A DNA stretch of 62,246 nucleotides, from assembly GCA_017645275.1 (NCBI GenBank), contig JAGCPH010000048.1, positions 1-62,246 of the forward strand, written 5' to 3'. The translations under genes and the position numbers were made by a program. The first letter of the stretch is position 1; each line of letters begins with the position of its first letter. The notes below the pieces were generated by a model. That model was not told the DNA's origin. It did no database searches and saw nothing but the letters and a program-made list of their open reading frames with translations. Positions 1 through 62,246 of the stretch are shown piece by piece. This DNA is from Bacteroidales bacterium. GTDB lineage: Bacteria > Bacteroidota > Bacteroidia > Bacteroidales > F082.

Positions 1-600
1 CTTTCCGCTAGGCGTTGGGTGTTATGATATAGAAAGGCGAGGTTGTGCAGGATCATGGCCATACCAGGCTCATAGGCTCGCGGGTTGACTTGCACAAGAC
101 GTCTGTATATTTCCAAGGCTTCAAGATACATGGCCTCACTTTCCGCTAGGCGTTGTGTGTCCTTATATAAACTGGCGAGATTGTTCAGCGTCATGGCCAG
201 TTCGGGCTCATAGGCTTGCAGGTTGACTTGCGCCAAGCGTCTGTATATTTCCAAGGCTTCATTATACATAGCCTCAGTTTCCGCTAGGCGTTGGGTGTCT
301 TTGTATAGATTGGCTAGGTTGTTCAACGTCATTGCCACATCGGACTCATAGGCTTGCGGATTACCTTGCGCCAGGCTTCTGTATATTTCCAAGGCTTCAT
401 TATACATAGCCTCACTTTCCGCTAGGCGTTGGGTGTTATGATATAGAAAGGCGAGGTTGTGCAGGATCATGGCCATACCAGGCTCATAGGCTCGCGGGTT
501 GACTTGCACAAGACGTCTGTATATTTCCAAGGCTTCATTATACATAGCCTCACTTTCCGCTAGGCATTGGGTGTCCTTGTATAGATTGGCGAGGTTGTTC
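1..600 (-). repeat. Tandem 138-bp (46-residue) TPR-coding repeats
   Basis: Units start at 1, 139, 277, 415 and 553, each 138 bp, and encode 46-residue TPR units. Positions 1-123 are identical to 415-537, three units apart, while the intervening units differ at several sites. That pattern points to recent segmental duplication or gene conversion, and the array continues past the window edge. Confidence 0.9.
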
Positions 601-1589
601 AGTAATGCTGCTCTATTATTTTGACACTCTATGCTATTCATGTCTGTTTCATTGTCAATTAGATGCAGGGCACGATTATAATAATTTATAGCTTCTTGAT
701 GGTTGTTCTGGCTTTGGCAAAAAAGCGCATATTCATACAAAACATCAAAAGTGTTCACCTTGTCAGCAATGCGTTTGAGGTATTTGCCAGCTTCTTCCCA
801 CTCACCGCTGTTCTTTAAGAGGGCGACACTACTCTTCATCTGTTCCACGAGTGTATACAGTTTGCTGTCGCTTTGTTGCAGTTCTTGCTGCACGGCCTCG
901 TTGTGAGCCGTTTCCTTGTCAAACTCTTCCGCCAGCTTCAACGACTTTAACCTTTCAATGGCTTCTTCCGTCTCTCCGCACTGATACATTTCCAGTATCT
1001 CCTGCATCTTATCGTCCAGCTCACTCATGTCAATACGGGCCAAGTCATCGGCGTATTTGTCTATCTCTTTTTGCAGTTTCTCCAGCCTCTCATATGCAAC
1101 ATTTAATGCATTCTCCAAATCATCCTGTTTTATCTTGCCTTCCTCAAGCTGTTTTTCCAGCTCTTCTTTTTGTTGGTCATATTTTCGCTTAGCGTCTTTG
1201 CGCCCGAGTTCGATATATTCTTGTTTCTGCCTATCAAACTCGTCGGCATCGCAGAGAACAAGGCAAAGTGGCTCCTTGCGGATGCTCCATTCGTCCACGG
1301 CATGTTGGTTGAAGACCATCATCTCACGTTTGGTCACTGCCACCAAACCGATACGATCACCCATCTTCCGATTGCTGAATGTAAGTTCGAAAGATCCCGT
1401 GCTGTCGCTTATAGCAGGCTGCCTTTCTGGGTCATATTTGATAACCACATTGGGCAATGGTGTACGAGGATTTTTGCCGTTGTATCTGTAACTTACACCT
1501 TTTTGAATTTGCACTTGGGCGAAGCTTATGGTTGTAATGAACAAACTAATAAAAAGAAGAACATGTTTTGTTAGTTTGTTTATTATCAT
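1..1589 (-). CDS. Secreted TPR-repeat protein, 3' end beyond window
   Basis: Open on the minus strand from an ATG at 1589 to the left edge, so the C-terminus is missing. The first 25 residues form a signal peptide ending in SFAQ. A small beta domain (about 30-110) resembles the carboxypeptidase-regulatory-like folds common in Bacteroidota surface proteins. Residues 115-180 are charged and helical, probably coiled coil. From about residue 290 there are TPRs, the later ones strictly 46 residues long and of kinesin-light-chain type (LNNLANLYKDTQRLAESEAM). An in-frame ATG at 1613 would add eight polar residues ahead of the signal peptide, so 1589 is preferred. TPRs bind other proteins; no enzyme domain is visible in the part present. 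The position at the edge of a TIR gene cluster suggests, but does not show, a shared role. Confidence 0.85.
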   Translation of the reverse strand, partial: MIINKLTKHVLLFISLFITTISFAQVQIQKGVSYRYNGKNPRTPLPNVVIKYDPERQPAISDSTGSFELTFSNRKMGDRIGLVAVTKREMMVFNQHAVDEWSIRKEPLCLVLCDADEFDRQKQEYIELGRKDAKRKYDQQKEELEKQLEEGKIKQDDLENALNVAYERLEKLQKEIDKYADDLARIDMSELDDKMQEILEMYQCGETEEAIERLKSLKLAEEFDKETAHNEAVQQELQQSDSKLYTLVEQMKSSVALLKNSGEWEEAGKYLKRIADKVNTFDVLYEYALFCQSQNNHQEAINYYNRALHLIDNETDMNSIECQNNRAALLNNLANLYKDTQCLAESEAMYNEALEIYRRLVQVNPRAYEPGMAMILHNLAFLYHNTQRLAESEAMYNEALEIYRSLAQGNPQAYESDVAMTLNNLANLYKDTQRLAETEAMYNEALEIYRRLAQVNLQAYEPELAMTLNNLASLYKDTQRLAESEAMYLEALEIYRRLVQVNPRAYEPGMAMILHNLAFLYHNTQRLAE

Positions 1590-1736
1590 TTTGCAATAGT
1601 AATCTTGCTTCATATTTCAATGATATATTGTGTTTGTTATTGTTTGTTTATCATATTTTCTTCACGCACCTGTAACATCAAATTATTTTTCCAAAACTTT
1701 TGTCTGTTTTTCACTTCTTACCCCCAAGCCCACACC

Positions 1737-2027
1737 TTACTTCTTTTCTATCTTCCACCCCAACTTCAGTATCAGTTTTAGTGTCTCAATAGCTGTATTG
1801 CGGTCATATTCTTTCTCGCTTTCTGGAAGCTCGTCGTAATCAACTAGACAAGGGTGTTTCTTCAAGTTGTCGTTACGCTCTAGGCCGTAGGTCCAGCCGT
1901 CGTTAAACCGGCCTAACGCCCATATGTCGTGCACGTTGCGAGCCATCTGCTCGGTTAGTTGTTTCAGTTCACTCGACAATTCGATATCGGAGGTGTTGAT
2001 AGGTGTTGGGATGTATGTTATGTTCAT
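1737..2027 (-). CDS. RyR (ryanodine receptor repeat) domain protein
   Basis: A 96-residue protein that is essentially one RyR domain (Pfam RyR family). It opens with YIPTPINTSDIEL, has NVHDIWALGRFNDGWTYG in the middle, then KHPCLVDYDELPESEKEYDR and a helix TAIETLKLILKLGWKI. In animals this domain repeats in the cytoplasmic part of ryanodine-receptor calcium channels; stand-alone prokaryotic versions have no settled function and are thought to bind a small ligand. The ATG at 2027 is chosen because the longer reading starts at TTG inside the -7 promoter element. It has its own promoter and lies between the TPR gene and the DUF4062-TPR gene, with three TIR genes beyond. A sensor for a nucleotide-derived signal made by the TIR proteins is an inference. 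Confidence 0.88.
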   Translation of the reverse strand: MNITYIPTPINTSDIELSSELKQLTEQMARNVHDIWALGRFNDGWTYGLERNDNLKKHPCLVDYDELPESEKEYDRNTAIETLKLILKLGWKIEKK

Positions 2028-2048
2028 CGTTTGTGAATTTTGAGGGTA

Positions 2049-2080
2049 CAAATGTATGAATTTTATTTTGAATTGCCAAA
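2049..2080 (-). promoter_or_regulatory. Bacteroidetes-type promoter of the RyR gene
   Basis: On the minus strand TTTG (2080-2077) is followed after 20 bp by TACATTTG (2056-2049), matching TTTG-N20-TAnnTTTG. The ATG at 2027 lies 22 nt downstream, which supports that start. Confidence 0.7.
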
Positions 2081-2184
2081 CTATATATGTGAGATATTCT
2101 TCAACTTTGCCAACATTTTGTATTTTATTGAGATTATATATGACTGTATCTATATATTACAAGTCTGTATAAATACTTTACAAC

Positions 2185-4680
2185 TTACATTTTTATTCCC
2201 AACACATCATTTATTTCATTATATAAACCATCTTCATTATTAACTAACTCATCAGAAATCTTTTCCCAATCATAAAAAGAAAACTTTTCATTAGTGCCGA
2301 GTGTTTCGTCCCCCATGAGCTCCACTCTAGCAATATCATTTTGTATAGATTCTAATTTGTTATGATGATTTACACTGCTTTCATTTCTACGTGTTTCAAT
2401 TTCCAAAACCTTATTATAAAATGCCAATGCCTCCCTATAAAAACATTTAAATTCGAACACTCTCCCAATATTATATATTAATGACACTGTTGAACAATGC
2501 CCAACTCCCAAATTCTTTGTCATTATCGTTAAGGCTTTAAAAAAATGAATCAAAGACTTGTCATAGTCGTGTTTTGCAAGATAGTATCCTAATGCTATAT
2601 GCACATCTGCTGTTGTTTGGTGTTCTTTACCCAACTGAAGTTCACATCGCCCTACCGACTCCGCTAGTAATCCCCATGCTTTGTCAAAATTATTGTATTC
2701 GTTATAATCAAAATCTAATATAGCCATGTTAGAATATATAGTGCTAAGATAATCGATATTAGCATTATCTTTCTCCCATATTTTCAATGCTTTTTCATAA
2801 TTGGCTATTGCTTTTTCATAATCCCCCTTTTCACCTCTCTTGTGGTACAGATGTCCTATATTATTAAAATATTTAGCAGTATCAGGATGTTCGTCACCCA
2901 GTTGTTCTCTTCTGATATCATACGACAACTTATATAACCTCAACGCCCTGTTATATCTTTTCATATTAACGTATAATAAGCCACTCCTTTCATATGAATC
3001 AGCCATAGATAACGTCTTTTCACCATGTATTCTTCTTAACAATTGTCTTTGTTTTGAAAACAGACCTAATGCCTTAATATTATCTTGTTCACACGCTCCG
3101 TAAAGGTACAGGAACATTGCATATTCGCCTAATAATTTGGAATAAGATCTATTATCTAATGAAACTCTTCCTGCCATTTCATCAACTTGCGAATATATTT
3201 GTTTAACTCTTGAGATTCGTCCTTCTATAGGTTGTTTTGAATCAGCCATTATTGTACTAATCGTCAATAACAATTCCTCAATAGCACTAAAAATGTCTTG
3301 CCGCATCAATTCGGTGATTTCTCTGCTCTCAATAAAGTTCCCCAAAAGACGCTTTGCATCTTCCAATGCTTCATCAAGAATAATATTAGCCCTTTCAACA
3401 TCTCCGACTTCAAAGGCTTTGATAGCCCTTTTCATGCGAGCAGTAAAACGTTTTCCTTGTAATTGTGCAACACGCATGGCAACATCAAACAAAAACTGCT
3501 GGTGTTGGTCAAATTCTTTTTGCAGACTATTATATTCATCTAATAATTTTTGGAGTCTTTGCTCTCTACGAGGGTCATTATGATATGTTTTAACATCTAT
3601 ACGAGCATCCTCAATCTCTTCTGGAAGTTCTAGCAATCTTTTATTCATACGTTGATAGTCCTTGTTGAGTTTTGCAAATGGAATATTACCAACATTAACA
3701 ATTGGCACATTTCCCACGAACAAACTACCTCCATTATGATTAATCAATCTATTATCCAGAACATTTTGCATCATCATTAGTTGAAGTACAAAATTCAAGT
3801 TCATCGTATCAACATTTTCATATCGGCAGAAAAAATGACCATATTCAGTTTCGAAACTTGCTTTAAACTCTGATAAAGCTTTGTCTGCGACATCTTTATC
3901 TGTCTCCTTAAAGAAAATATATAAGTGTTTGGGATTATTCCCTGCTTTTAAACTAGTATAAGCATAATCCACATTATCTTTCGCACATTCTGGAAGTTTA
4001 TGCCAATAGACATTTAAGCACATGTCGCAATCGCTTATTTGCTTTTTGAATTCGGCCATTCTGTCCGAACATTTCACACGTCGCAATCGGATTCCTGTTT
4101 TGATCAATGCTTCGTTCAAATGAGCCATTATATCCGTAAACTCTAACTTATCCTCTTCTAACTCATTCAATCCGGCAACCATTACATTTATATCACGGAT
4201 CGGTTGAACCGCATCACTTCTTCCTTCAACATTTGACAAAAACTTCACCACTTCTTCTTTCAATTGGGTATCATCGTCAAACGACACAGGCGTACAGCCA
4301 TACTCTTGCTTGATATTGCACAGAAAACCTTTTAGATTCTCGTCGGCATCAGCACCATCATTTTTCACTAAAACCAGAACCTTTTTAAGGTTATTACCAG
4401 CTTTTTGTTCATTTATTGCATCCTTAAATTCCTCGACAGTATATTTTCCAAGAGTCTTACTAAACATCGTAATACAGACATCACAATCGCGAAGTCGCCG
4501 CAAATATTGGTCTTCTTTTCGTTCCACACGCAAGGCAGTATCGACATATTCCCATTTAACTGGTTGATAATACACCTTTTCAGTACTCAAATCGGTCAAT
4601 AGGTCAACAAGTACAAGGCGTTCGTGATGCATCTCTGAAGAAGATGCGATGAAGATCTTTTTTGTTAGTTGTGTATTCAT
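2185..4680 (-). CDS. Tandem DUF4062-like / helical / TPR protein
   Basis: An 831-residue soluble protein. Residues 7-155 resemble DUF4062, a Rossmann-like domain related to TIR-type signalling folds (KIFIASSSEMHHERLVLVDLL, then a CDVCITMFSKTLGKYTVEEF core). Residues 160-310 look like a second, diverged copy (INVMVAGLNELEEDKLEF, CDMCLNVYWHKLPECAKDNV). Residues 340-470 are helical and charged. Residues 515-780 contain kinesin-light-chain-like TPRs such as HPDTAKYFNNIGHLYHKRG. No signal peptide or membrane helix is seen. The gene starts 47 nt after the TIR-WD40 gene on the same strand and probably belongs to its operon. The role could be as cytoplasmic partner or regulator of the membrane TIR proteins; that is inference. 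The second DUF4062 assignment is weaker than the first. Confidence 0.75.
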   Translation of the reverse strand: MNTQLTKKIFIASSSEMHHERLVLVDLLTDLSTEKVYYQPVKWEYVDTALRVERKEDQYLRRLRDCDVCITMFSKTLGKYTVEEFKDAINEQKAGNNLKKVLVLVKNDGADADENLKGFLCNIKQEYGCTPVSFDDDTQLKEEVVKFLSNVEGRSDAVQPIRDINVMVAGLNELEEDKLEFTDIMAHLNEALIKTGIRLRRVKCSDRMAEFKKQISDCDMCLNVYWHKLPECAKDNVDYAYTSLKAGNNPKHLYIFFKETDKDVADKALSEFKASFETEYGHFFCRYENVDTMNLNFVLQLMMMQNVLDNRLINHNGGSLFVGNVPIVNVGNIPFAKLNKDYQRMNKRLLELPEEIEDARIDVKTYHNDPRREQRLQKLLDEYNSLQKEFDQHQQFLFDVAMRVAQLQGKRFTARMKRAIKAFEVGDVERANIILDEALEDAKRLLGNFIESREITELMRQDIFSAIEELLLTISTIMADSKQPIEGRISRVKQIYSQVDEMAGRVSLDNRSYSKLLGEYAMFLYLYGACEQDNIKALGLFSKQRQLLRRIHGEKTLSMADSYERSGLLYVNMKRYNRALRLYKLSYDIRREQLGDEHPDTAKYFNNIGHLYHKRGEKGDYEKAIANYEKALKIWEKDNANIDYLSTIYSNMAILDFDYNEYNNFDKAWGLLAESVGRCELQLGKEHQTTADVHIALGYYLAKHDYDKSLIHFFKALTIMTKNLGVGHCSTVSLIYNIGRVFEFKCFYREALAFYNKVLEIETRRNESSVNHHNKLESIQNDIARVELMGDETLGTNEKFSFYDWEKISDELVNNEDGLYNEINDVLGIKM

Positions 4681-4727
4681 AGGTCAAAAGGGGGTATTAC
4701 ATTCTTAACTGTGTTACAAGCATATTA

Positions 4728-7367
4728 TTATTCAAGATAATACTTCCTGCGTTCTTCTGGCGTCAGTGGACGATCTTTGAAGCGCTCGCGGGTTTGGTCT
4801 AGGAGTTCTTGAAGAGGTGGAAAGTCCCAAATTCTGATTGCACCATCGTCAGATACAGAAACAATGTTTCTATCATTTGGACTGAATGATACAGATATGA
4901 CACCCAATGTATGTCCATATAATGTTAATATATGGTTGCCGGTGAGAACATCCCATATTCTTATAGTATTGTCGCTGGAAGCGGATGCGATATATTTCCC
5001 ATCATGACTGAATGACACATAGTTCACATAATCGGCATGTCCTTCCAAGATATGGAGCGGTAGTTCCAAATAAGTATCCCAAATTATGATTTTTTTGTCC
5101 CATGACGCCGATGCGATAAGTTTGCCATCCGGGCTGAATACTGCATGTTTTACAATGGATTTGTGACCTTTCATAACATGAATGGGTTGACCTGTTTTGG
5201 CATCCCATGTTCTGACGGTATTGTCATCGGAAGCTGTCACAATAAGTTTACCATCTGGACTGAATACGGAAGACCTTACTATATATGGAGGTACATCTAA
5301 TGTATGAATTAATTGACCGGTTATCGCATTCCAAATTTTAACATCTGTTGAGGCCGAAACCATACTTTTCCCGTCAAGGCTGAATGACACCATTTCAATT
5401 TGAGATTCTTGTTGTGGTGATATATGCTCAATTTCATCAGTTTCAGTGTTGTAAATCCCAATTCTTTTATCAAATGTTGAATAAGCGATTAGTTTCCCAT
5501 CAGGAGAAAATGCCACAGGACAACGTGAATTGATCTTGAATTCACGGAGTATCTCGCCAGTCATGATATCCAACACACAAATTTTGTCTCCTGCTTCATA
5601 TACAATGTGACGATTGTTGCGATAGTATGTGGTCGAACTGACAAATAGTGCATTTAATGTGTACAAAAGGCTATGAGGTTCGACATTCCATAGTCTGGCA
5701 GAATTGTCATAGGAACCTGATATAATACGTTTTCCATCGGAGCTGTATGTTGCGAATCTTATTGCGGCTGTATGTCCTTTTAAAACTTTAACAGGCAAAC
5801 CAGTCTCTACATCCCAAACACGCACTGTTTTGTCGTTGGATGTTGAGACAACTTGTTTGTTGTCAGGGCTAAAAACGACAGTATTAACACTGTCATCATG
5901 GCCATTAATCGTTTTTAGATGATGCCCCGTAACAGCATCCCATATTATAATGGATTTGTCCATTGAGGAAGAGACAATCTTTGTGCCATCATAACTATAT
6001 GCAACATCTTGGACACTTCCTGTATGCCCTATTAAAGTATAGAGACAACATTCCTTTTCAACATCCCAAATACGTACTGTCCTATCATCTGAGGCGGATG
6101 CAATATATTTGCCATCATGGCTGTAAGCTATGGAATTGACCGTGTTTGTGTGACCTTTAAAGACATGCGTCGGCTGTTCTGTTGCAATGTTCCATATCAC
6201 AACCGTGCTATCTAAAGAAGCGGCCGATGCTATATACGTCTCGTCAGGGCTGAATATGGCTTCATTAATACCTTCACCATGACAACCCAATGTATGCAAT
6301 AGTTCTCCTGACGAAGTGTCCCAAATACCCATCGATCCACCTGAATAACTTATCAACAATTGACTGCAGTCAGAATTGAAAACCGCCGAATATGCTCCCA
6401 AAGTAAAGAACCCTGTCACAATACGTATTATTTGCCCTGATGATGTGTTCCAAATTCTCAATGTGTCATCTATTGAAATTGTAATAATTTGTGCACTGTC
6501 AGGAACAAATGAAGCTGTGATAATTCCTGCAACAGGAAGTATTGCAGTGTTTTCGTCCCACGCTTTTCTTAAAGCCGCCTCAGCTTCGCTGACACATGGA
6601 CGATCTGAGGGATTGTAAACATTGTCAGGCAATACTTTCATTAATAATCTTTGGGCTGTATACGTATCTCCTTTAACAATAAGATCTTGCGCTTTCTCTG
6701 ACACAAACCTTGACTGGTTTTCCATCATCTTCCAGTCTTTTTCCTTAATTTCTCTATATTGCCACCATATCCAGCCAGCTACGCCAGCCATTAAAAGGAA
6801 ACCGATTACGCTTGCAGCGACAATCCAATTTCTCCGTCTCTTTTGTTCCCTCTCCCATCTCTGCCACAGCTCGTCAAACTTCAGCCCAAACATTTGAGCC
6901 ACCACCTTCACTGCTGCAGCATCACGGCCCATCTCGTTGATGTTCACACCTAAAAGCTCTTGATCTGCAGGCATTTCCCTCAACGTTACAGGGAAACACT
7001 CTTCTTCGGGATTTTGCGCATGAGCAGTACCTCCGATGATAAACGGAATAATCTTATCGCTCCGCCCCATATCGATGAAAGCTTTCACCTCCTTGCTAAC
7101 CCATTCCGAATGAGCGGCATGTGGCGAACAAATCACTATCAGATACTGCGAGTTTTCAAGTGCATCATTAATTTCTTCGGCCAAAACGCCACCCGCCAAA
7201 TCGGATTTATCTCTGAATATAGGACGAATCTCTTTCGGCAAGTCGCTCCTCCCGTTCAGATTCGACGGCAGCTTGTAATGCTCCAGCTTGTGCTGAAGCC
7301 ACTTGGCCCATTCCTCATCCTCGCGTTTGTAACTAATGAAAGCGAAATAGCGTTTTCCTTTATCCAT
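4728..7367 (-). CDS. TIR-TM-WD40 membrane receptor-like protein
   Basis: An 879-residue protein in three parts. The TIR domain (about 5-165) begins RYFAFISYKREDEEW and has SEWVSKEVKAF, where E93 aligns with the glutamate that is catalytic in NAD-cleaving TIRs such as SARM1. One membrane helix follows (about 181-202), preceded by KRRR, so by the positive-inside rule the TIR faces the cytoplasm. From about 270 to 860 there are 14 WD40 repeats (for example VRIWDV, IIIWDA), enough for two seven-bladed propellers, which would then lie in the periplasm. It starts 22 nt after the upstream TIR gene and precedes the DUF4062-TPR gene, so the three form an operon. The domain calls are clear. NADase activity and outward-facing propellers are inferred. 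A cytoplasmic propeller is possible if the hydrophobic stretch is not membrane spanning. Confidence 0.9.
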   Translation of the reverse strand: MDKGKRYFAFISYKREDEEWAKWLQHKLEHYKLPSNLNGRSDLPKEIRPIFRDKSDLAGGVLAEEINDALENSQYLIVICSPHAAHSEWVSKEVKAFIDMGRSDKIIPFIIGGTAHAQNPEEECFPVTLREMPADQELLGVNINEMGRDAAAVKVVAQMFGLKFDELWQRWEREQKRRRNWIVAASVIGFLLMAGVAGWIWWQYREIKEKDWKMMENQSRFVSEKAQDLIVKGDTYTAQRLLMKVLPDNVYNPSDRPCVSEAEAALRKAWDENTAILPVAGIITASFVPDSAQIITISIDDTLRIWNTSSGQIIRIVTGFFTLGAYSAVFNSDCSQLLISYSGGSMGIWDTSSGELLHTLGCHGEGINEAIFSPDETYIASAASLDSTVVIWNIATEQPTHVFKGHTNTVNSIAYSHDGKYIASASDDRTVRIWDVEKECCLYTLIGHTGSVQDVAYSYDGTKIVSSSMDKSIIIWDAVTGHHLKTINGHDDSVNTVVFSPDNKQVVSTSNDKTVRVWDVETGLPVKVLKGHTAAIRFATYSSDGKRIISGSYDNSARLWNVEPHSLLYTLNALFVSSTTYYRNNRHIVYEAGDKICVLDIMTGEILREFKINSRCPVAFSPDGKLIAYSTFDKRIGIYNTETDEIEHISPQQESQIEMVSFSLDGKSMVSASTDVKIWNAITGQLIHTLDVPPYIVRSSVFSPDGKLIVTASDDNTVRTWDAKTGQPIHVMKGHKSIVKHAVFSPDGKLIASASWDKKIIIWDTYLELPLHILEGHADYVNYVSFSHDGKYIASASSDNTIRIWDVLTGNHILTLYGHTLGVISVSFSPNDRNIVSVSDDGAIRIWDFPPLQELLDQTRERFKDRPLTPEERRKYYLE

Positions 7368-7388
7368 ATTACATGAAGTTTTGACTTA

Positions 7389-8627
7389 CTATTTTTCAAC
7401 ATCATAAACCAACCGCACTCCGCGGCCGTCGGCTCTGCCGTAAGCATGATACGATGGCGTGAGACTGCAGTCTTCGATAAACACGTAATATGCCTTTGCG
7501 TTGTCGAAAGGTGTTTGCGACCAATAGTATCCGATTTCGCCTTCGTTGTCGACTCTGGTTCCATCGCGATAGCCAGTTGCCGGCATAAAGGCAGCTCCAT
7601 TAGCCTCAAATATTGTGGTCCAATCAGACTGCGAGATGCTGTTTGCGTTAAAATCAGCCTTGTCGTCGTTGGCTTTGTTTAGTTTATAGTCATTGCAATT
7701 CCAGTTATCCGGTAACAGAATCACTCCGTTCACACCGTTGACAATGGCTTTAGCATATTTGATATTTGTCTTGCGACCGTTAAACACATACTCCCACTCG
7801 CTGTTGGTAAGAGTGCGCCAGCGTTTGTCGCTCCCATTGATAATGATGTTGTTGCCCCATTCTTTAAACGGTTGGTATTTGGTGCTTTGTTTAGCTGTGT
7901 CGGTTGGGTTTTCACCAGTACCCCACCCCAACAAGTCTATCCAACCATCATAATCGGGCGATATTTTGGTATTGCCTTTTCCTATTATATCCCATTGATT
8001 TTCAGCAAACCGCCATGTGTCGGTAGAAGCCTGATACTGAAGATTGCCTTTCGAAAAAACAACCTTATTGGTTGGAGAGACTGAAAAAGCAGCGCCCATC
8101 TCTATTATCGTCTTAGGCTTGTAAAAGGCTGCAAACAAGACCGAAGCAACAATTATTACTCCCAAGACCATCCACAAAAACTTGAGTTTTGATTTCTTTT
8201 CTATCTCTTCACCTTTATCAGTTATCTCCTCCCGATTCAGTCTTTTTCTTAAATCCCTAACCAGTTTCTTGCATTGCTCATCCGACTTGGCATCAATAAA
8301 ATCGATATGTTGGAAATGAAACATAAACCAGTCGCGCAGACCCTTGCCGTCGATCACCACCGGAATTATTTTCTTTTTCTTCTGCTCGGCATAATAAACT
8401 TCGCGTTTGGTCCAATCCGACTTCAACGAATTGTCTGACAACACAAACAGCACTATCTGAGCGGAATCAATTGCCTGAATGATCTTGTTTTCAAACTGCT
8501 CGCCACTCTCAATGCCATCCAAATCAATCCAACATTGAGTGCCGACTTCTTTATTGATTTTATCAATAAAAGGCAAGACTATAGCTTTATCTTCCCTGGA
8601 ATAGCTTATAAAAATGTCGTTTTGCAT
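7389..8627 (-). CDS. TIR-TM protein with C-type-lectin-like C-terminal domain
   Basis: A 412-residue protein. The TIR domain (1-130) starts MQNDIFISYSREDK and has SDWTKREVYYA, in which E76 matches the catalytic glutamate of enzymatic TIRs. A membrane helix at about 150-168 follows a lysine-rich stretch, giving a TIR-inside topology. Residues 180-412 form a domain with FSKGNLQYQASTDTWRFAEN, GWIDLLGWGT and a final GRGVRLVYD, the pattern of the Fibrobacter major paralogous (FISUMP, TIGR02145-like) family, likely a C-type-lectin/formylglycine-enzyme fold. The same domain closes the secreted protein at 45877-47739. First gene of a minus-strand operon with the TIR-WD40 and DUF4062-TPR genes and divergent from a third TIR gene. 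Domain calls are firm; ligand and activity are unknown. Confidence 0.88.
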   Translation of the reverse strand: MQNDIFISYSREDKAIVLPFIDKINKEVGTQCWIDLDGIESGEQFENKIIQAIDSAQIVLFVLSDNSLKSDWTKREVYYAEQKKKKIIPVVIDGKGLRDWFMFHFQHIDFIDAKSDEQCKKLVRDLRKRLNREEITDKGEEIEKKSKLKFLWMVLGVIIVASVLFAAFYKPKTIIEMGAAFSVSPTNKVVFSKGNLQYQASTDTWRFAENQWDIIGKGNTKISPDYDGWIDLLGWGTGENPTDTAKQSTKYQPFKEWGNNIIINGSDKRWRTLTNSEWEYVFNGRKTNIKYAKAIVNGVNGVILLPDNWNCNDYKLNKANDDKADFNANSISQSDWTTIFEANGAAFMPATGYRDGTRVDNEGEIGYYWSQTPFDNAKAYYVFIEDCSLTPSYHAYGRADGRGVRLVYDVEK

Positions 8628-8641
8628 AATGAAAGTTTTGG

Positions 8642-8672
8642 CAAAATTAAAAATAGTATTTCACTTTTCCAA
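8642..8672 (-). promoter_or_regulatory. Promoter of the minus-strand TIR operon
   Basis: On the minus strand TTG (8672-8670) is followed after 20 bp by TAATTTTG (8649-8642), fitting the Bacteroidetes consensus. The TIR start codon at 8627 lies 14 nt downstream. Confidence 0.65.
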
Positions 8673-8781
8673 GAAAAATCTTAATAAATGGCTATTGAGA
8701 TTCCTCACCCATTCTTTGCTACAGCTAGTAATCTAAATGATTGCAGTATAATTGGGGATTTTTCTTTACAAAAAAGCAAGA

Positions 8782-8807
8782 TTGTTTTATAATATTTATT
8801 AACTTTG
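8782..8807 (+). promoter_or_regulatory. Likely promoter of the plus-strand TIR gene
   Basis: TAACTTTG at 8800-8807 fits the -7 element and lies 28 nt before the ATG at 8836. The nearest TTG (8782-8784) is only 15 bp upstream, so the -33 part is poor. Together with 8642-8672 this makes 8628-8835 a divergent control region for the TIR genes. Confidence 0.5.
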
Positions 8808-8835
8808 CGAGCACAAACAATTACTTTTTCTTTAT

Positions 8836-9840
8836 ATGAAGTACGATCTGTTTATTAGTTATTCACGTTCTGATTACATAGATGCACATGAAAATGTCAT
8901 CCCAGGATCTGCTGTTGAACGAATCCTTGAAGTCTTAGATGCTAATAATATAACATATTGGATTGACATACATGGCGATTATTCTCATGATAATAATTTT
9001 GTCAAAAAAATTGTCTCCAAGATAAACGCATCTAACGCCGTCTTGTTTTTGTCTTCCAAAGCATCCAACAATTCTGAATGGGTTCAAAAAGAGATTTCTC
9101 ATGCCAACAACACAAAGAAAATCATTATTCCTTTTTTAATAGATGATTACTCTATCGAAGAAACCATCAAATTTCAGTTAGGCCAAACAGATATGATTTA
9201 TTACTATAAAAATCAAAAAGCATCATTGCGCAAACTGGTTGGTATAGTGGATCACACAAAAGATCAAATAACAGAGGCCAAAAAGCCAAATCTAAATGTA
9301 AACAGAGTACTGTTTATAACAGGAGTTACCATAGCTATTATGATTGTTGCTTTTCTGTTTTGTTTTTCCTTGGGATTTGTTGTCGGTTATTTTGGCAACA
9401 GAGTGAATTCTGAAGATTTTGCAAATCATGCATACAAAAATAATCAGGTAACTATTGTCGATAACCACACAATATCATTTACTGGTGATTGCTTTATTAT
9501 CAAATATGATTTGAAATACAATACTACATATCCAATCATGATTAAGGAGCATGGTTTATTTCAAAACGCCACTTTAAAGGATATTATGTTGACTGTATCG
9601 TTTTCCACTTTCATGCAAAGAATTGTAAAAAACGCAAAAAGTGCCGGCAATGGCAAAACAAAGATTTTATATGTAGTAGGCGGATGTGTTGGCTTCTTTT
9701 GTGGTTATAGTGTCGGTAATTATGTCGGAACAGAATATGCTATACTTAAAAACGAAAATGATATGAAAGATTACTTTAATAACCCAACTATTCATGACAA
9801 GTTACAACAAATGATTGACGATTATTATCAGACAAAATGA
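8836..9840 (+). CDS. TIR-TM protein with two membrane helices
   Basis: A 334-residue protein. The TIR domain (1-140) starts MKYDLFISYSRSDY and contains SEWVQKEISHA, with E86 in the position of the catalytic glutamate. Membrane helix 1 is at about 158-187. A loop of about 90 residues follows that I do not recognise, then a glycine-rich second helix (about 277-298, VVGGCVGFFCGYSVGNYVG) and a hydrophilic tail. If the TIR is cytoplasmic, the loop is periplasmic and the tail is back inside. The stop overlaps the start of the next gene (ATGA), so the two are translationally coupled and probably act together. Base composition is markedly AT-rich compared with rlmD downstream. Confidence 0.87.
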   Translation: MKYDLFISYSRSDYIDAHENVIPGSAVERILEVLDANNITYWIDIHGDYSHDNNFVKKIVSKINASNAVLFLSSKASNNSEWVQKEISHANNTKKIIIPFLIDDYSIEETIKFQLGQTDMIYYYKNQKASLRKLVGIVDHTKDQITEAKKPNLNVNRVLFITGVTIAIMIVAFLFCFSLGFVVGYFGNRVNSEDFANHAYKNNQVTIVDNHTISFTGDCFIIKYDLKYNTTYPIMIKEHGLFQNATLKDIMLTVSFSTFMQRIVKNAKSAGNGKTKILYVVGGCVGFFCGYSVGNYVGTEYAILKNENDMKDYFNNPTIHDKLQQMIDDYYQTK

Positions 9841-11651
9841 CAGCTTTAATATTTATATTAATCCAATCTGTAATACAACATGTTATTGTGCCCGACACCA
9901 CAGTTTTTTTAAGTGATGGCAGATTCAAAGGACAATTGGTTGTTGTAAACGAAGACACCCTTTACAAAGGGACGATTCGAGATAATAAATTTAATACAGG
10001 AAGAGGTTATTGGGATTTAAACTGGGACAAACTCCATCTGTATATTATAAATGGCGCTGGCGACATTATTTATCGCAACAATAGCTATGATAATGATATC
10101 GCTTCAAAATCTTGTTGGTTTTGGGAACTACTGGAAATAAACAGATCGTCACTAAAAAAATGTTCATGGACAGAATGGCTTGTCGGCGATGAGGATGATA
10201 GGTGGATCAGATATAAAACTTATAAGCCAAAAACCCGCGAATGGCAAATAATTTCATTTATTGAAAACACTGATTATGCAAACGGTATAAAATATTCTGA
10301 CGATTTTCTTCATGACTGGGATTGGACTTCTGATGACAACATAATGTGGAATCTTGCACTATCAATTATCTTAATTTGGGGATTATACATGCTATTAACT
10401 CCAATCAGTGGTAATCATCGTTATCTTATTCCCAACAAAGTTTCAATTATTATTGGCATCGTTTTGTTTGTGGGTTATTGTTTTTTGGATAGATTTACTC
10501 GCAAACAGATGATAACACCAATAATTATAGCATCTGTTTTTTATATTTTATACCTTTTTATCAATAATGATAGAATTAAGCAAATAACATTATTATTGAG
10601 TTTCGTCTTTCTGATAGGAGGAGAATCATATCAGTTCTTTATCCTGAAAGACACCGCATATTTGCATGATGGAAAGAAAGTACAACTCAATTGGCGCAGA
10701 GGAACAGATGTGATCAAACGAATGAGAATCAAAAGAATTATTAATAATATGATACCAATACATATTCCCGATAGTGATGGTAATTTGAAATATACCGTTT
10801 ATATTAATAAATATGAGTTTACTAATGGCGATAAAGGTATAGTTTCAGATGCTTTATTTGGATGTATTAATAGTAAAAGACCATTATATAACATATCATA
10901 TAGAGAAGCGCAACTTCTTACAGAAAACATGTGTAAATTGACAGGTTTAAAATTTGATTTACCAACCCTAGATGAATTTAATTGTGCTAAAAAAGATGAG
11001 TATTCGTATGAGTATTATGCTGACGAAAAAAAAGTTAATAATGGTAAACCAAATGCTTACGGTTTATATCATATGACATCTAATGTTCCAGAATATACAT
11101 CGTCGTACTCTAATATGAAAACAAAAATTGGCTTGGCTGGCGATACACTTATAAAATCATATGATTATGTATTTGTTGATGGTGGTGTATATATCTGTGG
11201 AACAAATGACATATTCTATTCACTTGCAGATAATCACATACAAATATATAGTGTTGTTAACAAAAATTATAATATTGATAATTGTGGCTTTAGGCTCGTT
11301 TATAGACCAGATAATATTGGTTCGCGCGAATTTGTAATTAAAGGCGTTTTGCGTAATGACAAACACTGTGCCAACTATCCTAAACATATACAACTTCTAA
11401 GTATTGATAGTCATGAAATTAATTCCATGCCTAATTATGAATCATTTCAAGAAAAATTAATAGAGAGACGGTTCCACAATAGTAAACTAACTGCTATTGA
11501 TCTGACAACTAACGAACTGATCCAACTAGATATAGAACCAGGATATGAACCTTATGATTTTTATCCGGAGTTCTCTTTTAACGGAACAGATATCAACCAG
11601 ATATTGTTAGTACCTAAAAAAGAAGTTGATACATTTCTTACTGATATTTGA
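9837..11651 (+). CDS. Polytopic membrane protein with FGE/SUMF1-like domain
   Basis: A 604-residue protein whose start overlaps the TIR stop by 4 nt. It opens with a hydrophobic, signal-like segment (1-18) and a 150-residue soluble part, then four membrane helices at about 171-190, 202-218, 226-243 and 250-270. Residues 320-490 resemble a degenerate formylglycine-generating-enzyme (SUMF1/FGE-sulfatase) domain: LTGLKFDLPTLDEF corresponds to the usual RLPTEAEWE region, NAYGLYHMTSNVPEYT to YGLYDMxGNVWEW, and CGFRLVYR to the closing GFRL. The oxidase-type cysteines are not evident, so a binding role is more likely than an enzyme. With a cleaved signal and four helices the FGE part would be periplasmic. 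It probably forms a sensor pair with the TIR protein upstream; that is inference. Confidence 0.72.
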   Translation: MTALIFILIQSVIQHVIVPDTTVFLSDGRFKGQLVVVNEDTLYKGTIRDNKFNTGRGYWDLNWDKLHLYIINGAGDIIYRNNSYDNDIASKSCWFWELLEINRSSLKKCSWTEWLVGDEDDRWIRYKTYKPKTREWQIISFIENTDYANGIKYSDDFLHDWDWTSDDNIMWNLALSIILIWGLYMLLTPISGNHRYLIPNKVSIIIGIVLFVGYCFLDRFTRKQMITPIIIASVFYILYLFINNDRIKQITLLLSFVFLIGGESYQFFILKDTAYLHDGKKVQLNWRRGTDVIKRMRIKRIINNMIPIHIPDSDGNLKYTVYINKYEFTNGDKGIVSDALFGCINSKRPLYNISYREAQLLTENMCKLTGLKFDLPTLDEFNCAKKDEYSYEYYADEKKVNNGKPNAYGLYHMTSNVPEYTSSYSNMKTKIGLAGDTLIKSYDYVFVDGGVYICGTNDIFYSLADNHIQIYSVVNKNYNIDNCGFRLVYRPDNIGSREFVIKGVLRNDKHCANYPKHIQLLSIDSHEINSMPNYESFQEKLIERRFHNSKLTAIDLTTNELIQLDIEPGYEPYDFYPEFSFNGTDINQILLVPKKEVDTFLTDI

Positions 11652-11712
11652 TTCGCCTGATTTGGCCGTAACTTTTGTGTCAACTTTTTTCAGCGCAAGA
11701 TAAAAATATTTG

Positions 11713-11720
11713 TACCTTTG
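11713..11720 (+). promoter_or_regulatory. -7 element of the rlmD promoter
   Basis: TACCTTTG ends 5 nt before the ATG at 11726, implying a very short or absent leader, as often seen in Bacteroidota. No good -33 TTTG is visible. It also marks the end of the AT-rich island. Confidence 0.5.
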
Positions 11721-11725
11721 CACCC

Positions 11726-13153
11726 ATGAAAAAGCATCATCAACCCCAATATCTCGAAGACGTCGAAATCATCGACGCCGGCTCGGAAGGCATGAGCATT
11801 GCAAAGCCCGACGAGAAAGTGGTGTTCATCCCCTTCGGAGCACCAGGCGATATCGTTGATATCCAAGTGTTTAAGAAGAAATCCAATTGCTTCGACGGCA
11901 AGATTCTCAACATAAAAAGGGAATCCGACAAACGTGTGAAGCCCGTCTGCCAACATTTCGGTCTCTGCGGCGGCTGCAAATGGCAACACCTTGACTATCA
12001 ATGGCAACTGTTCTACAAACAGAAACAGATAAAAGACAACTTCGACCGCATCGGGAAGATCGAATACCCTGAGATGATGCCTATTCTTGGCTGCGAGAAA
12101 CAGTTTTACTATCGCAACAAGCTGGAATACAGCTTCTCGAACCGCAAATGGCTCACCGACGGCGCTCCTGCTGGCACCTATACCGAGGAAGACTGCAAAG
12201 GCTTCGGCTACCATCTGCCGGGACTGTTCGACCGCGTTATCGACATCGAACATTGCTACCTGCAAGCCGACCCATCGAACGATATCCGCTTGTTTATCAA
12301 GGACTTCACAATGAAACGCCATCTCTCCTATCATAACGTGAGAGCCCACCAAGGCACCATGCGCAACGTAATCATACGCTGCAACGGCAAAGGCGAATTT
12401 ATGGTCATCATAGTGATAAACGAGGAAAACGAGATTGTAAGAAATGAGCTCATCCCTGCCCTCTCAGCGCAGTTTCCGCAGATAATCTCGCTGATGCTGG
12501 TCATCAACAGCAAGTTCAACGACACTATCTCCGACCTGCCGTTCGAATGCCTCAAAGGTGAGCCTTATCTGGTGGAAACGATGAAGTCACCGCGTCCGGG
12601 CTTCGACGACCTGAAGTTCCGTGTGGGACCTGTCTCGTTCTTCCAAACCAATGTGTATCAGGCAGAAAGGCTCTACAAAGCGGCATTCGACCTCGCCAAC
12701 GTGCAGGGCGACGAGCTGATGTACGACCTCTACACCGGCACTGGCACCATCGCCTTGTATTTCTCACGTTTTGTGAAACAGGTGGTGGGCATTGAATACG
12801 TTGAAGAAGCTATCGTCGATGCCAAAATCAACGAGCAGTTCAACAACATCACAAACACCAAGTTCTTTGCCGGTGACATGGCGAAGGTGCTCACCGACGA
12901 GTTCATAGCCGAACACGGCAAGCCGGACTTCATAGTCACCGACCCGCCTCGCGCTGGCATGGCCGATAAAGTGATCGAACAACTCAAGAAGATTCAGGCA
13001 AAGAAAATTGTCTACGTAAGCTGCAACCCGGCCACGCAAGCCCGTGACCTTCAGTTACTTGACGATTTGTACGCAGTGAAAGCGGTGCAGCCTGTCGATA
13101 TGTTCCCGCACACCCAGCATGTAGAGAACGTGGTGCTTTTAGAGCTGCGATAG
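11726..13153 (+). CDS. rlmD: 23S rRNA (uracil-C5) methyltransferase, RlmD type
   Basis: A 475-residue SAM-dependent enzyme of the RumA/TrmA family that methylates uracil in 23S rRNA. A TRAM-like N-terminal region precedes four iron-sulfur cysteines (C75, C81, C84 and C178; the first three in VCQHFGLCGGCKW). The methyltransferase domain has motif I YDLYTGTGTIALYF, motif IV VTDPPRAGM and the catalytic cysteine C434 in YVSCNPATQARDL. The ATG at 11726 is chosen because a longer in-frame reading from 11675 would run through the -7 element. The 3' end overlaps the convergent aroK by 15 nt. The exact uracil is not decided by sequence; Bacteroidota members of this family may be broader than RlmD. Confidence 0.93.
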   Translation: MKKHHQPQYLEDVEIIDAGSEGMSIAKPDEKVVFIPFGAPGDIVDIQVFKKKSNCFDGKILNIKRESDKRVKPVCQHFGLCGGCKWQHLDYQWQLFYKQKQIKDNFDRIGKIEYPEMMPILGCEKQFYYRNKLEYSFSNRKWLTDGAPAGTYTEEDCKGFGYHLPGLFDRVIDIEHCYLQADPSNDIRLFIKDFTMKRHLSYHNVRAHQGTMRNVIIRCNGKGEFMVIIVINEENEIVRNELIPALSAQFPQIISLMLVINSKFNDTISDLPFECLKGEPYLVETMKSPRPGFDDLKFRVGPVSFFQTNVYQAERLYKAAFDLANVQGDELMYDLYTGTGTIALYFSRFVKQVVGIEYVEEAIVDAKINEQFNNITNTKFFAGDMAKVLTDEFIAEHGKPDFIVTDPPRAGMADKVIEQLKKIQAKKIVYVSCNPATQARDLQLLDDLYAVKAVQPVDMFPHTQHVENVVLLELR

Positions 13154-13651
13154 GTAGTTCATTATCTCGTCGATATCGAGATTCTCCCCTTTTACAGTGA
13201 AATCGGCCTGCTCATAAAACGGCAGACGCGAATTGTAATGGTTTTCAACGTATTGGCGCAGCTCGTCCTCCGATTTTCCATTCACCAACGGACGTTTACG
13301 CTTGGCATTCATGATGCGGTGAAACGATGTCAGCGGACTCACTCTCACGAAGATGGTCGAGCCGTTCTCCTTCATCCACTGCATGTTATCAAAAAAACAA
13401 GGCGTTCCGCCGCCTGTGGAAACAACCACATGGTGCATCTCGCCTGTCTTTTTCAATATCTCAGACTCAAATTTCCGAAAATAGTCCTCGCCGTATTTCT
13501 CGAAGAAATCCTGCACACAGATGTGGTATTTCTCCTCGAACAGGTCATCGGTGTCAAATGCCTCGTATCCCAGTCGCGCCGCCACTTTCCGTGAAATCGA
13601 TGACTTCCCGGAACACATATAACCGATGATATAAATACGATCTGGTAACAT
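13139..13651 (-). CDS. aroK: Shikimate kinase
   Basis: A 170-residue P-loop kinase that phosphorylates the 3-hydroxyl of shikimate in aromatic amino acid synthesis. Seen are the Walker A loop GYMCSGKSS (10-18), the DTDDLF shikimate-binding motif, FRKFE, the STGGGT loop and a lid containing KRKRPLV. Length is normal for AroK. Its stop lies 15 nt inside the end of convergent rlmD. The other shikimate gene of the window, aroE, is 15 kb away, so the pathway is scattered. Confidence 0.95.
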   Translation of the reverse strand: MLPDRIYIIGYMCSGKSSISRKVAARLGYEAFDTDDLFEEKYHICVQDFFEKYGEDYFRKFESEILKKTGEMHHVVVSTGGGTPCFFDNMQWMKENGSTIFVRVSPLTSFHRIMNAKRKRPLVNGKSEDELRQYVENHYNSRLPFYEQADFTVKGENLDIDEIMNYLSQL

Positions 13652-13660
13652 ACTATCAAC

Positions 13661-13773
13661 TCGTCATTTCGACTGGAGCGAAGCGAAATGGAGAAATCAC
13701 CGCCACTCTATTATTCCTAAACATTCATAATGCCGGTGATTCCTCGACTACACTTCGTTTCGCTCGGAATGAC
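13661..13773. repeat. Interspersed inverted repeat, copy 1
   Basis: The left arm reads TCATTTCGACTGGAGCGAAG and continues to GAGAAATCACCG; the right arm is its imperfect reverse complement, from CGGTGATTCCTCGACTAC to TCGCTCGGAATGA. It fills the gap between aroK and yidC. A second copy lies at 29166-29267 and a fragment at 55444-55460. The arms could form a long hairpin. Confidence 0.8.
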
Positions 13774-13779
13774 AATTTG

Positions 13780-15714
13780 TTAACGTCTTCTCTGAGCTTG
13801 CTGCTGCTGTTTCTGCATCTCTTCCAAGCGTTTCTGGAATGCCGACTTCTTCACTGGTCTCTGCTTCGCGAGCTCAATCTTCTTGCGGAGCTTGTCCTCA
13901 TCGGTGAACACTCTGAACAGATACATCTGGATGAAGGTGATGATATTCACCAGCATATAATAATAGCTCAAGCCGGCCGCGTAGTTGTTGAACAAGCCCA
14001 GGAACATGATCGGCATCAGGTACATCATGACCTTCATTCCCTTCATACCCTGCTGGTTGGTGGCAGCCATCTGCTTATTATTAATATAGGTGTAAAGAAT
14101 CGTAGTCACAGTCATCAGCAAGGTGAACAAGCTGACGTGGTCGCCGTAGAACGGGATGGTGAAGCCAAGGTCGAGGATGCTGTCGTAGGTCGAGAGGTCG
14201 TCGGCCCAGAGGAACGGCTGCTGACGGAGCTCGATACTCGACGGGAAGAAACGGAACACAGCCCACAAGATTGGCAGCTGCAGCAACATCGGCAAGCATC
14301 CTGATGTCGGGCTGGCACCTGCTTTCTTGTAGAGGTCCATCACAGCCTGCTGTTTCTTCATGTTGTCCTTCTCATCCGGGAATTTCGCGTTGATCTCGTC
14401 GATTTCAGGCTTCAACACACGCATCTTAGCGGTCGACTGATAAGATTTGTAGGCAAACGGCATCAGACACAGCTTGATGATGATGGTCAACACCAAAATC
14501 ACGATACCGTAGTTCCAGCCGTAGCTGCCGAGCCAGTCGAACACGTTGACAACGATATATCTGTTGATCCAGCCCACGAGCTTACCGCCGAGCGGAATCT
14601 GCTTGTCAAGGCCGATATCGTATCTGTCCATGACTTTCAAGCTGTTAGGACCGAAATAGAACTGCATCGGCATCACGTTGGTAGGCTCAAAACCTTGGAA
14701 CGGCACCTCGACAGAGGCGTACATCGTCTTGAGATAGCGTGGATTCGACTTCTTATAGTCGGCCTTCATGCCGATACTGCCCGAGTTGAAGTTCTCCTTC
14801 GCAATCAGCGAATAGCTGAAGAAACGCTGTTTGAACGAGATCCATTTGAGGTTTGAGTTGAGCGCTTGCTCGCCGTCTTTCTCGCCTCCACGGTTGCCGC
14901 TCAGCGACTCCACATCGTCATTCACAAATTTGTAATAGACATTGGAGCCATTGTAACGGTCGACAGCCTTCTCCTGCTTCAAAATGTCGGCATACCAGTC
15001 GATGGTGATGAAGTTGGTGTTCGACGCAATCACATTCCTCATGTTGACGGTCTTCACCACAAAATCGACCATATACTCGTCTTTCGGAACGATATATTCA
15101 AACTCGATGTATTCATCAGGATTCAACACGCCCACATTGTCATCGACATTAGCTCTGAAGCTGATTGTCAATGGGTTATCGCCCACGACTATAGAATTAT
15201 CACCTTCGTAAGCCTGTCCATTGACATAAGGTGTGAAGTACAAATCAGAGGTGTTGATGGCTCTGTTTGCCGCGAAAAACGACATGTTGAACTGGGTTGT
15301 GTTCTCATCGAAGCCTATCAGCGGCAGCGAATCCCAGGTCTTGTAGTCTTTCAGTTCGACGGTCTTCACATAGGCGCCTTTCGACGACATCGTCATCTTC
15401 AAAACGTCGTTTTCGACTGTAAAAACCTGCTCATCGCCTCTTGCCACCGAGGTGAAAACGCCGTATCTGTCGCGAAGCTGGCTGTCCGTTATCTCTGTGT
15501 CATCTGCTTGATACACAGCGGCTTGTGCTGCCGCTTCAGCCTCTTCCATGATACGTTTTTGTTCCTCAAAGGCACGCTGTCTGTTGACGTTGGCGATAGA
15601 GTCCTGGATATGCTGCTGACGCTCAATTTCTTCCTTCGAAGGAGTCATCCAAATAAACCATCCCACGAAAATTCCAATGATAAGGATGATTCCAATAACC
15701 GAGTTTTTATTCAT
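13780..15714 (-). CDS. yidC: Membrane protein insertase YidC
   Basis: A 644-residue inner-membrane insertase that places membrane proteins into the bilayer alone or with SecYEG. It has an N-terminal membrane helix (about 5-23), a large periplasmic beta domain (about 80-370) and the conserved C-terminal five-helix core starting near GSYGWNYGIVILVLTIIIK, with MPFAYKSYQSTAKMRVLKPE and SGCLPMLLQLPILWAVFRFF typical of the family. The tail is glutamine- and arginine-rich, consistent with ribosome contact. A TAATTTTG element at 15741-15748 suggests its own promoter downstream of the sigma factor gene. Confidence 0.96.
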   Translation of the reverse strand: MNKNSVIGIILIIGIFVGWFIWMTPSKEEIERQQHIQDSIANVNRQRAFEEQKRIMEEAEAAAQAAVYQADDTEITDSQLRDRYGVFTSVARGDEQVFTVENDVLKMTMSSKGAYVKTVELKDYKTWDSLPLIGFDENTTQFNMSFFAANRAINTSDLYFTPYVNGQAYEGDNSIVVGDNPLTISFRANVDDNVGVLNPDEYIEFEYIVPKDEYMVDFVVKTVNMRNVIASNTNFITIDWYADILKQEKAVDRYNGSNVYYKFVNDDVESLSGNRGGEKDGEQALNSNLKWISFKQRFFSYSLIAKENFNSGSIGMKADYKKSNPRYLKTMYASVEVPFQGFEPTNVMPMQFYFGPNSLKVMDRYDIGLDKQIPLGGKLVGWINRYIVVNVFDWLGSYGWNYGIVILVLTIIIKLCLMPFAYKSYQSTAKMRVLKPEIDEINAKFPDEKDNMKKQQAVMDLYKKAGASPTSGCLPMLLQLPILWAVFRFFPSSIELRQQPFLWADDLSTYDSILDLGFTIPFYGDHVSLFTLLMTVTTILYTYINNKQMAATNQQGMKGMKVMMYLMPIMFLGLFNNYAAGLSYYYMLVNIITFIQMYLFRVFTDEDKLRKKIELAKQRPVKKSAFQKRLEEMQKQQQQAQRRR

Positions 15715-15740
15715 AAAATCAAATTTTCCAAATTAAGGCG

Positions 15741-15748
15741 CAAAATTA
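15741..15748 (-). promoter_or_regulatory. -7 element upstream of yidC
   Basis: TAATTTTG on the minus strand, 26 nt before the yidC start at 15714. No convincing TTTG lies about 20 bp upstream, so yidC may also be read from the sigma factor gene. Confidence 0.4.
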
Positions 15749-15755
15749 CAAATTT

Positions 15756-16622
15756 TTAATCTTCATTTAACACATTAAGCAAACTTTTTTTGGAACGAGT
15801 TCTCAGTTTCTTCAGCGCCTTATCCTTCACCTGACGCACTCTTTCGCGTGTCATGTCCATCATGTTGCCTATCTCCTCAAGACTGTAGCTTTTGTTGGAA
15901 TCGAGGCCGAAATAATAGATTATTATCTTTCTCTCTTTCTCGTTAAGCACTGATAATGAACGCTTTATCGCCGCCGATTCGCTTTCCGACACCACAATTC
16001 TGTCGGCATCGTAGTTGTCTTCAGGAATCACAGTGTCGATAAATGTCATGTCATCGTCCGAGCTGACGGGGGCGTCCATCGACACCTCTTTCGCGTTGAC
16101 TTTCAATGCTGTCTCGACCTTCTCTTCAGGCATGTCGAGTTCGTCGGCGATCTCTTTTATCGTCGGCTTACGCTGATACAGCTGCTCGAGGTAAGATGCG
16201 GTCTTCTTCACTCTGCTGATAAATCCCACCTGGTTAAGCGGCAGACGCACCATGCGCGACTGCTCCGCCACGGCCTGCAATATGGCCTGACGTATCCACC
16301 ACACGGCGTATGAGATGAATTTGAAGCCTTTCGTCTCATCGAAACGCTGTGCCGCCTTGATAAGCCCCACGTTGCCTTCATTGATCAGATCGGCAAGGCT
16401 AAGTCCTTGATTTTGATACTGTTTTGCAACAGAAACCACAAACCTGAGGTTGGCTCTCACCAGACGGTCAAGGGCTATCTGGTCGCCCATCTTGATCTTT
16501 TGGGCGAGTTCGACCTCTTCGTCAGGGGTTATCATAGGCTCCTTGGCAATATCGGCAAGATATTTGTCGAGTGCTCCCTGCTCACGGTTTGTTATTGATT
16601 TTGAAATCTTTAACTGTCTCAT
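15756..16622 (-). CDS. rpoD: Primary RNA polymerase sigma factor (RpoD type)
   Basis: A 288-residue group 1-like sigma-70 factor. The short length and the N-terminus RQLKISKSITNREQGALDKY are typical of the Bacteroidetes housekeeping sigma, which recognises TTTG/TAnnTTTG promoters. Region 2 shows DLINEGNVGLIKAAQRFD and KFISYAVWWIRQAI; region 3 follows at about 140-200; region 4 has SLEEIGNMMDMTRERVRQVK, the -35/-33 recognition helix-turn-helix. It starts 12 nt after the HtrA protease gene, so the two are likely co-transcribed. Confidence 0.95.
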   Translation of the reverse strand: MRQLKISKSITNREQGALDKYLADIAKEPMITPDEEVELAQKIKMGDQIALDRLVRANLRFVVSVAKQYQNQGLSLADLINEGNVGLIKAAQRFDETKGFKFISYAVWWIRQAILQAVAEQSRMVRLPLNQVGFISRVKKTASYLEQLYQRKPTIKEIADELDMPEEKVETALKVNAKEVSMDAPVSSDDDMTFIDTVIPEDNYDADRIVVSESESAAIKRSLSVLNEKERKIIIYYFGLDSNKSYSLEEIGNMMDMTRERVRQVKDKALKKLRTRSKKSLLNVLNED

Positions 16623-16634
16623 ATCTATTGTTTT

Positions 16635-17990
16635 TTATTTGCTGTAAAACTCCAGTATCGTCAGGAATTCACCAGCATTGTCTGTCATTTCTATACGAAT
16701 CTTGCCGTTACGTGTGTTAGCCATAGCATTATTCAGCTCTTGCTCGTTGCTAACCTTCTGATTATTAACGGTTAAGATGATATAATTCTTGTTCAGGCCT
16801 TGTCTCTTGAACACGCCGTCTCTGACTTCGACCACTTTAAGTCCGAAGTTCTTTTTGATGGTGTTTTTCGTCTCCTGTGACAACGGTTCGAGCACCACAC
16901 CCAGTTTCTCGTTGTAGAACGAGTCGCCGCCTTTCACTATGCTCTCAGTGCCATGCATATTAGCTAGCGTCACGGTGTAGTTGTGTTCCTTGCCGTCGCG
17001 CATCAGCTTCACATCGACCTTATCGCCCGGTCTGTACTGGCCTATAGCGCCGACAAGCTGAGCTCTGGTATCGACTGTCAAATCGTTGATGCTCAAGATG
17101 ATATCACCCGGTTTAACACCAGCCTTCTGAGCTGCTCCGTCTTCAAAGACATCGTTGACATAAACGCCCGAGAGCATGTCGAGATTCTTTTGTTCGGCCA
17201 GTTCTTCAGTGATTTCAGCAATGCTGACACCGAGATAAGCACGTTGCAGCGAGCCGTACAGCAGGAAGTCTTCGACCACTTTCTTTGCGATATTTGAAGG
17301 TATTGCGAACGAATAACCCACATAACTGCCTGTGCGTGAGGCTATTGCCGCGTTGATGCCAATCAGGTCGCCATTGATGTTGACCAAAGCGCCACCACTG
17401 TTGCCAGGGTTCACGGCCGCGTCAGTCTGGATGAACGACTCTATTGTGCCTTCGCCTAAAATGTTGATATTCCTTGCCTTAGCACTCACAATACCAGCTG
17501 TCACCGTCGATGTCAGGTTGAACGGGTTACCAACTGCGAGCACCCACTCGCCCACTCTCACCTTGTCGGAATCGCCAAACGTAAGGTATTCCAAATCAGT
17601 GGCTTCCACCTTGATCAAAGCTATATCGGTGGTCGGGTCGGTACCTATAATAGTGGCTTCTCTCTTGTGTTTGTCGTTGAATGTCACCACAATTTTCCTC
17701 GCGTTTTCCACAACGTGATTGTTTGTCACGATATATCCGTCGGGCGAAATCACCACGCCTGAGCCGAAGCCAATCGACACATTGTCAGGCACCTGCAACC
17801 TCTGTCCGTAAAGCTGCTCGAGCAACGGCCCGAAGAAATCATAATAGCTATTGCCTCTTGTCACAATCTCAGCCTGAATATGAACCACAGTATTCACTGT
17901 CTTTTCAGCTGCATCTGCAAAATTAACTCCGTCTGCTCTGCCAACCAGCGCAACACACATCATTCCGATTAAAACAACTAACTTCTTCAT
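16635..17990 (-). CDS. htrA: Periplasmic serine protease, HtrA/DegP family
   Basis: A 451-residue exported protease and chaperone for misfolded envelope proteins. After a signal peptide (about 1-19) comes the trypsin-like domain with triad H92 (VTNNHVV), D122 (TTDIALIK) and S198 (NPGNSGGALV). Two PDZ domains follow; the first, with YLGVSIAEITEELA and GVKPGDIILSIND, is clear, and the second (about 345-451) is diverged. The LA-type loop between residues 45 and 70 carries YYDFFGPLLEQLYG. It lies directly upstream of the primary sigma factor gene, which is unusual as a pairing but probably only operonic convenience. Confidence 0.93.
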   Translation of the reverse strand: MKKLVVLIGMMCVALVGRADGVNFADAAEKTVNTVVHIQAEIVTRGNSYYDFFGPLLEQLYGQRLQVPDNVSIGFGSGVVISPDGYIVTNNHVVENARKIVVTFNDKHKREATIIGTDPTTDIALIKVEATDLEYLTFGDSDKVRVGEWVLAVGNPFNLTSTVTAGIVSAKARNINILGEGTIESFIQTDAAVNPGNSGGALVNINGDLIGINAAIASRTGSYVGYSFAIPSNIAKKVVEDFLLYGSLQRAYLGVSIAEITEELAEQKNLDMLSGVYVNDVFEDGAAQKAGVKPGDIILSINDLTVDTRAQLVGAIGQYRPGDKVDVKLMRDGKEHNYTVTLANMHGTESIVKGGDSFYNEKLGVVLEPLSQETKNTIKKNFGLKVVEVRDGVFKRQGLNKNYIILTVNNQKVSNEQELNNAMANTRNGKIRIEMTDNAGEFLTILEFYSK

Positions 17991-18138
17991 TTTATTAAGT
18001 TTTTAAAAGTTTCTTATGTTATTAACGTTAAAATTTTTGAAATCTTGCATCTTTTTTGAAAAAATTCAAAAATTTATACTATTTTTACATCAAATTTCTT
18101 GCCAAACTCATCAATTTGGCAAATTATTTTTAAATATT

Positions 18139-18945
18139 ATGCAAAACACTGATTATCAAGGAATTAAATTCAGCAAATTTCATGGCGCAGGCAATGATTT
18201 TGTCATGATAAACGCCATAAAGTCACCTGTCAGTCTCACCGATGACGAGGTTAAAGCGATTTGTGACAGGCGGACAGGCGTCGGCGCAGATGGATTGATA
18301 ATGGTTTTGCCGTCCGAGAAATACGCTTTCCGGATGAAATATTACAACTGCGACGGACATGAGAGCACCTTCTGCGGAAACGGCGGACGATGCATCGCAG
18401 CCTTCGCTGTGGAGGAAGGACTGGCACCGCAACATCTTGAATATGAAGCGATTGACGGAGTCCACAAGGCCATTTTGACGAAGAACTCCGACAACGAATA
18501 CATGGTCTCTATCACAATGCGAGACATCGAAAGCTGGCAGATTGACGAAAACCGACTCCTTATTAATACCGGCTCTCCACATTACGTCACGAGGGTGAAA
18601 AATCTGAAGGATTTCGACGTGAGAAAAGTCGGGGCTGAAATCAGGAATGACAAGAATATCTCGAAAGACGGCGTGAATGTCGACTTTATGGAACTCATTG
18701 ACAATCAGTATTATATCAGGACTTTCGAACGTGGTGTGGAAGACGAGACGCTGGCTTGCGGCACTGGTGTGACGGCAGCGGCCATTGCGGCAGCGTTGTG
18801 GTACGGAGGCGACAACATCAACATCAGAACCACGTTGGCGACATTGAATGTCAGGTTCGAAAAGACTGCAAACTCAATTAAAAACATAGTTTTGTCGGGT
18901 CCGGCGACGCATGTCTTCGACGGATTCTATATCTTTGAAAAGTAA
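18139..18945 (+). CDS. dapF: Diaminopimelate epimerase
   Basis: A 268-residue enzyme converting LL- to meso-diaminopimelate for lysine and peptidoglycan. The opening FSKFHGAGNDFVMINA and both catalytic cysteines are present: C79 in STFCGNGGR and C207 in ETLACGTGV. The ATG at 18139 gives normal family length; reading from 18016 would add 41 residues of AT-rich leader. Its stop overlaps the following acetyltransferase start by one base, heading a compact dapF-GNAT-mltG-mutase operon. Confidence 0.95.
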   Translation: MQNTDYQGIKFSKFHGAGNDFVMINAIKSPVSLTDDEVKAICDRRTGVGADGLIMVLPSEKYAFRMKYYNCDGHESTFCGNGGRCIAAFAVEEGLAPQHLEYEAIDGVHKAILTKNSDNEYMVSITMRDIESWQIDENRLLINTGSPHYVTRVKNLKDFDVRKVGAEIRNDKNISKDGVNVDFMELIDNQYYIRTFERGVEDETLACGTGVTAAAIAAALWYGGDNINIRTTLATLNVRFEKTANSIKNIVLSGPATHVFDGFYIFEK

Positions 18946-19475
18946 TGTTCACTAAAAACGAAAATATCACTTTGCGTGTAGCGGAGCCTTACGATGCCGA
19001 CGTCATCTTCCGCTGGGAAAACGACATGGAAATATGGCGTGTGAGCGACACCATAGTGCCGTTTTCGAAGCATCAGATTGAGCAGTTTCTGTTGAATAAC
19101 AACGACTTAGTATCGGAAAAGCAGCTTCGCATGATGATTGACGACAACCTTAGCGGCGACACCGTGGGATGCATCGACATCTATGACTACGACGAGTTCA
19201 ACGAGCGCGCCGGCATCGGGATAATGATCGACAAGGACCATCGTGGAAAAGGATATGCAAAACAAGCGATAACGTTGCTATTGGACTATTGTTTCAACAC
19301 ATTGTTACTCAATCAGTTATATGCCTTAGTCATGGCAAGCAGCACTGAAAGCATGCTCCTATTCGAGTCGCTGGGCTTCGAGCGCTGCGGAGTGCGCAAA
19401 CAATGGTGCAAGACAGCCTCAGGATTTGTGGATCAGGTTGAGTATCAATACATTAACAAGAGACGCAATGGATAG
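18945..19475 (+). CDS. GNAT-family N-acetyltransferase
   Basis: A 176-residue acetyltransferase of RimJ/RimL type (Acetyltransf_3). Visible are ITLRVAEPYDADVIFRWEND at the start, the acetyl-CoA loop DKDHRGKGYAKQA (motif A, Q/RxxGxG/A form), and the C-terminal LLFESLGFERCG. The family acetylates protein N-termini or small amines; the substrate here cannot be read. It is translationally coupled to dapF (TAATG) and overlaps mltG, so a cell-wall-related role is possible but unproven. Confidence 0.85.
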   Translation: MFTKNENITLRVAEPYDADVIFRWENDMEIWRVSDTIVPFSKHQIEQFLLNNNDLVSEKQLRMMIDDNLSGDTVGCIDIYDYDEFNERAGIGIMIDKDHRGKGYAKQAITLLLDYCFNTLLLNQLYALVMASSTESMLLFESLGFERCGVRKQWCKTASGFVDQVEYQYINKRRNG

Positions 19476-20523
19476 GATGAGATATACATACTACGACAAG
19501 CGAAAGAAAAAGCGTAAAGCCAGACGTACGTTTTTTGTGTCGTTTTTGATCTTGACCGCCATTGTGGCAGCGTTTTTCATCAATAATTACTTGTACATCA
19601 CGAAGCCGATAATAAAGACCGCCGACGGCTGCAGTGTGTCGTTGTTTATCCCAACTGGCTCTGATTATCAATATGTTAAACAAGAGATTTATTCGTTGGA
19701 TGTGTTGACAAGCCAAAGAGCTTTCAACTGGCTCGCAAAGCGTTCGCATTACGACGAGAACGTTCATCCCGGACGTTATGTATTGACCGACGGAATGACC
19801 AACCAGCAGCTAATCAATATGTTACGCATGGGATATCAGACACCGGTGAAGGTCGTTTTCAACAACATGCGCACTGTGGAGCAGCTTGCCGGACGTATTA
19901 GCGAGCAAATCGAGGCTGACTCCATCTCTATCATTACTGAGATTCAGAATGAGCCTGACGTTGACGCAACTACTTTTATTCCAAACACTTACGAGTTTTA
20001 TTGGAACACCGATGCCGACGATTTCGTTGATAAAATGGTGGTCGAATACAATCGTTTTTGGAATGAGACGAGAAAGCAAAAAGCAGAAGAAATAAAACTG
20101 ACGCAGAGAGAGGTCTCCATTTTGGCTTCTATAGTCGACAAAGAGACAACGAAGACGTCGGAGATGCCAACAATTGCTGGCGTTTACCTTAACAGGCTAA
20201 GAAAACACTGGCCCTTGCAGGCCGATCCCACCTTGGTTTATGCCTTGGGCGACTACAATATCCGCAGAGTGTTGGACGCACACAAAAACATCGATTCGCC
20301 TTACAACACTTACAAATACGCTGGTTTGCCGCCGGGACCGATATGCATCCCGTCGATAGCCGCCATCGATGCGGTGTTGAACGCCGAAAAACACAACTAT
20401 TTCTATTTCTGCGCCAAGGACGACCTCTCGGGATACCATGTGTTTGCTAAGACCATCACGGAGCACAACCGCAACGCGGAGAAATACAGAAAAGCATTGA
20501 ACAAAAACAAGATATACAGATGA
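19468..20523 (+). CDS. mltG: Endolytic murein transglycosylase MltG
   Basis: A 351-residue YceG/MltG protein that cuts nascent glycan strands and so sets their length. A basic cytoplasmic tail (KRKKKRKARR) precedes one membrane helix (about 21-41). The catalytic region ILASIVDKETTKTSEMP carries the conserved glutamate, followed by AGVYLNRLRKHWPLQADPTL and NTYKYAGLPPGPICIPS. An ATG at 19477 is an equally plausible start. The gene overlaps the acetyltransferase stop by 8 nt and its own stop overlaps the next start (ATGA). Confidence 0.93.
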   Translation: MDRMRYTYYDKRKKKRKARRTFFVSFLILTAIVAAFFINNYLYITKPIIKTADGCSVSLFIPTGSDYQYVKQEIYSLDVLTSQRAFNWLAKRSHYDENVHPGRYVLTDGMTNQQLINMLRMGYQTPVKVVFNNMRTVEQLAGRISEQIEADSISIITEIQNEPDVDATTFIPNTYEFYWNTDADDFVDKMVVEYNRFWNETRKQKAEEIKLTQREVSILASIVDKETTKTSEMPTIAGVYLNRLRKHWPLQADPTLVYALGDYNIRRVLDAHKNIDSPYNTYKYAGLPPGPICIPSIAAIDAVLNAEKHNYFYFCAKDDLSGYHVFAKTITEHNRNAEKYRKALNKNKIYR

Positions 20524-21869
20524 AAGCATTCAAAGCATACGACATCAGAGGCGTTTGGGGCAGCGACCTCAACGAGGAGATAGCATACAGAATCGGTTAT
20601 TTCCTGCCAGACATATTGCCAGCCAAGACTTTTTTGGTGGGACGTGACATGCGTTTGTCGTCAGACACGGCTTTTGCCCAACTCACAAAAGGCTTGAACG
20701 ACAGAGGTGTCAACGTGGACAGCGTAGGCCTCTCCACTACCCCGATGATTTACTGGACAACAGCAAAATACGACTATGAGGCGTCGGTGATGATCACAGC
20801 CTCGCACAACCCGTCTAATCATAACGGATTCAAAATCAGTGCGAAAGATGCCAAACCTGTGGGTTATGACACTGGCTTAAACAAGCTCGAGAAACTCGTC
20901 GAATCAGATAAAAAAGCTGTCGTAGCAGCCCAAAAAGGTGTTACTAAAGAGATTGATGTTTATGCGCAATACATTGATTATCAGCGTCAATACCTCGGTG
21001 ACTTGAGCAAATTGAGAGTCGCCATCGACTGCAGCAACGGAGCGTCGAATCTGTTTGTCAAGAAACTGCTTGGTGACACTCCTTATTATATTAATGACAC
21101 CCTCGACGGACGTTTCCCAGGTCATGAGCCGAACCCGTTGGAGGCTGAGAATCAGGAACAGATCAAGGAACTGGTGCTGAAAAACAAATGCGACATCGGA
21201 CTTCTCTTCGACGGTGACGCCGACCGTATCACGTTTATTGACGAGAAAGGCCAGTTCATCAGTCCGGACCTGATTATTGCTTTTTTAGGCAACTATTTCC
21301 TTGGCGAGAAACATCAGAAAGGCATTGTGCTTCAAGATATTAGGTCGTCACGGGCCATTCAGGAATACCTTGGCAGGCTTTACAACGCTGAAGTGGTCAC
21401 CTGGCGTGTGGGGCGTGCCTACGCGGCATTGAAACTACGTGAACTCGACGGCTGCTTCGGTGGCGAACTCGCCGGACACTATTACTTCCGCGACTTCTAC
21501 TACTCCGACTCAGGCATTATGGCAGCGTTGCTGGTGCTTAGACTTCTGGCGAAATTCAAAGCCGAAGGCAAGTGTATGTCACAGATTATCAAAGAGATAT
21601 CAGGATATTACAACTCTGGAGAAATCAACTTCAAGATTGAGAAGAAACAGGAAGCCATGGATGCCGTGCGCGACCATTTCATGGGCATTGAAAAGCCTGA
21701 ACGTTTCCTCGATTTTGACGGCTATCGTCTTGATTATCATGACTATTGGTTAAATATCAGACCGTCGAACACCGAGCCGTATCTGAGGTTTTTGTGTGAA
21801 GCGAAAGATGAAAAGAAATTAAAAGAAATAGTAGAAACAGTAACTGATATAATTAATTCAAAGATGTAA
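20520..21869 (+). CDS. Phosphomannomutase/phosphoglucomutase family enzyme
   Basis: A 449-residue alpha-D-phosphohexomutase moving phosphate between C6 and C1 of hexoses for sugar-nucleotide synthesis. It starts KAFKAYDIRGVWG, the phosphoserine loop is MITASHNP (S95), the metal loop is FDGDADRITF, the sugar loop is GGELAGHYYFRDF, and the phosphate loop is RPSNTEPYLRF. This resembles bacterial PMM/PGM (ManB/AlgC type) rather than GlmM, which is present separately at 24237. Coupled to mltG by ATGA. The following gap (21870-22010) has short palindromes, for example GCCCTAAAGGGC at 21891. Confidence 0.9.
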   Translation: MKAFKAYDIRGVWGSDLNEEIAYRIGYFLPDILPAKTFLVGRDMRLSSDTAFAQLTKGLNDRGVNVDSVGLSTTPMIYWTTAKYDYEASVMITASHNPSNHNGFKISAKDAKPVGYDTGLNKLEKLVESDKKAVVAAQKGVTKEIDVYAQYIDYQRQYLGDLSKLRVAIDCSNGASNLFVKKLLGDTPYYINDTLDGRFPGHEPNPLEAENQEQIKELVLKNKCDIGLLFDGDADRITFIDEKGQFISPDLIIAFLGNYFLGEKHQKGIVLQDIRSSRAIQEYLGRLYNAEVVTWRVGRAYAALKLRELDGCFGGELAGHYYFRDFYYSDSGIMAALLVLRLLAKFKAEGKCMSQIIKEISGYYNSGEINFKIEKKQEAMDAVRDHFMGIEKPERFLDFDGYRLDYHDYWLNIRPSNTEPYLRFLCEAKDEKKLKEIVETVTDIINSKM

Positions 21870-22010
21870 TAAATTGCATCTTAAAGGGATGCCCTAAAGG
21901 GCAGAAATCAAACAAAATCTTTTAAAAAATCAAACAAAATATTCTACGAAAAGTTTTGATAGATTTTAAATTAGATTTTGTAAGATTTCTCGCCGCAGGC
22001 GACTAGAAAA

Positions 22011-22919
22011 ATGAAGAAGGCGTTATTAGCGATATTATTGATTCTCAGTGTGTTATCAGCATCGGCACAGGATACGCTGGTGGATAAGGCGCGAGTCAGG
22101 AGGAACGTCAGCATCGTCTTAGGTACAGAAGCTGCGCTCTATGCCGCCTCGATGACAGGACTGTACTTCGCATGGTACGCCGACTATCCGCAGTCGAATT
22201 TCCATTTCTACAACGACAATGGCGAATGGCTGCAGATGGACAAAGCCGGACACTTGGCGACATCGTATATCGTCGGTTCGTTCGGTTACGAACTCTTGCG
22301 TGATGCCGGTCTCGACGAAAAGCGTTCGATATGGTTCGGTGGCACGTTGGGCCTCGCCTTCCTCACCACTGTCGAGGTCTTCGACGGTTTCTCTGACGGC
22401 TGGGGCTTCTCGTGGGGCGACATGGCAGCAAACACTCTTGGAAGCGCATTGTTCATCGGACAGCAGTTTCTATGGCATGAGCAACGTATCACAGTGAAAT
22501 ATTCATTCCACCCGACACATTTCGCCGATATCCGTCCTGATTTGTTGGGTGAGAATCTCATACAGCAGACGATTAAAGACTACAATGGTATCACAATATG
22601 GGCATCGTGTAACTTCAAGTCATTGTTCCTCAATAAGGAAAGCAAGTTTCCGGCATGGCTAAATTTCGCGTTCGGCTATGGTGCTACAGGCATGACTGGC
22701 GGTTTCGACAACGCATTGGAACACAATGGCACGCCTATACCCTACTATGACCGACAGCGACAGTTCTTTTTCTCGCTTGACGTTGATTTTACAAAGATTC
22801 CGACAAACAATAAGTTTTTGAAATATACGTTTAAAGTATTGAATATTTTCAAGGTGCCGTTCCCGACCCTCGAGTATAACACCGGAAATGAATGGGTGTG
22901 GCACTGGATATATTTTTAG
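22011..22919 (+). CDS. DUF2279 (YfiM-like) exported protein
   Basis: A 302-residue protein with a signal peptide (about 1-19, ending SASA). Its core MDKAGHLATSYIVGSFGYEL, WFGGTLGLAFLTTVEVFDG and GFSWGDMAANTLGS matches DUF2279, predicted periplasmic or membrane-associated proteins common in Bacteroidota. The C-terminal half has alternating aromatic strands (FAFGYGATGMTGGF, ending WVWHWIYF) that look outer-membrane-like. No biochemical function is known. It is followed on the same strand by a TPR lipoprotein and recR. Confidence 0.75.
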   Translation: MKKALLAILLILSVLSASAQDTLVDKARVRRNVSIVLGTEAALYAASMTGLYFAWYADYPQSNFHFYNDNGEWLQMDKAGHLATSYIVGSFGYELLRDAGLDEKRSIWFGGTLGLAFLTTVEVFDGFSDGWGFSWGDMAANTLGSALFIGQQFLWHEQRITVKYSFHPTHFADIRPDLLGENLIQQTIKDYNGITIWASCNFKSLFLNKESKFPAWLNFAFGYGATGMTGGFDNALEHNGTPIPYYDRQRQFFFSLDVDFTKIPTNNKFLKYTFKVLNIFKVPFPTLEYNTGNEWVWHWIYF

Positions 22920-22951
22920 TTAGAAGTTAGGAGTTAGAAGTTAAAAGTTAG
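22917..22951 (+). repeat. Heptamer-like intergenic run (AGTTAGA type)
   Basis: Successive variants of AGTTAGA/AGTTAGG/AGTTAAA run from the stop codon of the DUF2279 gene to just before the TPR lipoprotein. Similar runs lie at 36311-36347 and 56894-56950. Confidence 0.7.
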
Positions 22952-22957
22952 ATTTAT

Positions 22958-23377
22958 ATGAAAAAGACATTATTTTTTGCAAGTTTGGCATTGGCGGTTA
23001 TCATGGTTAGCTGCGGTCCGAATCCTGAGAAATCAAAGATCTACCTTGACAAAGGCATTGATTATCTGTACACTTCGGAGATCGACGAGGCCATAGGTTA
23101 TTTCGACAAGGCGATAAAATATGACGCTAACAACTACGAGGCATATTACTATCGCGGATGCGCCTACAGCAACAATTTCAATCAGGAGAAAGCCTTCGCC
23201 GACTGGAACAAAGCCGTTGAGATCAAGCCGGATTATGCCGACCCGTATTTCAACATCGGTTTGATTTACAGAAGAGCCAACGACTACACCATGGCCTGCT
23301 ATTATTTCAAACTGGCTGAAAAATATGGCCGTCAGAACATGGAAGACTACGTGAAATTCTGCGATTATTACGAGTAA
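22958..23377 (+). CDS. Small TPR lipoprotein
   Basis: A 139-residue protein with a lipoprotein signal peptide (VIMVSC, cysteine at 19) and about three TPRs covering residues 25-130, for example YYYRGCAYSNNFNQEKAFAD and PDYADPYFNIGLIYRRANDY. It is likely anchored in the envelope as a protein-binding scaffold. One base separates its stop from recR, so they are probably co-transcribed, although recR itself acts in DNA repair. Confidence 0.85.
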   Translation: MKKTLFFASLALAVIMVSCGPNPEKSKIYLDKGIDYLYTSEIDEAIGYFDKAIKYDANNYEAYYYRGCAYSNNFNQEKAFADWNKAVEIKPDYADPYFNIGLIYRRANDYTMACYYFKLAEKYGRQNMEDYVKFCDYYE

Positions 23378-23378
23378 G

Positions 23379-23987
23379 ATGGCGGAGTATTCTTCGATAT
23401 TACTTGAAAAAGCCGTCGACGAGCTGTCGAAGCTGCCTGGCATTGGACGAAAAACAGCTCTGCGGCTCGCTTTGCATCTGCTTGGCGAAGAGAAAGTGGT
23501 CACCGAGTCGCTTTCGCAGTCGCTGTTAAGCATGCGAAACAATATTGTTTTATGCAAAAAATGCTATAACATCAGCGACAGCGAGCATTGCTCCATTTGC
23601 TCTAACCCTAAGAGAGACAATGAGTTGCTATGTGTAGTCGCCGACATGCGCGATGTGATGGCTATTGAGCGCACAGGCTCGTTCAATGGTGTCTACCATG
23701 TGCTTGGCGGTGTCATCGACCCCATCAACGGCATCTCACCTAACGATTTGAGAATCAAAGAATTAGTAGATAGGACTTTAAGAGAAAGCTTCCGCGAAAT
23801 TGTCCTGGCATTGCCAGCCACCATCGAGGGTGACACCACTAACTATTACATTTCCAAGATGTTAAAACATTTCGAGGGACAGATCACGGCGATAGCAAAA
23901 GGCATCGCCGTCGGCGATGCCTTAGAGTATGCTGATGAGGTCACTTTAGGACGCTCTATCACTAATCGAATACCGTTTAACAGATAA
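23379..23987 (+). CDS. recR: Recombination mediator protein RecR
   Basis: A 202-residue protein of the RecFOR pathway that helps load RecA on gapped DNA. Seen are the helix-hairpin-helix LSKLPGIGRKTALRLALHLL, the four-cysteine zinc finger (CKKC then CSIC), and the Toprim domain with LCVVADMRDVMAIERTG and LALPATIEGDTTNYYI. Length and domain order are normal. Confidence 0.96.
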   Translation: MAEYSSILLEKAVDELSKLPGIGRKTALRLALHLLGEEKVVTESLSQSLLSMRNNIVLCKKCYNISDSEHCSICSNPKRDNELLCVVADMRDVMAIERTGSFNGVYHVLGGVIDPINGISPNDLRIKELVDRTLRESFREIVLALPATIEGDTTNYYISKMLKHFEGQITAIAKGIAVGDALEYADEVTLGRSITNRIPFNR

Positions 23988-23998
23988 TGGTTTACAGT

Positions 23999-24235
23999 TT
24001 ACTGTTTGTTATTATCAATATCTTCAAAGAGATTCAGCTGGTTTTCACAGAGATACAGTTCAGGCGGCACACCATATTCGTAGTGTGAGATAAACCGCTC
24101 GATGTTTTTCTTTATCAGCTTGATGGGCGTAGTCTTGCGCGCCTTGCAGTAGTTTTTGAGCGATTTGTACTGCCCCTGCGACAACTTGAACGTTATCGCG
24201 TGATACTTGTAACTTCTGTGATGGTGTTTCTTCAT
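23999..24235 (-). CDS. Small basic protein, function unknown
   Basis: A 78-residue, strongly basic protein with KYHAITFKLSQGQYKSLKNY followed by a helix-rich stretch, which could be a ribbon-helix-helix-like or other nucleic-acid-binding fold. It ends with an acidic tail. It lies one base downstream of glmM on the same strand, so the two are probably transcribed together. I believe similar small proteins occur in other Bacteroidales, but I cannot name a family. Confidence 0.6.
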   Translation of the reverse strand: MKKHHHRSYKYHAITFKLSQGQYKSLKNYCKARKTTPIKLIKKNIERFISHYEYGVPPELYLCENQLNLFEDIDNNKQ

Positions 24236-24236
24236 A

Positions 24237-25619
24237 TTACATCATTTTCTTAGCTTCATCGAGCATCATCTGTGCCAGTTTGTCGGCTTCAGCTTCTGAT
24301 TTGCCTTCAGAATACACACGGATGATAGGCTCTGTGTTGGATTTGCGGAGATGCACCCAGCCGTCGGCGAAGTCAATCTTCACGCCGTCGATGGTTGTCA
24401 CCTGCTCGTTCTTGAACTTGTCGGCGAGCTTTGCCAAGATGCCGTCGACGTCGGTCTGAGGCGTGAGCTGGATCTTGTTTTTCGACATGTAATACATAGG
24501 GAATTTCTTCTTCAGCTCCGACACAGTGCATTTATTCTCAACGAGATACGTCAGGAACAAGCCGACACCGACGAGGGCGTCGCGACCATAGTGAATCTCA
24601 GGATAGATGACGCCACCGTTGCCTTCGCCGCCAATGACAGCACCCACTTCTTTCATCTTTGCCACCACGTTGACTTCGCCGACGGCTGCTGCTGAATATT
24701 TGCCGCCTGCAGCATTGGTAACGTCGCGCAAAGCACGTGTCGATGAGAGGTTCGAAACGGTGTTGCCTTTCTTATGTTCAAGGATGTATGAGGCCACTGT
24801 CACAAGGGTGTATTCCTCGCCATACATCTCACCTTTTTCATTAATAAATGCTAGACGGTCTACATCCGGGTCAACGACGATGCCGAGGTCTGCGCCACAT
24901 TCCTTCACCTTGGCGCAGGTGTCAACGAGGTTGACTGCCAACGGCTCCGGGTTATGGGCAAATTTGCCTGTCACCTCGCAGTTGAGCTCGATCACGTTTT
25001 TCACACCCAACTTCTTGAGTAACATCGGGATAGCGATGCCACCAGTCGAGTTGACACCGTCAACCACGACTTTCAGGTTAGCTTTCTCGATAAGTTCTTT
25101 CTTCACCAATGGCAGTTTGCACACCATGTCAGCGTGGCGCTCAATCCAGCCTTCTGCCAAGGTGTAGGTGCCTATCTCGTCGATTGGTGAGAACTCATAT
25201 TCGTCTTTAGCGGCCTTCTCGAGCAGCCATTTTCCGTCAGCTGCATCGATGAATTCGCCTTTATTATCAAGGAGTTTCAGAGCGTTCCACTCTTTCGGAT
25301 TGTGCGATGCTGTGAGTATCACGCCGCCGTCGGCTTTCAGCTCGGTGACAGCGATTTCTGTTGTCGGGGTGGTGCTCAATCCGATGTCGATGACGTCGGC
25401 ACCCATAGCCTGCAGGTTACCGCAGACCAGCTGGTTAACCATGGTACCTGAGAGACGGCCGTCGCGACCGACAACGATACGCGGACGTTTGACACCGCCG
25501 CGTCTGATCAAACATATAAAAGCAGAAGTTAACTTCACGATGTCAATCGGAGTCAACCCGTCGTCCGGCCTGCCACCAATAGTGCCGCGGAATCCGGAAA
25601 TAGATTTAATCAATGGCAT
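24237..25619 (-). CDS. glmM: Phosphoglucosamine mutase-type phosphohexomutase
   Basis: A 460-residue phosphohexomutase. The start LIKSISGFRGTIGGRPDD and GLTPIDIVK are typical of the Bacteroidota GlmM lineage, which turns glucosamine-6-phosphate into glucosamine-1-phosphate for UDP-GlcNAc. The phosphoserine loop is LTASHNPKEWNALK (S105), the metal loop is DPDVDRLAFI in place of DGDADR, the sugar loop is GGEGNGGVIYP, and the phosphate loop is RKSNTEPIIRVY. Another mutase at 20520 is of PMM/PGM type, so the two probably split the work. Confidence 0.88.
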   Translation of the reverse strand: MPLIKSISGFRGTIGGRPDDGLTPIDIVKLTSAFICLIRRGGVKRPRIVVGRDGRLSGTMVNQLVCGNLQAMGADVIDIGLSTTPTTEIAVTELKADGGVILTASHNPKEWNALKLLDNKGEFIDAADGKWLLEKAAKDEYEFSPIDEIGTYTLAEGWIERHADMVCKLPLVKKELIEKANLKVVVDGVNSTGGIAIPMLLKKLGVKNVIELNCEVTGKFAHNPEPLAVNLVDTCAKVKECGADLGIVVDPDVDRLAFINEKGEMYGEEYTLVTVASYILEHKKGNTVSNLSSTRALRDVTNAAGGKYSAAAVGEVNVVAKMKEVGAVIGGEGNGGVIYPEIHYGRDALVGVGLFLTYLVENKCTVSELKKKFPMYYMSKNKIQLTPQTDVDGILAKLADKFKNEQVTTIDGVKIDFADGWVHLRKSNTEPIIRVYSEGKSEAEADKLAQMMLDEAKKMM

Positions 25620-25680
25620 AATTCAAAAATTTTCGCAAAGATAATATATTTTTTCTAACTTTCCAAACAAAATGAAATTT

Positions 25681-26397
25681 TTACGGTAACACTCTCACCT
25701 CCAAGCGTGGCAAGCTGCGCGGACTGAACGATTCATCAAACAAAGTGCTGCTGTCGATGAACAATGTCTCAAGATTGTGGCAGTTTCCCATATTAGGCAC
25801 CACCAGCATACGTCCGCTTCCTGCAATGTTAAGCTCCACCAGCTCAGTCAGATTTGCAATCGATGCAGGCAGCTCCTGAAGGCTGTTACGGCCGATATAC
25901 AGGAACTGAAGATTCTGTAAGTTACCTATATTCTGCGGAAGATGATACAACTTGTTATTTGTAACCGACAAATACGTAAGGTTTTCCAAGTTGCAAATCG
26001 ATTCAGGCAGCTCCTCGAGCTCATTGCCGTCAAGGTCTAACTCGGTGAGGTTCTTGAGGTTACCAATCTCGGCAGGCAGCTGCTTGATGTTATTGTTTTT
26101 CAATGATATCTTCTCCAGATTTGTCAAAGTGCAGATGACAGGCGGCACGTATGTGACGCGGTTTGAGCTGACGGTGAGCTCTTTGAGGTTTTTCAGCATG
26201 CCCACTTCCTCCGGGATCGAGTCCAGACCGTTTCTGAAAAGATATAGCTCTTCGGCATTAGGATTGTCTTTTATCTGTTGGACAAGATCTTTGGCGCTCC
26301 CGTTTGAAATCTTGATTTTGCTCTTGCCTTGCGCAAACATTTCGGTTCCGACAAAGACCATCGAAACCATCAAAAAAACACTTAAAAGCTTCTTCAT
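25681..26397 (-). CDS. Secreted leucine-rich-repeat protein
   Basis: A 238-residue protein with a signal peptide (about 1-22, ending MFAQ) and seven or so plant-type/bacterial 23-residue LRRs (NLTELDLDGNELEELPESIC, NLTYLSVTNNKLYHLPQNIG). These form a curved binding surface. No enzyme domain or anchor is seen, so it is probably a periplasmic or surface binding protein. It is 61 nt downstream of the glmM start on the same strand. Confidence 0.87.
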   Translation of the reverse strand: MKKLLSVFLMVSMVFVGTEMFAQGKSKIKISNGSAKDLVQQIKDNPNAEELYLFRNGLDSIPEEVGMLKNLKELTVSSNRVTYVPPVICTLTNLEKISLKNNNIKQLPAEIGNLKNLTELDLDGNELEELPESICNLENLTYLSVTNNKLYHLPQNIGNLQNLQFLYIGRNSLQELPASIANLTELVELNIAGSGRMLVVPNMGNCHNLETLFIDSSTLFDESFSPRSLPRLEVRVLP

Positions 26398-26481
26398 ATC
26401 ACCAATTTTTGTGTTTCAACAATTTATTTTTCGCAAAAATAATACTTTTATTTAAATGATGCAAACTTCTTTGATAAAATC

Positions 26482-26513
26482 TTGTTTCTGACATCAAATT
26501 TTTCGTATTTTTG
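26482..26513 (+). promoter_or_regulatory. Promoter of the TPR/aroE gene run
   Basis: TTG (26482-26484), 21 bp, then TATTTTTG (26506-26513), 14 nt before the ATG at 26528; matches the Bacteroidetes consensus. Confidence 0.65.
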
Positions 26514-26527
26514 CAAAAAATTGGAAA

Positions 26528-27949
26528 ATGTTTGACGACGACAACTTTTTGGACGACGACATGGACGTGAAGGAGCTGGTGAACCGTTTCGAGGAGATGG
26601 TGAAGCAGCATCAGTCGTGCTATTTCGACGTCGATGAGCTGAACGTCATTTTGGAGCATTATCTTCAGCAGAACAACATCAAAAAGGCCAATATTGCAGC
26701 CGATTTCGCTGTAAAATATCACCCTAACAACCCTCTGATCAACATCATAAAGGCAAAACAGCTTCTCGCCAACTCGCATGCAAAAGAGGCGCTTTCGACC
26801 TTGAAAAACTCCGATTTGGACCGCAACGACGCCGATTATCAGATCACTTTGGCGGTGTGCTATTCCGACTTAGGCGAGCACCAGAAATCGATCAACGCAT
26901 ATATGAAAGCCGCGAAAGAGCTGGAGTTCAGGGATTGTGAGGATATCTACAACTACATCGCCGAGGAATACGAGAATCTGGGCGACATGGAGAATGCGTT
27001 GAAGTTCTTCATCTTAGGTCTTGACAAAGCCGAAGACATTGACAATCAATATTTTGAGATAAGAAACTGTTTCTCGTTTCTGCAGAGGATGGATGAGGCC
27101 GTGGAATTTTTCCGCAAGGAGATCGACAAAAACCCGTACAGCAAGGCCGCCTGGATGGCGTTGGGCAACTGCTATGTGCGCATGGGCGACCTCGAAAACG
27201 CCGTCGAACAGTTCGAATTTGCCGTATCCATCGACCCACATTATAAAAAAGGCTATATCGACATAGCGACAGCTTTCAACGAGCTCGACCGCTTCCCCGA
27301 CACCATAACTTTGGTGGAAGAAGCGTTCCGTTACAATGCTGAATCGGCACTTCTGCTTTGTCTTTACGGAGAGGCAAAGGCGAAACTTGGAGAGAAGGAA
27401 GACGCTCTGAAGATCTTCAAAAAAGCCATGTCGATGGACGAGAACCTGCCAGAGGCTTACGCAGGGATAGGCTTCCTGCTCAGCGACGAGAACAACCCGC
27501 ATTCGGCGATAAAGTTCCTCCGTCACGCACACACGCTATCGCCGTACAACACCGATTATATGTATGTGATCATCGAGGAATACAACAAAATCGGGGAATA
27601 CGACAACGCGTTGAAGTTTGTGAACGAGATTCTGGACCTCAACCCTTACGACGAGAACGTCTACATCTCGATGATGGAGTGCTATGTGCTGAAAGACGAC
27701 GCCGAGAAGGCGATGGAGTCGCTGGAGCGCGGACTGCAGATGCTGCCAAACAACGCCCCTCTGCTGTATCGCAAGGCGTTTCTCTATTTTGCCCAGGACA
27801 TGACCGAGTCGGGGCTACTGACGCTGGAGATGGCACTGCAATCGGACTACAACGGACATATCGAGTTCCTGAATTTCGACGCAGAGAACCTCACCAGCAA
27901 CCCGGCCATCATGGATTTGATTGAAGAATACAGAAAACATAACAAATGA
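26528..27949 (+). CDS. Cytoplasmic TPR protein
   Basis: A 473-residue protein made of about ten TPRs after an acidic start (DDDNFLDDDMDVKELV). Good units include AWMALGNCYVRMGDLENAVE and AYAGIGFLLSDENNPHSAIK. There is no signal peptide, so it likely works in the cytoplasm as a scaffold. The stop overlaps the start of the next gene (ATGA), forming an operon with the Sm_multidrug_ex protein and aroE. No specific partner can be read. Confidence 0.88.
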   Translation: MFDDDNFLDDDMDVKELVNRFEEMVKQHQSCYFDVDELNVILEHYLQQNNIKKANIAADFAVKYHPNNPLINIIKAKQLLANSHAKEALSTLKNSDLDRNDADYQITLAVCYSDLGEHQKSINAYMKAAKELEFRDCEDIYNYIAEEYENLGDMENALKFFILGLDKAEDIDNQYFEIRNCFSFLQRMDEAVEFFRKEIDKNPYSKAAWMALGNCYVRMGDLENAVEQFEFAVSIDPHYKKGYIDIATAFNELDRFPDTITLVEEAFRYNAESALLLCLYGEAKAKLGEKEDALKIFKKAMSMDENLPEAYAGIGFLLSDENNPHSAIKFLRHAHTLSPYNTDYMYVIIEEYNKIGEYDNALKFVNEILDLNPYDENVYISMMECYVLKDDAEKAMESLERGLQMLPNNAPLLYRKAFLYFAQDMTESGLLTLEMALQSDYNGHIEFLNFDAENLTSNPAIMDLIEEYRKHNK

Positions 27950-28434
27950 AAAACTATATCTACATATTTTTGATTTCGATGGTGCCACTCATCGAGTTGC
28001 GTGGCGCGATACCTGTAGCTTACGGCATACACGCCGCCAACCCCGACTTCAGCCTGCTCTGGAGCTATGTCATCATAGCCATCGGCAACATGCTGCCGGT
28101 GCCTTTCATCTATTTCTTCGCCCGCAAGGTGCTTGATTGGGGCAAAGACAAAAAAGTCATAGGTGGATTCTGCACCTGGTGCATTCAGAAAGGCAACAAA
28201 GGCGGTCAGAAACTGCAGGAAAAGGCCGGACGCGGACTCTACTGGGCGTTGCTGCTCTTCGTTGGCATACCACTGCCGGGCACAGGCGCCTGGACGGGCA
28301 CATTAGCCGCCAGTTTCCTTGACATGGACTTCAAGAAAAGCGTACTGGCCGTCGTCGGAGGCGTGATTCTGGCCAGCATCATCGTCGGAGTGCTGTGCAC
28401 ATTGGGATTTGGAGCAATTTTTGGAATCAGTTAA
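27946..28434 (+). CDS. Small multidrug export family membrane protein
   Basis: A 162-residue membrane protein of the Sm_multidrug_ex family (pfam06695). It has MVPLIELRGAIPVAYGI at the start, a helix around 40-60, the conserved loop LFVGIPLPGTGAWTGTLAA and a last glycine-rich helix. The family name implies drug export, but evidence for that is thin; the fold recalls DedA-like transporters. Coupled by ATGA to the TPR gene and 4 nt before aroE. Confidence 0.85.
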   Translation: MKNYIYIFLISMVPLIELRGAIPVAYGIHAANPDFSLLWSYVIIAIGNMLPVPFIYFFARKVLDWGKDKKVIGGFCTWCIQKGNKGGQKLQEKAGRGLYWALLLFVGIPLPGTGAWTGTLAASFLDMDFKKSVLAVVGGVILASIIVGVLCTLGFGAIFGIS

Positions 28435-28438
28435 AATC

Positions 28439-29164
28439 ATGAGGAACTACGGACTCATCGGACATCCTTTAAGTCATTCATTTTCAATGGCTTATTTCAA
28501 CAATAAGTTTAAAAATGAGGCTTTGGACTGTTTTTTTATCAATTTTGACATCGAAAAGCTTGAAAGCGTCAAAGACATTTTGGTGCAATATCCTGATTTA
28601 CAAGGCTTTACAATAACACATCCTTATAAAAAAGAGATTTTTCAATACCTTTCTTTTATAGACGAAAACGCAAAGCAAATCGGTGCCGTCAATGTGGTTG
28701 AAATCGATAACGACAGGAAATTGACGGGCTACAACACCGATTACATTGGTTTTCAAGGACTTCTGGAAGAAGCCATCTATGGGAAAACGATAAAAAAAGC
28801 ATACGTCTGCGGCACAGGCGGCGCATCGGAAGCAGTGAAATTCGTTCTAAAAAAGAAAGAAATAGAGTTTGAGAATTTATCGAGAAAAAACGACTCATAT
28901 CAACGTCTGAAAAGCTCTGGCTTCAATTCTAATGAATTGATTATCAACGCAACACCAGTCGGGATGTTTCCAAAATCAGATGAGATGCTTGACTTGCCGT
29001 ATGCGACAGCCAATGACACGAACGTCTTCATCGATTTGATTTACAACCCTGAGGAGACGATGTTTATGAAAGAGGCGAAAAAACATGGTGCCAGTGTGTA
29101 TAACGGATTGAAAATGTTGACGTTACAAGCGGAGGCAGCATGGGATATATGGAATACTCACTAA
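28439..29164 (+). CDS. aroE: Shikimate dehydrogenase
   Basis: A 241-residue NADP-dependent enzyme reducing 3-dehydroshikimate to shikimate. Substrate residues are in YGLIGHPLSHSFS and the lysine of ITHPYKKEI; Rossmann part has KKAYVCGTGGASEAVKFVL; INATPVGMFP and the C-terminal GLKMLTLQAEAAWDIW are typical. The ATG at 28439 fits family starts; reading from 28409 would overlap the previous gene. Last gene of its run, followed by an interspersed inverted repeat. Confidence 0.95.
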   Translation: MRNYGLIGHPLSHSFSMAYFNNKFKNEALDCFFINFDIEKLESVKDILVQYPDLQGFTITHPYKKEIFQYLSFIDENAKQIGAVNVVEIDNDRKLTGYNTDYIGFQGLLEEAIYGKTIKKAYVCGTGGASEAVKFVLKKKEIEFENLSRKNDSYQRLKSSGFNSNELIINATPVGMFPKSDEMLDLPYATANDTNVFIDLIYNPEETMFMKEAKKHGASVYNGLKMLTLQAEAAWDIWNTH

Positions 29165-29165
29165 C

Positions 29166-29267
29166 CGTCATTTCGACTGAAGCGAAGCGGAATGGAGAAA
29201 TCTCTGACATCTAAAGATAATGGATCAATTGAAAGGCGGTGATTCCTCGACTTCGCTCGGAATGACG
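29166..29267. repeat. Interspersed inverted repeat, copy 2
   Basis: Left arm CGTCATTTCGACTGAAGCGA onward to GGAGAAATC; right arm GGTGATTCCTCGACTTCGCT onward to GGAATGACG. The ends are near-perfect mirror images, and the arms match those of 13661-13773 although the central part differs. It sits between aroE and tex. Confidence 0.8.
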
Positions 29268-29283
29268 AATAACAATGATTATT

Positions 29284-31404
29284 ATGAATTTTATAAATAA
29301 AATATCGAAAGAGTTTGGAGTTACGCCACGAGTGGCTGAAAACGTGATAAAGTTGCTTGGTGAGGGTGCGACGGTGCCGTTTATTGCGCGTTATCGCAAG
29401 GAGATGACCGACACCATGAACGAGGAGACGGTGGCGGAGGTGAAGAAACGTCTTGAGCAGCTTGACGAACTTGAGAAACGCAAGGAATTTGTACTGAAAT
29501 CGATAGCTGAGCAGGAGAAACTGACACCCGAACTCGAGAAACAGATAACGAACGCTGAGACACTGCAGGATGTCGAGGACCTATACCTCCCCTACAAGCC
29601 GAAACGCCGCACCAAGGCTGAGATCGCACGCCAGAAAGGTCTCGAACCCTTGGCAAAACTCATCATGTCGCAGAACAGCGACGACGTGAACGGCCTCGCC
29701 AAACGCTTCATCAACAAGGAAAAAGAGGTCAACAATGAAGAAGAGGCATTGAAAGGCGCATGCGACATCATGGCGGAGTGGATATCCGAAAACATCAACG
29801 GACGCAACAGGATACGTAAGATATACCATCGTGACGGCATCATCTCGTCAACTTTGGTGAAGAGCAAAGAAGCCGAGGCACAGACATACAAACAATACTT
29901 CGACTTCAAGGAGCCCATTGCGAAGGCGCCGTCACACAGGATTTTGGCACTGTTCCGTGCCGAAGAGGAAGGCCTTCTGAAGGTGAAACTCAGCATCGAG
30001 GCCAACGACGCCTTGAATGTGCTTGACAGCATATTTCTGAAGAACGACAACGCCTCCACCGACCTGGTGCAGGACTCTATCGACGACGCTTGGAAACGTC
30101 TGCTTGAGCCGTCAATGGAGACTGAAATGCGGGCGCTATACAAAGAAAAAGCCGACGAGGTGGCGGTGAAGGTATTCGCCGAGAACCTACGTCAGCTTCT
30201 GTTGGCAGCTCCACTGGGCAAGAAAAGTGTTTTGGCGCTCGACCCAGGCTTCCGTACAGGCTGTAAGGTGGTGATATTAAACGAGTTAGGAGCTTTGGTG
30301 CATAATGAGACCATCTACCCTCACCCACCGCAAAACGAGCACGGCAAGGCGGCAGCGAAGATTGCACATCTAGTTCAGGCATATAAGATCGACGTCATCG
30401 CCATAGGCAACGGCACAGCAGGCCGTGAGACCGAGGACTTCATCAAGAGCATACGCTTCGATAGAGACATCACAGCGGTGATGGTAAACGAGAGCGGAGC
30501 ATCGATATATTCAGCCAGCAAGGTAGCCCGCGACGAGTTCCCAGACTATGACATCACCGTGCGTGGTGCGGTGAGCATCGGACGCAGACTCATGGACCCG
30601 TTAGCAGAGCTGGTGAAGATAGACCCGAAGTCAATCGGTGTGGGACAATACCAGCACGACGTGAACCAGAAGATGCTTGGCGACGAGCTCAACACCGTGG
30701 TCGAGAGCTGTGTGAACGCTGTGGGCGTGGAACTCAACTCCGCCAGCGAACAACTGCTGTCTTATGTTAGCGGCGTCGGTCCTCAGCTGGCAAGTTCCAT
30801 AGTAAAATACCGCAACGAGAACGGAGGCTTCACAAGCCGCAAGCAGCTACTCGAGGTGCCACGTTTGGGCAACAAAGCCTTCGAGCAGTGTGCAGGATTT
30901 TTGCGCATTCACGGTGCAAAGCAACCACTCGACGCCTCAGCGGTGCATCCTGAGAGCTATCATATCGTCGAGAAGATGGCGAAGAAACTCGGCGTGAAAG
31001 TAGAGGAACTCATTGGTAATGAGGAGCTTATCGCAAAGATTAACCCTAAAGAGTTCATCGAGAAAGACTTCGGCATCGAGACCGTCAACGACATCATCGA
31101 CGAGCTCAAGAAGCCGGGGCGCGACCCTCGTAAGACGTTCGAGGTGTTTGAGTTCGACAAAAACATCCGCACCATCAACGACCTGCGACAAGGCATGCAA
31201 CTCGTCGGAATAGTCACCAACATCACGGCATTCGGCTGTTTTGTGGATGTCGGAGTACATCAGGACGGGCTCGTACACATCAGCCAGATGTCGAACAGTT
31301 ATATCACCGACCCAAACCAAGTGGTGAAGCTGAATCAGAAGGTCAAGGTGACCGTCACCGATGTCGACATTCCAAGAAAACGCATCAGTTTGAGCATGAA
31401 ATAA
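29284..31404 (+). CDS. tex: Tex-family RNA-binding transcription accessory protein
   Basis: A 706-residue Tex/YhgF protein, a nucleic-acid-binding factor linked to transcription. The N-terminal Tex domain starts INKISKEFGVTPRVAENVIK with VPFIARYRKEMT. A YqgF/RNase H-like part follows (VLALDPGFRTGCKVVIL), then helix-hairpin-helix segments (YVSGVGPQLASSIVKYRNEN, LLEVPRLGNKAFEQCAGFLR) and a C-terminal S1 domain (GIVTNITAFGCFVDVGVHQD). An ATG three codons upstream (29275) is possible; 29284 matches the usual family start better. Confidence 0.95.
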   Translation: MNFINKISKEFGVTPRVAENVIKLLGEGATVPFIARYRKEMTDTMNEETVAEVKKRLEQLDELEKRKEFVLKSIAEQEKLTPELEKQITNAETLQDVEDLYLPYKPKRRTKAEIARQKGLEPLAKLIMSQNSDDVNGLAKRFINKEKEVNNEEEALKGACDIMAEWISENINGRNRIRKIYHRDGIISSTLVKSKEAEAQTYKQYFDFKEPIAKAPSHRILALFRAEEEGLLKVKLSIEANDALNVLDSIFLKNDNASTDLVQDSIDDAWKRLLEPSMETEMRALYKEKADEVAVKVFAENLRQLLLAAPLGKKSVLALDPGFRTGCKVVILNELGALVHNETIYPHPPQNEHGKAAAKIAHLVQAYKIDVIAIGNGTAGRETEDFIKSIRFDRDITAVMVNESGASIYSASKVARDEFPDYDITVRGAVSIGRRLMDPLAELVKIDPKSIGVGQYQHDVNQKMLGDELNTVVESCVNAVGVELNSASEQLLSYVSGVGPQLASSIVKYRNENGGFTSRKQLLEVPRLGNKAFEQCAGFLRIHGAKQPLDASAVHPESYHIVEKMAKKLGVKVEELIGNEELIAKINPKEFIEKDFGIETVNDIIDELKKPGRDPRKTFEVFEFDKNIRTINDLRQGMQLVGIVTNITAFGCFVDVGVHQDGLVHISQMSNSYITDPNQVVKLNQKVKVTVTDVDIPRKRISLSMK

Positions 31405-31435
31405 AATAATTTTAACGTTTTTGCGTTATTGAGAT

Positions 31436-32251
31436 ATGAAAAAGTACTTTATAATCGGATTATTAATCGCATTCGCAGCTTTGACAAACGTTGCGAAAGC
31501 CCAGATATTCTTAGGTGAAGCGTTCGTCGGACTCAACATCTGCCAGGTCGACGGCGACCAGATGATGGGATACTTCAAAAAAGGCCTCAACGCCGGTGTG
31601 GGTGTCATCGCACCCGTCTGGCAGAAGAGAAATTTCAGCCTCGAGCTGTCAATGGAAGTGCTTTTTAATCAGAAAGGCGCAAAGCAAGGTCGTAAATACT
31701 ACGACAACAAGATCGACCCTGTGACGGGTGTCATCATCACTGGCGAATACGACCTTACCATGAACTATGGCGAGGTGCCTATTATGATATATTTCACTGA
31801 TAAACACGTGGTCTCGGCCGGTGTCGGCGTCTCCTACGCCCGACTCATGGGCTTGAAGGAATACGAGCATGGCCTGCGTACTTCAGTGACAGCCTCCAGC
31901 GGCGAGTACGACCAGAACGAATACAACATTCTCGCTGATGTGAAATTGCGCGTCTATAAAAGATGGAAGTTGGGAATCCGTTATTCTTATTCATTAAACG
32001 CCATAAGAACAAGGGAGTATCACGACATCGAAGGTAATTCGCTCGGCACTTTCAAACAATACAACAACCTGTTCACCTTCCGTGTGACATATGTCTTCAA
32101 TGAGAAGCCAGAGAACATGCAACGCGAGGAATACCAATACAAAGGCGACAACCCGAAGTTCCACGACGAAGCTGTCGAGCGGCAATACAAGAAGCTGAAG
32201 AAGAAACAAGAACGCGAAGCTAAAAAAGCAGCAAAGAAAGGTCAACAATAA
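31436..32251 (+). CDS. Outer-membrane beta-barrel protein with basic tail
   Basis: A 271-residue protein with a signal peptide (about 1-22, ending AKAQ) and alternating aromatic and polar residues over 25-215, typical of an eight- to ten-stranded PorT/OmpA-like barrel (EVPIMIYFTDKHVVSAGVGV, NLFTFRVTYVF). The C-terminal 50 residues are charged, ending in a lysine-rich stretch (KKLKKKQEREAKKAAKK), probably periplasmic. No function can be assigned. A strong terminator follows directly. Confidence 0.75.
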   Translation: MKKYFIIGLLIAFAALTNVAKAQIFLGEAFVGLNICQVDGDQMMGYFKKGLNAGVGVIAPVWQKRNFSLELSMEVLFNQKGAKQGRKYYDNKIDPVTGVIITGEYDLTMNYGEVPIMIYFTDKHVVSAGVGVSYARLMGLKEYEHGLRTSVTASSGEYDQNEYNILADVKLRVYKRWKLGIRYSYSLNAIRTREYHDIEGNSLGTFKQYNNLFTFRVTYVFNEKPENMQREEYQYKGDNPKFHDEAVERQYKKLKKKQEREAKKAAKKGQQ

Positions 32252-32280
32252 AAAAAAGGACGCTTGAGCGTCCTTTTTTA
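32251..32280. terminator. Bidirectional Rho-independent terminator
   Basis: Perfect stem GGACGC-TTGA-GCGTCC (32258-32273) flanked by an A-run and a T-run, serving both the plus-strand barrel gene and the minus-strand peptidase gene at 32299. Confidence 0.92.
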
Positions 32281-32298
32281 TTGTTCAATCATCGGTTT

Positions 32299-34896
32299 TT
32301 ATTCAATCACTGTCACTATCTTCTCAAGTTCCTTCATCGTCTCAATGTGACCGTCTTTAGTGACGTAGCCGAGACCAGGAACCAGCAACTCGATGTTGTG
32401 ACCTGCGTTGAGGAACTCCATCAAAGTGTTCTTGACACAGTATTCAGTGGCTATACCGCTGATAACCAGGTCTTTACCGACACATTCCGAAAGCATTCTG
32501 CCGTCAGGGCCGACTGACTCGAAGCCAGAATACTGTTCCTCGTCGACTTTAGCGCCCTTACGGAAGATGTTTCTTTCAGGGTCAGGACGGTTAGCTGGGT
32601 TGATGACATCGGTATAGAAAGCCTCATGGATAGCGCCGCCGCGTGTTCCCTGCACGCAGTGTACCGGCCAGATGCCACCGTATTCAGCAAATGAGCTGTG
32701 GTTTGCCGGATGATAGTCGGTGATGTAGATAACGCGCTCCTCTGGGTGTGCATTGATATATTTAACCACCTCATGCACAGCATTTTCAGCGTTTCCACAT
32801 GCCAAAGTACCATCGATGAAGTCGTAAAGCATGTCGACGACAAGATGTTCTGGAGCGTCGTGGTTTTCCTCAACAAAGCTGTAGTTCTTGCCGTAATCGA
32901 GATGCTGTTTCAAGAAGTCGCATGGGTAATTAACTTGATAATCAACGACTTTACCACCTTTCATAACAGGAACGATGTCCGGGTTGATGAAACCGCCGTA
33001 AGGCTTCAAGCCGAGGGCGTTATAACGATCTTTCACCTCTTTGTGAAGTTCCGGGTCGATCTTCACAGCGTAAGTCTCAACGAGGTTCTTGCCTTCCTCG
33101 TAGTCGCCTTCCGATTTAACTCTTTGAATCTCAGCGAGTAAGTCACCAAACAAGCCACGGAGCTTGTCGAAGTCGTTGATGACGAAATATGTCTTGCCGT
33201 CACGCACTTTCTTCTCGATGACGTTGTCGTTCAAGCCTTTGTCATAGCACCACCAGCTGATGAGGGCGCGGTCCTGCATGTGAGCCTCGGTAATGTCTTT
33301 GCCGAGTTCGATGCGAGCGAGCTGGCTCATCAAGCCGTTACGGATGAAGTCGTAGTACTGTGCTTTGTAGCATTCCATGTTAGGAAGTATGCCGAGTTCC
33401 ACCATCTTCGGGTCGGCGCAGTAATACAGTCCAAACAAGTCGGCGCGGGCTTCTTCGAGTGCCGAGCTGTACTCCTTGAGCGCGTTCTGTGGAGTGGTCG
33501 GGAGCAGCTGTCCTGAGCCGTGACCGAGGCACTCGTGTAAGTCGGTGTGCAACACGTCGGCAATGCCGCTATATTTCTTGCAGAGGTCGATCTCATCCTG
33601 TGAGTAAGCGAATTCAGCCAAGACACTCTTTGGTGACTCGTTGGCAGCCTTGTCGTAAGCGTCCATCAAGTTGGTGATAGTCACTGACTTAGAGCCGTGT
33701 TCCTTGCGGATCCAGTCGGCGTTCGGCAGGTTGATGCCAATCGGAGGTGCCGGGAAGCAGTCGCCAGCCAAGGTGGTGACGATGATGCCCTTTGCGCTCA
33801 CGCCTTTGCATTCTTTTTTCTTGAAACGCGAGTCGACTGGTGAGTTGTCCTCAAACCACTGTGCGTTGGCACTGATGATCTCCGAACGTTTGGTAGCTTC
33901 CATGTCTTTGTAGTCGACGATAGCCTCCCAAGTGGCTTTCATGCCCATAGGGTCGTTGTAGTCCTCGATGAAACCGTTCACGAAGTCGATATTCGAAATC
34001 GAATCCTCAACCCAAGCGATGTTGTATTCGTCCCATGTCTTGAGGCAACCTGTTGTGTAATAATCGATTAACAAGTTAGTGTAGTTGCGCTGGCTGTCGT
34101 TTTCGGCCACCTCGTTTGCCTTCTTGAGCCAATAGATAATCTGCTGGATGGCTTTTCCGTAAAGGCCGTCAGCCTTGTAGACTTCCTCGTGAAGCTTACC
34201 GTTTTCCTTGACGAGCTTTGAATTCAGGCCGTATGAAATCGGCTCTGGATCGTTAGGTTTGCGCTGAGCATCATAAAATACCTCGACCTCACCTTTATTA
34301 ATATTGCCTTTGTAAAAATTGACGCATGAGTTCTGGATGATGTCCTCCTCACTGCTGCGGCGCATTGCATAAAGGTCTTTGTCGAAAATCACAGGGGTGA
34401 TGAAATTCAGGAAGTCGTCAACAGACTCGCCTTCTGCCAAAGGCAAAAGCTTCGGATCGGAGTTTTTCACCAGCTGTGCGAAATATTCCTGCGAAATCTC
34501 AGGAAACATCTTGTCTTCGGCATAATGATGATGGATACCATTGCTGAAGAAGACACGCTTTGCGTAAACCACAAAGTTCTGATAATCAGCGCATTTGGTA
34601 TCGCCTTTGTAAGAATTCAGGATAGCCTCGAGTGTCTTGCGGACGGTCAGGTTATACTTGAAATTCTGGTCGGCAAGGATGTCGCGACCGCATTTTGCAG
34701 CCTCGCCAAGATAATAAATGTACTCTTTCTGCTGAAGCGTCAGTTCGTCCCAACCAGGAATCTGGTAACGCATCACTTTAAGGTCGGCAAACTCGTCGAC
34801 GAGATACTTGAATTCTCCATTTTGAGCTTCTTTATCGCTTGAGTTACAAGCAGTTAGAAGTCCAGCAATTCCTAAAATCATGATAAGTTTTTTCAT
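32299..34896 (-). CDS. Lipoprotein: dipeptidyl-peptidase III fused to nicotinamidase
   Basis: An 865-residue protein with a lipoprotein signal (GLLTAC, cysteine 17). Residues about 30-660 are a peptidase M49 (DPP III) domain with the zinc motif HECLGH (454-459) and the third ligand in EEARAD (481-486). Residues about 683-865 are a complete isochorismatase/PncA domain: D688 (LVVDMLYDF), metal ligands D727, H729 and H733 (ITDYHPANHSSFA), WPVHCVQGT, K780 and the nucleophile C820 (GIATEYCV). DPP III removes dipeptides from peptide N-termini; PncA deamidates nicotinamide to nicotinic acid. Typical DPP III in this phylum lacks the second domain. The reading frame is continuous with no sign of frameshift. 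The lipobox implies that both activities are outside the cytoplasm. Confidence 0.9.
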   Translation of the reverse strand: MKKLIMILGIAGLLTACNSSDKEAQNGEFKYLVDEFADLKVMRYQIPGWDELTLQQKEYIYYLGEAAKCGRDILADQNFKYNLTVRKTLEAILNSYKGDTKCADYQNFVVYAKRVFFSNGIHHHYAEDKMFPEISQEYFAQLVKNSDPKLLPLAEGESVDDFLNFITPVIFDKDLYAMRRSSEEDIIQNSCVNFYKGNINKGEVEVFYDAQRKPNDPEPISYGLNSKLVKENGKLHEEVYKADGLYGKAIQQIIYWLKKANEVAENDSQRNYTNLLIDYYTTGCLKTWDEYNIAWVEDSISNIDFVNGFIEDYNDPMGMKATWEAIVDYKDMEATKRSEIISANAQWFEDNSPVDSRFKKKECKGVSAKGIIVTTLAGDCFPAPPIGINLPNADWIRKEHGSKSVTITNLMDAYDKAANESPKSVLAEFAYSQDEIDLCKKYSGIADVLHTDLHECLGHGSGQLLPTTPQNALKEYSSALEEARADLFGLYYCADPKMVELGILPNMECYKAQYYDFIRNGLMSQLARIELGKDITEAHMQDRALISWWCYDKGLNDNVIEKKVRDGKTYFVINDFDKLRGLFGDLLAEIQRVKSEGDYEEGKNLVETYAVKIDPELHKEVKDRYNALGLKPYGGFINPDIVPVMKGGKVVDYQVNYPCDFLKQHLDYGKNYSFVEENHDAPEHLVVDMLYDFIDGTLACGNAENAVHEVVKYINAHPEERVIYITDYHPANHSSFAEYGGIWPVHCVQGTRGGAIHEAFYTDVINPANRPDPERNIFRKGAKVDEEQYSGFESVGPDGRMLSECVGKDLVISGIATEYCVKNTLMEFLNAGHNIELLVPGLGYVTKDGHIETMKELEKIVTVIE

Positions 34897-34935
34897 TATT
34901 TTTATTTTAATTATTAATTCCTAAAAATAAGAGTG

Positions 34936-34968
34936 CAAAATTATCGTTTTTTTTATTACCTTTGCAAA
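34936..34968 (-). promoter_or_regulatory. Promoter of the M49-nicotinamidase gene, overlapping a plus-strand promoter
   Basis: Minus strand: TTTG (34968-34965), 21 bp, TAATTTTG (34943-34936). Plus strand: TACCTTTG (34957-34964) lies 30 nt before the SPFH gene start. The two promoters interleave, so the divergent genes may compete for polymerase. Confidence 0.6.
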
Positions 34969-34994
34969 AATAAACAAATTAAAAATTTTTAGAT

Positions 34995-35855
34995 ATGGAA
35001 TACACGCAAACTAATGGTTATCAACAGAATAAGCCATCAAACAACAAAAAATACGGTCCATTCGTCCTGATTGGAGTTATCGTTTTGCTGCTCATAATCT
35101 TCTGGAGTCGCATCACAGTGACGATTCCTGCCGGTCATGGCGGAGTGCTTTACCGCTTGTTTGGCGGCGGTATCGACGTCACGAAGACCTACGAGGAAGG
35201 CTTCCATTTCATCGCCCCTTGGAACAGCATGACGCTTTACGAGACACGTCAGCAGGTGGCCGACGAGGAAATGAGCGCTCTTTCGTCTAACGGATTGGAA
35301 ATCAAGATAGAATTCTCCACCTGGTACCAGCCGATGTGGCAGGAACTGGGACAGCTGCACGCCACCATAGGCACGCAATACCTCACCAGAGCGGTCTATC
35401 CGGCAATGCGTTCTGCCGCGAGAAGCGTCCTCGGACGTTACACTCCGGAGCAGATCTACTCTACGAAACGCGACGCTATCCAGGAAGAGATCTTCATCGA
35501 GACGAAAAACCTCTTGGAAGGCAAGCATATCCAGCTCAACCAAGTGCTCATCCGCTCGGTCACGCTCCCTCCTACCATCAAGTCGGCTATCGAGAGCAAA
35601 CTTAAACAGGAACAAGAGGCTTTAGAATACGAGTTCAAGCTTGAGAAGGCATCGCAAGAGGCTGAGCGTCAACGTGTTGAGGCTGAAGGTAAGGCAAGAG
35701 CCAACAACATCGTGAGCGCCAGTATCAACGACAAGATTTTGCGTGAGAAAGGCATAGACGCTACACTGAAACTCGCCGAATCACCGAACACTAAGGTTGT
35801 CATCATAGGCAACAGCAAAGACGGCATGCCGCTGATTTTAGGAGACATCAAATAA
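34995..35855 (+). CDS. SPFH/prohibitin-family membrane protein
   Basis: A 286-residue protein with a short cytoplasmic tail, one membrane helix (about 21-39, [15 protein letters not shown]) and an SPFH (band 7) domain (about 45-215: [39 protein letters not shown]). A charged coiled coil follows ([15 protein letters not shown]) with the prohibitin-like [12 protein letters not shown]. Such proteins form large rings on membranes and regulate proteases or lipid order. The stop overlaps smpB (TAATG). Confidence 0.9.
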
Positions 35856-36310
35856 TGGCTAACAAGGTCAAACAGGTCAAGATAAGCATCAAAAACAAGC
35901 GGGCATCGTTCGAGTATTTCCTCATCGACCGCTACACCGCCGGCATCGTCCTGACAGGCACAGAGATCAAGAGCATCCGCGAAGGCAAGGCAAGCCTGGT
36001 GGATTCATACTGTACCTTCGTCGGCAACGAGCTGTTCGTCGTGGGCATGCACATAGCGGAATATCGCTTCGGGACATATAACAACCACGTTCCGAAACGC
36101 GACCGTAAGCTACTGCTCACCATGAAGGAACTGCGCAAACTCAAGGCAAAGAGCTCAGAAAAAGGCTTCACCATAGTGCCTATCGAGATGTTTGTCAACG
36201 ACCGCGGCCTTGCGAAAATGGAGATCGCGCTGGCGAAAGGAAAACATTTCTACGATAAGAGAGACAGCTTGAAGGAAAAAGATTCTAAAAAAGAAATTAG
36301 AGAGTTTTAA
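35855..36310 (+). CDS. smpB: SsrA-binding protein
   Basis: A 151-residue tmRNA-binding partner for rescue of stalled ribosomes. Seen are [54 protein letters not shown] and the basic C-terminal tail with [11 protein letters not shown], all diagnostic. Translationally coupled to the SPFH gene. Confidence 0.96.
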
Positions 36311-36347
36311 TGGTTATAGGTTATTGGTTAATGGTTATTGGTTATTG
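36311..36347 (+). repeat. Heptamer-like intergenic run (GGTTATT type)
   Basis: Repeats of TGGTTAT/AGGTTAT/TGGTTAA fill the 41-nt gap between smpB and the thioredoxin-like gene; same style as 22917-22951 but a different word. Confidence 0.7.
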
Positions 36348-36351
36348 AGAT

Positions 36352-36858
36352 ATGAAGAGATTAGTGATAGTTTTGATGGTTTTGTTTGCGCTTCCGATAT
36401 TCGGTAATGCACAGAAAATCAATTGGATGACGTTTCAGGAAGCGGTGGAACTGAACAGAACGGCGCCGAAGAAAATCTTCATCGACACTTACACCGACTG
36501 GTGCGGATGGTGCAAGAAGATGGACCAGACCACATTTCAGGATTCGCTGGTGGTCGCATACATGAACGAGAACTATTATGCGGTGAAACTCAATGCCGAG
36601 ATGAATGACACTATCAATTTCGGCGGATACACCTACATCAACGAAGGCGGGATGAACGGTCGCCGTGGCACACACCAGCTGGCAGCAGCGTTGCTCCAAG
36701 GTAAGATGTCGTACCCTTCATACGTCTTTATGAATGAGAAAAACCAGCTCATAACTGTGGCTCCAGGATACATGGATGCCAGTCAGTTTTTGCCGGTTTT
36801 GAAGTATATCGGCAGCGATGCCTATCTAAAACAAAGCTTCAAGGATTACATTAAGTAA
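36352..36858 (+). CDS. Exported thioredoxin-fold protein
   Basis: A 168-residue protein with a signal peptide (about 1-20, ending FGNA) and a thioredoxin fold with the redox motif WCGWCKKM (C51, C54). The motif and IFIDTYTDWCGWCKKMD fit the thioredoxin_7/DUF255-like group found in the Bacteroidota periplasm. It probably reduces or isomerises disulfides of envelope proteins. Two nt before the next gene, a lipoprotein. Confidence 0.87.
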   Translation: MKRLVIVLMVLFALPIFGNAQKINWMTFQEAVELNRTAPKKIFIDTYTDWCGWCKKMDQTTFQDSLVVAYMNENYYAVKLNAEMNDTINFGGYTYINEGGMNGRRGTHQLAAALLQGKMSYPSYVFMNEKNQLITVAPGYMDASQFLPVLKYIGSDAYLKQSFKDYIK

Positions 36859-36860
36859 AT

Positions 36861-38336
36861 ATGCGTAAATATTTGGTTATCATAATATTATCGATTGTAG
36901 TTTTTGCAGTTTCATGCCGCAAAGAGAAGACGTTTTCCGACAACCCGTCGAAGAATATCAGCCTGTCGACCGACACCATCGCTTTCGACACAGTGTTCAC
37001 CGCCGTAGGCTCCTCAACGAGGATTCTGATGGTTTACAACAACAACTCCGACAACCTCAAAATCAACTCGATTCGTCTCGAAGGAGGCAGCAACTCGCCT
37101 TACAGCATCAACGTAGACGGACAGTCGGGAACAGTGTTTACCGACAAAGAGATATACGCAAAAGACAGCCTCTACGTGTTTGTCAAGGTCACAATCAACC
37201 CAAATAATGTGAACAACCCGTTTTTCGTCGAAGACCGCCTGATTTTTAACACCAACGGCAATGAGAGCGTGGTGCATCTGACGGCATACGGACAAAACGC
37301 CAATTACATCATCGGCCGGATAGGCATCTTCCCCGACCAATATGGGCATTACACCAATTATTACACCCCTATCACCGACTCGGTGAATAAAGATGTTCAC
37401 TGGACCGCTGAGAGGCCGTATGTCATTTATAATGTGGCACTTATCGACTCCGACGGCACTTTGACCATTGAGCCTGGCACGCATGTGTACTTCCACAACG
37501 GTGCAGGCCTCTGGGCATGGAGCGAGGGACAACTCATCGTAAACGGCACTGCGGAAGAACCTGTTGTGTTTCAGGGAGATAGACTCGAGCATTTCTATGA
37601 CAACCAGCCAGGACAATGGGACCGCATCTGGCTCATGGAAGCCCGCGAAGGTCACGGACACAGCATCAACCACGCGATAATCCGTAATGGCTTTATTGGC
37701 CTGCAGATACAGCGTATGCTGAAAGACAACATGGCCGCGGCGTATGTCAACAATACAATCATAGAAAATCATACTGGAATTGGTGTTTACGCCAACTGCT
37801 ACAGCCTTGGGATGTCGAACTTCGTGGTCGGCAACTGCGGCAACTACTGTGTGGCACTCACTGGAGGCGGCGAATATGTGTTCACACACGGCACCATCGC
37901 CAACTATTGGACAGGCTCCACCAGAAAGGCCGAAGCGTTGTTATTCAACAACTTATACCAGGATCCTACCGACGGCAACACCTACGCCATACCGTTTAAC
38001 TGCGCAATCAACAACAGCATAGTGTATGGCAGCCGCGACGATGAATTTGGCACCGACTTCTACCCCATCCCCGACACCAACTACGTGTTCAGAAGCAGCC
38101 TCATCCGCACAAAACGGCCTCATGACAGCATGAATCTGTACGATCTATGCGTCTTCAACGAAGACCCTAAGTTCAAGAATACCCATGAGTTTGACTTCCA
38201 TCTTGACACTCTGTCGGCTGCGATAGGCATAGGCAATCCAGCCTTCTCGACAGGTGCCCTACAGTTTGATCTGGATGGCATGACAAGAGGCGATACACCC
38301 GATGCCGGAGCGTATCAGTTTGTGATTACCGAATAA
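36861..38336 (+). CDS. Lipoprotein with Ig-like and beta-helix regions
   Basis: A 491-residue protein with a lipoprotein signal (VFAVSC, cysteine 19). Residues 25-150 look like an Ig-like or HYDIN-type beta domain (STRILMVYNNNSDNLKINSI). Residues about 190-420 have parallel beta-helix features, such as TLTIEPGTHVYFHNGAGLWA and repeated short N-rich turns. It ends PDAGAYQF, typical of polysaccharide-lyase-like beta-helix lipoproteins. No catalytic residues can be assigned. Co-transcribed with the thioredoxin gene; its 3' end overlaps the convergent M23 gene by 11 nt. Confidence 0.8.
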   Translation: MRKYLVIIILSIVVFAVSCRKEKTFSDNPSKNISLSTDTIAFDTVFTAVGSSTRILMVYNNNSDNLKINSIRLEGGSNSPYSINVDGQSGTVFTDKEIYAKDSLYVFVKVTINPNNVNNPFFVEDRLIFNTNGNESVVHLTAYGQNANYIIGRIGIFPDQYGHYTNYYTPITDSVNKDVHWTAERPYVIYNVALIDSDGTLTIEPGTHVYFHNGAGLWAWSEGQLIVNGTAEEPVVFQGDRLEHFYDNQPGQWDRIWLMEAREGHGHSINHAIIRNGFIGLQIQRMLKDNMAAAYVNNTIIENHTGIGVYANCYSLGMSNFVVGNCGNYCVALTGGGEYVFTHGTIANYWTGSTRKAEALLFNNLYQDPTDGNTYAIPFNCAINNSIVYGSRDDEFGTDFYPIPDTNYVFRSSLIRTKRPHDSMNLYDLCVFNEDPKFKNTHEFDFHLDTLSAAIGIGNPAFSTGALQFDLDGMTRGDTPDAGAYQFVITE

Positions 38337-40056
38337 ATTTATCGTTTTTGGGGCGTTCCCGAGTTATGTTGTAAGTACGGGTGGTTTTATTGCCAACACC
38401 GTCAGTCACAACGACTTCCATCTTATTGTTACCGTATTTCAGGAATTCGTCTACATCGTAAAACAACAGGTCGTTTTTGGCGTCGTAAGCGCCCACGACC
38501 CATTTCCCGTTGAGGTAGATATCATATTTAGCAATCCCCGACTCTGTATCTTTAATCTTGATTTTCAATCGTTTACAATTGATAACCTTGGTATTGTTCT
38601 TGAAGTTGTCGGGGTTCACTGTCGGTGCATTGTCATCTATAGCCAGCGCGTAAGTGCCGAATTTCTTGATATTAGCAGTCATCACGCCTTCTACCATCTT
38701 GCCTCCCACAGCGCTGAATTTACCTTTTTTGTCAACACTCACGATGTATAATTTGTCGGAATCGGCATATTCTTCTGCCGGACGAATCTTGATAGCGATG
38801 TTTTTTTGAATCGGAATATCTTCAGAACCAAAGAGATACGCATGATCAGAGGCAATATTTGGGATGGTGTCAAGCTGACGGGCAAGCACATATTCAAATC
38901 TGTAAAATGCCTTTTCCGGAATCTTGGCGTTAAAACCATCGATATTCACCTCAACCTCATTATTGCCATCGACACGGTAATACGCTCTACTATATTGATT
39001 ATCAGAGTATTCCTTAATAGGCTCAACGCCAACAAGATTAAACTTTACTGTCGAAGTGTTGCCGAAATAATCCTTCACGACGTATTTCATTGCTACCATA
39101 TCCCCTTCATTTACAGTGATATAGCCATTTCTCTCGCCATAAATGTCAAGGATATTATACTCGTCAATCTCGGAGCGCACATAGCGGATCTTGTCGTTGA
39201 CAAACTTTTTATAATCAATCAAACTGTTGACATAACGCGTCTCGTCGTATGAATAACGGTCAAATAACACACTGAATATCAATCTGTTATCAACAAAAAG
39301 CTCGATAGAATAAACGCCGTTTTTGTTATGCGAGTCGTTGGCTTGGTCGAATGCCGAGATACCAAACGACACATTCCCGTTGACTTTGATGTCGCCACCT
39401 TCAACGGTGTAGTTACCGCCATTGTTTTTCAACTTGAAATATGCCGCCTGATCGGATCCGTTCACCGACGATAACTCTTTGGGGTACAATGCGATACCAT
39501 TTATGGCAGGCTTGATGTTGTCATTGATTTTAAAGCCGAAAAAGTAAGGATTTAATGGTCTCTGATTGGCGTCACGGAGCTCATAATGCAAATGCGGGCC
39601 GCCCGAACCGCCAGTATCGCCGCTATATCCGATGAGTTCACCCACTTTCACAGGAATCTCGTCTTTCTTCAAATAAAGGCTCTGGGCGAACGATTTGCTC
39701 TCGAGCTGCTTCTGCTTCACATACTTTCCTATTTTGTCGTTAAACATCTCCAAATGGGCGTAAACAGAGGTATATCCGTCGTTATGTGTGATATAAACAG
39801 CGTTGCCATAGCCCCAAGGCGACACACCAATGCGACTCACATATCCATCTGCCACAGCATACACCTTCTTGCCTATCTCGCCATTGGTTTTTATATCGAC
39901 ACCAGCATGAAAAGCGTTGTTGCGAAGCTCGCCAAACGTCGCTGAAAGGTAAATCGGAAACTTCACAGGGTTGGGATAGACAGGATACTTCGACTCTTTT
40001 TGAGCCATTAAAACATTGACAATCAATAAAAAACAAAACAAAAACTTAAATCTCAT
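38326..40056 (-). CDS. M23-family metallopeptidase (LytM type)
   Basis: A 576-residue exported protein with a signal peptide (about 1-18, ending LMAQ). The M23 domain is at the N-terminus: NNAFHAGVDIKTNGEIGKKV, then GGPHLHYELRD, giving the zinc ligands of peptidoglycan endopeptidases. Between them lies YAVADGYVSRIGVSPWGYGN. The remaining 400 residues are beta-rich, ending in an Ig-like part (DTESGIAKYDIYLNGKWVVG). The ATG at 40056 is used because a longer reading from 40086 adds ten residues before the signal peptide. Likely acts in wall remodelling. Confidence 0.9.
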   Translation of the reverse strand: MRFKFLFCFLLIVNVLMAQKESKYPVYPNPVKFPIYLSATFGELRNNAFHAGVDIKTNGEIGKKVYAVADGYVSRIGVSPWGYGNAVYITHNDGYTSVYAHLEMFNDKIGKYVKQKQLESKSFAQSLYLKKDEIPVKVGELIGYSGDTGGSGGPHLHYELRDANQRPLNPYFFGFKINDNIKPAINGIALYPKELSSVNGSDQAAYFKLKNNGGNYTVEGGDIKVNGNVSFGISAFDQANDSHNKNGVYSIELFVDNRLIFSVLFDRYSYDETRYVNSLIDYKKFVNDKIRYVRSEIDEYNILDIYGERNGYITVNEGDMVAMKYVVKDYFGNTSTVKFNLVGVEPIKEYSDNQYSRAYYRVDGNNEVEVNIDGFNAKIPEKAFYRFEYVLARQLDTIPNIASDHAYLFGSEDIPIQKNIAIKIRPAEEYADSDKLYIVSVDKKGKFSAVGGKMVEGVMTANIKKFGTYALAIDDNAPTVNPDNFKNNTKVINCKRLKIKIKDTESGIAKYDIYLNGKWVVGAYDAKNDLLFYDVDEFLKYGNNKMEVVVTDGVGNKTTRTYNITRERPKNDKFIR

Positions 40057-40095
40057 TTTCAATAATTTTGATTCACAAAGATACAAAACTTTTAT

Positions 40096-40103
40096 TATAT
40101 TTG
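40096..40103 (+). promoter_or_regulatory. -7 element of the sulfatase-lipid kinase operon
   Basis: TATATTTG ends 14 nt before the ATG at 40118. The nearest TTTG (40067-40070) is 25 bp upstream, longer than ideal. Confidence 0.5.
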
Positions 40104-40117
40104 CAAAAAAATTCTAC

Positions 40118-42046
40118 ATGTGGTCGAATAGAGAAATCCCGCTTTGGAAAGTCTTCATCATCCGCCTCGGCGTGATGCTGTTGCTCCTTGCCATAAGCCG
40201 TTGGCTGCTATTCGTTTTCAACGTCTCCAACTTCCCTGATTTGAGCGTCGGCGAACAGTTCAGGCTATTTTTCATCGGCATGCGTTTCGACATCTGGACA
40301 CTCATCATCGCCAACCTTCCGTTCCTCGTTTTTTACGGAATCCCATTCAGATTTAAGTACAATAAAGTATACTGTAAAGTTGTTGATATTCTTTTTGTTA
40401 TAACAAATTCGTTAAGTATTACTTTAAATCTTATCGACGTCATATATTACCGCTATATCGACAAGCGAATGACCTCCGAACTGTTCGGTTTTATGCAGCA
40501 TACCGACGACAACCAAGGCGGTTTGGTGAAGCAATTCCTGGTCGACTTCTGGTTCATGGTGTTGGTTTTCATCCTTTTCCTGATTACGATCATCATATTG
40601 ACAAGAAGAACCAGGGTGAAGCCTGCTGTTGTAACAAACTTAAGATATTGGTACACAACGAGTTCGTTGGCGTTTCTGCTTTTAATAGCGCTTTCAATCA
40701 TCGGCCTCAGAGGCGGATTGCAGAACAAGCCGATAAGCATCATCACGGCAGCGCAATACACCAAGCCGCAAAACATGGTGCTCGTGCTTAACACTCCGTT
40801 CACCATAGGCCGAGGCTCCTCGGGCGATGTGCTGAAACCGATACATTATTATGATGACGACGAACTTGAAGAGCTATACTCTCCTATTCAAAAAGACTTG
40901 AAAATCAATCGGTTTATCGATGGTGATGCCAAAGATTACAATATCTTCATGATTATTTTGGAGAGCCACGGACAGGAGATGGTGAGTTTTTACAACGAGA
41001 AACGTACCGAAACCATCACCCCATTTCTCGACTCATTGCTTGCCAACAGCTTGAGTTTCAATGGAATGGCAAACGGCCGACAATCCATCGAGGCGTTGAC
41101 ATCCATCCTATCCGGATTGCCATCGTTGATGTCGAAAGACTATGTGGAATCGCGTTACGCCGCCAACCGACTTGACGGATTCGGCAGCATTTTAAAGCAA
41201 CACGGCTACTCCACCGCTTTCTTCCACGGCGGCAACAACGGCACCATGAACTTCAATTCGTCAGCATTCTCTGCAGGTTTCGACAATTATTACGGTCGCG
41301 ACGAATATGGCAACGACGACGATTACGACGGCACCTGGGGCATCTCCGACATGCCGTTCCTGCAGTTTACCGCATTGAAACTCAATGAGATGCCGAAGCC
41401 TTTCGCCGCTGGAGTGTTCACGCTGTCGTCGCATCATCCGTTCAAACTCCCGAAAGGTTATGAGCTCCCAGATGGCAACTACGCCACCGATTTCGAGAAG
41501 ACAGTGCGTTACACCGACGACGCCTTACGTCATTTCTTCGAAACCATCAGCAAATACGACTGGTTCGACAGCACCATCTTCGTGATTGTGGGCGATCACG
41601 TTAACCCTGAACACCGTTACGACAACTACCTCAATGGCTACGGACAATACCAGATTGTGACTGCTATTTATGCACCGTGCATCATTAAGCCATTGAGAAC
41701 CAATATTATGGCACAGCAAACCGACATTGGAGTCAGCTTGATAGCAGCTTTGGGATACAATGACAGCATTTTCAGCTTCGGACGTAACGTGTTCGACAGC
41801 CTGCAAGAGCCTTGTTTCTCAAGCTATCTCAACAATATTTACCAGTATTCCGACGGCAAACACATGCTGCAATCCGACGGCAACAACATCACCGCGGTTT
41901 TTGACCTCGACGAAGACCCATGTCTTAACGAAAACCTTTACAAAGTTGGCGAAGAAGAGCAATGGAACGAGCTCAACAACAAGTTCAGGATGCTCCTACA
42001 GCAATATAATAATCGAATGATTAACAATAAGTTATACATAAAATGA
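40118..42046 (+). CDS. LtaS-like sulfatase-fold membrane enzyme
   Basis: A 642-residue protein with about five N-terminal membrane helices (within residues 10-230) and a C-terminal alkaline-phosphatase/sulfatase-fold domain (about 280-600) outside the membrane. Metal and nucleophile regions are FMIILESHGQEM, NGRQSIEALTSILSG, FFHGGNNGTMNF and VIVGDHVNPEH. The LTA-synthase/phosphoglycerol-transferase family moves phosphoglycerol or phosphoethanolamine onto lipids or glycans; the substrate is not known here. An ATG at 40118 fits the -7 element; a reading from 40016 adds a non-membrane leader. Stop overlaps the lipid kinase start (ATGA). Confidence 0.88.
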   Translation: MWSNREIPLWKVFIIRLGVMLLLLAISRWLLFVFNVSNFPDLSVGEQFRLFFIGMRFDIWTLIIANLPFLVFYGIPFRFKYNKVYCKVVDILFVITNSLSITLNLIDVIYYRYIDKRMTSELFGFMQHTDDNQGGLVKQFLVDFWFMVLVFILFLITIIILTRRTRVKPAVVTNLRYWYTTSSLAFLLLIALSIIGLRGGLQNKPISIITAAQYTKPQNMVLVLNTPFTIGRGSSGDVLKPIHYYDDDELEELYSPIQKDLKINRFIDGDAKDYNIFMIILESHGQEMVSFYNEKRTETITPFLDSLLANSLSFNGMANGRQSIEALTSILSGLPSLMSKDYVESRYAANRLDGFGSILKQHGYSTAFFHGGNNGTMNFNSSAFSAGFDNYYGRDEYGNDDDYDGTWGISDMPFLQFTALKLNEMPKPFAAGVFTLSSHHPFKLPKGYELPDGNYATDFEKTVRYTDDALRHFFETISKYDWFDSTIFVIVGDHVNPEHRYDNYLNGYGQYQIVTAIYAPCIIKPLRTNIMAQQTDIGVSLIAALGYNDSIFSFGRNVFDSLQEPCFSSYLNNIYQYSDGKHMLQSDGNNITAVFDLDEDPCLNENLYKVGEEEQWNELNNKFRMLLQQYNNRMINNKLYIK

Positions 42047-42963
42047 AAGAAAAAATATTGTTTATTGTCAACCCTATCTCAGGTCATCACGACAAGTCGA
42101 AGTTCCCTTCGATGGTCGATGAGTTGATTGACAAGGACAAATATGAATACACCATCACGTTGACCGAATATGCCGGTCACGCTGCCGAGTTAACCAAGCA
42201 AGCCATTGAAGATCAATATGATATCATTGTGGCTGTAGGTGGCGACGGCACCATCAATGAGGTGGCTACCAACATGATCGGGGCTCGTCAGACTTTCGCG
42301 ATAGTGCCTTACGGCTCAGGCAACGGCCTTGCGAGACACTTGCATCTACCTTTAAAACCCAAGAAAGTCATCACTGAGGTCATCAACAAAGGCGTGAAAT
42401 CGAAGATCGACACCGCCACGATGAACGGAGTGCCATATATTAGCATCGCCGGAGTGGGTTTTGACGCTATCATAGCCGATTATTTCGCCAAAGACCCTAG
42501 CAGAGGCATAAAAACGTACGTAAAACTCGTTACAGAGCGTTATTTCAAGTTCAAACCAGAGAAATACCACCTTATACTCGACGACAAGGAAGAACTCGAT
42601 TGTGAGCCTCTTTTCATCTCGTTTGCCAACAGCAATCAGTTCGGCTCAAATGCGGTAGTCTCCCCTAATGCCTCGCTCAATGACGGCCTTCTGGATGTCT
42701 GTATCTTCAAAAAACCGAGTTTTATACAGGTTCCGTGGATTGCCGAGCGTCTATTAACCAGCAAAATCGACCACACAAAGATTGTCGATATACATAAAGC
42801 CAGCAAGATTCAGATAATTAGAGAGAAAGAAGATATCGCCAATGTCGATGGTGAAGCTGTCATGATGGCGAAGGATATAACAGTCGAGATTTTGCCATTA
42901 TCATTGAATGTTTTGCTACCAAATGACAATAATGTAGAGACGCACTGCTGTGCGTCTAAATAA
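42043..42963 (+). CDS. Diacylglycerol/lipid kinase, DagK-YegS family
   Basis: A 306-residue lipid kinase. It shows ILFIVNPISGHHDKSKFP, the catalytic-domain motif VAVGGDGTINEVATNM, PYGSGNGLARHL and the C-terminal NVDGEAV. It probably recycles diacylglycerol released by the coupled LtaS-like enzyme, which would explain the pairing. The last residues (VETHCCASK) are encoded by a perfect palindrome at 42938-42957 that looks like an extragenic repeat inserted into the end of the gene. Confidence 0.92.
   Translation: MKEKILFIVNPISGHHDKSKFPSMVDELIDKDKYEYTITLTEYAGHAAELTKQAIEDQYDIIVAVGGDGTINEVATNMIGARQTFAIVPYGSGNGLARHLHLPLKPKKVITEVINKGVKSKIDTATMNGVPYISIAGVGFDAIIADYFAKDPSRGIKTYVKLVTERYFKFKPEKYHLILDDKEELDCEPLFISFANSNQFGSNAVVSPNASLNDGLLDVCIFKKPSFIQVPWIAERLLTSKIDHTKIVDIHKASKIQIIREKEDIANVDGEAVMMAKDITVEILPLSLNVLLPNDNNVETHCCASK
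42938..42957. repeat. Short palindrome inside the end of the lipid kinase gene
   Basis: AGACGCAC-TGCT-GTGCGTCT, a perfect 8-bp stem. This resembles the GAGACGCAC-type palindromes scattered in many bacterial genomes. It codes the last residues of the kinase and may also act as a hairpin at the 3' end. Confidence 0.75.
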
Positions 42964-42997
42964 TTAAAGTATTTTTTAGATAAATAAATTTAATAAA

Positions 42998-44257
42998 ATG
43001 ATTACCAAATATTTAAACATTTTAGAAAGATTGTTTTCAAGCATGGGTCTCAGCGACGAGACAGCTGATTATTTAGCCCAGGGTCTCGGCATCATCACAT
43101 TGCTGGTGGTTTCGTTTTTACTGTTTTTTATAGTAAAACAAATCTTAAAAAAATACGTCGGCGGCTTCTTCAAACGCACGAAATTCAAATACGACGACTT
43201 TTTCCTCGGCAAAAAGCTGGAGAAACGCATCGCATATCTCATCCCGGTCTACATGATTCAGGGTCTGATTTACGCTGTTGCGCCAGATTTGGATATGCTC
43301 GACGGTTTTATTCATGCCTTGGCAAGAATCGGTGAGATAACGACATGGACAGGCATCATTATTTCAATAACTGATTCAATATCTGAGATTTACAATTCAT
43401 TTGACGTAGCCAAAAACAAGCCTATGAAAGGCTTGATGCAGGTCGTGAAGATATTCGCGATAATGATTTGCATCCTATTGATAGTTGGGGTTTTGATCAA
43501 CAAAGACATGCGCGACCTGTTCATCGGACTGGGTACTCTTTCCGCGGTGATGATGCTCGTTTTCAAAGACCCGATCTTAGGCTTTGTAGGCGGTATCCAA
43601 TTGACTTCCAACGACATGGTGCGTATCGGTGACTGGATTGTGAAAGGCAACGCCGCTGACGGTAACGTGATTGATGTCGGCTTGACAACAGTGAAAGTCC
43701 AAAACTGGGACAACACCATCTCCACCATCCCGACTTATTCACTTATTACTGACCCTTTCATCAACTGGAGAGGCATGAGCGAGTCAGGAGGACGACGTAT
43801 AGCGCGACAGATATATATCGACGCCGACACTGTTAAGTTCTGCACCCCTGAGATGCTTGAAAGATTCAAGAAATACCAGCTTGTTTCGAAGTATATCACC
43901 GATAAGGAAAACGAGATTACTGAATTCAACAAGGGGCACAATATTGATACCTCTACTCTAGTCAATGGTCGTCGTCAGACCAACCTTGGCATCTTCAGGG
44001 CTTATCTGATTGAATATCTTAAACATCGCGATGATTTGAACTTCAACATGACGGTGCTGGTTCGTCAGAAAGACCCGACAGAGTTCGGTGTGCCGCTCCA
44101 GATCTACTGCTTCAGCGCGAAGACCGACTGGGTCTCTTACGAGTCTATCCAGAGCGACATCTTCGACCACATTTACGCAGTGATCTCACAGTTCGACCTG
44201 AAGGTCTATCAAAAACCTTCGTCAAACACGTTTGAATACGTTAAAACACTTGATTGA
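42998..44257 (+). CDS. Mechanosensitive channel, MscS family (YbdG-like)
   Basis: A 419-residue channel protein. Helices at about 28-50, 75-95, 100-125 and 150-165 precede the pore helix and the beta domain GDWIVKGNAADGNVIDVGLT, which fits MscS with the insertion-containing C-terminus of the YbdG/MscM group (VQNWDNTISTIPTYSLITDP, NWRGMSESGGRRI). It opens under membrane tension to release solutes. Thirty-four nt after the lipid kinase, so perhaps in the same transcript. Confidence 0.9.
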   Translation: MITKYLNILERLFSSMGLSDETADYLAQGLGIITLLVVSFLLFFIVKQILKKYVGGFFKRTKFKYDDFFLGKKLEKRIAYLIPVYMIQGLIYAVAPDLDMLDGFIHALARIGEITTWTGIIISITDSISEIYNSFDVAKNKPMKGLMQVVKIFAIMICILLIVGVLINKDMRDLFIGLGTLSAVMMLVFKDPILGFVGGIQLTSNDMVRIGDWIVKGNAADGNVIDVGLTTVKVQNWDNTISTIPTYSLITDPFINWRGMSESGGRRIARQIYIDADTVKFCTPEMLERFKKYQLVSKYITDKENEITEFNKGHNIDTSTLVNGRRQTNLGIFRAYLIEYLKHRDDLNFNMTVLVRQKDPTEFGVPLQIYCFSAKTDWVSYESIQSDIFDHIYAVISQFDLKVYQKPSSNTFEYVKTLD

Positions 44258-44261
44258 CAAG

Positions 44262-45791
44262 CTATTTCTTGTTCCAGAATGATGGAGTAAAGATCAGCAG
44301 GACGGTGTATATTTCGAGACGTCCGACTATCATCAGGAACGACATCACCCACTTCCCCATAACCGAGAGGTCGGAGAACGTGGTGGCAGGGCCGGTTGAG
44401 CCAAAGCCTGGTCCCATATTGCTCAACGCCGTGATGGTGTTGAAGATGCTTTCTTTGAAGTCGCAGCCGCTGATAGCCAGCAAAATAACGCTGACTATGC
44501 AGATTAACACGTAGAAGAAGAGAAAATTCAGCGTACGGAGCAAGATATCGTTCGACACCACTTCCTTATTGATTTTCACCGTAAACACCGCATTTGGATG
44601 CAGGAACTGCTTGATAGTGTTACGGATAGACTTGAAGCACACCATCCAGCGTATCACCTTAATGCCGCCCGATGTGGAGCCTGCGCAGGAGCCGCTGAGC
44701 ATTATCAAAAGTGTAGGGATTAAAAAGAGCCCGCCCCATAACGTGTAGTCGTAATATGAGCCTTGAAAACCCGTTGACGTTATTAAAGTCACGACATGAA
44801 ACAATGAGGCGCGCAACCTGCTTTCAAACACAGGCTCAGGATATGCCGATGCATCGGTAGGTATTGAGGTCATGTTTGGCGCATAATAGAACAACGCCGT
44901 AACCACCGCTACGCAAATCACGACAACGCCAAGCCACCAGCGAAGCTCCTCGTTTTTGGCAAAATACCGCACATCGCCTCTGAAAAGGAAATAATACAAA
45001 GAGAAGTTGACGCCCGATGACAGCATGAAAAATATGCACACATAGTCTATATACCTCGAGTTGAAATAGCCAATACTTGACTGGTGTGTGCCGAACCCCC
45101 CACTCGACAGGGTTGTCAAGGCGTGGCAAACCGCATCATAGAGGCTCATCGGACCTGCCCAATATGCCAAGGCGCAGCAGACCGTCAACAACATGTATAT
45201 AAGCCAAAGATGACGCGCCGTGACAGCCATTTTCGGATGTAACTTCTTAACACTCAATCCCGACATCTCGGCGGCGAAAAGCGTTGTCTTGTTTGAGTTT
45301 TTGTTGACTGCCGGGATGATGGCAAGGAACAGCACGATGATGCCCAAGCCTCCGAGCCATTGGATGATACTACGCCAGAACAAGATGCCATGTGGCTGAG
45401 CATCAATGTTATTCATGATAGTGGCACCCGTCGTGGTGAATCCCGACACCGACTCAAAGAAAGCATCCGTCACGTTATCAATGGAGCCAGTGAATATAAA
45501 CGGCAGCATCCCGAAAATGGAAAAAAGCACCCACGCCACGGTAACGAGGACAAAAGAGTCCTTCATGGTGAGGCTTTCGATGTTCTTGCTACGGCTTCCG
45601 GTTTTCTTTGCCTTTTCACGACCTGCTGAAAGCAGGATAAACCCGAAAATGCCAGTAATCATTGTCGCTGCCAGCAGTGCCACTACGTCGCGCTCACCAC
45701 CGTGCACGTTGTAATGCAAGGCCACCATTGAGGCAATCAGCATGAAGAAAGCCTCAACGAGAATGAATATTCCATATATCTTCGCCTTCAT
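44262..45791 (-). CDS. trkH: Potassium uptake protein TrkH
   Basis: A 509-residue potassium transporter subunit with about ten membrane helices. The four selectivity-filter regions are seen as SVSGFTTTGAT, TTLSSGGFGTH, ITSTGFQGS and NMGPGFGSTGP; GSCAGSTSGGIKVIRW matches the family. It normally pairs with the cytoplasmic NAD-binding TrkA; no trkA lies in this window. The ATG at 45791 starts directly at the first helix. Ends 4 nt from the convergent MscS gene. Confidence 0.94.
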   Translation of the reverse strand: MKAKIYGIFILVEAFFMLIASMVALHYNVHGGERDVVALLAATMITGIFGFILLSAGREKAKKTGSRSKNIESLTMKDSFVLVTVAWVLFSIFGMLPFIFTGSIDNVTDAFFESVSGFTTTGATIMNNIDAQPHGILFWRSIIQWLGGLGIIVLFLAIIPAVNKNSNKTTLFAAEMSGLSVKKLHPKMAVTARHLWLIYMLLTVCCALAYWAGPMSLYDAVCHALTTLSSGGFGTHQSSIGYFNSRYIDYVCIFFMLSSGVNFSLYYFLFRGDVRYFAKNEELRWWLGVVVICVAVVTALFYYAPNMTSIPTDASAYPEPVFESRLRASLFHVVTLITSTGFQGSYYDYTLWGGLFLIPTLLIMLSGSCAGSTSGGIKVIRWMVCFKSIRNTIKQFLHPNAVFTVKINKEVVSNDILLRTLNFLFFYVLICIVSVILLAISGCDFKESIFNTITALSNMGPGFGSTGPATTFSDLSVMGKWVMSFLMIVGRLEIYTVLLIFTPSFWNKK

Positions 45792-45876
45792 ATTTCTCAA
45801 ATGTGCAATCTGCAAAAATACAAAAAATATTTAAGAAAGGTAGAAAACGATAAAATTTTTATAAATAACTGAAATG

Positions 45877-47739
45877 CTAACGCACCAGGCGCACCAACTG
45901 ACCGTAGAAACGATAGGTAGCGCCTCTAGGGTTCACGCTATGACCGACAAAAGCATCAGCGCGGAAATCCACGTAATATGCCCAATCATAACCATCAGGC
46001 GTATATGACCAGCAGTAGCCCAGGTAGTCCAATGAGCCATAGTTTCCGACCCCACTAACACTCGACACAACACGTTTGCCAGCAACAGGCAAGAAAACAG
46101 CACCCGCAGCCTCCATCAAAGACCAGTCAGCAGCTGAAACCTTGGTTCTTTCACCATCATAATTATTGTATGCATAATTGCCTATGCCACCTGTATATCC
46201 ATCAGGAAATATTATAATTCCATCATAATTTTTATTACCGACGGTGATAATGGCATTCAGGAAACGGTTTCCTTCCCTACACTGGCTTCCAGGATTAGAG
46301 GTATAATGTCCAATAAGCCATACAAACTCATCTTTTGAAGGGGTATACCAGTCGTCATGACCGGCAAGTTCATATTGAAATGTTGCATCACCATGCCATT
46401 GATATTCCTCATAATCATCTGATATGTTGAGCGGATTCCATTGTTCCCTAGTGCCAGACCATGTCCCCCAGCCGAACAAATCTACCCAGCTATTGGTATT
46501 CCATTTCCCGACATAATCCCATTGATGTTCAGCGAAACGCCATTTAACCGACTCATTATCATTATATTGCAGGTTTCCTGGCGAGAATCGCACCATCTTT
46601 TTAATGACAGTGTTCGTGCCGACTATTGTGCCATCAACAGAGAACAAGCCTTTGCAAGTCTCAACTTGCGGATCGCTCATAAAACTCAGTGCCGAGCCGT
46701 CGCTGTTGGCATAGAATTTGCTTTTTTGGATACCATTGAGGAACCGCATGTATCCAGATATGCCGTCGCTGTCGAACAAGACTGTTGTCGCCAGTTTAGT
46801 TGAAGGGATTAAAACCACAAACTTGTCATTATTGGCTGCTCCCACATTGATATATCCTTTAGTCTCGCCAGAGATTGCTCCTTTGGTGTAATCTATTGAC
46901 GCTGTGGCATATACGGCATCACCATGCACATATACCGTCTCACCTGAAAAATCGCTCATATCGATGCGCGCGAACGCCACTCTCATCTCCAAGGTGGCGG
47001 TGAAGCTTGTCTGTCCACTATATACCGCACTACCCACTGCTACATGGTAGTCGGTGACTCCATCCAATGTGCCGTCCTGGTTTGAGAAATCCAAAACAGT
47101 GGCACCGGCATGGTCGCCGTTACCGAGATACATGAAATAAAGGGTCTCGCCGCTAACAGGAGTTGCAATCGTTCCACTGAACCTGATAGTCTGCGATACT
47201 CCGTCGCCCTCTCCTGTGATCTGGCCAAGATAACCGCTTTCGCTTCCGCCAACATTGATATATTCTGTTGGATTTGACCACACAAAGCTGCATGTTGAAG
47301 GGTCGAAACTCGTTCTTCCTCCATTGTAACCGCAATCAAGGGTGATAAAAACGCCTTCGCCCGCTGCTATTAGCTCAACATTGTCTTTCTTGCACTGGCT
47401 CAATTCGAGCATCAGCACTACCGAAATAATCAAAATGCTGAGTCTTTTCAGATGCTTGCGGCGTAACAGGACGTAGACACCGGCCATCACCATGATAAGC
47501 AGTCCGCTGTCGAGTGGAAGGTTGTTTTCCTGTTGTGAGTTGCCGAAGCCAAACCCACCCTGTCCCGGGTTTTCAATTGAGCAGCCACCCAGGCTTATGC
47601 CGTCACGGCTGTTTTGCTCGCCAGAGCTGAAGAAACTGTCACTCTGGGCGTTGACTGTAGATGGCAACAGCACTCCCAATGCCATTGCCATCGCAATCAC
47701 GAAGACTCTAAGTCTCCTTGCAGTAAAATGGTTAATCAT
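45877..47739 (-). CDS. Surface protein: sorting-like motif fused to lectin-fold C-domain
   Basis: A 620-residue protein. After a signal peptide (about 1-32, ending TVNAQ) come a short glycine-rich stretch and PLDSGLLIMVMAGVYVLLRR, nearly the same as the C-terminal tail of the 82-residue protein at 47974. A second hydrophobic segment ending LELSQCKKD follows immediately and looks like a lipoprotein signal peptide. Residues about 120-380 are beta-rich, fimbrillin-like. Residues about 390-620 match the TIR protein at 7389-8627 (VRFSPGNLQYNDN, WRFAEHQWDYVG, VDLFGWGTW), a FISUMP/C-type-lectin-like domain. The ATG at 47739 is used because the longer frame starts with TTG. A -7 element (TATTTTTG) sits at 47772-47779. 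Confidence 0.75.
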   Translation of the reverse strand: MINHFTARRLRVFVIAMAMALGVLLPSTVNAQSDSFFSSGEQNSRDGISLGGCSIENPGQGGFGFGNSQQENNLPLDSGLLIMVMAGVYVLLRRKHLKRLSILIISVVLMLELSQCKKDNVELIAAGEGVFITLDCGYNGGRTSFDPSTCSFVWSNPTEYINVGGSESGYLGQITGEGDGVSQTIRFSGTIATPVSGETLYFMYLGNGDHAGATVLDFSNQDGTLDGVTDYHVAVGSAVYSGQTSFTATLEMRVAFARIDMSDFSGETVYVHGDAVYATASIDYTKGAISGETKGYINVGAANNDKFVVLIPSTKLATTVLFDSDGISGYMRFLNGIQKSKFYANSDGSALSFMSDPQVETCKGLFSVDGTIVGTNTVIKKMVRFSPGNLQYNDNESVKWRFAEHQWDYVGKWNTNSWVDLFGWGTWSGTREQWNPLNISDDYEEYQWHGDATFQYELAGHDDWYTPSKDEFVWLIGHYTSNPGSQCREGNRFLNAIITVGNKNYDGIIIFPDGYTGGIGNYAYNNYDGERTKVSAADWSLMEAAGAVFLPVAGKRVVSSVSGVGNYGSLDYLGYCWSYTPDGYDWAYYVDFRADAFVGHSVNPRGATYRFYGQLVRLVR

Positions 47740-47898
47740 AGGATTAAATTTCAAATAGTTAATTTCGGCTGCAAAAATATAATACTATTATGATATAAAT
47801 TTTATTCTCAGTGTAAATAATTTTATTCTTGGTGTAAAAATACATTTTTTGCTTATTCCAACGATTTCATCATGGTTTTTTGTCTAATAGAGCAATTT

Positions 47899-47951
47899 AA
47901 AAAAAACGCACCACCTCCCAAGTGTGAAATTGTTGGTTGAGAGGTGGTGGT
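47899..47951 (-). terminator. Rho-independent terminator after the small-tail protein
   Basis: Minus strand: CACCACCTC (47949-47941), a 23-nt loop, GAGGTGGTG (47917-47909), then a run of eight T. It closes the protease-small protein operon. Confidence 0.85.
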
Positions 47952-47973
47952 GAATAACAAGTGAATATAACTT

Positions 47974-48222
47974 TTATTGCTTTCTGCGGGTTAAAGCGTA
48001 TGCACCGCCGAGAGCTGTTAAGATTAGCAAGCCACTTCCCAATGGTGCTTCGATATTATTTGTTGTTCCATGACTATTCGGAAACATCGGAACGTCATCA
48101 TATGGTGTTTCACGATATGAATCGTTCCAATTTGAATCTTTGCCTAAGAAACCGTCACGTTGTGCGTTTGTTTCTAAACTCAGAACGAATATAATTGCTA
48201 TTGCGAATAATATCTTTTTCAT
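47974..48222 (-). CDS. Small exported protein with PLGSG sorting-like tail
   Basis: An 82-residue protein with a signal peptide (about 1-20, ending TNAQ), a short polar middle, and a C-terminus made of PLGSG, a hydrophobic stretch (LLILTALGGAYAL) and TRRKQ. That is the three-part layout of protein-sorting tails such as PEP-CTERM; I recall a related PID-CTERM label for Bacteroidota, not verified here. It starts 22 nt after the giant C10 protease and ends before a terminator, so it shares that operon. The ATG at 48222 is chosen because the frame upstream overlaps the protease. Confidence 0.78.
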   Translation of the reverse strand: MKKILFAIAIIFVLSLETNAQRDGFLGKDSNWNDSYRETPYDDVPMFPNSHGTTNNIEAPLGSGLLILTALGGAYALTRRKQ

Positions 48223-48244
48223 AGTATTTCTCCTTTCATGATCT

Positions 48245-51200
48245 TTATCTGACAACAATTTTCTGAGTTCTTGGCGATTCTCCAAGCAATCGGAATATGT
48301 ATACGCCCGTTTGTAAAGACGATGTATACATAGTCACCACGCCGTTGATAGGTTGTGTAGCCACCATGCGGCCCATTACATCGGATATTTGCAATGTTCC
48401 GTTTCCGCTGACAATGATTTCATTGCCATTCTGATATGCGAAAATCTCAGAATTGTTGACGTTTGCCGATTTGTCGAACACCAGCCTGAACCGGTTTTCG
48501 CTGTCATCGCTTGCACCGACAAATGTATATTGCGGCTCGATTAGCAAATCTATGTCTTTCCCCGTAAAATTGTCGATAAGATGCAGATAATCAATGTCTA
48601 AATTCTCAATGTTGATCGAAATTGTGTAATTTCCCATTTTCGTAGCCTTGAAGCAGACATGTTGGGCAGGGCCCTGTATTGGCACTATTGACACACGTTC
48701 CGAATCATATCTTACAAACAATTCGGTATGATTGCCTCTTAAGGACATTTTCTTCAACGGTACTCCATCTTTTTTAACTATTAGGCGGTCAATAATCTTA
48801 TCATTTTCAACAAGCTCTAATTGCACAAAACCCCGTTCGTCTGGACTTTTTCTTGTTTGCGAATTGAATGTGATATAAGCATTTTCGCCAGTGGCTTTCA
48901 CAAAGAATCCTTCACCTACTTTCAGCGGATTCTCATTTGAAATATTACTTACAATCAGGTTTGTCTTTGCATCATTTATTCTGTAGCAGCCATCTGCTAC
49001 GTTGTAGCCCTCGTATGAGGTGACATTATGCACAAACGGATTTCCGACCAGGTTAAAGCCCGACAATTTGTTACCGCTCGTATAGCTCAGCGGCACAGTG
49101 ACTTCAGCTGTTCCGTTTTCAATTTCACCCGCAAACGACATTGTTATTGGCTCATAGCTTTCAAATTCGCCAATTTGGTCAACTGTTTGGAATATTGTAT
49201 TGGGACGCGAATAGTCCACTGTCATTGAATATGTTTCAGTGGTCATATCGTATGCACTATTATCGGTATATTTATATGATAAAGCCGCGAATCCCGGATT
49301 ATGTGCCTGCCAATAAATTGTACCATTGTATACTCCATTATTTCGTTGGACACAGACAAGAATATTACTTGTCCCATCCCATGTAAATGTGTTTTCATTA
49401 AATATGAATTCATTCCAACCAATCTCTGGTGTCATATCACCAGTATAAACAAGCGTCATATCACTGACATTGTGAGATGTTTCTGTTAATTCTGTATCAC
49501 TTACATTAGCCATCCAAATATTGATATTGTTTTGCTGATAACCTGTTTGGTTGGTTGCATACAAGCACAAAGCGCCAAGTGCCGAAGTTGATAAGCCTGC
49601 AGATTCAAGCTCTGATGCAAGATATAGATCTTCGGATATACTATAATTGTAAACTGTATAGAATGGCGTATAACATGTTGTTGATGTGCCATCGCCTATT
49701 TTTGTGCCTATAGCAGCACCTACACCTTTCCCTATGTTTGCATATAAATATCCTTTACCAGCATCTAATTCAGTAAAACAATTATTCTCATCTTTTTGGT
49801 TGATCCATGTATATGAAGGCTCATCGTATGCAAACAAATCATACTCGCTACTAAGCATATTAGTAACCGATGCAACACTTCCATTACCCACAAGTGGAAA
49901 TGAGACCAGATTCCACCCGTCATCATCTGAAGAAAATGGCTCAATAGTTTTCTCAACTGTTGCCATAACATCTTCATTGGAATGAATAATTTGCCCACCA
50001 TCTTCGACAACTATTGATGAAGAATTACCCGACACCAATTCATCATCGACGGTAAGAACCACATCTGAATTAATAGTTATTGTATTATCATCATATACAC
50101 CCATTGCCGAAACATTTGCATCGACATCAACAACTATACTTTTATAAATTGCGACCGTCGATGTTTCTGTCGGCACCTCTCCTGTATCCCACGTGTCAGG
50201 ATTGCTCCAAGTATTTGATGTGCCATTAGCAATATAATGATTCTCGTTACGCGAAAATCTTGCCTCATAAGCAACATCTTCTGTTAATGAAAAATTATAT
50301 AATTCTGAACCTGCTGCAAATTCATCATCCACATACCAACCGTTGAAAGTATAACCAACACTTGGTTCGGCAAGAATTACGCAATGATTGTCTTCGCAAT
50401 CGGCCATGTCAAGAATTGAAACCTTGCCACCATATCCATCATTCCGAGTTACGACCAAACCATATTCTGTTTCATGAATATTCTCAAATTCAGACCAATA
50501 TTGTGCAGATTTGTACTCATCTTGTGTTCCACAAGGCACTTTAACAGAAACAAATTTGTCAACACCGTAAAAAGTATATTGATCTACAGTTGGTGGGGTC
50601 AAACATTCTATTTCGATATATGTTAAATTGTTACAACCCTCCAATATAGAGCTTTGTATTGTCGTCACAGAATTGGGAAATATGATTGACGATAAACTAC
50701 TACAATCTTCAAATGCACCAACTTTAATACTTACCACAGAATTTGGCACAATTACAGAGGCTATACCTTCAATGCCAGTGAAAGCATAAGCTTCAATTAT
50801 GGTTATAGAATTCGGGATTGTCAACGAACCTGTAAAACCGCTGCAACCTCTGAAGGCTCCTCCTCCAATTGAAGTCACAGAATTTCCTATCGTCAATGAA
50901 CCTGTAAAACCGCTGCAACCAGAAAAAGCAGAATTCCCAATTGATGTTACAGAATTTGGAATTGTCAACGAACCCGTAAAACCGCTGCAACCAGAAAAAG
51001 CCATAACTTCAATTGAAGTCACAGAATTCGGAATCGTCAACGAACCTGTAAAACCACTACACCCATTGAAAGCATAACCTCCAATTGATGTCACAGAATT
51101 TCCTATCGTCAATGAACCCGTAAAACCGCTGCAATCATCAAAAGCCATATAGGCAATTGATGTGATTGAATTCGGGATTGTCAACGAACCTGTAAAACCG

Positions 51201-54112
51201 CTGCAACCACTGAAGGCACCTACTCCAATTGAAGTCACGGAATTCGGGATTGTCAACGAACCTGTAAAACCGCTGCAACCACTGAAGGCTCCTCCTCCAA
51301 TTGAAGTCACAGAATTTGGAATTGTCAACGAACCAGTAAAACCACTGCAACCACTGAAGGCACCTACTCCAATTGAAGTCACGGAATTTGGAATTGTCAA
51401 CGAACCTGTAAAACCGCTGCAACCTCTGAAGGCTCCTCCTCCAATTGAAGTCACAGAATTTCCTATCGTCAATGAACCTGTAAAACCGCTGCAACCACTG
51501 AAGGCACCTTCTCCAATTGATGTCACAGAATTTCCTATAGTCAATGAGCCCGAAAATGTACAATCAACCAAGATCTTAAAGTCACCTGGTATTTCTGTTA
51601 AATTAATAACAAGTCCATCGAAACTACAACCACTGAAAGCCTTAACATCAATTGAAGTCACAGAATTTGGGATTGTCAACGAACCAGTAAAACCGCTGCA
51701 ACCAGAAAAAGCATGATATCCAATTGAAGTCACAGAACTTGGAATCGTCAACAAACCAGTAAAACCGCTGCAACCAGAAAAAGTGCCATTTCCAATTGAA
51801 GTCACAGAATTTGGTATAATCAACGAACCAGTAAAACCGCTGCAACCCGCAAAAGCAGAATTCCCAATTGATGTCACAGAATTACCTATCGTCAATGAAC
51901 CCGAAAATGTACAACCACTGAAAGCACCTTCTTCAATTGATGTTACAGAATTTCCTAGTGTTAATGAACCCATAAATGTACAATCAATTAAGGACTTAAA
52001 GTTACCTGGTATTTCTGTTAAATTAATAACAAGTCCATCGAAACTACAACCACTGAAAGCATCTCTTCCAAAAGAAGTCACAGAATTTCCTATCGTTAAT
52101 GAACCCGAAAATGTACAACCACTGAAAGCACCTCCTCCAATTGATGTCACAGAATTACCTATCGTCAATGAACCCGAAAATGTACAATCACATATGGAAT
52201 TAAAGTTATCTGGTATATCCATCATATCAATAAAAAGTCCGTTGAAACTACAATTATGAAAAGCATAGTTTCCAATTGATGTAACGGAATTAGGTATAGT
52301 CAATGAACCTGTTAGTCCACTGCATTCACGAAAAGCATTATTACCTATGCTAGTAACTGAGTTCGGAATTGTCAATGAACCTGTTAGTCCACTGCATCCA
52401 CGAAAAGCACTATTACCTATGCTAATAACTGAGTTCGGAATCGTCAACGATGTCAAAGCACTGCACCAACAGAAGGCACCATTCTCTATGCTAGTAACTG
52501 AATTCGGAATCGTCAATGAACCAGTAAAACCATCACATAAATAAAAAGCATGATATCCTATTGATGTAACATTATAATCTACTTTATTATATGTTACCGA
52601 CGACGGTATGACAAGATTTCCAGAATTATAACCTGATGATCGTCCAATTACTTGAGCGACATGTTTCTGTGTATTAAGTGAGTATCGTAAATTCCCAATT
52701 GTAGCTGTAACATTTCCTGGAAAATCAACTTCAGCGATGACAGTGTTTGAAGCAGCCGATGTGCTCTCATCGGAACAGTTGCTTCTCAAATAATAAGTAT
52801 AATCGCCCAGTGCCAATTCACTGTCAATGTAGCTCGTTCCAGTAACAGACGATTCTATCATAACATCGTCGCGGTAAATCCTGTATGATTCAACATCTTC
52901 AGCAGCGGTCCAAGTTAATGTTACATTATTGTTGTTTACTATGGCGGAAAGGTTTGTTGGGGCTTCGCAACTGTAAACTATAGGTTGAAGACCAAATATT
53001 GCGCCTTGATTATCTGTATAGTTCCCGTATATAATTATATCTTGCGGAAGCAACGCATCAAGGCTATAATAAGCGTCATTACAAAGCCCACCCCAGCCCC
53101 AATTGAAATGGAAATTGTCACCATCATCATAACCATCACAAATGAAAGCATGACCACCATTCGAGCTACTACCCCAATAAAACAGAGGTCTGTTATCTTG
53201 AAGTTCATCTTTAATATCATTTATCCATGTTGCTTCGTGGTCTTCTTTAAAGCGGTTATTCCCTAAAGTATAATCAAAGTATTCATTCATTGCGTTAATA
53301 ACTATTAACCCATTAGCCAAACTAACTTCAGGATCATAGTCCATATTTACCGATACACCACAATGATACATCAATTTGGCAATTTCAGAAGATGAATTAT
53401 TAAGTGGCATAGCGTTCCAATTATATGTAGAATTACCAAAATTTACAGATTGGCTTCCATATTCAGGGTGACTATCGGGCGTATATGAATGAGAGCCATA
53501 TCCATGAGTTGGCTTTTCATAATATTTCATTATCTGAGCCATAGCTGTCGCAACACATCCAGTAGGAGTATGTTCTCCTGCCTCTTCATCATAAGGACAC
53601 AAATCATTATATCCAGGTAACTGATTCCATCGAGTTTGGATAAGCTGTTCTACAACAACAGTAAACTTAGCAACACCAGACTTTCCATTTTTCAAATCAT
53701 TCCATTCCTGCATGATATCTGTTGATGACCTCAAATTGTTGTCAACAGCATATTGTATTTCATCATCATATCCTTGTAGCCATCCACGCAAGTTTTCCGG
53801 CATGTTTGCGGTCACAAATTTTCCTGTCAACGAATAACCCAATATCGGCTTTACCCTATCATCTGCCGACAAAATCACAAAACCATTGTCCGCATTGAAA
53901 ATATAAAGATTCGAAAATCCTGCCGCTTTTGAGATATCAGTAACCGTTGATGATTTAACTCCATTGTTGTTGAAAAAAGTCGCAGCTACGTTTCTTGCAA
54001 CTTCTGGAGTAACACGCTCTGCAATGCTACGATTTATTCCAATTACTACCAGCATTATAACGAGCATCATAGCTTTAAAAGCAATTTTCAATCGTAAAAT
54101 TCTTTCTTTCAT
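48245..54112 (-). CDS. C10 cysteine protease with BspA repeats and T9SS sorting domain
   Basis: A 1955-residue secreted protein. Signal peptide (about 1-31), a propeptide of Spi/inhibitor type (about 32-150), and a streptopain (C10) protease domain with C186 (TPTGCVATAMAQIMKYY) and H321 (NGGHAFICDGYDDG), then FNWGWGG. A fibronectin-III-like domain (about 395-480) follows, then about 28 LRR_5/BspA repeats (about 500-1190; consensus SLTIPNSVTSIGxxAFSGCS), an InlB-like beta repeat (about 1200-1270), beta-sandwich regions, and a C-terminal type IX secretion domain ending GVYIFRLLGESPRTQKIVVR. The enzyme is likely exported and anchored through the type IX system. It is transcribed from 54372-54403 through a structured leader and co-transcribed with the small PLGSG protein. 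Confidence 0.93.
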   Translation of the reverse strand: MKERILRLKIAFKAMMLVIMLVVIGINRSIAERVTPEVARNVAATFFNNNGVKSSTVTDISKAAGFSNLYIFNADNGFVILSADDRVKPILGYSLTGKFVTANMPENLRGWLQGYDDEIQYAVDNNLRSSTDIMQEWNDLKNGKSGVAKFTVVVEQLIQTRWNQLPGYNDLCPYDEEAGEHTPTGCVATAMAQIMKYYEKPTHGYGSHSYTPDSHPEYGSQSVNFGNSTYNWNAMPLNNSSSEIAKLMYHCGVSVNMDYDPEVSLANGLIVINAMNEYFDYTLGNNRFKEDHEATWINDIKDELQDNRPLFYWGSSSNGGHAFICDGYDDGDNFHFNWGWGGLCNDAYYSLDALLPQDIIIYGNYTDNQGAIFGLQPIVYSCEAPTNLSAIVNNNNVTLTWTAAEDVESYRIYRDDVMIESSVTGTSYIDSELALGDYTYYLRSNCSDESTSAASNTVIAEVDFPGNVTATIGNLRYSLNTQKHVAQVIGRSSGYNSGNLVIPSSVTYNKVDYNVTSIGYHAFYLCDGFTGSLTIPNSVTSIENGAFCWCSALTSLTIPNSVISIGNSAFRGCSGLTGSLTIPNSVTSIGNNAFRECSGLTGSLTIPNSVTSIGNYAFHNCSFNGLFIDMMDIPDNFNSICDCTFSGSLTIGNSVTSIGGGAFSGCTFSGSLTIGNSVTSFGRDAFSGCSFDGLVINLTEIPGNFKSLIDCTFMGSLTLGNSVTSIEEGAFSGCTFSGSLTIGNSVTSIGNSAFAGCSGFTGSLIIPNSVTSIGNGTFSGCSGFTGLLTIPSSVTSIGYHAFSGCSGFTGSLTIPNSVTSIDVKAFSGCSFDGLVINLTEIPGDFKILVDCTFSGSLTIGNSVTSIGEGAFSGCSGFTGSLTIGNSVTSIGGGAFRGCSGFTGSLTIPNSVTSIGVGAFSGCSGFTGSLTIPNSVTSIGGGAFSGCSGFTGSLTIPNSVTSIGVGAFSGCSGFTGSLTIPNSITSIAYMAFDDCSGFTGSLTIGNSVTSIGGYAFNGCSGFTGSLTIPNSVTSIEVMAFSGCSGFTGSLTIPNSVTSIGNSAFSGCSGFTGSLTIGNSVTSIGGGAFRGCSGFTGSLTIPNSITIIEAYAFTGIEGIASVIVPNSVVSIKVGAFEDCSSLSSIIFPNSVTTIQSSILEGCNNLTYIEIECLTPPTVDQYTFYGVDKFVSVKVPCGTQDEYKSAQYWSEFENIHETEYGLVVTRNDGYGGKVSILDMADCEDNHCVILAEPSVGYTFNGWYVDDEFAAGSELYNFSLTEDVAYEARFSRNENHYIANGTSNTWSNPDTWDTGEVPTETSTVAIYKSIVVDVDANVSAMGVYDDNTITINSDVVLTVDDELVSGNSSSIVVEDGGQIIHSNEDVMATVEKTIEPFSSDDDGWNLVSFPLVGNGSVASVTNMLSSEYDLFAYDEPSYTWINQKDENNCFTELDAGKGYLYANIGKGVGAAIGTKIGDGTSTTCYTPFYTVYNYSISEDLYLASELESAGLSTSALGALCLYATNQTGYQQNNINIWMANVSDTELTETSHNVSDMTLVYTGDMTPEIGWNEFIFNENTFTWDGTSNILVCVQRNNGVYNGTIYWQAHNPGFAALSYKYTDNSAYDMTTETYSMTVDYSRPNTIFQTVDQIGEFESYEPITMSFAGEIENGTAEVTVPLSYTSGNKLSGFNLVGNPFVHNVTSYEGYNVADGCYRINDAKTNLIVSNISNENPLKVGEGFFVKATGENAYITFNSQTRKSPDERGFVQLELVENDKIIDRLIVKKDGVPLKKMSLRGNHTELFVRYDSERVSIVPIQGPAQHVCFKATKMGNYTISINIENLDIDYLHLIDNFTGKDIDLLIEPQYTFVGASDDSENRFRLVFDKSANVNNSEIFAYQNGNEIIVSGNGTLQISDVMGRMVATQPINGVVTMYTSSLQTGVYIFRLLGESPRTQKIVVR
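50543..52613 (-). repeat. BspA/LRR_5-coding repeats, mostly 72 bp
   Basis: About 28 units, most 72 bp (24 residues) long, with near-identical words such as CCTGTAAAACCGCTGCAACC on the plus strand. Three degenerate units (of the type INLTEIPGNFKSLIDCTF) recur at similar spacing, so larger blocks of several units have been duplicated as well. Confidence 0.9.
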
Positions 54113-54365
54113 TTTATTAACCTTTTGTTATTATTAAATTGCCATTTTCATACAATAAAAAACCGCGAACTCTTTGTTAAGATCGAGGCTCTAGCATACC
54201 CGTAACACAACAAGAACGCTCACGGTATAGTCTGTAAGCGTTTCGACTTTCTTCTGTATTACTTGAAATTTGCTAGATTTCGATCAATACAAGAAAAGCG
54301 AAAACACCTTAATTATATGTCTTTATAGTTTTATAACTGTCTGTTTCTTAATGTCCTTTTGTTTA
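54113..54365 (-). ncRNA. Structured leader or small RNA upstream of the C10 protease
   Basis: The 54113-54461 gap has no gene. On the minus strand, a promoter at 54403-54372 would start RNA near 54365. Three hairpins follow: a long imperfect one at 54303-54241 (arms TTTCGACTTTCTTCTGTATT and its near complement, loop TTGCTAG), a shorter one with ATACC/GGTAT arms around 54232-54195, and a 9-bp stem with small bulges at 54188-54163 followed by six T (54162-54157). The last looks like a terminator 45 nt before the protease ATG, so this could be an attenuating leader or a free RNA of about 200 nt. No known family is recognised. Confidence 0.5.
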
Positions 54366-54371
54366 ACACTG

Positions 54372-54403
54372 CAAAATTATAGAATAAAAATGAGATTTCC
54401 AAA
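54372..54403 (-). promoter_or_regulatory. Promoter of the C10 protease operon
   Basis: Minus strand TTTG (54403-54400), 20 bp, TAATTTTG (54379-54372); one of the best matches to the Bacteroidetes consensus in the window, yet 260 nt from the start codon. Nothing further is seen in 54404-54461. Confidence 0.7.
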
Positions 54404-54461
54404 ATTTATAGAAGAAATTTAGTTAAAAAAATGATATTATGCTTATTGGTCATATCTGCAA

Positions 54462-55325
54462 TTAAATTTTACCCACAATATCTTCTTTAGCAAAATGCAG
54501 TTTTGTAAACGCAAACATCTTCTTCCCCAAGTCTTTTAGTGAGGCACCAATGTGATAAACTTCTTCATCAATTATCAGAAAACGGTCATGTGATTTGTTA
54601 GAATGTTTAATAATTATTGGACGATACTGAGAGTTATGTCTTTGCAAGTCAAGTTTTAGCTTTTCAGAAATTTTGGCAGTATAAATGGTCGCTGCTACGT
54701 TTTCATTTCGTTTGTCAAGAAGTGTCAAAACCGTCTCGTCAATGTAATTGTCTATCATGATTATTTCATTTTTGGCAAGTTTTATCAAACCCGAAACAAA
54801 GACATAGGCGTCGAAGATTTGGCCGTCATAGAAGATGCCTTCTGTAGGCGGCAATTTACCTTTTACAAAAGTATCAAGCTCATCTGTCTTCTTTTTCAGA
54901 TAAAAAATCTCTTCTTCGACTTTATTAACCCTGACATTTATAGAATTAGCTCTAAGTATATGATTTTTTATAATCACATTGGCCCATTTCCTAAAATCTT
55001 GACCTCTTTGCGATTTAACTCTGTAGCCGACAGCTATAATAACATCAAGATTATAATAAATGACATCGTGCGTTTGCGTTTTACCAGCAATTGCACCATG
55101 TTGTGTGGTAGTTGCAAAAAATGCAACAACCAGTTCTCGTTTTAGTTCTCCTTCACTAAATATGTTATTAATATGTCTGGATATTGTTGATTTATTGCGT
55201 TTATATAAATCAGACAAATTGTCCAAAGTGAGCCATATCGTGTCATTTTCCAATAAAGCTTCTATATTTATTGAATTATCTGGCTGATAAAGCACTATTT
55301 CGAAGTCATTTTTAACCGGTAGCAT
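54462..55325 (-). CDS. RhuM-family protein with PLD-like C-terminus
   Basis: A 287-residue protein. Residues 25-125 fit the RhuM (virulence protein RhuM) family: IWLTLDNLSDLYKRNKSTIS, HINNIFSEGEL, YYNLDVIIAVGYRVKSQRG and FRKWANVIIKNHI, a helix-turn-helix-containing DNA-binding-like domain. A linker helix follows. The C-terminal part (about 165-285) has KSHDRFLIIDEEVYHIGASL, a phospholipase-D-like HxRxxxxD arrangement (H246, R248, D253). Function of the family is unclear; it often accompanies mobile or defence genes. The ATG at 55325 is chosen over a longer frame. Neighbours are unrelated and the sequence is AT-rich, consistent with acquisition. Confidence 0.8.
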   Translation of the reverse strand: MLPVKNDFEIVLYQPDNSINIEALLENDTIWLTLDNLSDLYKRNKSTISRHINNIFSEGELKRELVVAFFATTTQHGAIAGKTQTHDVIYYNLDVIIAVGYRVKSQRGQDFRKWANVIIKNHILRANSINVRVNKVEEEIFYLKKKTDELDTFVKGKLPPTEGIFYDGQIFDAYVFVSGLIKLAKNEIIMIDNYIDETVLTLLDKRNENVAATIYTAKISEKLKLDLQRHNSQYRPIIIKHSNKSHDRFLIIDEEVYHIGASLKDLGKKMFAFTKLHFAKEDIVGKI

Positions 55326-55443
55326 ACTACTAATTTTTAGAACTTTCCGGCAAAAATATAGCAAAATTTCTTTGCTTTTACAATTTTAACATTTTTTAAC
55401 ATTTGTTGTGGGATTTTGCACCAAATCCTAAAAAATTTTAATA

Positions 55444-55460
55444 CTTCGCTCGAAATGACA
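55444..55460 (+). repeat. Fragment of the interspersed inverted repeat
   Basis: CTTCGCTCGAAATGACA matches the right end of the repeats at 13661 and 29166 with one change (CGGAATGAC to CGAAATGAC). No left arm is seen nearby, so this may be a degraded copy. Confidence 0.5.
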
Positions 55461-55565
55461 TATTACAACTCTGAAATGGAAAAAATCAAGGTTGAAAATA
55501 ACAGATATTTTGTTTAAATGACGTATTTTTGCGAACTTATTAATAAAAGGAAAAATTTGATTGAA

Positions 55566-56894
55566 ATGCATAACAAAAGATTGTTTTTAACGGTGACATT
55601 AGGCCTTTTCATGCTTCTGACAGGAAGCGTTAAGGCTCAGCAGGCCCAGGACTCGGTCATCATCAGTCTGGACCAGGCTATCGAAATCGCTCTTGACGAG
55701 AGCAGAACCATCAAGATTGCTGACATCAGCATTGTGAAGTCGGGATACGCCAAGAAAGGCTCGTATGCGGCTTTGTATCCTAACATCAGCGCCAGCGGAA
55801 GCTACCAGAGAACCATCAAAAAACAAGTGATGGCTATGGATTTCGGCGGCCAGTCGATGGAGATTGAGGTCGGTAAATGGAACAACGTAAACGCTGGCAT
55901 CAGCGCAGCCATGCCGCTCATCAACGCACAGCTGTGGGAATCGCTGAAGCTGTCGGCACTCGACGTGGAACTCGCTGTGGAACAAGCACGTTCGTCGAAG
56001 ATCTCGATGGTGGCACAGGTGAAAAAAGCCTATTACGCAGTGCTGCTCGCACAACAAGTCTATGAGGTTTATAAAGACGTTTACGACAACGCCGCCAAGA
56101 ACTTCGAGTATAGCTCACAGCTTTATGCTGCTGGCAAAACCTCTGAGTATGAATATCTTAGAGCCTCGGTGAACGTCAAAAACGCCGAGCCTAACGTCTA
56201 CAGCTCACTGACAGCCATCGACCTCGCCATCTGGCAGCTCAAAGCTATTATGGGTATCGACCTCGAGACGAAGATCGGTGTGCAAGGCAACATCGACCAA
56301 TACAAAGACGAGATGATGTCATATATCGTTTCAGGTGATGATGTAGACCTTGAAAACAACTCGACTATGGTACAGCTCTCGATACAAAACGAGCAGCTTG
56401 AACGCACTATCAGGATGACGAAATATCAGTACATCCCCACCCTATCTGCTTCATTTGCATACAATTACATAGCAATGGGCGACGATTTCAAATTCAAATG
56501 GAATCCTTATTCGGTAGCAGGATTGAGCCTCAACATCCCGATCTTTTCCGGTTTCTCGAAACGCAACAGCATCCGCCAGTACAAGGCATCACAGAACATG
56601 TTGGAGCTCAGCATGGAAGACACCGAGCGCAACCTGAGGGTGGCTTATAAGAACTACGAGAACGAGATCGCCACATTCATGAAAAACTACGCTGCAGCGG
56701 AATCTACAGTGGAGATGGCACAACGCAGCTACGACATCGCCGAACGCATGTACGAACTCGGAAAGACCACACTCGTGGAGCTCAACGATGCCCAGCTGGC
56801 ACTGGTTCAGGCACAACTCACTATGAGCCGCACGGTGTACAATTTTATGGTGACGAAAGCGTCGATTGAAGAACTTATGGGAAATGAGTTTTAG
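55566..56894 (+). CDS. TolC-family outer membrane efflux protein
   Basis: A 442-residue outer-membrane channel of the OEP/TolC family. It has a signal peptide (about 1-23, ending VKAQ) and two related halves of long helices joined by beta strands (SLDQAIEIALDESRTIKIAD; YELGKTTLVELNDAQLALVQ). It provides the exit duct for the pump encoded downstream. A -7 element (TATTTTTG) lies at 55524-55531. The ATG at 55566 begins the signal peptide; the longer frame does not. Confidence 0.94.
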   Translation: MHNKRLFLTVTLGLFMLLTGSVKAQQAQDSVIISLDQAIEIALDESRTIKIADISIVKSGYAKKGSYAALYPNISASGSYQRTIKKQVMAMDFGGQSMEIEVGKWNNVNAGISAAMPLINAQLWESLKLSALDVELAVEQARSSKISMVAQVKKAYYAVLLAQQVYEVYKDVYDNAAKNFEYSSQLYAAGKTSEYEYLRASVNVKNAEPNVYSSLTAIDLAIWQLKAIMGIDLETKIGVQGNIDQYKDEMMSYIVSGDDVDLENNSTMVQLSIQNEQLERTIRMTKYQYIPTLSASFAYNYIAMGDDFKFKWNPYSVAGLSLNIPIFSGFSKRNSIRQYKASQNMLELSMEDTERNLRVAYKNYENEIATFMKNYAAAESTVEMAQRSYDIAERMYELGKTTLVELNDAQLALVQAQLTMSRTVYNFMVTKASIEELMGNEF

Positions 56895-56950
56895 TTTAGA
56901 GTTTAGAGTTGAAAGTTTAAAGCAGTTTTGAAGTTTAAAGTTAGAAGTTA
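56894..56950 (+). repeat. Heptamer-like intergenic run (AGTTTAG type)
   Basis: Variants of AGTTTAGAGTT/AAGTTTAA/GTTAGAAGTTA fill the gap between the TolC and adaptor genes; the style matches 22917-22951. Confidence 0.65.
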
Positions 56951-56964
56951 AATAAACACAAAAT

Positions 56965-57984
56965 ATGAAAAGATTCAACACATTATTAATCATTGCAGCC
57001 GCAGGAATGATGATGTCATGCGGACAGCAGAACCAGAACACACAGCAGATGGTGGAGGAAAACCCGAAAGTGACCGTCACCACCGTCAATGCTGAATATG
57101 TATCACAGCTCTCAGTGTATCCGACTACTGTAGAGGCCGACGTAGTGAACAACATCGCGCCGCAGTCATCGGCACGTATCAGCAAGATTTACGTCGAGAT
57201 AGGCGACAAAGTCAATGCAGGTCAGACACTTGCCATCATGGACAAGGTCAACCTTGAGAAAGCGCATCTTCAGCTCATCAACGACTCCATCGAGTTCGGC
57301 CGTATCGCTCAACTTTACGAAATCGGAGCCACCTCGACATCCGACTACGAGGCCATGACGTTGAAATACGACGTCTCGAAGCGCACTTACTTAAACCTAT
57401 TGGAAAACACCATCCTGAAGAGCCCTATCAGCGGCATCGTGACAGCCCGCAACTACGACGAAGGCGACATGTACGCTATGACGCAGCCGCTTTTCGTGAT
57501 ACAGAAAATCGACCCGGTGAAGATGCTCATCAACATCTCGGAGAGCCAGTATTCACAGATAAAGAAAGGCATGGAAGTCGACATCACCACCGAGGCTTAT
57601 GGCGACCAGGTGTTCAAAGGCGTGGTTGACCTCATCCACCCTACCATCAATGCGATGACACACACCTTCGCAGTAGAGGTACGCTTCGCAAACAACGATA
57701 TGATCCTTCGTCCAGGCATGTTCGCACGCGTCACAGTCAACTACGGTGACAACTTCCGCGTGGTGGTTCCTGACAGAGCTGTCATGAAACAAGTTGGCTC
57801 AGGCGAGCAATATGTCTACGTGTTAAACGACGATGGCACAGTGACTTACAGCGTGGTCGAGCTCGGTCGCAGGATGGGCAACAGATACGAAGTCATCAGC
57901 GGCTTGGACGACAACGCCACCGTCGTCATGACTGGCCAGACAAAATTGAAGAACGGCATCGCCGTCGACGTTGTTAAGAAATAA
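56965..57984 (+). CDS. RND efflux periplasmic adaptor (membrane fusion protein)
   Basis: A 339-residue lipoprotein (MMMSC, cysteine 19) of the HlyD/AcrA family. It contains the lipoyl halves IAPQSSARISKIYVEIGDKV and LKSPISGIVTARNYDEGDMY with a short helical hairpin between them, then beta-barrel and membrane-proximal domains (VRFANNDMILRPGMFARVTV). It bridges the inner-membrane pump and TolC. The very short hairpin is typical of RND adaptors in this phylum. Confidence 0.94.
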   Translation: MKRFNTLLIIAAAGMMMSCGQQNQNTQQMVEENPKVTVTTVNAEYVSQLSVYPTTVEADVVNNIAPQSSARISKIYVEIGDKVNAGQTLAIMDKVNLEKAHLQLINDSIEFGRIAQLYEIGATSTSDYEAMTLKYDVSKRTYLNLLENTILKSPISGIVTARNYDEGDMYAMTQPLFVIQKIDPVKMLINISESQYSQIKKGMEVDITTEAYGDQVFKGVVDLIHPTINAMTHTFAVEVRFANNDMILRPGMFARVTVNYGDNFRVVVPDRAVMKQVGSGEQYVYVLNDDGTVTYSVVELGRRMGNRYEVISGLDDNATVVMTGQTKLKNGIAVDVVKK

Positions 57985-58005
57985 TCTTGTAAATAAAAGA
58001 GAATC

Positions 58006-61000
58006 ATGAGTTTATATAGAACATCAGTAAATCATCCGGTAACGGTCTCGCTGGTCTTCATCACCGTGGCCATCCTGGGTGTTTTCGCGCTCTCGAAGCT
58101 GTCGATCAACCTCTTCCCTGACATGGGAACGAACGCCATTATGGTAATGACATCGTATTCGGGCGCGAGCGCGGAAGATATTGAGACGAATATCACCAAA
58201 ACCCTTGAAAACACTCTGAACGGCGTGAGCGACCTGAAACACCTCTCGTCATCATCGAAAGAGAATGTGAGCGTCATCACCGTTCAGTTTGAATATGGTA
58301 TCGACATCGAAGAAGCGACAAACAACGTGCGCGACAAACTTGATATGGTGCGGCAGTACCTCCCCGACGGAGCAGGCAACCCGACCATTTTCAAATTCAG
58401 CATGGAAGACATCCCTGTGATGTTCCTTTCGGTCACTGCTGAAGAGAGCCTTTCAGGCTTGGACAAGATTCTTGATGATAAGCTGACCACACCATTGGCA
58501 CGTGTTCCTGGTGTAGGTACAGTGTCAGTAGCTGGTGCACCGAAACGTGAGATCCAGGTGTACGTCGACCCTAACAAACTCGAGGCTTACAACCTCACTG
58601 TCGAGCAGATCTCACAGGCTTTGGCATACGAAAACCGTAACACTCCAGCAGGAAATATCGACATCGGCTCGAACACTTACGCAGTGCGCGTGGAGAAAGA
58701 GTTCAAATCGGCAAAAGAGATGCTCGACGTGGTGGTCGGAACCTTCAACGGCACACCTATTTATTTAAAAGATGTGGCGAGAGTGAACGACGGCGAGCAG
58801 GAACGTCTGCAAAAGGTGTTCTCCAACGGTATCCAAGGTGCTATGGTGACCATCCAGAAACAGACCGACGCCAACTCAGTGCAGGTGTGTAAAGGCATCA
58901 ACAAAGAGCTTGCGAAGATTAAGAAGACGTTGCCTTCCGACATCAAAATCAACCTTATCAACGATACCAGTGAGAGCATCGTCAACACCATTAACTCATT
59001 GAAAGAGACCATCTTCATCACTTTCCTCGTGGTTATGTTGGTGGTGTTTATATTCCTCGGCAGATGGAGAGCCACCATCATCATCGTGCTCTCTATCCCT
59101 ATTTCGTTGGTCGCTTCAGTCATTTACCTCTTTGCGACAGGTAACACATTGAATATCATCTCCATGAGTGCTCTTACCATCGCCATCGGTATGGTGGTGG
59201 ACGACGCCATCGTGGTGTTGGAAAACATCACTTCGCACATCGACCGTGGCGCGAAACCTAAAGAGGCTGCTGTCCATGCCACACAGGAGGTGTCAATTTC
59301 AGTTATCGCCTCTACCCTGACCATGTTGGCGGTGTTCCTGCCATTGACGATGGTCAACGGTGCTGTCGGCGTGTTCTTCCACCAGCTCGGCTGGATAGTG
59401 AGTATCATCATGATAGTCTCTACATCGGCTGCTTTGACGCTGGTTCCAATGATGTGCTCGAGGATGTTGAAACGCAACCCTCGCTCGCACAAATGGCACC
59501 AAGTACTTTTCACACCTATTAATAAAGGTCTCGACGCACTGAGCCGTGGCTATGGACGTCTCATCAACTGGGCTGTGACACACCGTGCCATGACCATCAT
59601 CATCGCCATCGTGATTTTTGTGGTGACACTCGTGACCACCTTGCCGGGAATGAAGACAGAATACTTGCCGAGCATGGACCAAGGCCGTCTGACAGCAAAT
59701 ATCGAGTTACCTGTTGGCACTCAAGAAGATATCACAGGACAGCTTGGTGCTGAACTCGCCGAGAAATACATGGCCGAGATACCTGAAATCAAGGTGATGA
59801 ACTACCGCTATGGTGTGGCTGACGAGGAAAACGCCTTCGCCTCAATGCAGAGCAACGGCACCCACATCCTTGCGATAAACATCAACCTCGGAAGCAAGGA
59901 TACACGTAAGAGAAGCACTCAGGAGATTGCCGAATACATCCGTAAAGACCTGAAAAACAACGCTGTTATCAAGAAATACAATGTCTCCGAAGGTATGGGT
60001 ATGGGTTCGACGGCAAGCGTAAAAATCGAGATCTACGGCTACGATTTCAACGTATCTGACCGCATCGCCAACGATTTGGCACTGGAGCTTCGCGAATGTC
60101 CAGAAATCTCGCAGGTTCTCATCAGCCGTGACGAGTACACCCCTGAGATGCATGTCGACTTCGACCGTGAGAAGCTGATGCTCAACGGCATCAACATCAC
60201 CACAGCTTCACAATATGTGCGTAACCGCATCAATGGCTCGGTGATGTCATATTTCCGTGAAGACGGTGACGAATACAACATCCGCGTGCGTTACGCCCCT
60301 GAGTTCCGTACAGGCGTTGAAAACATCGAAAACATCGTGCTTTATGGCGCCTCAGGCAACGCTGTCCGCCTCAGCGAGGTGGCAAAGATTGTGGAAGGCC
60401 GCACCCCTCCTACCATCGAGCGTAAAGACCGTGAACGTATCGTGACTATCACTGGCATCGTTGCAAAAGGCTATGCCTTGAGCGACGGCGTGGCAGCATC
60501 TGAAAGATGTATCGACAAGACCGAGATTCCGGCTGAGTTCCTGGTTAAGATCGCCGGTGACTATGAAGACCAGCAGGATGCATTTGCCGATATGTTCACC
60601 CTTATCTTGTTGATTATCATCCTCGTATACGTGGTAATGGCATCACAGTTCGAGTCACTGCTCGACCCATTTGTCATCATGTTCTCGGTGCCGTTCGCCA
60701 TCACCGGCGTGCTCATCGGACTGAGAGTCAACGGCATGGCACTCGGTGTCATGGCACTCATCGGCGTGATGATCTTGATGGGTATCGTGGTGAAAAACGG
60801 TATCGTTCTCATCGACTACACCCGACTCTGTTTGGAACGCGGCATGGGTGTCAACGAATCGGTTGTCACGGCATCACGCCAACGTCTGCGTCCTATCTTG
60901 ATGACCACGCTCACCACCGTGCTCGGTATGGTGCCAATGGCAATAGGAACCGGCGAAGGTGCTGAGATGTGGAACGGTCTCGGCGTGGTGGTGTCATGGG

Positions 61001-61125
61001 GACTCTCAATATCGACACTCATCACCCTCGTGCTCATCCCGACATTGTACGCAATCTTCGTTTCAAGAAAAATCAGACGTGACGAAAGAAGACGCGCAAG
61101 ACTCGCATTAGCTAACGAACTTTAA
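58006..61125 (+). CDS. RND-family inner-membrane efflux pump (HAE1/AcrB type)
   Basis: A 1039-residue proton-driven pump. Helix 4 carries the proton-relay aspartates in GMVVDDAIVVLENI. The twofold layout of six helices plus a large periplasmic loop is evident, with the second half containing LIGVMILMGIVVKNGIVLID. Hydrophobic signatures (LSIPISLVASVIYLFATGNT) match AcrB-like HAE1 pumps rather than metal pumps. Substrate cannot be read. Third gene of the tripartite operon. Confidence 0.95.
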   Translation: MSLYRTSVNHPVTVSLVFITVAILGVFALSKLSINLFPDMGTNAIMVMTSYSGASAEDIETNITKTLENTLNGVSDLKHLSSSSKENVSVITVQFEYGIDIEEATNNVRDKLDMVRQYLPDGAGNPTIFKFSMEDIPVMFLSVTAEESLSGLDKILDDKLTTPLARVPGVGTVSVAGAPKREIQVYVDPNKLEAYNLTVEQISQALAYENRNTPAGNIDIGSNTYAVRVEKEFKSAKEMLDVVVGTFNGTPIYLKDVARVNDGEQERLQKVFSNGIQGAMVTIQKQTDANSVQVCKGINKELAKIKKTLPSDIKINLINDTSESIVNTINSLKETIFITFLVVMLVVFIFLGRWRATIIIVLSIPISLVASVIYLFATGNTLNIISMSALTIAIGMVVDDAIVVLENITSHIDRGAKPKEAAVHATQEVSISVIASTLTMLAVFLPLTMVNGAVGVFFHQLGWIVSIIMIVSTSAALTLVPMMCSRMLKRNPRSHKWHQVLFTPINKGLDALSRGYGRLINWAVTHRAMTIIIAIVIFVVTLVTTLPGMKTEYLPSMDQGRLTANIELPVGTQEDITGQLGAELAEKYMAEIPEIKVMNYRYGVADEENAFASMQSNGTHILAININLGSKDTRKRSTQEIAEYIRKDLKNNAVIKKYNVSEGMGMGSTASVKIEIYGYDFNVSDRIANDLALELRECPEISQVLISRDEYTPEMHVDFDREKLMLNGINITTASQYVRNRINGSVMSYFREDGDEYNIRVRYAPEFRTGVENIENIVLYGASGNAVRLSEVAKIVEGRTPPTIERKDRERIVTITGIVAKGYALSDGVAASERCIDKTEIPAEFLVKIAGDYEDQQDAFADMFTLILLIIILVYVVMASQFESLLDPFVIMFSVPFAITGVLIGLRVNGMALGVMALIGVMILMGIVVKNGIVLIDYTRLCLERGMGVNESVVTASRQRLRPILMTTLTTVLGMVPMAIGTGEGAEMWNGLGVVVSWGLSISTLITLVLIPTLYAIFVSRKIRRDERRRARLALANEL

Positions 61126-61135
61126 ACGAAACACA

Positions 61136-61429
61136 ATGACAGCAATATTCATCGCCTACAATCAGGCATATTATGAAGAGATTTCCAAGCTCCTTGAGAA
61201 ACAAGGAGTTCGGGGATTCACCAAGTGGAACGAGATAACAGGACGTGGCTCATCGACCGGTGAGGCGCACTACGGCACACACACATGGCCGACATTCAAC
61301 GATGCCATGCTCACCTTCGTCGACGACTACAAAGTGGACAGCATCCTAAACATGCTGCACGAACACGATCTTCAGACACCTGAACTGGGTCTGAGAGCGT
61401 TTTCTTGGAAAATCGACAAGACTATTTAA
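61136..61429 (+). CDS. Small PII-like protein of the RND operon
   Basis: A 97-residue soluble protein with a beta-alpha-beta pattern (TAIFIAYNQAYYEEISKLLE; ending LRAFSWKID), fitting a ferredoxin-like, PII/CutA-like fold. The glycine-rich RGSSTGEAHYGTHTWP lies where PII proteins have the T-loop. It starts 10 nt after the pump and overlaps the convergent galM by 8 nt. Its position suggests it senses a small molecule and modulates the pump; no known family member with that role is cited. Confidence 0.65.
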   Translation: MTAIFIAYNQAYYEEISKLLEKQGVRGFTKWNEITGRGSSTGEAHYGTHTWPTFNDAMLTFVDDYKVDSILNMLHEHDLQTPELGLRAFSWKIDKTI

Positions 61430-62246
61430 CGCTGAACTTGTAAATACAAGTGTGATGGTATTCCTCACCAGGTCTTAACACCGCACTCGGGAAGTTAGGC
61501 TGGTTTGGAGCATCTGGGAACTGCTGTGTCTCAAGGGCAAACGACTCATGGGTACACAGCGGTTTGCCGTATTTACCATTTGTTTTTCCATCAAAGAAAT
61601 TACCGCTGTAGAACTGCAGGCCAGGTTGGTCTGTCAGCACCTCCATGAATCTGTGCGATTTAGGCTCGTAAACAGTGGCCGCAAGGCTCATCTCTCCGAG
61701 ATTTTTCTTCAAAACCCAGTTGAAGTCATATCCATTGCCGAAAACCATCTGCGGATGATACTTTTCAATATCACGACCGATTGCCTTTGCCTTGGTGAAA
61801 TCCATCGGAGTGTCTTTTACCGAGATAAAATTGCCTGTAGGAATAAGGTGTTCGTCAATAACGGTAAGCATTTTCCCGTTTATCATCAGCTCGTGGTCGA
61901 AAATTGTGCCGCCAGCCTCCCCTTTCAGGTTGAAAAACGAGTGATGTGAGATGTTGCACACCGTCGGGGCATCGGTAGTAGCTTGATAATCAATACGGAA
62001 CTCATTGTCAGCGGTCAAGGTGTAAGTCATGGTGATGTCAAGATTGCCAGGGAAACCGTCCAAGCCGTCAGGTAAAACGGTATGAAGCACTATTGAGCTG
62101 TCGTTAACCGATTTCACATCCCAAACCACGCGGTCGACACCGAATTCGCCGCCATGAAGCGTGTTGTCACCATCATTTTTGTAAAGATGGTATGTCTTTC
62201 CGTCAATGGTAAAAGCAGCGTTTCCGATACGGTTGGCATAACGTCC
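61422..62246 (-). CDS. galM: Aldose 1-epimerase (mutarotase), 5' end beyond window
   Basis: Open from the right edge to a stop at 61422, 274 residues seen; the frame at the edge reads GRYANRIGNAAFTIDGKTYH, a typical GalM start region, so only about 70-110 residues are likely missing. The catalytic histidine region is CNISHHSFFNLKGE, the substrate GYDFNWVL follows, and the catalytic glutamate is in FALETQQFPDAPNQPNFPSA. The enzyme interconverts alpha and beta anomers of galactose or glucose. No sugar transport gene is visible next to it in the window. Confidence 0.93.
   Translation of the reverse strand, partial: GRYANRIGNAAFTIDGKTYHLYKNDGDNTLHGGEFGVDRVVWDVKSVNDSSIVLHTVLPDGLDGFPGNLDITMTYTLTADNEFRIDYQATTDAPTVCNISHHSFFNLKGEAGGTIFDHELMINGKMLTVIDEHLIPTGNFISVKDTPMDFTKAKAIGRDIEKYHPQMVFGNGYDFNWVLKKNLGEMSLAATVYEPKSHRFMEVLTDQPGLQFYSGNFFDGKTNGKYGKPLCTHESFALETQQFPDAPNQPNFPSAVLRPGEEYHHTCIYKFSVK

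Follow-up and report, generated by a model that had tools for sequence, protein, structure and literature searches.

Known bacterial TIR immunity relies mostly on cytoplasmic sensing. The stretch of DNA analysed here, 62,246 nucleotides from contig JAGCPH010000048.1 of a Bacteroidales bacterium (hereafter, the window), raises the question of whether bacterial TIR proteins may also act as receptors that look outwards and, if so, which proteins would handle their signal. A sequence-only reading had suggested that a cluster of TIR genes in the window could be an uncharacterised outside-in signalling or defence system, and the outside-in part of that suggestion is still the best reading. TIR receptors with outer sensors would form an outside-in branch, with a layout closer to that of Toll signalling.

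Gene content and organization of the locus

The source genome belongs to a gut bacterium and is represented by a 2.0-Mb assembly that is 82% complete. The contig end, at base 1, truncates the first gene, g0 (3..1613, minus strand), which encodes a secreted protein with a signal peptide, an N-terminal segment apparently beta-rich on visual inspection, and TPRs; a signal peptide was called in all 13 ORFs matched by a local g0 profile in 41 stretches. In coordinate order it is followed, on the same strand, by a gene with a TTG start encoding a 104-residue RyR-domain protein (1737..2051), and by gene 1 (2185..4680), which combines DUF4062, a domain that we take to have a TIR-like fold, with TPR_12 repeats and has no transmembrane (TM) helix. 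The 133 bp lying between these two genes make their co-transcription uncertain. Gene 2 (4728..7367, minus) encodes a TIR domain, a TM helix and WD40 repeats; gene 3 (7389..8627, minus), a TIR domain, a TM helix and an exported-type ectodomain of unproven fold; and gene 4 (8836..9840, plus), a TIR domain, a TM helix, a loop of about 100 residues and a marginal second helix. Gene 5 (9837..11651, plus) overlaps gene 4 by 4 bp, and its product presents five hydrophobic segments and a weak match to FGE-sulfatase. The ORFs of genes 2, 3 and 4 are intact, with TIR_2 above its cut-off and one strong TM helix in each, which bears out the description of three adjacent TIR-TM genes. The divergent intergenic region between genes 3 and 4 (8628..8835) carries one TAnnTTTG motif per strand, at 8800-8807 (plus) and 8642-8649 (minus), while 0.15 would be expected per 208 bp on both strands from the window's own density; we take this motif to be the Bacteroidota -7-like element. 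The locus forms an AT-rich island (G+C 36.9% versus 45.6%).

The TIR domains and their glutamate

Pfam TIR_2 was found above its cut-off in genes 2, 3 and 4, and nowhere else in the 2.0-Mb, 82%-complete genome at E values up to 0.001. The glutamate needed for NAD cleavage, which had been said to be kept in each protein, is indeed present as E93, E76 and E86, respectively, always within a W-x-x-x-E context, and it occupies 72 of 72, 72 of 73 and 73 of 75 rows in the three TIR profile alignments. The alignment with a NADase TIR that had been suggested as a check placed the glutamate of gene 3 on the corresponding one of SARM1, presumably the catalytic E642. The TIR domains of genes 2-4 are thus predicted, from these residues, to cleave NAD+. 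Genes 3 and 4 also scored 22.8 and 29.2 bits with the Pfam ThsB_TIR model (cut-off 21.2); the PADLOC matches to ThsB models were weak and partial, and those of NCBIfam were partial and far below the NCBIfam cut-offs. No ThsA-type effector (SIR2/SLOG or another known Thoeris effector) was detected in genes 1-5 and the RyR-domain gene by Pfam, or in genes 1-5 by PADLOC.

Membrane topology and probable outer modules

The single strong TM helix spans residues 182-200 in gene 2 (bases 6768-6824), 150-168 in gene 3 (bases 8124-8180) and 158-176 in gene 4 (bases 9307-9363). A basic stretch before the helix had been pointed out in two of the proteins; counting K and R in the 15 residues before and the 15 after the helix revealed an excess before it in all three (6/4, 5/2 and 3/1 for genes 2, 3 and 4), and the same bias was found in 30 of 32 single-TM TIR proteins from 41 stretches, a sample chosen for its TIR and associated genes. 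A second line of evidence came from the ectodomain of gene 3, a Bacteroidales module amplified across the genus, whose relatives carry export signals in 22 of the 23 readable cases (six more are truncated by the locus edge), compared with 1 of 74 ORFs with a TIR domain and 89 of 315 ORFs of other kinds; among the copies in the own genome, the figure is 9 of 11. The positive-inside bias and these export signals support the proposed orientation, so that an inner TIR and an outer sensor are the most likely arrangement for the three proteins. The support is thinner for the WD40 repeats of gene 2, for which an outer location is suggested by the charge rule together with export signals on a small number of relatives (two of six WD40 ORFs without TIR); for the loop of gene 4, it is the charge count that supports it.

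As to the nature of the outer modules, the WD40 array of gene 2 was recovered by Pfam. The C-type-lectin-like fold attributed to the gene 3 ectodomain found no confirmation in Pfam or PDB searches: the window copy matched no Pfam family, only one of 19 relatives weakly matched Lcl_C (E 0.006), and the best PDB match of the family had an E value of 0.91. The two-helix loop ascribed to gene 4 held in part, with a clear first helix (mean hydropathy 2.78) and a loop of about 100 residues, the second helix being marginal (1.41). The notion that membrane TIRs are unusual had to be abandoned, since 36 of the 62 ORFs with TIR at the N-terminus possess a TM helix, in the 41 stretches selected for TIR and associated genes.

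The RyR-domain protein

The product of the small gene next to gene 1 matched PF02026 with an E value of 1.6e-36 (124.9 bits; cut-off 27.4) and, in a PDB search, 3nrt (E 2.5e-35) and RyR3 (9l90, E 2e-42). According to PMC13232231, the phage protein RyDEP binds cADPR isomers through four residues and cleaves 2'/3'cADPR, binding of the latter extends to six of eight homologues from phages, and RyR proteins may work as a hydrolase or as a sponge; these binding and cleavage data refer to phage proteins. The window protein presents the same H/W/H/D set (H41, W44, H66 and D83) at the RyDEP spacing, identical to the phage protein, and the set recurs in 46 of the 55 RyR domains aligned. The window RyR protein is probably a receiver or regulator of the signal. 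Relatives up to 69% identical occur in contigs classed as viral. The cassette beside one of them was considered as a candidate NARP1 and rejected: the gene three places beyond RyR resembles adenylosuccinate synthetase, and the two that precede that gene match no Pfam family. On a Priestia plasmid, a nucleotide-cyclase gene is followed by RyR, a Pycsar effector lies in the same stretch and a TIR gene is also near, a context indicating that the ligand of RyR need not be ADPR.

Linkage of RyR, TIR and RCK-like genes in relatives

For at least 38 of 59 RyR places, a TIR gene is found within 10 kb, whereas the control gene HsdM has one in 3 of 82 cases; among the TIR matches listed, none comes that near to the remaining 21 RyR places, and 19 of these are on contigs without a listed TIR. 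A further partner emerged as an RCK-like family whose members, in relatives, end in a C-terminal RyR-like tail. Among its 54 loci, a TIR gene is found within 10 kb in 34, a RyR place within 5 kb in 20 (on the same protein in 3 of these) and either of them in 43. In other families of the order, 35 RyR loci include TIR in 18, RCK-like genes in 18 (counted with a profile from which the RyR tail had been removed) and either in 28; in 11 of these loci outside the family, an RCK-like ORF accompanies a RyR match on another ORF. One of them, locus L241, is a compact RCK-RyR-TIR/TM-secreted-TPR operon, with two secreted TPR genes, in which genes overlap by 4 bases.

The RCK label of this family is based on weak hits and is to be taken as provisional. 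In a PDB search, the first matches of the family profile were a structure of RyR (E 5.4e-5) and, at E about 0.01, CASTOR/DMI1 (0.0098 for CASTOR); a TrkA-domain channel (0.73) and MthK (2.0) were not significant and were interspersed with unrelated proteins. Of 10 members, 5 matched Slo-like_RCK, at E 8.1e-6 in the best case; a TM helix is missing from 8 of the 19 members found in the fetched loci, and no TVGYG-type filter was seen by eye. No RCK-like gene with a RyR-like tail was found in the own genome; with the contig broken inside g0 and the assembly 82% complete, this organism may still possess one. The RCK-like query had no match in plasmids. The comparison between the N-terminal domain of the secreted TPR protein and a 376-residue TIR-TM ectodomain yielded a profile probability of just 49% and was set aside.

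The sequence-only reading had overlooked the features of gene 1 (DUF4062 and TPR, no TM helix) and gene 5, inside its range, and the RyR-domain and secreted TPR genes, both outside it; the functional context made up of the RyR domain, the secreted TPR protein and the RCK-like protein was absent from it.

Occurrence of the gene set

Contrary to the expected co-occurrence of the trio in related genomes, the exact set was not seen in another of the 173 family genomes. Gene 4 matched there almost only through its TIR domain, with one weak match to residues 205-284, and gene 5 gave short weak matches and no full-length relative. TIR-TM genes in mixed sets of other composition are found repeatedly (for instance, at loci L149 and L153), and TIR-TM genes of the gene 2 type, in two length classes, are patchily present in 43 of the 173 genomes. 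Viral scans with genes 3 and 4 retrieved no relative, and gene 4 had no match in plasmids; in phages, gene 3 had one match, 31% identical over residues 1-165. No TIR-TM, RyR and RCK operon was found in the literature searched, though an earlier description in Burroughs 2015, Burroughs 2020 or Yirmiya 2025 is possible; among the papers retrieved, one (PMC13232231) joins RyR domains with TIR signalling.

A model and its alternatives

These observations could be integrated in a model, to which we give an even chance, in which the locus is an outside-in TIR signalling system with an ADPR signal and RyR handling. The outer modules (WD40, the exported Bacteroidales domain and the loop) would detect an event at the envelope, most plausibly phage attack, with assistance from the secreted TPR protein and, it may be, from gene 5. 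Sensing would cluster the cytoplasmic TIR domains, which would then cleave NAD+ to yield a signal of the ADP-ribose type, for example 2'- or 3'cADPR. In related loci, the RyR domain of the RCK-like membrane protein would receive this signal, while in the window the small stand-alone RyR protein would bind or terminate it, and the outcome might be ion flux, arrest or death.

The same proteins could instead be suicide NADases triggered from outside, killing by NAD+ depletion without any messenger, with RyR as an accessory limiting accidental activation. The conserved glutamate is what NAD+ hydrolysis would require, this 82%-complete genome yielded no RCK-like gene, and RyR proteins can act as a hydrolase or sponge (PMC13232231); nevertheless, the repeated presence, next to TIR-TM genes, of RCK-like proteins that bear a RyR-like tail suggests a received signal, and we regard this explanation as unlikely, if worth keeping in mind. 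It is also conceivable, albeit rather improbable, that the wiring is as proposed and the trigger is envelope stress, cell contact or gut cues instead of phage: the ectodomain module of gene 3 is amplified across the genus, with mostly exported relatives, and the TPR partners are secreted, but the AT-rich island, the patchy presence and the RyR relatives in viral-classed contigs are typical of defence, without proving it. Finally, defence islands collect unrelated systems and the exact gene set was seen only in this genome of the 173, as expected if the neighbours were unrelated, brought together by chance or generic island clustering, and each TIR-TM protein acted alone. The HsdM control (3/82 against at least 38/59 for RyR), the replication of the linkage in other families and the 4-base overlaps in L241 make this very improbable; as the sole cause, island clustering is ruled out by the control and the replication.

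Returning to the signalling model, the TIR-RyR linkage would supply the host-side partner of a domain with which phages degrade or sequester cADPR signals (PMC13232231), and it predicts which bacterial proteins read such signals. Whether the R12 domain found in ryanodine receptors arose to read nucleotides produced by TIR proteins becomes a testable question. A more tentative extension, which we consider somewhat doubtful, is that the system is a bacterial counterpart of the receptor-to-calcium-store circuit, in which a cADPR isomer made by outward TIR receptors would open an RCK channel via its R12 domain, as a direct relative of the cADPR-RyR connection under discussion in animals.

Comparison with known systems

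As in Thoeris, the TIR domains are expected to make a cADPR-type signal, and ThsB_TIR is above its cut-off in genes 3 and 4; unlike in Thoeris, they are membrane-anchored with probable outer sensor domains, and a RyR protein in the window and RCK-like partners in relatives are found instead of a known ThsA-type effector domain. The window RyR protein shares its Pfam family and the four identically spaced ligand residues with phage RyDEP (PMC13232231), but its gene lies in a bacterial genome, near TIR genes. In relatives, the RCK-like partner resembles the CASTOR and DMI1 channels (E about 0.01 for both in the PDB profile search), from which it differs in its C-terminal RyR-like tail, in the weakness of the similarity, in its members without TM helix and in its absence from the genome sequence at hand. 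TIR and CLec/FGE domains have been combined as putative sensors in DGR-diversified conflict systems (PMC10907252); unlike these, gene 3 has no NTPase domain in Pfam. With animal Toll-like receptors, the three proteins share the probable architecture of a single-pass protein with an inner TIR and an outer sensor; instead of an LRR ectodomain and a C-terminal TIR, however, they have WD40 repeats, an unassigned module or a loop after an N-terminal TIR, in reversed order, and this bacterial TIR keeps the catalytic-type glutamate.

Organization of the TIR-TM locus

The left 11.6 kb of the window, a contig of a 2.0 Mb genome that is 82% complete, contains seven ORFs. On the minus strand lie gene 3 (8627-7389), gene 2 (7367-4728), gene 1 (4680-2185), a gene encoding a ryanodine-receptor (RyR) domain (2051-1737) and g0, a secreted TPR gene that starts at 1613 and runs off the contig, separated by 21, 47, 133 and 123 bp, respectively; gene 4 (8836-9840) and gene 5 (9837-11651), which overlap by 4 bp, are on the plus strand. 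The 208-bp divergent region carries one TAnnTTTG motif per strand, which we take to be of the Bacteroidota type. The G+C content is 36.9% in the block from 1740 versus 45.6% rightward; the gene at ~11.7 kb, right of the block, is presumably a core-type, 23S rRNA methyltransferase-like one.

The sequence-only reading described genes 2, 3 and 4 as TIR-transmembrane (TIR-TM) proteins, and this holds: each matches TIR_2 above the cut-off (the sole three such matches found in the genome) and has one strong helix. The Glu of the W-x-x-x-E motif is kept in all three (E93, E76 and E86), and in 72/72, 72/73 and 73/75 rows of three profile alignments of fetched loci. The WD40 repeats of gene 2 were likewise confirmed. 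Of the two-helix loop proposed for gene 4, the first helix is strong and the second marginal, and the C-type-lectin label given to the gene 3 ectodomain is unproven, because it matched no Pfam family and its relatives as a family reached no PDB match better than E 0.91. Relatives of the gene 2 type occur in seven named records: MAGs of Bacteroidales (four, some ruminant), Prevotella and Hellea, and the strain Heminiphilus faecis AM35.

Membrane topology

Topology was evaluated in 41 stretches (the window and 40 from relatives), picked for TIR and related genes and including some ORFs truncated at stretch ends. They contain 74 distinct TIR ORFs, 62 with an N-terminal TIR, and in 36 of these 62 a TM segment starts at residues 110-260. 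Lys and Arg are more abundant before than after the TM segment in 30 of 32 single-TM N-terminal-TIR ORFs (equal in one, fewer in another). Moreover, a simple custom-made test for signal peptides or lipoproteins called export in 22 of the 23 judgeable relatives of the gene 3 ectodomain (29 relatives, one per genome, six not judgeable), compared with 89/315 other ORFs and 1/74 TIR ORFs. In the genome that holds the window, seven stretches contain 11 copies of this module; nine received an export call, and the remaining two are lipoprotein-like by eye. The charge bias and the exported relatives thus argue that, as first proposed, the TIR most probably lies on the cytoplasmic side and the gene 3 module outside. 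An outer location of WD40 has thinner support, from the charge rule and from export signals in 2/6 WD40 ORFs lacking TIR.

The gene 3 ectodomain is an abundant module: gene 3 finds matches in 104 of 173 family genomes, mostly, among those listed, through this module (window 7389-8114). It is amplified across the genus, and the open frames that carry it range from less than 300 to several thousand residues. As for other forms, two TIR-TM proteins have 637 aa (L153:10810-12723 and L163:6858-8771), and the PDZ-like C-terminal stretch seen by eye in that of L153 suggests a further ectodomain type. A recurrent TIR-TM protein of 376-379 aa stands beside at least one secreted TPR protein in L131, L142, L143, L148 and L241, and looks like a conserved receptor with its periplasmic partner.

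Association of TIR with RyR and RCK-like genes

PF02026 was listed at 59 places, some of them domains of larger proteins, in 39 of the 173 family genomes. At least 33 lie within 5 kb, and at least 38 within 10 kb, of a listed TIR place; at least 25 of the 39 genomes have a pair within 10 kb, and seven have no TIR among the matches listed. For the control HsdM (PF02384; best 150 places, 82 in genomes with a listed TIR), the proportion within 10 kb was 3/82 (Fisher p 8e-16, a rough guide only because the genomes are related).

Putative channel-type proteins (RCK-like) with an E-H-x-R-W tail were found near RyR genes. Among 19 members in the 41 stretches, 11 have hydrophobic segments and eight none, and 17 have the tail motif. 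A search with one member found matches in 41/173 family genomes. Of 54 such loci, 34 have TIR within 10 kb and 20 an RyR place within 5 kb (on the same protein in three); 43 have either and 11 neither. The profile of ten TM-bearing members gave an RyR chimera structure as top PDB match (E 5.4e-5), followed by CASTOR (E 0.0098), DMI1 (E 0.012) and RyR proteins; a TrkA-domain channel (E 0.73) and MthK (E 2.0) appeared amid unrelated proteins and are not significant. Pfam Slo-like_RCK matched 5/10 members (best E 8.1e-6). Because these matches are weak, the channel label is tentative. In L152 (G076:C35), four tandem TIR-TM-WD40 genes alternate with uncharacterised genes, adjoined by an RCK-like membrane protein.

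The association was replicated outside the family. RyR was present in 37 of 393 genomes drawn from the order; 35 of these belong to other families, and each contributed one fetched stretch. TIR occurs in 18 of the 35 stretches, RCK-like in 18 when the profile excludes the RyR tail (20/35 with earlier profiles) and either in 28. Eleven loci have RCK-like and RyR matches on separate ORFs, and local profiles missed RyR itself in three. L241 is a compact operon of RCK-like (740 aa), RyR (99 aa), TIR-TM (379 aa) and two secreted g0-family TPR proteins, with a four-base overlap between the RyR stop and the TIR-TM start; the window thus holds g0, RyR and TIR-TM of this set. In L240, RyR directly follows TIR-TM, which is itself preceded by a tail-motif protein with four TM segments; L259 comprises TIR-TM, a TM protein matching earlier RCK-like profiles only, and RyR. 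A similar neighbourhood is found in a named strain outside Bacteroidota, on a Priestia aryabhattai plasmid (NZ_CP128553.1, 54612-70893), with RyR 16 bp after an adenylate/guanylate cyclase gene; a TIR gene and a gene for a Pycsar effector lie no more than ~5 kb away.

Ligand residues and proposed signalling

The window RyR gene scores 124.9 bits to PF02026, and its product matches PDB entries 9l90 (RyR3) and 3nrt ('putative ryanodine receptor'), presumably a Bacteroides protein. Its H41, W44, H66 and D83 have spacing identical to H75, W78, H100 and D117, the ligand residues of RyDEP, a phage RyR protein that, according to a 2026 preprint, cleaves 2'/3'cADPR, which 6/8 phage homologues tested bound (PMC13232231). 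In an alignment of RyR domains at E <=1e-10, 46 of the 55 sequences keep all four residues (viral 10/11, family 15/17, order 21/27).

From the gene content, orientation and residues observed, we infer a chain in which the outer sensor would activate TIR, whose ADPR signal would act on RyR to produce ion flux. Three points count against it: no RCK-like gene was found in the own genome (82% complete, the contig ending inside g0); the Priestia RyR directly follows a nucleotide-cyclase gene and has a TIR gene and a Pycsar effector nearby, so the ligand of RyR may be another adenine nucleotide; and a lone RyR could be a brake. Judged by the effectors sought in the genes that were scanned, the locus is not Thoeris, nor are its proteins Toll-like receptors; the proposed chain would operate as TIR-messenger immunity does, except that the sensor sits outside. 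The literature searched, whose coverage was incomplete, gave no description of operons combining TIR-TM, RyR and RCK. We class the locus as a novel form of TIR signalling, the channel reading being the bold case.

RyR relatives of 51-69% identity were found in 11 viral-classed contigs. Their presence there is consistent with an arms race over the signal, but some of these contigs could be misassigned. In viral contigs L196, L197, L198, L199 and L204 (~5.9-9.0 kb), RyR is followed by two uncharacterised genes of ~205 and ~290 aa and then by one of ~400 aa, adenylosuccinate-synthetase-like in the two tested (L196 and L204); this cassette may link RyR either to purine metabolism or to modified DNA. 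RyR domains also lie inside longer proteins of ~280-356 aa (L147:14429-15499, L147:12364-13200 and L148:10815-11885), the first with weak C39-peptidase-like and zinc-ribbon matches and the last adjoining a protein that weakly matches a helix-turn-helix family (UPF0122).
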